From Candidatus Saccharibacteria bacterium RIFCSPHIGHO2_12_FULL_47_16b (GTDB lineage Bacteria; Patescibacteriota; Saccharimonadia; Saccharimonadales; UBA10212): a stretch of DNA of 33,296 nucleotides. The notes under the pieces were generated by a model, which was given only the letters and a program-made list of their open reading frames with translations, did no database searches and had not been told where the DNA came from. The stretch lies in contig MGCU01000005.1 in NCBI GenBank assembly GCA_001790525.1, positions 1-33,296 of the forward strand, read 5' to 3'. This document shows, in pieces, positions 1 through 33,296 of the stretch. A program made the position numbers and the translations under genes. The first letter of the stretch is position 1, and each line of letters starts with the position of its first letter.

Positions 1-1725
1 TGCCTGGCTTGTTCTCTCGCCACCCAGCGCGCCGTTTTGGATGCTGGCACTCAATCGGGGCGGTTGATTTGTGCCAGTGGCGTCGTAGCGGGTTTCGAAT
101 ACATTGCCCTTCTTATCAACTCGTTGATAGCCGGTGCGGCCGTACTCATCAGTAAAATTCTGCCATTGGCCGACCGCCAAGTCGACAACCGACTTCTCGT
201 TAGGTACATCATTTTTATGGCCAGCTGGCCGGGTAGCCTGCCAACGGGCTTGGGCCTGTTTCTGGTCGATTACAGCATTCGTACGAGGGTCTCGCCAGGC
301 CAGACCTCCCCGTCCATCTTTGTAAACCGCTTGCTCGGGCGGGCGGATCGAACCAGTCATTTGCACTACTGAACCTTGTTTTGGTTTAGTGTTAATTTGA
401 TTGACCGGCCGCGTCAACTCCCACCGCCGCCAAGCCTTTTTTTGATCTGGAGCATGTGTCTTTAAAATCGGATCCTCCCATTCTTTACCGTTCCAAACTA
501 GTTGATTGGGTTGCTTCAGCAACAGCTGGGCAGTTTTAGCATCAAGCTGATTATCATGCCGTCCCCAAGCCACTGTCCAATTTTTAGGATCGACGGTCAG
601 TTTGTTATACAACTGCATTAAATCACGAGCGGCTTTTTCTTGACCGATTTGGAAGGCCGACTTGGGGTCCAAGTTACCACCGCTTGCTGCCAACGCCCTG
701 GTCGCGTATATTGCGGTTTTATTAGCCAAGTACCTCTTACCGCCAATATCTTCCACAATGCCGGGCTTCTTACCATGCGTCACCCGGCCATAATAGGTCA
801 GGCCGTAACCGCCACGTACTTTTATAAGTTGCTTCTCGCCGACTTCGCCAAGGAAATGATAGGTGGTCGGCTTGTTGCCATGGGCAGGATCAGAGTAGCG
901 AGTGATATCAGTATAGTTATTATAAAGACTACCGGTCGGTACACCTCTACCGACTTTTTCTTTAAGCAACCTGTCAAGTTGGCCGACTTTCCCTAAATAT
1001 TCTTTTAGTTTCTCGCTTTTTTTAGGATCTTGTAAACTCTTCGGCACCCAATCTGGGTACCAGCTTCTGTCTCGTCTATTGCTGTCATCAACAGACTGTC
1101 CAACCAGCTTACCTCCCTGAAATTTAGCGCCTTTATAATCAGGTCTACCCGGTTGGGCGCCAAAAAAACCACCGCCCTGCTGCTCGGAATAAATCTGCTG
1201 AGCTACCGGAGACCTACCAGGTTCCAGGCCAAGTGCTTCAAGGATACCAGTAATTACTAATGCTGGAGCCACGGCTATGGTAACTGGACCGGCTACTCTT
1301 GCAATGCTACCAACGAGACCCCCCACCCCTAACGTACTCCTGGCGCCAGCGATCCCAGCAGCAATACCACCGGCGCCCCGAGCACTTGTAGCTACAGTAT
1401 AACCAGCGCCAGCCGTACTTTTGCCTGCTTCAATTCCGCCCCTAACTTTACTAGTTGTACTTACTATCTTCGTTGCGACTTGATCTTGAAAATCCTCAAG
1501 GCTGCCCGGCTTTGTCGGTTTTGGCAAGGTGGTAACATGTGTACCCCAAAGATTTATATCTTTTGGCTGGCCGGCGCCCTTGTCGTAATGCGTTTCGTAA
1601 ACGAACTTGCCATCGTAGCTTTGGCGTCTCATACCGCTGCCATAGATGTCATTAAACCTAACCCATTTACCAGGTCTGGCCTTTTGTATTGCATCAGGTT
1701 GATATGGTTTCTGTTTGTCGGGCAC
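1..1725 (-). CDS. Large repeat-containing protein, partial (3' end beyond the window)
   Basis: An uninterrupted minus-strand frame runs from a TGA at 1791-1789 to base 1, so the protein is at least 575 residues and incomplete. No family is recognised. It contains a Gly/Ala-rich hydrophobic stretch (about 1240-1440) that could insert into a membrane, like the one in the 2240-aa protein upstream. A roughly 38-residue module occurs twice, near the N-terminus (about 1560-1675) and near the window edge (about 60-175); both copies read G-x-W-x-x-F-x-D-x-YG and end in FETRYD or YETHYD followed by a QP. There is no signal peptide. It lies about 150 nt downstream of the 2240-aa gene on the same strand and shares the W-rich repeat style, so it is probably the next gene of that operon. 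The start is uncertain: the frame has no ATG near its beginning, GTG 1725 is the first standard start, and no Shine-Dalgarno fits it. Confidence 0.75.
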   Translation of the reverse strand, partial: MPDKQKPYQPDAIQKARPGKWVRFNDIYGSGMRRQSYDGKFVYETHYDKGAGQPKDINLWGTHVTTLPKPTKPGSLEDFQDQVATKIVSTTSKVRGGIEAGKSTAGAGYTVATSARGAGGIAAGIAGARSTLGVGGLVGSIARVAGPVTIAVAPALVITGILEALGLEPGRSPVAQQIYSEQQGGGFFGAQPGRPDYKGAKFQGGKLVGQSVDDSNRRDRSWYPDWVPKSLQDPKKSEKLKEYLGKVGQLDRLLKEKVGRGVPTGSLYNNYTDITRYSDPAHGNKPTTYHFLGEVGEKQLIKVRGGYGLTYYGRVTHGKKPGIVEDIGGKRYLANKTAIYATRALAASGGNLDPKSAFQIGQEKAARDLMQLYNKLTVDPKNWTVAWGRHDNQLDAKTAQLLLKQPNQLVWNGKEWEDPILKTHAPDQKKAWRRWELTRPVNQINTKPKQGSVVQMTGSIRPPEQAVYKDGRGGLAWRDPRTNAVIDQKQAQARWQATRPAGHKNDVPNEKSVVDLAVGQWQNFTDEYGRTGYQRVDKKGNVFETRYDATGTNQPPRLSASIQNGALGGERTSQA

Positions 1726-1872
1726 TTTTTGGTTGTCTTTTTTTATTTTCTGCTTGTGTTTTGACTCTACCCTCTTTACATCAAGCAGTCAATACTTCCG
1801 CCAAAGTAAATATTCACAATGGTCGTTAAGGGGTTACCTGATAGTGTTATTTAGACTATTCACAAGGGAAGA

Positions 1873-4800
1873 TTACATCTCAAACCAGCGACCGCGTTTG
1901 AAAATGCCTGGAGATTGTGATTGGGGCGGACTCAAACCGCTGAAGGTATCTGGTGGAGATACTGGCGGTGGTGTTGTCAGTGGATTTTTGGGACTCGCAT
2001 TGAGTGTTGGATCAGTGATTCCGAATGATGCAATCGTAGAATTTGCTGGCGTCGAAGGCGGCGGACTATAGCCAGGATTAAACAACACCTCCGCTAATTT
2101 ATCAGGTTGTACTGTTGGCGCAGATGGGGCTGCTGGCGTTGGCGCAGGTGGTATAACTTGGGGTTCTGACGGTGCTGGTGCAGCTGGTGGTAGTACTGTG
2201 CCATGCTGGCTGGGTTCCCACTCATCTTTGTTCCAAAAGCCGGCATACTGGGGCGTCGCACTGGGATCTGTAGGATCCATGGCAACATAGGCACCATTGT
2301 CCAACCGATAGATCGCTCTACCTTCGTTACCAGGACGCGTCTCAAGAACGGTCACCCCTGACGGAAGATTCAGTCTGGCAATGACTGGAGCGTCTTGATC
2401 CGGAGTGGCCGTCCATCCAGGGTTTTGATGCCAGGCTGGAGTCGTATTTTCAGCCTGTTGCCTATTCATGGCCGCCTGGATGGCTGGGTCCAGTGTGGAG
2501 ACTGGAGAAATAACATCTTTCGGAACGGCCGGTTCTGCCATGGGGTCGTCGTTTGGATTCCCGGAATATAGCGCCGCCGGATTGGTGACTTCTGGTGCTG
2601 CTGGAGGTACTGGATGGGCTGCGCTATATTCATCCCACTGGTCTTTGTTCCAGGTACCAGCCCCCGACGCTCTAAGTGTACGCGGATCATAAGCCTGATA
2701 TGTACCGTCATTCATCCGAAAGATGGTTTTGCCGTCTTTTCCGGGCCGTTCTTCAAGAACTTTGCTAGCGTCCAAACCAGCTAAGGCAATAGCGTTTTTA
2801 CTTGGGGCGCCCCAGCTAGGGTTGGCGTGCCAAACCGGAAGTTCTTCTTGGGCATTCATGGCCGCTTGAATGGCTGGGTCAAGCTGATCATTGGTGGCTG
2901 ATGTAACTGTAGAAGTGTTAGTTGATGAAGCTTGAGCCTCATTATCTAAGATTTCGGCTGGATCACGCTGATCAGTTACATAATCTACTGGCGGGTAGCT
3001 GTACTTCGGTTGGTTGCCGGTTACTGTTTGGCCAGCGTTAGGGTCTTTGATACTTAGATTGGTAAAGCCGGGCCAGTGTTGGCCGTTATTCTTAGCCGGG
3101 TCCCAAATGACATAGGGATTGCCGTCTTGGCTTTGTTGAATGACGACACCGTTATCTCGAAAGGTTAAAGTGCTATCACGGCCTTTGACGTCAGTAAAGG
3201 AGTAAGTTTTATCGGGATTAGTTTCACCTTGGTAACCGGCTGTTTTGACTTCGTTGAGTGATTTTTCGATGCCGATGCCTTCACCTAAAGGTACCTTGCC
3301 GGTTCGGCGGTCTTGCTGGTCAGGCGTGCCAAACTGTTGCAAGTAACTTGGTGTTTGTGTGTCTACTCGATTTAAAGCAACTATATCCGGCGCCTTGGAG
3401 CGGTAAGCGTTTTCGCCGAGCTTTTGAGTAAAGATGGCACCGTTTTTCAGGTAGGTATTGGTCACGCCGGTGTTGGGGTTATAAGTTACCTTGGCAATCT
3501 CATCCTTGCCGCCTGCCGGAACATAGGCTCCAGGTGTGCCTTGGCGCGGGCCAATATTTGTATGTGAATCAACGCCATCGATAATAACTACCGGCTTCTC
3601 CGAAGTTTTTGGCTGGACTCGCGGCTGCGGACTTGGGCTAGAAATCGTAGGCGTTGAAGTCACAACTGTCGTCGCGTCCTCTCCCCGTTCGTCGCCTTTT
3701 TTAGTCGTTGTTGGTTTAGGCCTCGGCGTAACCCTAGGCTTAGGGTTTGGCGGTGTTGATGTCCCTGGGGTTCCAGAGCCAGGTTTTTGACCAGTGGCCG
3801 GGTGTTGTTTATTCCAGGCTGCCTGGGCTTCGGCTTGGTCGGCTGCTGATAAGGTACTGCCACCAGGACCTACCCACTTCCCATTCACAAAAGTAACTTG
3901 TACTGAAGCCGAGGTTACAGGCACTTGGGTTTTTCCTGGCGCTGGCGGCCCTGCCGCTACTGGCTCATGCCAGGTCTCAAATCTCTGGTATTCGCCTTTG
4001 AAAGGCTTATCGCTCATCCGCCACCATTCACCGTTACCTTTGGAGACCCAGTGTCCGTTAGCTCTATTTGGCGGCTGAATGGTTGTTATTTTGGCTGAAC
4101 CTACCAAGCCTAAGTTGAGCACGGTCGTTTTTGTCTTAACCGGCATTGTAATCGTGACGGTATCACCCCGTCCCGGTCGGGTACTAAGGCTGGTAGTGAC
4201 GGTTGGTTTATTTTTATTTGTCGGCTGCAAAGACGGCGTAACTTTCTTTTCAGGGCTTGGGCCGCCAGCTGTAGAGCGATTCTTCAGCCAGGCTTCAACT
4301 TCTTCCTTTGAGCCGCTGACATATGGCTTGGAACCATCACCACCTTGTTGGATAACTGCGTAGCTGTCTTTATTCTTTCCGGAAGTGATTTGAATTATGC
4401 TAGCTTTTTTAGCCTTATTATCGGATTGACTTTTGAAGCTAAGGTTTTCTTTGACCTTAAAGCTCGGTGAAGGCCCGCCGGTCGATGAGGACGGTGCCGC
4501 TCCATACTGTATGTTATAGATTTTGTTGTTAGCTCCCACCACAACAGTGTCGCCGTTGGCTTTTTTGATTATCTTGGCGTTGATCGTTTTGCCGTCTTCG
4601 GACTTTATGGGAGCACTACCAATAACCGTATCACCTGGCAATTTTCTATAAGCCGGCAATCCAGCTACGATGCTCGCTGTCTTTGTAGCATCTTTGAATT
4701 CCTGCGCCATCTCACCGCCAATAGCCGCAGATACATTTGTTGTCTTACCGTTATTCTTATCATAAAGTTTGTAACCTCCATCTTCAGACTGGTAGAGCAG

Positions 4801-7800
4801 AAGTCCTTTTTCTGTATCAGCCGCAACAAAATGATTTTCAGCCTTGCCTGGTTTTGCTAAAACTCTAGTTTTTCCATCTTTGCTTACATAAAACGTACCT
4901 TCATCAGTCTTCGCTTTTACGCTGTAACCGCTACCAAGCAGTGCTTTAAGGTCATTTTTAGTCAATTCCGATTCATGCGTTATGGTCAAAGATTCACCCT
5001 TATGGCCGCGGCCGGGATAGGTGACTATTTCCATATTCGGCAATTTGGCAATTTTGTTCTGGGCTGAATCACCACCAACCGCTCCAAAAGCTAGAGCTGT
5101 TGCAATGGTAGCTGGCCCTCCACCAACGAGCTTAGTCAAGGCACCAACGGCAGTAAGCGTACCTGCGCCGGCGGCGGCACTGCCGTATTTGCCTTCAACC
5201 AAGTCTTTAACGGTTAGACCGCCTATAAAGCCGACGCCGCCCAAGCCTGCCACGCGGCCGCCTACCTTAAGAACTCTACCTCCTTTATAAACTAACCCTC
5301 CCTTGCTAGTTTCTTTAGCCGCAGCAAAATTGGGTTCACCGTTTCTCTCAATCGGTATGCCTGCAGTCTTCATCTCTTGACGTAATTGGCCTTCCGCTTC
5401 CCAATTACGGACTAGAGGATGCTTGCTGGTTTGCTCTTTCCATTTGGCCTCATACTGTTCAATTGTTTTAATAGAAGGACGCTTGGGTTTAGTCGGGCTT
5501 CCGCTAGCAGGTTCTCTGCCTGCTTCCCCGGCTCCACCTATTCCGGTAGCCCCTGCCCCCGCGGTGGAGCTGCCAACCCTGCCCGACTGGTTGATTCGTT
5601 CGAAATCAGCTTTTAGTTTAGCGTCGATTTCTCTCTGGAGAGGTGTCAAGGCCGGTTTAGATCTTCTGCCGTTGGTCGAGGCTCTAGTTTCATTAGGGGC
5701 CGCTCTAGACATTTCTACATCGGACGCACCCGATCCATTAAGCTCAGCTAGCTTGCCTCTCGCTTTTTCTAAGGCTTTTGTTCTTTCTTCTATATGATTT
5801 TCTGTCTCCGCCAGAATATTCTGTCTTTGTTTTTCGGAAAAACTGCTCCAATAGCCTTTCCCGGCGTGAAAATCAGGATCGTTCAACAACTTTTTACGAT
5901 CAACAATAGCTTTCGCAAGATCGTTTTGTATCTGCGTGACTTTAGCTTTTGTTTCGGAAAGTTGTTGAGTGGATACGCGTTGCTCTAGTACTCCTTGCAA
6001 TCTTAAATTTTTTTCAGAAAAAGCATTTTCTCTAACACTTTCGAGAGTTGCCGTAACATTGTTTTTATAATGGCCCTCAAGATTTTCAAATCCCATCTTT
6101 TTTATAGCTACTTTTTTCATGGATGGGTTAGTTTCACCTTGAAGTACTTCAACAGGCTCGACCAATCCAGCATCTGAAAGGATCACATAATTCTGTATTC
6201 CTCTGATCCCCTTGACGCCAATTTCAGATGCACCTTCAGGGGTAGCTTGCTTTACTTTTTGTAATACTTGCCCGCCCTTTTTGACATCTGGCATAAAATC
6301 AATTTGACCTTTGCCTTCAGAGGCAGCGACCCTGATGCCATTTTTATGATCTGTATAAACTCCACGTCCTGCATTTTTCTTCGCTATAGCAGTCAGTTCG
6401 TCCAAACGTTCAGCTGTAACGGCAATGCCGTTTTTTCTCATGGATGCGGCAATCTTTTGCCGCAAAGCTCTGTCCGTTTTACCGACCTCCGCCTCAGCAG
6501 CAGGAGGTATCTGACGTCGAGCACCGGTCGTACTCGTAGTTGATGAGCCAGTGGCAGTGCCGCTGACAGTAATTCTCGTGCGCGGATTTTCCCCCGCATC
6601 CTTTAGGGCTTCAAGGCGAGCCCTTTCACGAGCCCTTTCTGCTTTCAGCTTCGCACTCTCCGCTTTCTCGGCGGCAAGCTCGTCTTTCAAACCGTCGGCG
6701 CCAGATTTTTCAGACAGAGCGGGGCTAGATGTTGCTTTACTCTTAGCTCCTTGTTCTATGAGTTTATCCCGCTCGGCAATCAAACTATGATATTTAGACA
6801 GACGCCTATATTCGGAGTCGCTCATATTTTCACCTACCGGATTTCTGGAGAAATATTCTGTCTGTTTTCTTAGCTCTTTTTCAACCTGGTTAAATCTTCG
6901 TTGAGCAGCACCAAGCTCAGCAACCCTTTTTTGCGCAGCCGCCAAATCGCCTGCACCATTGGTGCTTGGCAGGGAACCGGTTGTGATGGTTGAGATGCCG
7001 GTGATTCCCCGCTCCATCAGAAGGCGTGTCTGTGCCGGGGTGAAACCGGCTCTGCGCAGAATCAGTCCTTTTTTCATATTTTGCTCTGTCGTGTAGTTAC
7101 CGATACCGGCTGTCGTCCCCGGTTTGGCGCCGGGTTCACCAAAACCTACCGTGTGGGCCTGCTCAACAGCGATCGCCTGTTTTGCGCTTAATGGTATTGG
7201 CTTGCCGCTGGCGTCTTTAGGCAATAGGCCAGATTTGCCCAAGGCGTCCTCGGCCATTCTCCATCTATCAAAAGGATATACTAGCTTGCCGGAGTTTAGT
7301 ATTGACTTGTTAGCTGATGACGGTTTTATATGATCGCTTGTTTGGTACGCCGAGCCGCCCTTAAGAGTAATTGGAACATCGCCGGCGCCCGCCAGCGCCA
7401 TTTTTGGGCTTGTTGGCAGTTGAAACCATTTGGGAATCACCGGCTTCTTTGCAAAGTTCATGCCAGCATCACCATATGCGCTCTTGAACGGTTTGTTGAA
7501 AAGCTTCTTTGACCATTTTTGATAAGCTGTTTCATTGGATACTCCACCGCCGCTTGGATAAGTAACTCCTACCTCCGAGACGTCCGAGCCTGCTACTTTC
7601 ATACCTAAGTTTTCCAATATGCCACCGGTGGTTGCTTCGGTGCTTTTTACCAGCGGCAATGGATGCTCGCGATATGGCCTTACCACCTCTCCAATCGAAG
7701 GGATGTTTGGCCATAATCCGCTTATTTTTTCGCCTAGCGCCCTCTTAAAATCGTTAAGGGTCGAATTGAAACCAAAATCGACCGAAGAATGGGTACCGGT

Positions 7801-8595
7801 AATACGTGCCCCGTTTGCTAATCCTTCCGTTTTCAATTCCCAAGCTTGGTAATAGGTCTTGACTGGTATACTCCGTTGTCTGCTGTTAAAATTTACTTCC
7901 AAACCTGTTTTTACTCTTTTTGACGAAGCCGCCAGCAGATTGACCTCAATTTGGCCGGCGTATTTGGCCGTTGCATCATGGTATAACAACCGCCGGGCTG
8001 CCTCTGACATTTGTTGGCCGCTGATAGTCCAGTCATCTAGCAAAACGACTTTCGCGTTGGCGGGGTCGGCGGTCAGCGCCGAGACATTAGAGACAATCCG
8101 GCCGCTATACTTAGCCCGCTCAGTATCGCTAAAGCTCTCTAATATTTTTTCAAACAGATATTTATCGCTTTTTATTAAACTACTTTGAGAAATTTTAGTG
8201 ACAACGGCTATTTGGTTCTTTGGGTTGGCCTCGAGATGGGTACGCCAATAGTTGGCTATGGCCTTGGCGGCTTCGGCATATTCTTTTTCGCCGATGAAGG
8301 TCAAATTTTTGCGCATTAGAGTGGCTGTTTGAGCGACTTCAGGGTGCTCATGTCCTGCCGCCGCAGCTACGTCCCGCAAATATTTATCGAGCCCTCTTAA
8401 ACCTTGTTGTTCAGTTATTGGCTCGCTGTTTGAGTGTGAGATGAAGGTATTTGTTCTGGATTTATCAGCCACTTGGTCAGCAAAGCGCGGCGGGCGCCTG
8501 ACAAAGCCTTCACTGCCGAACTGTCCACCAGCGTCAGCCTTAGTTTGGAAAGGTATTTTTAATTTTTTTACAGCTATTGCCATAACAACGCCCAC
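1873..8595 (-). CDS. Giant multidomain protein with N-terminal phosphoribosyltransferase-like domain
   Basis: 2240 residues. Residues about 95-320 look like a type I phosphoribosyltransferase fold: AKVVLLDDWTISGQQM at 181-196 fits the PRPP-binding signature (four hydrophobics, two Asp, then a Ser-Gly turn). Long charged coiled-coil segments follow (about 560-720 and 900-1020), then a Gly/Ala-rich hydrophobic region that may insert into a membrane, then a C-terminal half of short beta, W-rich and Pro/Thr-rich repeats, including two tandem 130-residue units just before the end. There is no signal peptide, so the cellular location is unknown. The GTG start overlaps the TAG of the preceding BtpA-like gene (TAGTG) and has a GAGG five bases upstream; ATG 8583 is the alternative but lies farther from this site. 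The PRTase call is from motif and context only. The substrate is unknown. Effector, surface or scaffold roles are all possible. Confidence 0.8.
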   Translation of the reverse strand: MGVVMAIAVKKLKIPFQTKADAGGQFGSEGFVRRPPRFADQVADKSRTNTFISHSNSEPITEQQGLRGLDKYLRDVAAAAGHEHPEVAQTATLMRKNLTFIGEKEYAEAAKAIANYWRTHLEANPKNQIAVVTKISQSSLIKSDKYLFEKILESFSDTERAKYSGRIVSNVSALTADPANAKVVLLDDWTISGQQMSEAARRLLYHDATAKYAGQIEVNLLAASSKRVKTGLEVNFNSRQRSIPVKTYYQAWELKTEGLANGARITGTHSSVDFGFNSTLNDFKRALGEKISGLWPNIPSIGEVVRPYREHPLPLVKSTEATTGGILENLGMKVAGSDVSEVGVTYPSGGGVSNETAYQKWSKKLFNKPFKSAYGDAGMNFAKKPVIPKWFQLPTSPKMALAGAGDVPITLKGGSAYQTSDHIKPSSANKSILNSGKLVYPFDRWRMAEDALGKSGLLPKDASGKPIPLSAKQAIAVEQAHTVGFGEPGAKPGTTAGIGNYTTEQNMKKGLILRRAGFTPAQTRLLMERGITGISTITTGSLPSTNGAGDLAAAQKRVAELGAAQRRFNQVEKELRKQTEYFSRNPVGENMSDSEYRRLSKYHSLIAERDKLIEQGAKSKATSSPALSEKSGADGLKDELAAEKAESAKLKAERARERARLEALKDAGENPRTRITVSGTATGSSTTSTTGARRQIPPAAEAEVGKTDRALRQKIAASMRKNGIAVTAERLDELTAIAKKNAGRGVYTDHKNGIRVAASEGKGQIDFMPDVKKGGQVLQKVKQATPEGASEIGVKGIRGIQNYVILSDAGLVEPVEVLQGETNPSMKKVAIKKMGFENLEGHYKNNVTATLESVRENAFSEKNLRLQGVLEQRVSTQQLSETKAKVTQIQNDLAKAIVDRKKLLNDPDFHAGKGYWSSFSEKQRQNILAETENHIEERTKALEKARGKLAELNGSGASDVEMSRAAPNETRASTNGRRSKPALTPLQREIDAKLKADFERINQSGRVGSSTAGAGATGIGGAGEAGREPASGSPTKPKRPSIKTIEQYEAKWKEQTSKHPLVRNWEAEGQLRQEMKTAGIPIERNGEPNFAAAKETSKGGLVYKGGRVLKVGGRVAGLGGVGFIGGLTVKDLVEGKYGSAAAGAGTLTAVGALTKLVGGGPATIATALAFGAVGGDSAQNKIAKLPNMEIVTYPGRGHKGESLTITHESELTKNDLKALLGSGYSVKAKTDEGTFYVSKDGKTRVLAKPGKAENHFVAADTEKGLLLYQSEDGGYKLYDKNNGKTTNVSAAIGGEMAQEFKDATKTASIVAGLPAYRKLPGDTVIGSAPIKSEDGKTINAKIIKKANGDTVVVGANNKIYNIQYGAAPSSSTGGPSPSFKVKENLSFKSQSDNKAKKASIIQITSGKNKDSYAVIQQGGDGSKPYVSGSKEEVEAWLKNRSTAGGPSPEKKVTPSLQPTNKNKPTVTTSLSTRPGRGDTVTITMPVKTKTTVLNLGLVGSAKITTIQPPNRANGHWVSKGNGEWWRMSDKPFKGEYQRFETWHEPVAAGPPAPGKTQVPVTSASVQVTFVNGKWVGPGGSTLSAADQAEAQAAWNKQHPATGQKPGSGTPGTSTPPNPKPRVTPRPKPTTTKKGDERGEDATTVVTSTPTISSPSPQPRVQPKTSEKPVVIIDGVDSHTNIGPRQGTPGAYVPAGGKDEIAKVTYNPNTGVTNTYLKNGAIFTQKLGENAYRSKAPDIVALNRVDTQTPSYLQQFGTPDQQDRRTGKVPLGEGIGIEKSLNEVKTAGYQGETNPDKTYSFTDVKGRDSTLTFRDNGVVIQQSQDGNPYVIWDPAKNNGQHWPGFTNLSIKDPNAGQTVTGNQPKYSYPPVDYVTDQRDPAEILDNEAQASSTNTSTVTSATNDQLDPAIQAAMNAQEELPVWHANPSWGAPSKNAIALAGLDASKVLEERPGKDGKTIFRMNDGTYQAYDPRTLRASGAGTWNKDQWDEYSAAHPVPPAAPEVTNPAALYSGNPNDDPMAEPAVPKDVISPVSTLDPAIQAAMNRQQAENTTPAWHQNPGWTATPDQDAPVIARLNLPSGVTVLETRPGNEGRAIYRLDNGAYVAMDPTDPSATPQYAGFWNKDEWEPSQHGTVLPPAAPAPSEPQVIPPAPTPAAPSAPTVQPDKLAEVLFNPGYSPPPSTPANSTIASFGITDPTLNASPKNPLTTPPPVSPPDTFSGLSPPQSQSPGIFKRGRWFEM
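2104..2883 (-). repeat. Two tandem 130-residue repeat units in the giant protein
   Basis: Two in-frame units begin with the same peptide LDPAIQAAMN, at 2883 and 2493, exactly 390 nt apart. Each continues with W-H-x-N-P-x-W, then VLExRPGxxG, an I-x-R-x-x-x-G-x-Y strand, a DP turn, a W-N-K-D-x-W motif and a PPAAP linker. The DNA copies have diverged well beyond the protein pattern, so this is an old internal duplication and not an assembly artefact. Confidence 0.85.
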
Positions 8596-9323
8596 TACTG
8601 CCTCGTGGCGACGACTCTGTCATGTGCCGCCTCAATTAATTGTTTAAGTCGGTTAAGATCAAATATGCCCGAATACGGCTGAGTCTCAATGCTGGTTGCG
8701 ACCAATAACTCATCAGCATATGGCGCATACGTCTTAACGTTGCCAATACTAACGCCGCTGGCAATAGCAATCTGACATCCAGCTATTTCTTTCATAGCTT
8801 TTATTTTTTCCACCGATGGTGGTCTGCCGGTGCCTTCACCTGATGTGGTAATAACATCCAGAAATGGAGCCGCTTGAACGGCTTGAGCCGCTGCCTCTTG
8901 AGGCGCATCTGTATAATCTTTTGTGTATTTGAAAGCTACGCCGCCCAGCACCTTGACGCCGTTTAGCTCTGGATGACCTTGCCTGTAAGCTTTTAGCGCC
9001 TCAAAAGCAGTTTCGCCTGATCCAAATTTAGCTTGATCGACCCAAAGACCGTCAGGTAAATACTTAAGTTGACCACGGTCATAAGCAGTTTTGATCACTT
9101 TCAAGCTGCCTAAAGCGTCGCCAGCTCCAAGTGGATTAATTCCGACAAAATCATTCTTATGTGCAGCCTTGACGACATTAAAAGTTTGGAATAAATGGGA
9201 ATTATTTACACCTGAGCCATGATCGATCAGATAGACCCCGTCGGCCCCCGATGTAAAGGCTAAATCAGCTTGCAGGACGGCAATTTCTGGTGTTTTTATA
9301 TGAACAACCGGGTATATCTTCAT
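8595..9323 (-). CDS. BtpA/SgcQ-like TIM-barrel protein
   Basis: 242 residues. The C-terminal half has the features of the BtpA family: a TTSGEGTGRPPS phosphate-loop-like segment, then a strand ending ASGVSIGNVKTYAPYADE, then a VATSIET strand with Gly-x-Phe-Asp, which resembles the two phosphate-gripping loops of (beta/alpha)8 barrels. BtpA was named for photosystem I accumulation in cyanobacteria. Relatives elsewhere are barrels of unknown reaction, so no substrate is assigned. Its ATG overlaps the end of the upstream 229-aa gene by 4 nt, and its TAG shares a base with the GTG of the PRTase-headed giant. Such tight coupling suggests made-to-measure stoichiometry. A barrel with phosphosugar-type loops next to a PRTase-like domain hints at sugar-phosphate or nucleotide chemistry, which is inference. 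Confidence 0.7.
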   Translation of the reverse strand: MKIYPVVHIKTPEIAVLQADLAFTSGADGVYLIDHGSGVNNSHLFQTFNVVKAAHKNDFVGINPLGAGDALGSLKVIKTAYDRGQLKYLPDGLWVDQAKFGSGETAFEALKAYRQGHPELNGVKVLGGVAFKYTKDYTDAPQEAAAQAVQAAPFLDVITTSGEGTGRPPSVEKIKAMKEIAGCQIAIASGVSIGNVKTYAPYADELLVATSIETQPYSGIFDLNRLKQLIEAAHDRVVATRQ

Positions 9324-10009
9324 TGTCTCTCCAATCGTTCCGGCTGCGGGCCGGCATCGGGTTGGCGCGACATTTCGAGCCAGCTTATTGTTTCGCCTAA
9401 AACACGAGCCGAGAGACTACAGTCGTAAGCAAATTCCTTAAACAGTCCATCTTGCTGGGTTTTAGGTATCGCACTCCGAAAGTGAGCGGCTTCTTCTTTG
9501 AGCGTATGAGCCAGTTCCCATAAAACTTCAGTAACGCCGTCTCGTGTTTCAAGACTGCGTTCTCGCACCAGATTAGCATCGCCATTCGGCATATCTTGGT
9601 CCATCAATTTTGTAAGCTCAGTCAATTCATCTTGATCCATCGACTTGGCTATTTGCCCCAGCAGCTGCAAAGTCTCATGGCGCGGCTGACCACCATCTTT
9701 AACCATAGGCTCAATGTTGATACGCTCATTCAAAGATACGACCAGACTGGTTATATCTTTTTCCGCTTTGGTCAGATCGCCAGTTTCTGTACCAGCCTCA
9801 CTCTCGTATTTTTGTTTGTAAGCTTGAAACAGACTTTCAAGTTCTTGGTGGCTGACGGTAAAAGCCCCGGCCGCATACAACCTAAGCGCTATAATTTCAA
9901 GCTTAGCGGCCAATTTTGGATCCAAATTGGCTTTGGTTATCATCTCGTCAATCATCGATAGAGCGGCCGTACCATTGCCATTTTCCATATTTGGTGTTAA
10001 TTGCCCCAT
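9320..10009 (-). CDS. Helical protein of unknown function
   Basis: 229 residues, acidic and predicted from composition to be almost wholly alpha-helical, with a Gln/Pro-rich tail. No membrane segment, signal peptide or recognised motif is visible. It overlaps the BtpA-like gene by 4 nt (ATGA) and its ATG directly follows the 70-aa gene, so it is translated in one unit with them. A chaperone, adaptor or structural partner for the giant protein is possible but nothing in the sequence decides this. Confidence 0.7.
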   Translation of the reverse strand: MGQLTPNMENGNGTAALSMIDEMITKANLDPKLAAKLEIIALRLYAAGAFTVSHQELESLFQAYKQKYESEAGTETGDLTKAEKDITSLVVSLNERINIEPMVKDGGQPRHETLQLLGQIAKSMDQDELTELTKLMDQDMPNGDANLVRERSLETRDGVTEVLWELAHTLKEEAAHFRSAIPKTQQDGLFKEFAYDCSLSARVLGETISWLEMSRQPDAGPQPERLERQ

Positions 10010-10010
10010 G

Positions 10011-10223
10011 TTAATCTTTTTTCTGACATTTTGCGGCGCGGCCCTTATTGAATTTACTATCCGCCCCGTAAGCTACGGCGCCGCCAACCAGCCACGGCAA
10101 CGCTTCGCCAACCATGCCGGCTTGCTGAATTGCCTTATTATTGAACGGCTCCCGCGTAACAGGCGGCTTAAAAGAACCGGGTTGATCAGTTGGGGTAAGT
10201 GGATTAGTCGCAGGCTCTGCCAT
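10011..10223 (-). CDS. Small protein of unknown function, 70 aa
   Basis: The protein begins with a Pro/Thr-rich disordered stretch, then has a short Gly/Ala-rich helix (GEALPWLVGGAVAYG) and a Lys-rich tail. An AAGGAAA lies about 10 nt before the ATG. Its stop immediately precedes the start of the 229-aa gene. Position, codon use and coupling support a real gene; no function can be given. Confidence 0.6.
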   Translation of the reverse strand: MAEPATNPLTPTDQPGSFKPPVTREPFNNKAIQQAGMVGEALPWLVGGAVAYGADSKFNKGRAAKCQKKD

Positions 10224-10280
10224 CTTTTTATTTTTTCCTTTTAACCTGGCTTAAGTTTTTATCTAACAGTTGTCAACAGC

Positions 10281-10526
10281 TTAAGGCTGTCCGGTTGTTT
10301 TAGTGGGATCAGTCGGGAGGCCAAAGACATCGACTGGGCTTTCGCTTTTGAGCAGATCGGTCTTTTCAGCCAATGGATCCGTGATTCCGGCTAGCGCTGT
10401 GGGGCTAGCCAATGCATTGGAGTGAAAGTCCGCCCGTTGAGCCGGATTTTTAAGAAATAGTTCGGCAGTCGACCCGCTGGCTTGGACTTCATCCGGTTCT
10501 TCTCGTTCCCACGGAAAAATTGCCAT
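10281..10526 (-). CDS. Small acidic protein of unknown function, first gene of the accessory operon
   Basis: 81 residues, acidic, rich in Pro, Ser and Thr, with no hydrophobic helix. It opens with MAIFPWEREEPDE. It is the first gene of the leftward operon that ends in the giant proteins and is divergent from the PaaX/Cas2-like regulator. The ATG follows an A/T-rich stretch with only a weak AAGAAA as ribosome site. It is probably real because it fits the spacing of the operon. Confidence 0.6.
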   Translation of the reverse strand: MAIFPWEREEPDEVQASGSTAELFLKNPAQRADFHSNALASPTALAGITDPLAEKTDLLKSESPVDVFGLPTDPTKTTGQP

Positions 10527-10633
10527 TTTTTATATTTTTCTTGTTTATTTTTTCTTAACGCTTTGAGCTTACGCTTATCTCATCAGATAGTCAACTTCTA
10601 CACAAACCCCACTTATCCACACCATACCATTTA

Positions 10634-10681
10634 CAGGTGTTCCCGTAATCCCGACATATCGTCGGGACTGCTCTCACCCTG
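10634..10681 (-). promoter_or_regulatory. Structured 5' leader of the accessory operon
   Basis: Read leftward, CAGGGTG (10681-10675) can pair with CACCTG (10639-10634), with one bulged G. Inside lies a perfect 7-bp hairpin, TCCCGAC/GTCGGGA, with a 5-nt loop (10667-10649), flanked by the internal-loop segments AGAGCAG and TTACGGGAA. A closed outer helix around an inner hairpin with purine-rich internal loops resembles a ligand- or protein-binding leader. It does not match a riboswitch class I can name. A TAGAAT box at 10720-10715 (minus) would start a transcript just upstream of it. Confidence 0.35.
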
Positions 10682-10741
10682 AAAAGCTACGGTGCAAGCA
10701 CCCAACTCGTTTTATATTCTATCTGACGACAAATTTAATCT

Positions 10742-10775
10742 GTCCCTAAAAACAACATATGTTATGAAAATGGAC
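10742..10775. promoter_or_regulatory. Palindromic operator-like repeat, copy 1
   Basis: A 34-bp imperfect palindrome: GTCC outer arm, central AACATATGTT, and GGAC closing arm. It is centred 70 bp upstream of copy 2 and lies nearest to the divergent leftward operon, so it could serve both promoters. Confidence 0.75.
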
Positions 10776-10811
10776 ATACAAGTAGTATCGCCTTGCTAGC
10801 ACAGCAGAAGC

Positions 10812-10845
10812 GTCCACAAAAATAACATATGTTAAAATTGTGGAC
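10812..10845. promoter_or_regulatory. Palindromic operator-like repeat, copy 2
   Basis: The best conserved copy: GTCCACAA and TTGTGGAC arms around the AACATATGTT core, almost perfectly self-complementary over 34 bp. This two-fold symmetry is what a dimeric DNA-binding protein would recognise. Confidence 0.8.
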
Positions 10846-10878
10846 GTCCGAGCAAAAATAATACCTGGCATTAGCAAT

Positions 10879-10912
10879 TTCCATAAATCTGACATATGTT
10901 AGAATTGTGGAC
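10879..10912. promoter_or_regulatory. Palindromic operator-like repeat, copy 3, overlapping the regulator promoter
   Basis: Central ACATATGT with a right arm TTGTGGAC that ends on the base before the ATG of the regulator (10913). The probable -10 box TAGAAT (10900-10905) lies inside this copy. Binding here would block transcription, as expected for autorepression. Confidence 0.78.
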
Positions 10913-11467
10913 ATGCGCACCAGAGACGGAGTCAACCTCGCCCTTAAGGCTATTGGCCTAGCTGGTTTGGCCGGCCTGACGATTGCTACACCTAATGCCA
11001 TAGCCGCTCTTGGTCCTTTACTTCGCAAATCGCCTGCCCCGCCAAGCGATTACCAAAAAATCATGAGAGAACTTAAGCGCCAGGGCTTGATCATGGTTTC
11101 GCAAGCAAATAACTCTACCGAGCTAACTCTTACCCCGGCCGGCGCTCACCGTTTGCAGCGGTTAATAATTGACGAGCTGGAAGTCCCCACTCCAAAAAAA
11201 TGGGACCATAAATGGCGATTGATAGCCTTCGACATTCCAGTCAAACAATCCAGTCAGAGAATAAACTTTACTGCGCACCTGCAACATTTGGGCTTTTACA
11301 TGCTCCAGCGCAGTCTATGGGTTCACCCCTATCCTTGCTTTAAAGAAGTTGAGCAACTGGCTGGTTACTTTAATGTACTGCGCTACTGTGCCTTTGCCGA
11401 ACTAGCCAAGCTCGATGACAGCTCAACCAGGAAACTAGTTAGCAAATTTAGCGAACTGACCAAGTAA
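10913..11467 (+). CDS. PaaX/Cas2-like transcriptional regulator
   Basis: 184 residues from ATG 10913 (GTG 10907 would add two). After a hydrophobic N-terminal stretch there is a winged-helix segment (about 45-90: DYQKIMRELKRQGLIMVSQ followed by LTLTPAGAHRL). The C-terminal half starts KWDHKWRLIAFDIP and continues with GFYMLQRSLWVHPYPC, the ferredoxin-like fold shared by the PaaX C-terminal domain and Cas2. No cas genes or CRISPR repeats are nearby, so a DNA-binding regulator is more likely than a spacer-acquisition nuclease. It is the only rightward gene between two leftward blocks and is bracketed by five 34-bp palindromes, one covering its own promoter. TAGAAT lies 7 nt before the ATG, so the mRNA is probably leaderless. 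The probable targets are itself and the divergent accessory operon. Confidence 0.85.
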   Translation: MRTRDGVNLALKAIGLAGLAGLTIATPNAIAALGPLLRKSPAPPSDYQKIMRELKRQGLIMVSQANNSTELTLTPAGAHRLQRLIIDELEVPTPKKWDHKWRLIAFDIPVKQSSQRINFTAHLQHLGFYMLQRSLWVHPYPCFKEVEQLAGYFNVLRYCAFAELAKLDDSSTRKLVSKFSELTK

Positions 11468-11502
11468 CAACTCACCTAGCTTTAGTTGCCCTAATCCGGG
11501 AT

Positions 11503-11536
11503 ATCCATAATCACAACATATGTTTGAAAAATGGAC
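11503..11536. promoter_or_regulatory. Palindromic operator-like repeat, copy 4
   Basis: Same central AACATATGTT core and GGAC right arm, with a weaker left arm (ATCCATAA). It lies 35 nt after the stop of the regulator gene, in the convergent gap before the end of obgE. Confidence 0.72.
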
Positions 11537-11568
11537 ATCGGTTAGTTGGAAGATTCCTCTTTCCGAGT

Positions 11569-11602
11569 GTCCACAAAAATAACATATGTTGCAATTATGG
11601 AC
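11569..11602. promoter_or_regulatory. Palindromic operator-like repeat, copy 5
   Basis: GTCCACAA left arm identical to copy 2, AACATATGTT core, and ATGGAC right arm. It is centred 66 bp from copy 4, matching the 67-70 bp spacing of the upstream trio. Confidence 0.77.
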
Positions 11603-11677
11603 ACGGTACAAAAATCACAAAAGTATAAATAATACAGAATAAAAAAAGGTACAATTAGCAAATGTTCCAGTTAGGGT

Positions 11678-12955
11678 TTAGTACTCGAGGGTGCCGATAG
11701 CTGGTGAACCGATCTGAATAGATTGGCCGGTTTTAATGCCCTGTTTTTCCAATTCGGTCATGATGCCCATTTTGTACATAATGTCGCGCAGGCGCTGTTC
11801 GGCGTGATAGTCACCAAAGTAGGTACGGTGGGCAAAACGCTCAATTTTTTTACCGATGACCAAAAAGCCATCCTTAACCTTTTTAACTTGCCAGTCATCT
11901 TCAGATTCAACCAGTTTAATAATTGGCAACTTAGCCAGTTTCGGCACTTTGTAAGTCTGTCTACGTATTTTGTCGAGTGTAGTTTTAGTTAATCTAAGCA
12001 GTTCTTTGATTCCCTGTCCGCTATGGCTGGAGATAGCAACGATATCAGTACCTTTTGGCGCCAATTTTTTCAAAGTTTTAATTTTGACTTCAACATCTTT
12101 TTTTGCCAAGCCTTCGGTTTTAGTCAGAGCCACGATTTGCGGCCGACCGGAAAGATCAATTTTGTAATCGTGCAGTTCCTTAATGATTATTTTATAAGCC
12201 TCGCCAACATCTTCGTTGTAGGCATCAACTAAATGGAGTAACAGGCCGGACCGTTCAACATGGCGCAGAAATTCGTCGCCCAGTCCTTTGCCCTGGCTAG
12301 CCCCCTCGATCAGACCAGGGATATCAGCGAATAAAACACTTGATTTGTTATCTATGTCGACGACACCAAGATTTGGCGCAACGGTTGTAAACGGATAATC
12401 GGCTATAGCCGGGTGGGCATTACTAACGACAGCCAGCAGTGTTGATTTGCCAGCGTTGGGTAGCCCAATAATGCCAACATCGGCTATCATTTTTAGCTCC
12501 AAAGTTAGCTGTTTGACTTCTCCGGCGTCGCCTTTTTCGGCCACTCTTGGCGCTTGACGGGTGGAACTAGCAAAATGAGCATTACCATAACCGCCTTTGC
12601 CACCGTGGGCAATGGTAAACTCCTGACCTTCAGTCGATAAATCAGCCAAAGGCTCACTTACTGCTACTAAGACTGTTCCAACCGGCACCGCAAGTATTAG
12701 GTCGTCGCCCTTTTTACCATGACGGCGGCGAGAGGCACCGCTTTGACCGCCGGCTGCCTTAATCAATTTTTTATAACGAAAGTTAGCTAAGGTGTGTTCG
12801 CGGTTACTGGCAGCTAGAATAATATCGCCGCCTTTGCCGCCATCGCCGCCGTCCGGGCCGCCCAACTTGCGAAACTTCTCATGCCGAAAACTAACCACGC
12901 CATTACCGCCGTTGCCGGCCTGAAAAGTTACCTCAACTCTGTCTACAAAAGCCAT
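11678..12955 (-). CDS. obgE: GTPase Obg
   Basis: 425 residues, full length. Residues 1-158 form the glycine-rich Obg fold (GGNGVVSFRHEKF, repeated GG-x-GG turns). The G domain follows, with P-loop GLPNAGKST (164-172), FTT switch I, DIPGLIEGAS (211-220) and a TKTE base-recognition motif in place of the usual NKxD. A C-terminal Obg (OCT) domain ends the protein. Obg GTPases bind the 50S subunit and act in late ribosome assembly and the stringent response. It stands alone: the regulator ends convergently on its 3' side and the CHAP gene lies upstream. TATAAG (12964-12969, minus) is 8 nt before the ATG, so the leader is very short or absent. Confidence 0.97.
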   Translation of the reverse strand: MAFVDRVEVTFQAGNGGNGVVSFRHEKFRKLGGPDGGDGGKGGDIILAASNREHTLANFRYKKLIKAAGGQSGASRRRHGKKGDDLILAVPVGTVLVAVSEPLADLSTEGQEFTIAHGGKGGYGNAHFASSTRQAPRVAEKGDAGEVKQLTLELKMIADVGIIGLPNAGKSTLLAVVSNAHPAIADYPFTTVAPNLGVVDIDNKSSVLFADIPGLIEGASQGKGLGDEFLRHVERSGLLLHLVDAYNEDVGEAYKIIIKELHDYKIDLSGRPQIVALTKTEGLAKKDVEVKIKTLKKLAPKGTDIVAISSHSGQGIKELLRLTKTTLDKIRRQTYKVPKLAKLPIIKLVESEDDWQVKKVKDGFLVIGKKIERFAHRTYFGDYHAEQRLRDIMYKMGIMTELEKQGIKTGQSIQIGSPAIGTLEY

Positions 12956-12956
12956 A

Positions 12957-13012
12957 AATATAGCTTATAGCAAATAGCAGCCAGCTAATAGCTGTTGGCT
13001 AACTGCTAAGGG
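12957..13012. repeat. Degenerate AGCTAATAGC-type spacer repeat
   Basis: The gap between obgE and the CHAP gene is built from imperfect copies of a TAGC(T/A)AATAGC unit in both orientations. Similar low-complexity spacers occur at 22181-22213 and 25630-25665 in this window. It also holds the obgE -10 box. Confidence 0.45.
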
Positions 13013-13966
13013 CTAGCGGTAAATGTAGTTATCAAATCTAGAAATCGGCGTCCAATCACTCCGACCAACCCGGCCCCAGCCGGCCAAACCGTTCATATCG
13101 GAATATTTAATCATTGTGCCATCAGCCGAAACTTCATCAACCACACCAACATGACCCAACCAACCACCGTTAGATTGACCAACGGCACCGGGACGGGGAG
13201 TCTTACTGACTGTCCAGCCGGACAGTCTGGCATACTCATCCCAAGTGTTAGCATTACCCCAGTTGGTTGGCACAGCAATTTGGGCCGCTACATAATAGGT
13301 GCAATAACCATAATCGTAGCCGTTGCTGCCATAGTTAGCCGTGAACGAACTAATCAAATTGGTGCGTACGGCGGGCGCTGGCACGAACTGCTGGCCGTTG
13401 GGGATTATAATCTTCTCGCCCACCACCAAACCGTTAATCTCGGCATCGTTAAAAGTGATAATCTGATTCTCGTCGGCCCTAAAGCGGCCAGCCAAACCGG
13501 CTGGCGTGTCGCCAGCTTTAACGCTGTAAACAATGCCGTTGATTGGTGGGATAAATAATTTTGTGCCAGCGGCCACCACATTACCAGAAAAACTGTTTGA
13601 CCAGCGGAGGCTGTCGGCCGAAATACCAAATTTAGCGGCAATTGACGGTATAGTATCACCCCCAACGGCTGTGTACTCAATAATGTCAGCCTTGGATTTT
13701 TGGACGCCAGTTACAATCAGGGGTTTGCTAATGCTGACAGCATCACTTGGCACGACGCTAAGTAAGATACTGTCGGAGTCAGCCTGATTGCGAACAGCTG
13801 TGGTTTCAGGTAGACGAGCCATTTTGGAAACTGTCAAAGCAATTTGAGCCGAAGAAAGTTGATCGAGTGTAGCAGTTTTGGAGCTGGTGCTTGATGCAAA
13901 GGAAGCTAGAGTGCCACTGCGAATAGTTGGCGAAGCCGAGCGGTTATTAATAATAAAGACCGCCAC
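13013..13966 (-). CDS. LysM-CHAP cell-wall hydrolase (true start probably further upstream)
   Basis: Two LysM modules bind peptidoglycan: one from IEYTAVGGDTIPSIAAKF to LFIPP, the second from VYSVKAGDTPAGLAGRF to KIIIPNG. A CHAP amidase/endopeptidase domain follows, with Cys in GYDYGYCTYYVA and His in GGWLGHVGVVDEV. The enzyme should cut stem peptides or cross-bridges outside the membrane. GTG 13966 is the first standard start, but it falls inside a hydrophobic helix. The same frame is open upstream to 14163 and encodes a basic cytoplasmic tail (KKTRRRLLRY) and the first part of that helix (SLIFGNTLLLIGVAVFII). An extended -10 (TGCTATAAT, box 14141-14146 minus) sits 9 nt before an ATT codon at 14131. 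The full protein is therefore probably a single-pass anchored enzyme of about 372 residues with non-standard initiation. Confidence 0.88.
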   Translation of the reverse strand: MAVFIINNRSASPTIRSGTLASFASSTSSKTATLDQLSSAQIALTVSKMARLPETTAVRNQADSDSILLSVVPSDAVSISKPLIVTGVQKSKADIIEYTAVGGDTIPSIAAKFGISADSLRWSNSFSGNVVAAGTKLFIPPINGIVYSVKAGDTPAGLAGRFRADENQIITFNDAEINGLVVGEKIIIPNGQQFVPAPAVRTNLISSFTANYGSNGYDYGYCTYYVAAQIAVPTNWGNANTWDEYARLSGWTVSKTPRPGAVGQSNGGWLGHVGVVDEVSADGTMIKYSDMNGLAGWGRVGRSDWTPISRFDNYIYR

Positions 13967-14140
13967 GCCGATTAGCAGTAGAGTGTTACCAAAAATTAAA
14001 CTGTAGCGGAGTAAGCGGCGACGGGTCTTTTTTTCTAAATCGGATGGCTTAGGAATATTTGATAGTTTATCAATCGGGCTGATTTTGGCAGCAACTTTGG
14101 TAAGTGAAATTTTAGGTCTGCGGATAAGAATAGTAGGGTT

Positions 14141-14146
14141 ATTATA
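14141..14146 (-). promoter_or_regulatory. Extended -10 promoter of the LysM-CHAP gene
   Basis: TATAAT preceded by TGC on the minus strand. Transcription would start near 14134, only a few bases before the ATT at 14131 and well upstream of GTG 13966. Confidence 0.6.
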
Positions 14147-14203
14147 GCAACCGAAATTCCATTAAATGTGCCTCACCCCTGTTATCACATGTATTGACAG
14201 GAG

Positions 14204-15247
14204 TTATTGGCCGCACTGCTTAGTACAGTATTTGGCTACGGCGGCCTGATGTTCTTCCAGCGTGCGCGAAAAATGTACCGTACCGTCATCGCCAGCCACA
14301 AAGTATAAATAATCGGTACTGGCCGGATAGGCCACGGCTTTGAGGGCATCGGCTGTAAAATTACTGATTGGACCCGGCGACAAACCCTCGTGAAGATAAC
14401 TATTGTAGGCCGAATCAAAGTTTAGGTCGCGGGCTACACCGGCAATGTCGGCACCATAGTGGGCCGAGGCGTCGGACTCTAGACGCATATTGGCTCGCAA
14501 GCGAGATAAGAAGACTTGAGCCACGCCTGATTCGAACTTAGGATTATCAGTTTCTCTATAAACTATCGAGGCTAGAATGATGCCCTGATAAACGCTTAGT
14601 CCTTGGGCGCTAAAGCCGGCAATAATATCGCTGGTTAGATTTTGGCTAAGCAGTTCAAGTGATTGTTTGACGATTGCCGTGGCTGGTGTCTTGGCATCTT
14701 TTTGGAAGGAATCCGGGTATAAATAACCCTCCAGGTTTGCGCCGGCCGGCAGAGAGCTTAAGGTTGGTAGGCCACCGTAAGATTGTGGATTAAAAGCCGA
14801 GTTGATCTCGGCCGCAGAATAACCGGCTGTCGCAAAAGCCTCTTTTATCTGGTCCAGCCGTTTGCCAGGCAAAATCGTCAGCAGATTTTTGGCAATATCG
14901 CCGCGGACAATCTTGCCAACGATTTCTTTGACACTCATCGACTGGCTTAGTGAATAAGTGCCGGCCTGCAAATCTTTATAAAGCTCGTTGGTCCGGACGT
15001 AATACTCGAAAGCCGAGGGCGAGCGGATTAAACCGGCTCGCTTTAGACCAGTGGCTATTTGGTGAAGATTGTCGCCGGGTTCAATCGTGAAGTAGCTTGT
15101 CCTTTGCGAGATTGAAACCGGGCTCAAATTATGCTGGTACCACCAGCGCAGTCCAGCCACCCCGCCAACTAACAAGAGGGCCGAGGCTATGCCAATAATC
15201 AAGCCGATTTTGGAGCGTCGCAATAGCGGTTTTGACAACCAACCCAT
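14204..15247 (-). CDS. mltG: Endolytic murein transglycosylase MltG (YceG family)
   Basis: 347 residues. There is a basic N-terminus, one membrane helix (about 13-33), a LysM-like segment (FTIEPGDNLHQIATGL), then the YceG catalytic domain with EGYLYPDSF, ASIVYRETDNP and the VFLSRLRANMRLESDAS block, ending with the family's YLYFVAGDDGTVHFSRTLEEH. MltG cleaves nascent glycan strands and sets their length. The second Glu of the usual EKET motif, the catalytic one by comparison with E. coli E218, is kept as E232; the first is Tyr here, which is unusual. Its ATG lies 29 nt after the ruvX stop, in one leftward operon with ruvX and the baseplate-J-like gene. Confidence 0.95.
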   Translation of the reverse strand: MGWLSKPLLRRSKIGLIIGIASALLLVGGVAGLRWWYQHNLSPVSISQRTSYFTIEPGDNLHQIATGLKRAGLIRSPSAFEYYVRTNELYKDLQAGTYSLSQSMSVKEIVGKIVRGDIAKNLLTILPGKRLDQIKEAFATAGYSAAEINSAFNPQSYGGLPTLSSLPAGANLEGYLYPDSFQKDAKTPATAIVKQSLELLSQNLTSDIIAGFSAQGLSVYQGIILASIVYRETDNPKFESGVAQVFLSRLRANMRLESDASAHYGADIAGVARDLNFDSAYNSYLHEGLSPGPISNFTADALKAVAYPASTDYLYFVAGDDGTVHFSRTLEEHQAAVAKYCTKQCGQ

Positions 15248-15276
15248 AGACTAGCAGAGTAACTTTTTTCGCCTAA

Positions 15277-15690
15277 TCATGCAACTTGACGCCTTCTGTC
15301 TGACTGATCGAGCCAGTCCTGCAAAATTAGGGCGGCAGCCACGGCGTGCTCGTCAACATGCTTTGAAGATTCGAGCTTCTTACTTCTAGCTTCTAGACTA
15401 GTCAGAGCTTCGTCTTGAAGATAGAATTTTACTTCTGGAATGATAGCCTTGGCCGATTTTATCCACTGACGCAACCACCTAGTTTGAGCCGTATCGCCGC
15501 CGGCCAAATTTCGCGGCAGGCCAACAACTATCTGGCTAGTTCCCTGATTGGCTAGCTTCTTTAATCTCGAAGTAAGCTGGTCGGTTGGGATGGTAGTTAA
15601 CGGTTCGGCTAGCTTAGCCATGCTTGAGGCTCGGGCCAGTCCGGTCCGGACTTGGCCCACATCCAGACCGATGATCTCACCAGCAGACAT
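15277..15690 (-). CDS. ruvX: RuvX/YqgF-type pre-16S rRNA nuclease
   Basis: 137 residues, the usual length. It has the RNase H-like fold motifs IIGLDVGQVRTGLA (catalytic D10), IVVGLPRNLAGG, a DEALTSLEA segment in place of the usual DERLTT-x-EA, and VDEHAVAAALILQDWLD at the C-terminus with the last acidic residue. The family processes the 5' end of 16S rRNA and was first described as a Holliday-junction resolvase homologue. Its ATG shares one base with the stop of the upstream 564-aa gene (TAATG), so translation is coupled. Confidence 0.93.
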   Translation of the reverse strand: MSAGEIIGLDVGQVRTGLARASSMAKLAEPLTTIPTDQLTSRLKKLANQGTSQIVVGLPRNLAGGDTAQTRWLRQWIKSAKAIIPEVKFYLQDEALTSLEARSKKLESSKHVDEHAVAAALILQDWLDQSDRRRQVA

Positions 15691-17384
15691 TACTCTTTGA
15701 CCTGCTCCAGTGTCACCGTAATCCTAGCCGGCTTATTGGGCGCCTTACTCACCCAAAATGGACTCATATTAACATCAACGTCCTTGACGCCGGGCAACTG
15801 TCCAACAAAGTTACGAATATCACCTTTCTTTAAGCCGCCGGCCTGGCGCTTGATTGCCTCGGTATCAATGTTCGGCGTAGCCGAGGCTTCGACGGTGATA
15901 TTTAAAGTCATATTAGTCGGTGAAGTCTGGTTCTGGACGCTAGCAGTCAGGTTTTTAAGCAAGTCTTTATCTAGTATCTGCTGTTTGGCTTTGTCAATTT
16001 GTTTTTCGAGCCGATCTGAAACAATTTGCTTAAGATCGTCCTTTTTGAGTGCCACAATCGAGTAAGTAATCTTGATGTTAACAGTGACTGTAGTGGCTGG
16101 CTGGCCGACTTCCGGTGTGGCAGTAGTCACTGGTTCGGCAATCTTAAGAGTTGAGGTAATGACGTAAAAGCCTTCTTCGTCTAATTTTTTCTGGAAGTTT
16201 TTGCTAAAGTCATCAGAACTTTGGGTAGTAATTTTGCTTTTGGCACCGTCAATATCGCTTTGCTGAACAATAGTGACAACACTGTCGGTCCCGCCACTAA
16301 AGGCCGCGGCGTTAGAAGCTGAAACATTCGAATAGCCTGAAACAGCGAAAGTTTGACCAGCGCCGACGTTATATTTAGCGCCCGGCGTTTGGGCGACGAC
16401 GTCGACATCAGCCGTATTGGCGCCGGTTGAAGGACACGGCGCCGGCAGAGCACCTAACGATTTAGCCGCTTGAGTAATGTAAACTAGACCGCCAGTTGAC
16501 ACAGCCGTACCAGCCGGTACGGTCACCACCGAGGTGCCACAATTTTTTAGGGTGACGGGGCCTGAAGCTTTTTCGCCTTTATTTTGCTGGCCAGTGGCTG
16601 GGACTTGTTGGGTTGAGGTTTGGTCGGAAGTTTTAAGAACTGCCGGAACGATACTTTTTTCCGAGTCGACAGCCTTGGCACTATCGGCAGTCGTGAGATC
16701 GAAATTGGCGCTCACCGGCGTTGAAGTTGTCTGAATGGTAATAGCGGCTTTGGGTAAAACTTTGGTTGCCAAAAATAGAAAAACAATTAGTCCGATTATA
16801 CCGGCGATGATAAGTACTAGCCGCAGGCGGAACTTGTCGAAGTTGGGAATTTTTAACTTCTTGTCTTTGACTGTCGGTTTTTTAAGCGGGTCTTTAGTAG
16901 CATCGGTTGATTCTGCTTCATCAGCTTCGGCGGCCAGACTGATAGTCTCTGGTTCTTCTACTTCTTCGGCTACGGCAATCTCGCCTCTAGCACGATGATC
17001 ATCAAGCGTAGCTTTTTCTTCGCTTAGCTGTTCGGCTTCATCGGCCACAGCGGTTTGACCTCTGACCGGAACTGGCGAAGCCGGAATGTAGGGTTTGCTC
17101 TGTAAATTCTTAGCCACATAAACGCTAGCCGCCCCAGCTAGAGGCAGAATCTTCTGGTCGTTGGTGATAAGTACGATTTTTTTACCAGCATCATCGGCGC
17201 CCCTTTTTAAGAGCCGCATGTTTACAATGCTCTGTAGAGCCGAAGATTTTTTGGGCAGTACCAGCGCGGCAAGTTTGGCGTCAGCTGCCTCAACTTTATC
17301 GATAATTGAAGTTATTTCATCTTCAACGTCAATGTAGATTGTGGCTTTGGTCGGTGGGTTGGTTTTGGACTTCTCAACCATCAT
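15690..17384 (-). CDS. Single-pass membrane protein with baseplate J-like extracellular region
   Basis: 564 residues. A cytoplasmic alpha/beta domain (1-100, starting KATIYIDVEDEITSIIDKV and including KKIVLITNDQKILPLA) is followed by an acidic linker, a membrane helix at 188-208 (RLRLVLIIAGIIGLIVFLFL) and a long exported beta region. That region includes VTLKNCGTSVVTVPAGTAV and a C-terminal ferredoxin-like part, of the kind annotated 'baseplate J/gp47' in CPR genomes. It lies next to the FtsA/PilM-like ATPase, and the pair may form an envelope-spanning assembly analogous to PilM with PilN/PilO. That role is inferred from position. A GGGAG lies just before the tandem ATGATG start. Confidence 0.8.
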   Translation of the reverse strand: MMVEKSKTNPPTKATIYIDVEDEITSIIDKVEAADAKLAALVLPKKSSALQSIVNMRLLKRGADDAGKKIVLITNDQKILPLAGAASVYVAKNLQSKPYIPASPVPVRGQTAVADEAEQLSEEKATLDDHRARGEIAVAEEVEEPETISLAAEADEAESTDATKDPLKKPTVKDKKLKIPNFDKFRLRLVLIIAGIIGLIVFLFLATKVLPKAAITIQTTSTPVSANFDLTTADSAKAVDSEKSIVPAVLKTSDQTSTQQVPATGQQNKGEKASGPVTLKNCGTSVVTVPAGTAVSTGGLVYITQAAKSLGALPAPCPSTGANTADVDVVAQTPGAKYNVGAGQTFAVSGYSNVSASNAAAFSGGTDSVVTIVQQSDIDGAKSKITTQSSDDFSKNFQKKLDEEGFYVITSTLKIAEPVTTATPEVGQPATTVTVNIKITYSIVALKKDDLKQIVSDRLEKQIDKAKQQILDKDLLKNLTASVQNQTSPTNMTLNITVEASATPNIDTEAIKRQAGGLKKGDIRNFVGQLPGVKDVDVNMSPFWVSKAPNKPARITVTLEQVKE

Positions 17385-17424
17385 ACGCTCCCATCGGTTG
17401 CTCCAACTATCAATTCACAATTAT

Positions 17425-17492
17425 CCCCACACCAAAAACTTGAAGCTCCATAATCTGATTGCAGACTACTCCGCTCAGGTTTTGGTGCGGGG
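17425..17492. repeat. Long-arm inverted repeat in an intergenic gap
   Basis: CCCCACACCAAAAAC (17425-17439) and GTTTTGGTGCGGGG (17479-17492) are inverted copies with one substitution and one extra base, separated by 39 nt. They could form a hairpin in the transcript between the FtsA-like and baseplate-J-like genes. There is no T-tract, so it is not a classical terminator. The rest of the 211-nt gap is A/T-rich and shows no convincing gene. Confidence 0.5.
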
Positions 17493-17595
17493 CAAGCAAT
17501 GCTCAATGAATTATCAATTAGCAATTTGCAAGTATTAGCTGTAGTTTGTTTGATAAATGACAAATGAGAAATTAATGGTAAATGGAATGATGGAG

Positions 17596-18900
17596 TCATA
17601 CCTTTAGCACCTTATCGAATCTTTGTTTCAAACTGGCAGATTCCGGCGCGCCGCCAGAACTTAAGGTATCCATTCCCACCCGCAGTAAGCCCATGGCGGT
17701 AATGTAGGTATGGTCGTTGATATCGCCGGTGGTGTCGCTAATGCCAACCACATCCTCTGGCAGGATGTGCTGGACGCTGGGTTTTTTGGTAAACGGCAGG
17801 GCTTTATACCAGTCGCCTTGGGATAATTGCTGCATTAGCATTTCCAGGCTGGAGCCGCCGCCGCATAGCAACAGCCGGTTGGGCAAATGATCGAGCTTAT
17901 CAAATTCAGCCAAGGCCAACTCCACGCCGCTGCCCCAAACTTTGAGAGTTTTAGCTAGAGCCTGTTCGATTTTTGGTCGTTGTTCGGCCGCCACGGCGCC
18001 GGCGCCTAAACCAACTTTTAAGGCTTCGGCTGTCGGAAAATCAATATCCAACTCTCGGCTGATGGCATGAGTAAAAGCCCGGCCGCCAATGCCAAACATC
18101 TTGGTACCTTCGACGCCGCCTTCGTTGACCACGGCAATATCGGTGGTACCGCCGCCGACGTCCATCAATACTGCACTAACTTGGGCATTCGGATCATCGC
18201 CGACTACCGAGCGGGCTACGGCGAATGGTTCGGCCGCCACGGCCAGTAGTTCCAAGTCCAGTTCATTAGCCACACGCTCTAAAGCACCGATGTGAATCAT
18301 CGGCGCAAAGGCGGTGTACATTTCTACTTCCAGATCACGGCCTTGAAAGCCAACCGGATTGGTGACCTTGTAGCCATCGATATCAATACTAACTAGGGCG
18401 CTATTAACCAATCGTACATCAACATCTTTGCCGCCGAGTTCCCAGCTTAGCGTTTCACGGGCCTTAGCCTCGGCTCGCTGCTGGACTAACTCAATGATTC
18501 GCTGAACTTCTTCAATAGTCAGCTCGTTAGTGGCCGTTTGGCGAGTAAATCTAACAGTGGTGGTAGTACCTTTAACCAGTTCGCCGGCGATGCCAATGAT
18601 GGCGGTCCGGGCATTGGTGATTTCGGCCTGTTGTTCGGCGTCAGCTAGGGCTTTATCGCAGTTAGCGACTACGGCGGCGATGTCAGAAATAGCCCCGGCT
18701 TGCATATCAGATAGTTCCTGATGCGATCGTCCAACGCCGATAATCTCCACTTCGTTGCCAACAATTCGGCCGATTAAAGCCTTAACAAATTCCGTACCGA
18801 CATCTAGCGCGACAATATATTGACCGATCGGTTTTCCCTTTTTTGGCTTTTTGGAAACTCCCGAAAATTTGTTTTTTAGGGCTTTGGCTTTTTCGAGCAT
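17596..18900 (-). CDS. FtsA/PilM-like actin-fold ATPase
   Basis: 434 residues. It has the actin-fold phosphate motifs IVALDVGTEFVKALIG (about 29-44) and VSAVLMDVGGGTTDIAVV, an adenosine motif LLLCGGGSSLEML, and an SHS2-type insert between the first two. A basic N-terminal extension (KNKFSGVSKKPKKGK) precedes the fold. FtsA and PilM are cytoplasmic ATPases that organise membrane machinery: the divisome, or type IV pilus assembly. No ftsZ or pil genes are nearby, so which of the two applies cannot be decided; the downstream membrane protein favours a PilM-like partnership. TGCTATAAT lies 11 nt before the ATG, giving a leader of about four bases. Confidence 0.88.
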   Translation of the reverse strand: MLEKAKALKNKFSGVSKKPKKGKPIGQYIVALDVGTEFVKALIGRIVGNEVEIIGVGRSHQELSDMQAGAISDIAAVVANCDKALADAEQQAEITNARTAIIGIAGELVKGTTTTVRFTRQTATNELTIEEVQRIIELVQQRAEAKARETLSWELGGKDVDVRLVNSALVSIDIDGYKVTNPVGFQGRDLEVEMYTAFAPMIHIGALERVANELDLELLAVAAEPFAVARSVVGDDPNAQVSAVLMDVGGGTTDIAVVNEGGVEGTKMFGIGGRAFTHAISRELDIDFPTAEALKVGLGAGAVAAEQRPKIEQALAKTLKVWGSGVELALAEFDKLDHLPNRLLLCGGGSSLEMLMQQLSQGDWYKALPFTKKPSVQHILPEDVVGISDTTGDINDHTYITAMGLLRVGMDTLSSGGAPESASLKQRFDKVLKV

Positions 18901-18911
18901 AATCAGATTAG

Positions 18912-18917
18912 ATTATA
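18912..18917 (-). promoter_or_regulatory. Extended -10 promoter of the FtsA-like gene
   Basis: TGCTATAAT on the minus strand in the 26-nt gap after alaS. It separates the FtsA-like transcription unit from alaS. Confidence 0.6.
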
Positions 18918-18926
18918 GCACGCTAA

Positions 18927-20741
18927 CTACTGTAAAACGGCCTTGATTCGGCGAACGCCGGCGCTTGATGCCTCTTCTTTAACTATCTTGAATTTTTTGC
19001 CGCCGGCAGCGATAACACCGGTGTGTTCAACGTGAGGGCCGCCACAGATTTCACGACTGAACGGCTTCTTTGGGTCGCCAACGGTATAGACCTTCACCTT
19101 ATCTCCATACTTGTCACCGAAGGCGCCAGAGGCAGTTTTTAGAGCTTGCTTGGTAGACTCTTCTTTCCAGCTGACCGGTAAGTCTTCGGCAATTTTTTGA
19201 TTAACAATGTCTTCGACCTGTTTTATCTGTTCGGCTGTAACTTTTTCCGGATGGCTAAAATCAAAACGCGTGCGTTCGGCCGTAATGTTGCTGCCACGCT
19301 GAACCACATGATCACCCAGAACATTTTTTAGAGCCCGGTACATCAGATGAGTCGTGGTATGAAGTTTAACGACCGCCTCTGAATGGTCGGCCAAGCCACC
19401 CTTGAACATGCCGACACTGGCCGTCTGACTGCGCTGTCTTTGCTCGGCCATTAACTTATCAAACTGTTTTTGCCAATCGCCGTCAACGTCAACTTTTTGC
19501 AGATACGCTTCTTCTAAGCTCAATTCAACCGGGAAGCCATAGGTGTCATAGAGCTTAAAGACATCCCCGCCGGTCACTTGCTTTGCCTGCTCGGCCAGTT
19601 TGGTGAACTCACGGACGCCGGAACGCAGAGTCTGGCGGAAGATTTTTTCTTCTTTGGCAAAAATTGCGACGATGTCGCTCTTTTGCTTGGCGACCTCTGG
19701 AAAATCTGGTGCGTAAAGCTCGGTAATAATTGGAACAACTTGTTCGCAAAGCTGTTGCTCGATGCCAAGCTCAAAAGCATAACGGATAGACCGGCGTAGC
19801 AGTCGGCGCAAAACATAACCTTGGGCCTTATTGCTTGGTATAGCTCCATCAACCGCCAAAAATGTGGCCGCCCGCAAGTGATCGGCAATCACCCGCATGC
19901 TGGTTTGATGCTGTTCGTAATCCTTACCGCTTAATTTTTCCAAACCTTCGATAATTGGTTTAATTAGGCTGATTTGAAAGATGTCCGGATTATCGCTATT
20001 GGCTGCCTCGAGTCGCTCTAAGCCGCCGCCGAAGTCAACATTCGGTTTTGGAAGATGTTCAAACTTACCATCGACTTTGCGATAAGTCATAAACACGCTG
20101 TTGCCGATTTCTAAAAACCGGCCGCAGTCGCAGTTCGGGTGACATTTGTCGCCGAACTTCTTGTCATGTTCAACTGAGGTGAATTCATAAAAGACTTCGG
20201 AGTCTGGACCGCCGGGTTCACCTTCGCGCATATGACTCGGTTCGCCTTCGCGGCTCCACCAATTTTTATCAGCGCCGTAGAAGGCTATCCGTTCTTCAGG
20301 CACACCCAATTTTTTCCAAATTTCCGCTGATTCCGTATCCTTAGGAATGCCCAGTTTTTTATCGCCCTCAAAGCAAGTCACCCACAGCCGCTCTTTCGGC
20401 AACTTTAATTCTCCAATCAAGAACTCCCAAAACCAAGTCAGTTGCTCTTCCTTGTAATAATCACCCAGGCTGAAGTTGCCGAGCATTTCAAAGAAAGTAG
20501 TGTGGCGATTGTCGCCGACTTCGTCCATATCTTCAGCCCGAAAACAGGTTTGCGAATCAACCAAACGTTTGCCGGCCGGATGCGACTTCCCCAGTAAATA
20601 TGGCACCAACGGCTGCATGCCGCTGCCGGTAAATAATGTGGTTGGATCGTCCTGCGGAATTAAAGACGCCCGAGGAATAACCTTATGCCCCTTATCCTTG
20701 AAATACTCAAGGTATTTTTGTCTAATTTCCTGCGCCATCAT
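18927..20741 (-). CDS. alaS: Alanyl-tRNA synthetase, short form without C-Ala domain
   Basis: 604 residues, against about 870 in most bacteria. The class II catalytic core starts EIRQKYLEYFKDKGH and has motif 2 around TCFRAEDMDEVGDNRHTTFFEMLGN-type residues and motif 3 GGGLERL. The editing domain carries all four metal ligands, H461 and H465 (HTTTH) and C566 and H570 (CGGPH). The protein ends right after it, so the C-terminal C-Ala (DHHA1) domain is absent. This reads as a natural short form: the stop follows a complete SAGVRRIKAV ending. The enzyme charges tRNA-Ala and should still clear Ser and Gly mistakes. A second ATG follows the first; TAAACT lies 8 nt upstream. Confidence 0.96.
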   Translation of the reverse strand: MMAQEIRQKYLEYFKDKGHKVIPRASLIPQDDPTTLFTGSGMQPLVPYLLGKSHPAGKRLVDSQTCFRAEDMDEVGDNRHTTFFEMLGNFSLGDYYKEEQLTWFWEFLIGELKLPKERLWVTCFEGDKKLGIPKDTESAEIWKKLGVPEERIAFYGADKNWWSREGEPSHMREGEPGGPDSEVFYEFTSVEHDKKFGDKCHPNCDCGRFLEIGNSVFMTYRKVDGKFEHLPKPNVDFGGGLERLEAANSDNPDIFQISLIKPIIEGLEKLSGKDYEQHQTSMRVIADHLRAATFLAVDGAIPSNKAQGYVLRRLLRRSIRYAFELGIEQQLCEQVVPIITELYAPDFPEVAKQKSDIVAIFAKEEKIFRQTLRSGVREFTKLAEQAKQVTGGDVFKLYDTYGFPVELSLEEAYLQKVDVDGDWQKQFDKLMAEQRQRSQTASVGMFKGGLADHSEAVVKLHTTTHLMYRALKNVLGDHVVQRGSNITAERTRFDFSHPEKVTAEQIKQVEDIVNQKIAEDLPVSWKEESTKQALKTASGAFGDKYGDKVKVYTVGDPKKPFSREICGGPHVEHTGVIAAGGKKFKIVKEEASSAGVRRIKAVLQ

Positions 20742-20766
20742 TTATCAATAGTTTAACAGATAAGGA

Positions 20767-20772
20767 TATAAT
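20767..20772 (+). promoter_or_regulatory. -10 box of a leaderless transcript (EamA-like gene)
   Basis: TATAAT ends 6 nt before the ATG at 20779, so transcription should begin at or next to the A of the start codon. It is the clearest leaderless promoter in the window, and lies 12 bp from the divergent alaS -10 (20750-20755). Confidence 0.7.
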
Positions 20773-20778
20773 GGTCAG

Positions 20779-21627
20779 ATGGTTATCGCCCTGGCGTACA
20801 TTTTTTATTTTGTTAGTTCGACGGCCTCAAAATTGCAACGACGACATATTGCCATCAAACGTGATACCGACGAGGGGCAGATTGACTTCGCCTTTAGAGT
20901 CATGGCCATAACCTTTGTTTTGAGCCCGGTTTTACTATTGTTTAAGCCGTTTGAATTTAACCAGCCCGCAGTCACAATCTTGGCTTTAGCTATGGTTTGC
21001 GGAATTTTTGGCGCGTCGGCAATTAGCGCCCAGTATATAGCTCAGCGTCATACCGAAGCCGGTGTCACTTCTTTGCTGGGTAGTTCATACGCGCCAATGA
21101 CGATTTTACTCGCCACGATAATACTTAATGAGGGCCTAGAGACCCGGCAAGTGCTCGGCACCATACTCCTGCTGATTGCAGTTGTGTTGGTGAGCCAAAA
21201 ACACCGACTTTCCAAATGGCGCTTTGACCGCTATTTTTGGTTAAATATTTTCTCCGGTGTGGCCCTATCTTTTACGCTGACGGCCGAGCGTTCATTAATT
21301 AAAGAGAACGGGATAACCACGGGCACGTTAGTCAGTTGGGGAGCGACAACCTTCTTTTTAGGCGCAGCGGCGGCTTTAGCCCGTGCCAAAAGTCAGCATC
21401 ATACCCAAGAAACACTAACCACGGGCGGATTGCGATTTATGCAGCAACTTTCATGGGTAGTCCTGGTAACAGTGGTGGCCAATTTAAGTTTGGTTTCAGC
21501 AGTGGCAACTTTTTCTACGACTGTTACTTTTGTGGCGGCAGCGATTTTCATCCATGAGCGTGAAGATTTCAGGCGCAAAATCATCGGCAGTTTTTTCGCC
21601 ACGGTCGGCCTGTTGTTGATGATCTAA
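20779..21627 (+). CDS. EamA/DMT-superfamily membrane transporter
   Basis: 282 residues with about nine or ten hydrophobic helices in two related halves, as in the EamA (DUF6) drug/metabolite transporter superfamily. The first half ends with the typical GSSYAPMTILLATIILNEGLETRQVLG pattern (helix with Pro, then a Glu-rich turn, then LGTILLLIAVVLVS). The second half repeats it as TVTFVAAAIFIHEREDFRRKIIGSFFATVGLLLM. The substrate is unknown; members export amino acids, sugars or small metabolites. It is divergent from alaS and probably alone in its transcription unit. Confidence 0.85.
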   Translation: MVIALAYIFYFVSSTASKLQRRHIAIKRDTDEGQIDFAFRVMAITFVLSPVLLLFKPFEFNQPAVTILALAMVCGIFGASAISAQYIAQRHTEAGVTSLLGSSYAPMTILLATIILNEGLETRQVLGTILLLIAVVLVSQKHRLSKWRFDRYFWLNIFSGVALSFTLTAERSLIKENGITTGTLVSWGATTFFLGAAAALARAKSQHHTQETLTTGGLRFMQQLSWVVLVTVVANLSLVSAVATFSTTVTFVAAAIFIHEREDFRRKIIGSFFATVGLLLMI

Positions 21628-21691
21628 AGGCACAAAACAAAAAGACCATAAAATTGACAGACTTTAGTAAATGTAATATAAATATTAAATC

Positions 21692-21979
21692 GTGACTGGA
21701 CCCCCCCCAGAAATCGGTAGAGACGCCTTTCAAGATCTAGACTTCGCATTAGCTGTACTGGATGTAGCTCGCGATTACTTGACTGCCAGAGTATCAACGG
21801 GTCGTGAAGCTACAACGCTAGCTGAAAAAATTGTCCTTAGGGCGGGCTTAAGGGATTTATGGCCAGTTCCTGAATCTGAAAAAGCGGCCGAGCTTCGCGA
21901 AATGATTAGCGATGCTGAATACGCTATCGAAGGCGTAATGGCCAGCTTAGGCGATTCAGCTAACGATGCCTCCGCCTAG
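21692..21979 (+). CDS. Small helical protein of unknown function
   Basis: 95 residues from a GTG start, acidic and helical, with no membrane segment and no recognised motif. TATAAA and TATTAAAT elements lie within 15 nt upstream, consistent with a leaderless start like its neighbours. Codons 4-6 are formed by a run of eight C (21701-21708), so one slipped base would abolish the frame. Its last 24 nt overlap the 3' end of mnmA on the other strand. The reading frame looks coding, but the support is moderate. Confidence 0.5.
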   Translation: MTGPPPEIGRDAFQDLDFALAVLDVARDYLTARVSTGREATTLAEKIVLRAGLRDLWPVPESEKAAELREMISDAEYAIEGVMASLGDSANDASA

Positions 21980-23074
21980 ACATTGATTGCCGCAGTAGAA
22001 GACGATTGATTGTCCAGGTGTGACAGCACGGACGTCATCTTTAAGTTCGACAGTCCATTGAGTCGATTTGCCTGCCCTGAGCGAAGTCGATGGGTTAAGT
22101 TTCTTCACTTTAATTAGTTCCCCCCGATGCCTGGTTCTAGCGAACAGTCGCTTGTCACTAGTCTCTAGTCGTGAGGTTTTTGACTGATGACTGATGACTG
22201 ATGACTGGTGACTATCAGCCGGAGGCTGATTTATCCAATGAGCGTTGGTAAAATTGATTATCCTGCTCCACAACTTTTCGTCTTGCAAATCGGTGGTGAC
22301 ATAAACTTCATTCTTTTTCATATCTTTGCCAGTCACGTAATATGGTAAGCCACCGCCAATATCCAAGCCGTGGCGCTGGCCGATGGTATAAAAAATCGCT
22401 CCATCGTGCTCACCGATTTGATTGCCTTTCTGATCGATAATCGGACCGGCTTTGGATTTAACATACTGGCTCAAGAATTCTTTGATGCCGACCTTGCCGA
22501 CAAAGCAAAGTCCCATGCTTTCTTTTTTATCAGCCGTAACTAGCTTATGCTTAGTGGCCATGACTCTAACTTCGCTTTTTAAATAATCACCGATCGGGTA
22601 AAGCGTCTTTTTCAAAGTAGATTCCGTTGCTCGATAAAGAAAATAGGTTTGATCTTTAGCTTTATCTTTGGCCATAAAAAGCTTGCCGTTTTTGGTCTTA
22701 GCATAGTGTCCGGTGGCGATATAATCTGCTCCGTCGGCCATAGCAGTATGGAAAAACAAGCCGAACTTAATTTCCTGGTTGCACATAATATCTGGGTTGG
22801 GCGTATGGCCGGCCTTAAACTCTTTAAGCATGTAGTCGACGACTTTGTCTTTGTACTCTTTTTCGAAGTCGTACATTTTAAAATCGATACCGAGTTGCAC
22901 AGCTACTCGCTTGGCGTCGGCAAAATCTTCGCGCCACGGACAAGGCATACCCGGCAAATCCTGGCTCCAATTCTTCATAAAGACGCCAACGACTTTATAG
23001 CCCCTCTGCTTCAAAAGCATAGCCGCAACTGACGAGTCAACGCCCCCGCTCATCCCCACAAATACTGTTTCCAT
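21956..23074 (-). CDS. mnmA: tRNA-specific 2-thiouridylase MnmA
   Basis: 372 residues. It adenylates and thiolates U34 of tRNA-Lys, Glu and Gln, taking sulfur that starts from a cysteine desulfurase; one is encoded 6 kb away at 29024. The PP-loop SGGVDSS is at 9-15, the catalytic Cys pair are C98 (MCNQEIKFG) and C190 (GLCFVGK), and the C-terminal beta-barrel ends VTPGQSIVFYCGNQCLGGGI. Two segments have no counterpart in ordinary MnmA: residues about 286-308, encoded by tandem GACTGAT units, and about 327-337, which reads NPSTSLRAGKS. Both are translated spacer-type repeats sitting in the C-terminal domain without breaking the frame. TAAAAT lies 9 nt before the ATG. Confidence 0.96.
   Translation of the reverse strand: METVFVGMSGGVDSSVAAMLLKQRGYKVVGVFMKNWSQDLPGMPCPWREDFADAKRVAVQLGIDFKMYDFEKEYKDKVVDYMLKEFKAGHTPNPDIMCNQEIKFGLFFHTAMADGADYIATGHYAKTKNGKLFMAKDKAKDQTYFLYRATESTLKKTLYPIGDYLKSEVRVMATKHKLVTADKKESMGLCFVGKVGIKEFLSQYVKSKAGPIIDQKGNQIGEHDGAIFYTIGQRHGLDIGGGLPYYVTGKDMKKNEVYVTTDLQDEKLWSRIINFTNAHWINQPPADSHQSSVISHQSKTSRLETSDKRLFARTRHRGELIKVKKLNPSTSLRAGKSTQWTVELKDDVRAVTPGQSIVFYCGNQCLGGGIVS
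22071..22099. repeat. Dispersed CPR/MAG-type repeat inside mnmA
   Basis: CCTGCCCTGAGCGAAGTCGA followed by TGGGTTAAG. Translated leftward it gives LNPSTSLRAG. I recall this peptide from many environmental genomes as the translation of a dispersed short repeat. Here it is in frame in the mnmA C-terminal region. Confidence 0.65.
22181..22213. repeat. Tandem GACTGAT repeat inside mnmA
   Basis: Four to five copies of a 7-nt unit (TGACTGA, last copies TGACTGG/TGACTAT). It is translated leftward as HQSSVISHQS within MnmA. Because 7 is not a multiple of 3, a change in copy number would shift the frame. Confidence 0.7.
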
Positions 23075-23123
23075 AGCCGAGCTATTTTAACAGATTTATC
23101 CGAGGTTCAGCGTGGTGTGAAGT

Positions 23124-23381
23124 TCAGATGTCAAGAAAGACGGTGATTTTGTCTTGTTTGACATGCAGGACGCCGCGGGAAATTGGCAAAACAAATTCCA
23201 AATTGTCCAGCTTACGTACGCGGATATTGCAAGGCCGCAGTAACGACATAAAGTTCTTATGTTTAGGCAAAACATCAAACGGGCCGGTATCATTGACCGC
23301 TGAAAAAGTTAGAGCCACGTTATCGAAATAGACTCTTGAGGGCGAGTAAATTTTGACCCAGATTGTATTTTTGGGCTTCAT
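23124..23381 (-). CDS. atpC: F1-like ATPase epsilon subunit, N-terminal domain only
   Basis: 85 residues. It matches the beta-sandwich of F1 epsilon: VKIYSPSRVYFDNVALTFSAVNDTGPFDVLPKHKNFMSLL corresponds to the GxFDVLPxHxNFxSLL region, and ISRGVLHVKQDKITVFL to the GVLxVxxNxVxVF strand. Ordinary epsilon has about 130-140 residues with two C-terminal inhibitory helices. Here the stop comes directly after the sandwich, so those helices, and the self-inhibition they give, are missing. It follows the beta gene by 2 nt and is the last gene of the cluster. Confidence 0.88.
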   Translation of the reverse strand: MKPKNTIWVKIYSPSRVYFDNVALTFSAVNDTGPFDVLPKHKNFMSLLRPCNIRVRKLDNLEFVLPISRGVLHVKQDKITVFLDI

Positions 23382-23383
23382 TT

Positions 23384-25542
<2,159 letters not shown>

Positions 25543-25672
25543 TAGACGTCTCCTACCGTCGGCTTAAACTCTAAGCCCGAAGCTCTAAACTCTAAAGTTT
25601 GGTAATTGGAATTTATAATTTGAAACTTGTTTAGGATTTCGAAATTAGAAATTAGAAATTGGAGTGATGTAA
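25543..25672. repeat. Low-complexity repeat spacer inside the F1-like ATPase cluster
   Basis: The gap between the alpha and gamma genes consists of short degenerate direct repeats: CTCTAA(A/G) units at 25569-25602 and GAAATTA units at 25639-25662. It contains no plausible gene. It is unusual to find such a spacer inside an otherwise tightly packed, overlapping operon. Confidence 0.55.
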
Positions 25673-27100
25673 TCACGACGTGCCTCCGGCTAGCTGGCTT
25701 TTAAGTTGGGCTAGGGCTTGGGGGTACTTGTCGGCCGAGCTGATAGTTTTTCCGACTTCGGTCGCCACCCGTTTTAACAGCCCGACATCGAGATTATCCG
25801 GTGCATCATCAGCCAAGATGACATCGAGCATTAATTGCTGGGCGGCCAAGGGGTATGTCTCGCCGGGGACCTGGGTAAAAATCTGACTAAGCTGGTTCCC
25901 TTTTATAAGAACCTTGTGGGTTGAGGTGCTCATTTCTGTGCCAAAATGGGCATACTCTTTAGCCCGATTGTATTCTGTTAGGGTTTTAAAAACTTGAGCA
26001 TTTTGGGCCTTTTGCCGTTCGTTCTGGCCAACACCACCAACCCGAGTTACGCTTAAACCAACCGAAATGGCCGGCCGCAGTCCTGCTCGAAAAACGTTCA
26101 TATCCAGAATCCACTGACCGTCAGTAATCGACATCACATTGGTTGGCAGATAGGTTGAAATATCGCCGCCTTCGGTTAAAACTAGCGGCACGGCTGTCAA
26201 ACATTTATGGCTGGCGGCTAACTTACCGGCTCTTTCTAAAAGAGCCGAGTGGGCATGAAAGATATCGCCGGGGTAAGAATCGCGACCCGGGCTAACACCA
26301 GATAGTAGAGCGATTTCCCGATAAGCGAAAGCGTGGGTACTTAAATCGTCATAAAAAATCACCACGTCCTGATCAAGTGTTTGCCAAAGATACTCGGCCA
26401 GCGCACAACCAACATAAGGTGCTAGGTAACTATTGACCAATGATTCAAAAATGGTTGAGACCACCACAATTGATTTTTTCATGACGCCGGAGTCATTAAG
26501 ACGGGTCAGCAGTAAGTCAATGTCGCTGCGGCGTTTGGTTATCATTACATAAACAACAATCTGATCAGTCTTAAGCTGGTTAATGGCAATCTGTGTCGCC
26601 ATGGTGGTTTTGCCAGATTTACTATCGCCAAGTAAAGCTAGGCGCTGGCCACGAACAATCGGGAACAGCGTGTCGATGATTGTCACGCCGGTTTCCAGTT
26701 GGGTAGATAGTAACTCTCTTTGGTATATCGGCGGCGCACCATTAAAAATCGGCCAGTTAGCATCAGCTGCAATTGGCCCCTTGCCATCCAGCGGTTCGCC
26801 GGTGACCGATATGACTCGGCCAACAAAATCCTTGCCGACTTTGGCCAGTAGATCCTCCTGCTGGACAACCGCCAAAGTGCCGACTCGCAGTTTTGAATTA
26901 TTAAGTCGAAGAACTAATAGCCGATCCTCCAGAATATGATGCACGAAGCCCTGGCTACCATCTTCAAAAATTACCAGGGCGTGGGTATTGACCGGTTGCA
27001 TACCGCGGATTTGTACCAAAAAATTATTAATGGCAATTACTTCGCCGACCGGTCTGCCCTCATCAACAAAGCTTTGAAAGTGTTTATTGGCTTCCGCCAC
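25673..27100 (-). CDS. atpA: F1-like ATPase alpha subunit
   Basis: 475 residues, somewhat short for alpha (about 500-510). The nucleotide-binding motif is GDSKSGKT (158-165) in place of the usual GDRQTGKT, with Walker B VVIFYDDLSTHAFAYREIALL. Arginine finger R353 is in GLSVTRVGG, and PGRDSYPGDIFHAHSALLERA matches the conserved alpha signature. The active-site contribution of the arginine suggests a working alpha/beta interface. It overlaps the delta gene by 17 nt. Confidence 0.95.
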   Translation of the reverse strand: MAEANKHFQSFVDEGRPVGEVIAINNFLVQIRGMQPVNTHALVIFEDGSQGFVHHILEDRLLVLRLNNSKLRVGTLAVVQQEDLLAKVGKDFVGRVISVTGEPLDGKGPIAADANWPIFNGAPPIYQRELLSTQLETGVTIIDTLFPIVRGQRLALLGDSKSGKTTMATQIAINQLKTDQIVVYVMITKRRSDIDLLLTRLNDSGVMKKSIVVVSTIFESLVNSYLAPYVGCALAEYLWQTLDQDVVIFYDDLSTHAFAYREIALLSGVSPGRDSYPGDIFHAHSALLERAGKLAASHKCLTAVPLVLTEGGDISTYLPTNVMSITDGQWILDMNVFRAGLRPAISVGLSVTRVGGVGQNERQKAQNAQVFKTLTEYNRAKEYAHFGTEMSTSTHKVLIKGNQLSQIFTQVPGETYPLAAQQLMLDVILADDAPDNLDVGLLKRVATEVGKTISSADKYPQALAQLKSQLAGGTS

Positions 27101-27587
27101 GACTGACTGCTCCTTTTATCAGTTCGACTAAGTAAGCTTTTTCCTTGTCCAGGTGCGCCCGCAAGCTCATGTCAAAAACTTTATTTGGCGTGCGCAAAAC
27201 ACAGCCAGCGGCGATGCTCGGTTGCAGACCAACTTGGACTAAAGCGTGCTGATGGATGTTTTCACGCAGCCATGCCAAGATGCGTTCCAAAAATTTTGAT
27301 GGCGGTTCGGCGGCAAAACTAATTTGTATGGTAGGTGCGGATCCCTTCAACTTATCCAGCTGTTGGGCTAGGCTCTGGCGGTGATTTGCTTGCAGTAAGT
27401 TCAGTTGATTTTCCTTAGAAATCTCATCGAGTAGCCGCGTTAGGCGCGGCGGGGTAACTGGCGTGCCGGCCGCTCTGGCTTTAGCGGCGATAAAAAATTC
27501 ATCAACCGCCGCTAGTTCCCGGCTCAAACGGATAATGTCCGACTGCGAAACAACACCTAAAGGCAGCCTAAATTCCAGCTTTGACAT
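27084..27587 (-). CDS. atpH: F1-like ATPase delta subunit (peripheral-stalk cap)
   Basis: 167 residues from ATG 27587. An ORF can be extended to 27683, but that start lies deep inside the b-like gene and the added residues look non-coding. The C-terminal part VQVGLQPSIAAGCVLRTPNKVFDMSLRAHLDK matches the delta/OSCP ending (VDPSLIGGVxVRxGDKVxDxSVRxxL). The N-terminal half is helical, as in delta. It links the top of the alpha3beta3 ring to the b-like stalk. It overlaps the b-like gene by 20 nt and atpA by 17 nt, so the three are translated together. Confidence 0.82.
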   Translation of the reverse strand: MSKLEFRLPLGVVSQSDIIRLSRELAAVDEFFIAAKARAAGTPVTPPRLTRLLDEISKENQLNLLQANHRQSLAQQLDKLKGSAPTIQISFAAEPPSKFLERILAWLRENIHQHALVQVGLQPSIAAGCVLRTPNKVFDMSLRAHLDKEKAYLVELIKGAVSRGGSQ

Positions 27588-28215
27588 CTTCAAAAATGGC
27601 TTTTTTATTATTTTCCAGCTCGGCCAAGATGTACTCGAGTTGATCGGATAGATCAATTTGATTACCGATGGCTCGCAGAACATAGTGGTTTATAATCGAG
27701 GCCATTTCCTGCTCAAAGCGCTCAATAATCCTGGTCTTTTGGGCTTCGGCTTGAGCCTGCAATTGGGTCTCCAAAAAATGGCGTTGTTGTTCAATGGTAG
27801 TGACGGTTTTTTCAATCGAGTCCAGCGCTAGTTGTTTAGCATCAGAGATTGATTGCTGATATTTTTTGAACTCTTCTTGAAGTGTCCGGGTGATTTCGGT
27901 ACGCATGTAATCATTGAGTTGGGTGGTAGTCTCACGCAAGTCTTGCTGTAAGAACATGGCGTTTTCGCCGATGACCTTTTCAAAATGGAGCCGGCCGCGG
28001 TTACGCAGCTCTTCCCGAAACTCATCATTAAATATATGATCGACTTCTTCTTGTGCCCGCTCCAGCAAGGTGGAGCGGCTGACCGGCGGTATCTGGCTAG
28101 CGGCAATTTTGGCTTTCTTACGACTTTTCCGGTACGGTTGCCACACCAGCCAAGTAAAGACCAGCGTGGCGCTGATGATTAAACCGATTATGATTATTAA
28201 CCCACCGCTACTCAT
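27568..28215 (-). CDS. atpF: F-type ATPase b-like peripheral stalk protein
   Basis: 215 residues, longer than ordinary b (about 155-170). One N-terminal membrane helix (GGLIIIIGLIISATLVFTWLVW) is followed by a basic patch and about 170 residues of charged coiled coil, the layout of subunit b. It sits between the c-like membrane protein and delta, where b is normally encoded. Its presence with delta implies that F1 is held still relative to the membrane while gamma turns. The ATG follows the stop of the upstream gene after 3 nt, without a separate ribosome site. Confidence 0.78.
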   Translation of the reverse strand: MSSGGLIIIIGLIISATLVFTWLVWQPYRKSRKKAKIAASQIPPVSRSTLLERAQEEVDHIFNDEFREELRNRGRLHFEKVIGENAMFLQQDLRETTTQLNDYMRTEITRTLQEEFKKYQQSISDAKQLALDSIEKTVTTIEQQRHFLETQLQAQAEAQKTRIIERFEQEMASIINHYVLRAIGNQIDLSDQLEYILAELENNKKAIFEDVKAGI

Positions 28216-28218
28216 GAT

Positions 28219-28995
28219 TTAGATTTTTAATAATAAAAAGATGCCGCCCAGTCCGCCAATAAAGACCAGCCCGGCCGCCACGATTACTTGGGTTAAGCTT
28301 TGCATAATTGAGTGTTTGCTCAAAGGATTGCGACCAATCGAAATCAGACTGGTACGGACTCCAACCAAAATCAAGCTGGCCGCCACAATCAGCGTTATAA
28401 CGAAAATAGCCAGCGCGCTGTAGATGCGGGCAGCCGAGACCGGCTTGCCGGCAATGGCGTAGGCTAGTCTTAACAAAGGACCAGGTACGGCTTTATCGCC
28501 TTTAATTTGCGGGTTTTTGCCGGGGTTAAGTTCGGCTTTAATCTTGCCGGTCGCAGCATTATTAAAATCATCGAGGGCCTTACCAACAACATATTCTTGG
28601 TTAATGGAAGCTTTGCCGGCAACGCCGTCGGTTTTAGACATCGATAAGTAATCGCCCGATTTAATCGATCCGTTGCTGGCGCTAACTAAGATTGGGTAGG
28701 CGCCCGAGGTTGCCACAAAGACCGTCTGGTCTTGCTTTTGCAAGGTAACAGCCGCTTCGGTTTGCTCGATGACGACGCCGTATATTCTATTTACATCCGC
28801 GGCTGGTGCTGGCTCAACACTTTCCGGGTCGTCTTTTGTAAGAGCCACGACCGTGCCCGGCTCAATTTTAGTTTTGGCACCAAAGCTTTTGGCGATAGTT
28901 TGCCCATAAACCAGTCCGGCCGGAATAAGCAATATTGACGCGACCATTAGTACTTTAAGGAGTCTGCCCATAAGAAATTTAGGGATGAACTTCAT
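28219..28995 (-). CDS. Membrane protein with exported domain and c-subunit-like hairpin lacking the ion-binding carboxylate
   Basis: 258 residues. A membrane segment or signal anchor (about 9-30) is followed by an exported beta-rich domain (about 45-145), with NGSIKSGDYLSMSKTDG and YVVGKALDDF as in tail-fibre or peptidase-G2-like surface modules. A C-terminal hairpin of two helices follows (about 189-213 and 231-256) around the loop RTSLISIGRNPLSKHSI. In F-type c subunits the same cytoplasmic loop carries R-Q/N-P, and the essential Asp/Glu lies 20 residues after that Arg (E. coli R41 and D61). Here the Arg is R222 and position 242 is Gly; the whole second helix has no acidic residue. The predicted topology puts R-N-P in the cytoplasm, as in c. 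It is the first gene of the F1-like cluster, with TATACT 10 nt before the ATG. The c homology is inferred from motif, topology and position, not from a search. Confidence 0.75.
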   Translation of the reverse strand: MKFIPKFLMGRLLKVLMVASILLIPAGLVYGQTIAKSFGAKTKIEPGTVVALTKDDPESVEPAPAADVNRIYGVVIEQTEAAVTLQKQDQTVFVATSGAYPILVSASNGSIKSGDYLSMSKTDGVAGKASINQEYVVGKALDDFNNAATGKIKAELNPGKNPQIKGDKAVPGPLLRLAYAIAGKPVSAARIYSALAIFVITLIVAASLILVGVRTSLISIGRNPLSKHSIMQSLTQVIVAAGLVFIGGLGGIFLLLKI

Positions 28996-29005
28996 CTTGA
29001 GTTAA

Positions 29006-29011
29006 AGTATA
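29006..29011 (-). promoter_or_regulatory. -10 promoter of the F1-like ATPase cluster
   Basis: TATACT lies 10 nt upstream of the first ATG (28995), in the 28-nt gap after the cysteine desulfurase gene. It predicts a leader of about four bases and an independent transcript starting with the c-like gene, which argues that no atpB is missing upstream of it within the operon. Confidence 0.6.
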
Positions 29012-29023
29012 CCGCTTAAGGTG

Positions 29024-30166
29024 TTATTTCGCGAGTATCTTTGACAGTGTTAAAACCGTGGTTTTTATATCAGCTTCAGTTGTGGCGCGGCCGAAGCTAA
29101 ATCGCAGGCTGGAGCGGATCATTGGTTCTGATAAACCCATGGCTTTTAGAACATGCGACGGGTCCTCACGGCTGGCACTGCAAGCGCTGCCGACGGCCGC
29201 AGCAATACCATGCTTGTCTAATTCCATAACCAGACGTTCAGCGTCCTGGCCCGGTAAGCTAACACTAATAATGTGCGGGCTTTTTTTCTTGTCATGGCCA
29301 TTAATAGTGGCCTCTGGTAGTTGACTTTTGAGTTGATTGGAAAAAAGGTTGGATAGCTGCTGGAGCCTTTTAAGCTCACCGGTCTTTTTAGCTTGAGCCA
29401 GCTTTAAAGCCTCTGCCAAACCGACGGCCGTCGCTAAACTTTCTGTGCCGGAACGCAGGCCAAACTCTTGACCGCCGCCCAAAATCAAAGGCTGTAAGCT
29501 CGTACCGGCTCGGACATAGAGGGCGCCGGACTGCTTGGGGCCATAAATCTTCCCGCCGTTGATGGTTAATAAATCAACACCCAGTCGGCCAACATGTAAA
29601 TCGAATAGGTTGCCGGCTTGAGCGGCATCGCTATGAAAATAAAGCGGCTGATCATTTTTAGTTTTGAGCCGCTGCTGTCTAACTTCTTTAACAAATTGGG
29701 CGGCTTTGGCTAGTGGTTGGATGGTGCCGACTTCGTTGTTGACGTACATGAGGCTAATTAAGACCGTTTTTGGTTTGATCATTTTAGCTAACTTGTTTAG
29801 ATCAACCAAGCCATGTTTATCAACTGGGATTAGCCGGTGCTTAAACTGCTTGGCCGGCTCCAAAACCGATTCATGTTCAATAGCGCTGACTAAAGCTTCG
29901 CCGTCTGGAAACTGGCGCATGGTACCAGCGATTGCCATGTTGTTGGCTTCGGTGGCCCCACTTGTAAAAATTATTTCGCCGGTCTTAGCGCCAAGACATT
30001 TGGCAATAGTTGCCCTGGTCTGCTCCAAAACCTGTCTAGCCTGCCGAGCCGCCAAATAAACCGACGACGGGTTATGAAAAACCTTCGAAAAAAACGGCAC
30101 CATGGCCTTAAGCACTCTCTTATCCAGCGGCGTAGCCGCTGCATAATCCAAGTATATTGATTTCAT
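29024..30166 (-). CDS. iscS: Cysteine desulfurase (IscS/NifS family)
   Basis: 380 residues. This PLP enzyme takes sulfur from cysteine as a persulfide. Signatures: YLDYAAATPLD at the N-terminus, SGATEANN, the HSDAAQAG PLP-Asp region, the Schiff-base lysine K206 in NGGKIYGPKQSG, and the catalytic C329 in GSACSASREDPSHVL, numbering nearly that of E. coli IscS (K206, C328). The residue before the lysine is Gly where IscS has His. No iscU or Fe-S scaffold is nearby. The likely use here is sulfur supply for MnmA, encoded in the same window. It lies 13 nt after metG, probably cotranscribed. Confidence 0.95.
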   Translation of the reverse strand: MKSIYLDYAAATPLDKRVLKAMVPFFSKVFHNPSSVYLAARQARQVLEQTRATIAKCLGAKTGEIIFTSGATEANNMAIAGTMRQFPDGEALVSAIEHESVLEPAKQFKHRLIPVDKHGLVDLNKLAKMIKPKTVLISLMYVNNEVGTIQPLAKAAQFVKEVRQQRLKTKNDQPLYFHSDAAQAGNLFDLHVGRLGVDLLTINGGKIYGPKQSGALYVRAGTSLQPLILGGGQEFGLRSGTESLATAVGLAEALKLAQAKKTGELKRLQQLSNLFSNQLKSQLPEATINGHDKKKSPHIISVSLPGQDAERLVMELDKHGIAAAVGSACSASREDPSHVLKAMGLSEPMIRSSLRFSFGRATTEADIKTTVLTLSKILAK

Positions 30167-30179
30167 TACGGACGCGTTC

Positions 30180-31643
30180 TTAAGCTTTTGGGCTTTTAAC
30201 TGCCTTCGGGAAAAGCGGTTTTGCTAGCGGCTGCAAGACGCCGCTAGCAAAGACGGCTTTAATCTTAGCCGAGGTGTCCGGCAACATCGGTTCCAGTAAA
30301 TCGGCAACTTCAATTAAGCAGCCGGCCATGTAGGCCAGGACTTCCTGAAGATGCGCGTCGTCGATGGGACCAGACTTTGGCTCTGCCAGTTTCCACGGCT
30401 TGGTTTCATCAATATATTGATTGAGGCCTCTGACTTGTTCCCAGATTTCTTCCATGGCCTTATCAAACCTAAACTCTGCCAAGGCTTGAGTGTACTTCGC
30501 GACGTCATGTTCTGGATCGGGGATCTCGCCAATCATGCCGTTTTCGTATTTGGCAATCATGGCGGCAGTCCGCGAGACGGCATTACCTAATTGATCAGCC
30601 AGTTCGTCATTGTAGACAGCTGTAAACCGCTGCCAATTAAAATCACCGTCGCCGTAACTTGGAATGTGGCGCAGGAAAAAGTAGCGGAAGGCATCAGTAC
30701 CGAATTTTTGAATAACCTCAAGCGGTGACACTACGTTACCTAGGCTTTTGCTCATTTTGCCGCCGGCAACTGTCACATAGCCATGAACGTAAAGTGCTTT
30801 AGGCAGCGGCAAGCCAAGACCCAGCAGCATGCCCGGCCAGATGGCGGCATGGAAGCGTAAAATACCTTTGCCAATCACTTGGACGTCGGCCGGCCAGTAT
30901 TTTTTAAAGTCTGGCTGGTCTGGATAACCAAGCACCGTGATGTAGTTAAGTAGCGCCTCGAACCAAACATATATAATTTGCGTGTCATCGCCCGGTACTG
31001 GCACGCCCCAGGCGATTTTGTCTTTTGGCCGGCTGATGCTAATGTCTGCCAAACCAGCATTAGTAACTGCCAGTATCTCATTACGTCGGGTGTTAGGCAC
31101 AACAGCGAACTCACCCGATTCGATAGCCTGTTTAATTTTTGGAGCGAAAGCGCTCAACTTGAAGAAGTAATTTTCTTCTTTAATTTTCTCGTATGGCCGG
31201 TTGTGGTCAGGACAAACACCTTTGTTGCGCCGGACGGTTTCTTCGGTAAAAAATTCCTCGTCACCAACGCAATACCAGCCTTCATATTGACTCTTGTAAA
31301 TAAAGTTTTGCAGGTTTTGCCAAGCTACTTGGGCGCGCTTTTCGTGATCCGGATTGGTAGTACGGATAAAACGGTCGTTGCTGACGTTAAGAAGTTTTAG
31401 TAGCTCAATGAACTTTCGGCTCATCTGTTCGGTAAACTGCTCCGGTGCAAGCTTTAGCTCGGCGGCTTTTTCGGCATTTTTACCGCCATGCTCGTCCGTG
31501 CCAACCGAAAAAAGAGTGGGAATTTTACGCAACCTAGCATAGCGAGCCAAAACATCAGCCATTATAAATTCCATAGCATGACCTAAATGCGGCTCGGCAT
31601 TAACATAAGGAATAGAGGTAGTCACATAAAACTTATTGTTCAT
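30180..31643 (-). CDS. metG: Methionyl-tRNA synthetase
   Basis: 487 residues, class I. The HIGH motif is PHLGHA (18-23) and KMSKS is at 296-300. The connective domain has only two Cys of the zinc knuckle (C125, C144), and the anticodon-binding helical domain carries FNWQRF and NQYIDETKPWKLA. The C-terminal tRNA-binding appendix found in longer forms is absent. It charges initiator and elongator tRNA-Met. TGCTACAAT lies 7 nt before the ATG, so the mRNA is probably leaderless. The cysteine desulfurase gene follows closely. Confidence 0.97.
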   Translation of the reverse strand: MNNKFYVTTSIPYVNAEPHLGHAMEFIMADVLARYARLRKIPTLFSVGTDEHGGKNAEKAAELKLAPEQFTEQMSRKFIELLKLLNVSNDRFIRTTNPDHEKRAQVAWQNLQNFIYKSQYEGWYCVGDEEFFTEETVRRNKGVCPDHNRPYEKIKEENYFFKLSAFAPKIKQAIESGEFAVVPNTRRNEILAVTNAGLADISISRPKDKIAWGVPVPGDDTQIIYVWFEALLNYITVLGYPDQPDFKKYWPADVQVIGKGILRFHAAIWPGMLLGLGLPLPKALYVHGYVTVAGGKMSKSLGNVVSPLEVIQKFGTDAFRYFFLRHIPSYGDGDFNWQRFTAVYNDELADQLGNAVSRTAAMIAKYENGMIGEIPDPEHDVAKYTQALAEFRFDKAMEEIWEQVRGLNQYIDETKPWKLAEPKSGPIDDAHLQEVLAYMAGCLIEVADLLEPMLPDTSAKIKAVFASGVLQPLAKPLFPKAVKSPKA

Positions 31644-31650
31644 TTAATTA

Positions 31651-31656
31651 ATTGTA
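31651..31656 (-). promoter_or_regulatory. Extended -10 promoter of metG
   Basis: TGCTACAAT on the minus strand, 7 nt from the ATG. The expected start of transcription coincides with the start codon. Confidence 0.6.
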
Positions 31657-31723
31657 GCATTCTCTTCAGAGGTCCGACCTTGCTAGAAATCAGAATCGGA
31701 CAAATGAAAATTACAAATTTTTA

Positions 31724-31729
31724 TATAAT
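31724..31729 (+). promoter_or_regulatory. -10 promoter of the tRNA-Val gene
   Basis: TATAAT about 30 nt upstream of the mature tRNA 5' end, divergent from metG. A perfect palindrome CCACTAGTGG (31751-31760) follows and covers the first two bases of the tRNA. Confidence 0.5.
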
Positions 31730-31758
31730 CTAAGTAGATTATTTCATTAGCCACTAGT

Positions 31759-31834
31759 GGGTAATTAGCTCAACGGCTAGAGCGCTTGATTCACATTCAA
31801 GAGGTTGTAGGTTCGAATCCTGCATTACCCACCA
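31759..31834 (+). tRNA. tRNA-Val (anticodon CAC)
   Basis: 76 nt including an encoded CCA. The acceptor stem GGGTAAT pairs with ATTACCC. The anticodon stem CTTGA/TCAAG carries loop TTCACAT, giving anticodon CAC (reads GUG). The T arm is GTAGG-TTCGAAT-CCTGC. All stems pair. Its last 10 nt overlap the end of the YkgJ-type gene on the other strand. Confidence 0.95.
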
Positions 31835-32271
31835 AGGATCCTTGTTTGGTTAAATTCCAGATTCAATGATTCTTCATTAGCTAATACCGCTATTAGATCA
31901 ATTGCTGGATAATCAGGTCCACCCGCTAAAAATGCCGAGGCGGCTTCATCCTGAATAGTCCGGCAGTGGCTCCCTTCAGGTTGCGTCAGTCGGCAGGTTC
32001 TCGGCCGGCGCTTGTCGTCGTAAATACTGCAACTATATAGGCCATCTGGACTAATTTCCAAAAAGCCGCAGGGACTATTCATCTCGTAGAGAGTTTCGCG
32101 TCCTGGCGCACTAAGAGTTGCCAACGTTGTCCCGGCCGCTTTCAAAGTGGCAGCCTCTTTGCGGGTCAACCATAACTTAGCAGTACCCAGACAGCAGGCG
32201 CCGCATGCTCGACAGATTTCTTCTCCTGGCGAAGGCGCAGTTGTTGTTTCAGGTAATAAATTCAAGCTCAC
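31825..32271 (-). CDS. YkgJ-family cysteine-cluster protein (putative Zn/Fe-chelate)
   Basis: 148 residues from a GTG start with a TAAGGA ten bases upstream. The N-terminal cluster C20-RA-C23-GA-C26-C27 and a later CGFLEISPDGLYSCSIYDDKRRPRTC segment are the metal-binding pattern of the UPF0153/YkgJ family. These are small soluble proteins thought to hold zinc or an Fe-S cluster; no reaction is established. Its TAA stop lies within the complement of the tRNA-Val acceptor stem, so the two genes overlap tail to tail. Confidence 0.85.
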   Translation of the reverse strand: MSLNLLPETTTAPSPGEEICRACGACCLGTAKLWLTRKEAATLKAAGTTLATLSAPGRETLYEMNSPCGFLEISPDGLYSCSIYDDKRRPRTCRLTQPEGSHCRTIQDEAASAFLAGGPDYPAIDLIAVLANEESLNLEFNQTRILGG

Positions 32272-32285
32272 AAAGGTTTTTCCTT

Positions 32286-32318
32286 AAAATTAAAAACCGG
32301 GCTTTGCTGTAGTCCGGT
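32286..32318 (-). terminator. Possible rho-independent terminator
   Basis: Read leftward, ACCGG and CCGGT form a stem with a 13-nt loop that can be extended inward by CT/AG across one mismatch, followed directly by TTTTAATTTT. It lies just before the YkgJ-type gene and would end transcripts coming from the cupredoxin side. Confidence 0.45.
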
Positions 32319-32357
32319 AGGTTTACTTGATTGTTTAGTTTTGGGCGAGCACGTTTA

Positions 32358-32576
32358 TCAAACTACAGCAGGCTTCTCGATATAGAGAATAATGCCGAGG
32401 ATAATAAATCTACGCTTATGCACCATGGCTAACTTTATACCGGAAAAGTACTTAACAATGCAAGCCCAGCAGTAGATTTTCGAGTCGTCCGCCTGGCGGA
32501 TCGATGCCAAATAAAGATAGTCACCTTTGTGGCCTAAGTAATGTGCCGCAAGAATAGAATTTGGACTGGCGGACAA
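32358..32576 (-). CDS. Doubtful small ORF, 72 aa
   Basis: A TTG-started frame with a hydrophobic, basic C-terminal part (FIILGIILYIEKP). There is no ribosome site or promoter next to the start and no known family. It is kept only because it fills most of the 433-nt gap between the YkgJ-type and cupredoxin genes and ends before a possible terminator. It could equally be non-coding; nothing else is evident in this gap. Confidence 0.22.
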   Translation of the reverse strand: MSASPNSILAAHYLGHKGDYLYLASIRQADDSKIYCWACIVKYFSGIKLAMVHKRRFIILGIILYIEKPAVV

Positions 32577-32704
32577 ATATCCCGACGATCAACCTATCAA
32601 AATGTTAATCCGAAGTGTTTCATTGAACTTTCATGTCCAAAAAATCATACCCATTCTTAGTCGGGATAATCTCGAAAGCTCACTGCTGGGCAAGTATTTT
32701 CTTT

Positions 32705-33139
32705 TTATTGGACAGTGATTGTGCCGGTTTCGGACGAATTGAGATGATTATGGTAACCGAACGTACCCGTTTTAGTGAGGGTGAAGGTGGCAGTTTTGCC
32801 GGCTTGGATTACACCAACATTAAGCTCGTCATTATCGGTGTGAACGGGGTGAGGATTGGACTGGACTTGAATAGCGTCATCTGAATTGTTTTTAATCGAT
32901 ACGCTGTCACCTGATTTAACCGTCAACGAACTTGGGGTAAAACTGCTATTAGCATAAGTAATAGCGCTGGCTGATTGTGGTGTCTGGGTCTCGGATGTAT
33001 TGGTGGCAGTTTCCGGCTGTTTGTTTGTAGTGCTAGTAGTCGAAGTCTGGTTATTATCAGATTTGTTGTTGATGATTATGAATCCGCCAATTACTAAAGC
33101 GGCCGCCACCAGCCCAGTTATAATAACGCCTGTTTTCAT
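32705..33139 (-). CDS. Membrane-anchored cupredoxin-like protein
   Basis: 144 residues. An N-terminal membrane anchor (about 4-23) is followed by a Thr/Ser/Asn-rich linker to about 57 and a single cupredoxin beta-sandwich with SSFTPSSLTVKSGDSVSIKN and a closing GTFGYHNHLNSSETGTITV. The copper-site Cys and Met of blue-copper proteins are absent: the loop has H130 and H132, with H97 and H100 upstream. It may bind copper or another metal through His, or serve structurally. A strong GGAGG four bases before the ATG and a TATAAT at 33162-33167 (minus) mark it as the first gene of its own transcript, the only operon-leading gene here with a classical leader. Confidence 0.85.
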   Translation of the reverse strand: MKTGVIITGLVAAALVIGGFIIINNKSDNNQTSTTSTTNKQPETATNTSETQTPQSASAITYANSSFTPSSLTVKSGDSVSIKNNSDDAIQVQSNPHPVHTDNDELNVGVIQAGKTATFTLTKTGTFGYHNHLNSSETGTITVQ

Positions 33140-33161
33140 ACAACCTCCTAATTATTCTTCA

Positions 33162-33167
33162 ATTATA
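33162..33167 (-). promoter_or_regulatory. -10 promoter and Shine-Dalgarno leader of the cupredoxin-like gene
   Basis: TATAAT is followed after 12 nt by GGAGG and then the ATG. This arrangement leaves a true 5' leader of about 16 nt, unlike most first genes in the window. Confidence 0.6.
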
Positions 33168-33176
33168 GCCCATAGT

Positions 33177-33296
<120 letters not shown>

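Follow-up and report, generated by a model that had tools for sequence, protein, structure and literature searches.

In mycoplasmas, the Type 2 and Type 3 ATPases power gliding or the MIB-MIP system (PMC11864180, PMC12994834). Type 2 is the G1 ATPase of gliding, and Type 3 is the F1-like-X0 ATPase of MIB-MIP (PMC3369863, PMC11864180, PMC12994834). Protein 5 of these systems has been reported to be non-homologous to any F0 subunit, and GliD has been proposed to derive from b and delta (PMC3369863, PMC11864180, PMC12994834).

The window, a stretch of 33,296 nucleotides from Candidatus Saccharibacteria bacterium RIFCSPHIGHO2_12_FULL_47_16b, contains an F1-like operon headed by a membrane protein, here called X. 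Of the known systems, the mycoplasma Type 2/3 F1-like-X0 ATPases come closest to it in design. In both cases, an additional seven-gene F1-like cluster stands beside a normal F1Fo in a reduced genome, F0 subunit a is missing, and there is a link to surface proteins. X and protein 5 also share a topology: a signal peptide, an exported part, and two uncharged transmembrane (TM) helices at the C-terminus. The mycoplasma clusters differ by adding a 12-TM protein, and sequence comparison gives them no homologue of b or delta, whereas the Patescibacterial system retains delta and has a membrane protein traceable to subunit c. Neither the window operon nor the intervals separating core genes in the mapped operons contain a gene for the 12-TM protein 1. 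Because delta is present, the 12-TM protein is absent, and the membrane subunit is traceable to c, X-F1 is classed apart from the mycoplasma X0. Judged from sequence, it would be an F1-like ATPase turned from ions to mechanics, neither a mycoplasma X0 nor an ATP synthase.

One frequent version of the Patescibacterial "ATP synthase" genes cannot be an ATP synthase, having neither subunit a nor an ion site. The puzzle of such genes in non-respiring cells thus splits into two separately deletable complexes. X-F1 is a second case, after the mycoplasmas, of an F1 motor apparently used at the cell surface, and X is a rare natural candidate for a c-ring that would perform mechanical work independently of ions. 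No account of the X-F1 operon in Patescibacteria was found in the literature searched (open-licence papers, no preprints).

The operon and its first protein

The operon reads X-b-delta-alpha-gamma-beta-epsilon, with X first and the genes closely spaced (Table 1). The plus strand at the X gene is interrupted by many stops; the open reading frame lies on the minus strand. Subunit a (PF00119) was not found in this operon. Contig C18 of the same genome carries a complete canonical operon, a-c-b-delta-alpha-gamma-beta-epsilon.

Table 1. Features of X and its operon in the window
Feature	Positions	Strand	Basis or remark
X, c-subunit homologue lacking the acid, with an exported domain	28219..28995	-	258 aa, ATG start; ORF, PDB profile, Foldseek, AF2
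X residues 1-31, signal peptide, probably cleaved (VYG-Q)	28903..28995	-	hydropathy and A-x-A-like sites of relatives
X residues 34-160, exported beta domain like phage cement/decoration proteins	28516..28896	-	Foldseek, BFVD, PF23982
X residues 188-222, TM1 of c-like hairpin	28330..28434	-	AF2, Foldseek, hydropathy
R222-N223-P224 loop, expected cytoplasmic	28324..28332	-	RNP invariant in all aligned X
X residues 224-257, TM2 without acidic residue	28225..28326	-	G242 codon 28270-28272, at R+20
b-like peripheral stalk candidate, one TM and long helix	27568..28215	-	position; AF2 helices H3-38, H64-184
delta/OSCP subunit	27084..27683	-	PF00213 E 1e-4; PDB OSCP E 1.1e-9
alpha-like subunit, P-loop and arginine finger (SVTRVGG)	25673..27100	-	PF00006 8e-65; motifs
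gamma-like subunit	24691..25542	-	PF00231 7e-25
beta-like subunit, catalytic motifs intact	23384..24694	-	PF00006 6e-63; motifs
epsilon-like subunit, beta-sandwich only	23124..23381	-	PF02823 4.6e-12; PDB epsilon E 3.6e-11 over first ~85 residues

The F1 set of alpha, beta, gamma, delta, and epsilon is present with its catalytic residues: beta keeps the P-loop, GER, and DNMYR, and alpha keeps the arginine finger. These five subunits are assigned by homology, and b by position and shape. The b-like protein gave no significant sequence match, and a Foldseek search with its model found no fold match; the AF2 model has one TM helix followed by a 121-residue helix. Delta overlaps the b-like gene, and its true start probably falls within that overlap. 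In epsilon, the rotor-binding sandwich is kept and the C-terminal helices, inhibitory in other bacteria, are missing. In X-linked epsilons (alignment A10), an invariant G-x-F-D-x-L-x-x-H-x-x-F replaces the usual GELGILPGHAPL loop, a change that is possibly paired with that of the c loop from RNPE to RNPL.

X has three hydrophobic stretches, at about residues 6-30, 185-221, and 229-258. An AF2 model built on a 46-sequence alignment (mean pLDDT 92) joins the two C-terminal helices at the RNP turn and places a beta domain at residues ~34-160, in agreement with the exported beta domain proposed in an earlier sequence-only reading of this DNA. That reading had also numbered the loop as R222-N223-P224, with G242 at R+20, the position of E. 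coli D61, and had described an acid-free helix. The numbering is correct, and residues 188-257 contain no Asp or Glu, so both helices of the hairpin are acid-free. The N-terminal membrane segment that it proposed exists as a hydrophobic stretch but looks like a cleavable signal peptide, because the corresponding segments of relatives end in A-x-A-like sites (AHASA-D, IHARA-E, LTAFA-Q). GRNP is invariant across the 46 aligned X proteins, R-N-P is invariant in more distant ones, and nearly all rows of the alignments are without indels between the ends of the hairpin. The hairpin pattern is therefore far from chance.

Exported domain, giant surface proteins, and a proposed mechanism

The exported domain of X resembles in fold the cement and decoration proteins of phages and the barrels of preneck appendages. 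Foldseek matches include Pam3 (8hdt_G, 2.5e-5), BB1 (8pkh, 6e-5), and Sf11 (9ocb); the match to a preneck appendage in BFVD reaches 9e-11, and PF23982 is found in 18 of the 46 family members (best 3.9e-6). In X, unlike in the phage proteins, the domain is joined to a c-like hairpin and forms part of a bacterial membrane protein.

The same domain is found again inside giant open reading frames of 780-4700 aa, only in genomes with X-F1. Outside the operon there are 15 X genes, and every one of them precedes, on the same strand, the gene of a giant type-II surface protein (at L051, one small gene separates the two). These giants have a cytoplasmic N-terminus, one TM segment, and a long beta region, and several are cut at contig or locus ends. 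In six genomes (G016, G022, G033, G055, G056, G058), the operon is without X and the sole full X is in the giant locus. In distant classes, the operons likewise have giants as neighbours (L163, L166, L168, L170, L173). Gene neighbourhood and co-occurrence thus suggest a link between X and the giants.

A T4SS/VirB reading of this second context of X, made from gene lengths, was dropped because the neighbours of ~960-980, ~102, and ~87 aa read by eye as IleRS, L21, and a thioredoxin-like protein, and because the constant partner of X there is the giant surface protein. The giants of L163, L166, L168, L169, L170, and L161 open with a cytoplasmic MerR-type HTH before the TM segment (PF00376 1e-13 for the L163 giant at 14579-18001). 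A CxxC zinc-ribbon-like stretch stands at the start of X itself at L066 and of the giant at L114. Downstream of epsilon, and usually convergent, a bactofilin-like single-TM protein of ~330 aa is encoded in 30 of 48 genomes with the alpha2 operon and in 0 of 13 others; examples of this solenoid protein (alignment A6) are L037:12612-13613, L042:1113-2096, and nine more. The window is without it, and MnmA directly follows epsilon.

The reading that we favour, and consider reasonably likely, is an ATP-hydrolysing motor on a c-derived rotor that carries no ions and works on surface fibres. Alpha3-beta3-gamma-epsilon would hydrolyse ATP, and delta with the b-like protein would form the peripheral stalk. 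X would stand in for subunits a and c, its RNP loop still receiving the foot of gamma and epsilon and its phage-cement-like domain sitting on the outer face. No ion would move through X because the carboxylate is gone. Several X hairpins may form a ring, which ATP hydrolysis would turn against the stalk. The external domains could then transmit torque or a change of conformation to long surface fibres, among them perhaps the giants encoded beside X paralogues. The ring, its rotation, and its function at the surface are drawn from homology and genomic context. Rather than producing energy, X-F1 probably spends ATP on the movement of surface structures. Its probable role is mechanical work at the cell surface, such as host attachment, fibre movement, or gliding, and neither ATP synthesis nor ion pumping. 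The broader proposal is more tentative, a real possibility rather than a probability: that ATP-driven rotary surface motors occur across the Patescibacteria, in which an ion-less c-ring with an extracellular crown turns giant fibres, and that these account for part of the annotated "ATP synthase" genes.

The same giant loci and operon neighbourhood would fit a static arrangement, in which X is a c-derived anchor or bearing that docks an F1-like ATPase near surface proteins with no continuous rotation of a crown. We regard this as unlikely though worth serious attention, and the same holds for its second part, in which ATP hydrolysis would export the giants, assemble them, or cycle them between conformations. 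Without subunit a, there is no obvious way of fixing the stator in the membrane, and the mycoplasma Type 3 ATPase has been proposed to act on MIB/MIP by conformational change (PMC12994834). However, the invariant RNP loop, the ungapped c-like spacing, and the retained OSCP stalk look like a preserved rotor and stator, and the giants have N-terminal TM anchors of their own.

The lost ion site

The rotary reading takes X to be free of ions, and the earlier statement that a ring of X cannot carry protons or sodium is supported across the family and by X-F1 genomes without subunit a. R+20 is not the sole acid position, since the acid of local canonical c subunits lies anywhere from R+18 to R+20, and the acid scan of TM2 therefore covered R+15 to R+30. 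Over this span, an acid is absent from 87 of 89 distinct X hairpins; canonical c subunits have one in 23 of 23, always at R+18 to R+20. The two exceptions, G010 and G013 (L036, L009), are two species of one genus with an Asp at R+19, which is the acid position in half of the local canonical c subunits.

These two Asp residues are one of the points in favour of an ordinary ion pump, in which X would pair in trans with the canonical subunit a, or in which the ion site would have moved elsewhere. The other is a Glu in TM1 at R-17 in seven giant-linked X. Such a pump is highly improbable, and for the window X, acid-free in both helices, it is nearly refuted; nearly all other X are without a TM2 acid as well. 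Subunit a is also missing from many genomes with X. The X-hairpin profile matches 68 of 380 sampled Patescibacteria genomes, a count that takes in unchecked weak matches in long open reading frames, and subunit a is present in 40 of the 68 and absent from 28. Four relatives in the order with the operon (G039, G040, G048, G059) have X and alpha2 and neither subunit a nor a canonical c above the cut-off; the weak c match of G039 is an X paralogue. Given that X-F1 has neither subunit a nor the carboxylate, it is very unlikely to make ATP or to pump ions.

The seven paralogues with Glu at R-17 (L063, L064, L065, L067, L115, L116, L120) have an acid-free TM2 core, and the window X does not have this Glu. 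We take R-17 to be the position of Ala24 in E. coli c. An E. coli c mutant with the carboxylate moved to that position is reportedly functional, and these paralogues resemble a natural counterpart of it.

Descent from c subunits and distribution

The proposal that the hairpin of X is homologous to F-type c subunits is supported by family profiles. A 28-row profile of X hairpins, run against 177,635 PDB sequences, gave ATP synthase c subunits as all ten of its best matches (best E 1.2e-5, up to 71 ungapped columns), which places the hairpin with the family that the sequence-only reading had named. A PDB search with hairpins of the order only had returned one weak chance match; the wider set succeeded. 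With hhalign, three sets of X matched 23 canonical Saccharibacterial c subunits at 4.6e-5, 2.4e-6, and 7.6e-6, the aligned parts being centred on the GRNP loop. The Pfam c profile (PF00137) matches one X paralogue over positions 2-60 (E 0.0075) and one distant X (E 0.019), both below the Pfam cut-off. Single X sequences, the window X included, stay under that cut-off, and the significance comes from the family profiles.

Structure agrees with this. Among the 50 Foldseek matches listed for the model, those to the hairpin are c subunits, of the Chloroflexus, bovine, Mycobacterium, yeast, and Polytomella enzymes, fitting at 1.1-1.6 A with TMt 0.81-0.88; 9itt_I gives TMt 0.88, 1.1 A, and probability 1.00. 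Since two helices hold little information, the E-values of these matches are weak (0.18 or higher). X thus shares with PF00137 proteins the two-helix hairpin, the RNP loop, and a gene position ahead of b-delta-alpha-gamma-beta-epsilon. It differs from them in its missing ion-binding carboxylate, its signal peptide and ~130-residue exported domain, and an operon without subunit a.

An origin apart from c would make X the membrane hairpin of a surface-fibre base, with GRNP arisen by chance and a place beside F1 genes for historical reasons. The window X by itself has no Pfam match even at E 10, and 12 of 63 residues are identical to the c subunit of its own genome, both points in favour of such an origin. 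The PDB and Foldseek matches to c subunits speak against it, as do the co-occurrence with alpha2 and the phylum-wide conservation of the operon described below. This origin is disfavoured, and we give it very little credence.

Of the 61 genomes compared (own, genus, family, and order), 48 have the alpha2 operon, and the 46 genomes with X are all among these. A profile search found X in 0 of the 13 genomes without alpha2 (p = 1.6e-11, kinship ignored). The two alpha2-positive exceptions, G045 (100% complete; L105) and G052 (L106), have the F1-like operon, and no X hairpin was found in either genome. The order X-b-delta-alpha-gamma-beta-epsilon is conserved within the order. As had been predicted for CPR genomes, the neighbourhood with b, delta, and alpha recurs across the phylum: X adjoins an F1-like operon with divergent b and delta in 18 of 20 distant loci, the exceptions being both loci of G399. 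A tblastn search of plasmids gave no match. In a tree of alpha subunits, those of X operons are separate from 20 canonical ones, and no single origin is resolved; the tree is poorly rooted, with some beta sequences filed as alpha, and was left out of dating.

That the operon is a decaying duplicate without function, as its lost ion site and shortened beta and epsilon C-termini might suggest, is scarcely credible, since the catalytic motifs are kept, the operon is conserved across the whole phylum, and it is retained where the canonical enzyme was lost.

In family f114 (L160, L164, L165), the F1-like operon lies between two X genes, and three extra genes separate one X from b. The window also has a giant open reading frame of 2240 aa with no assigned function, at 1873-8595 on the minus strand, and encodes an exported cupredoxin-like protein (PF13473 2e-8) at 32705-33139, likewise on the minus strand.
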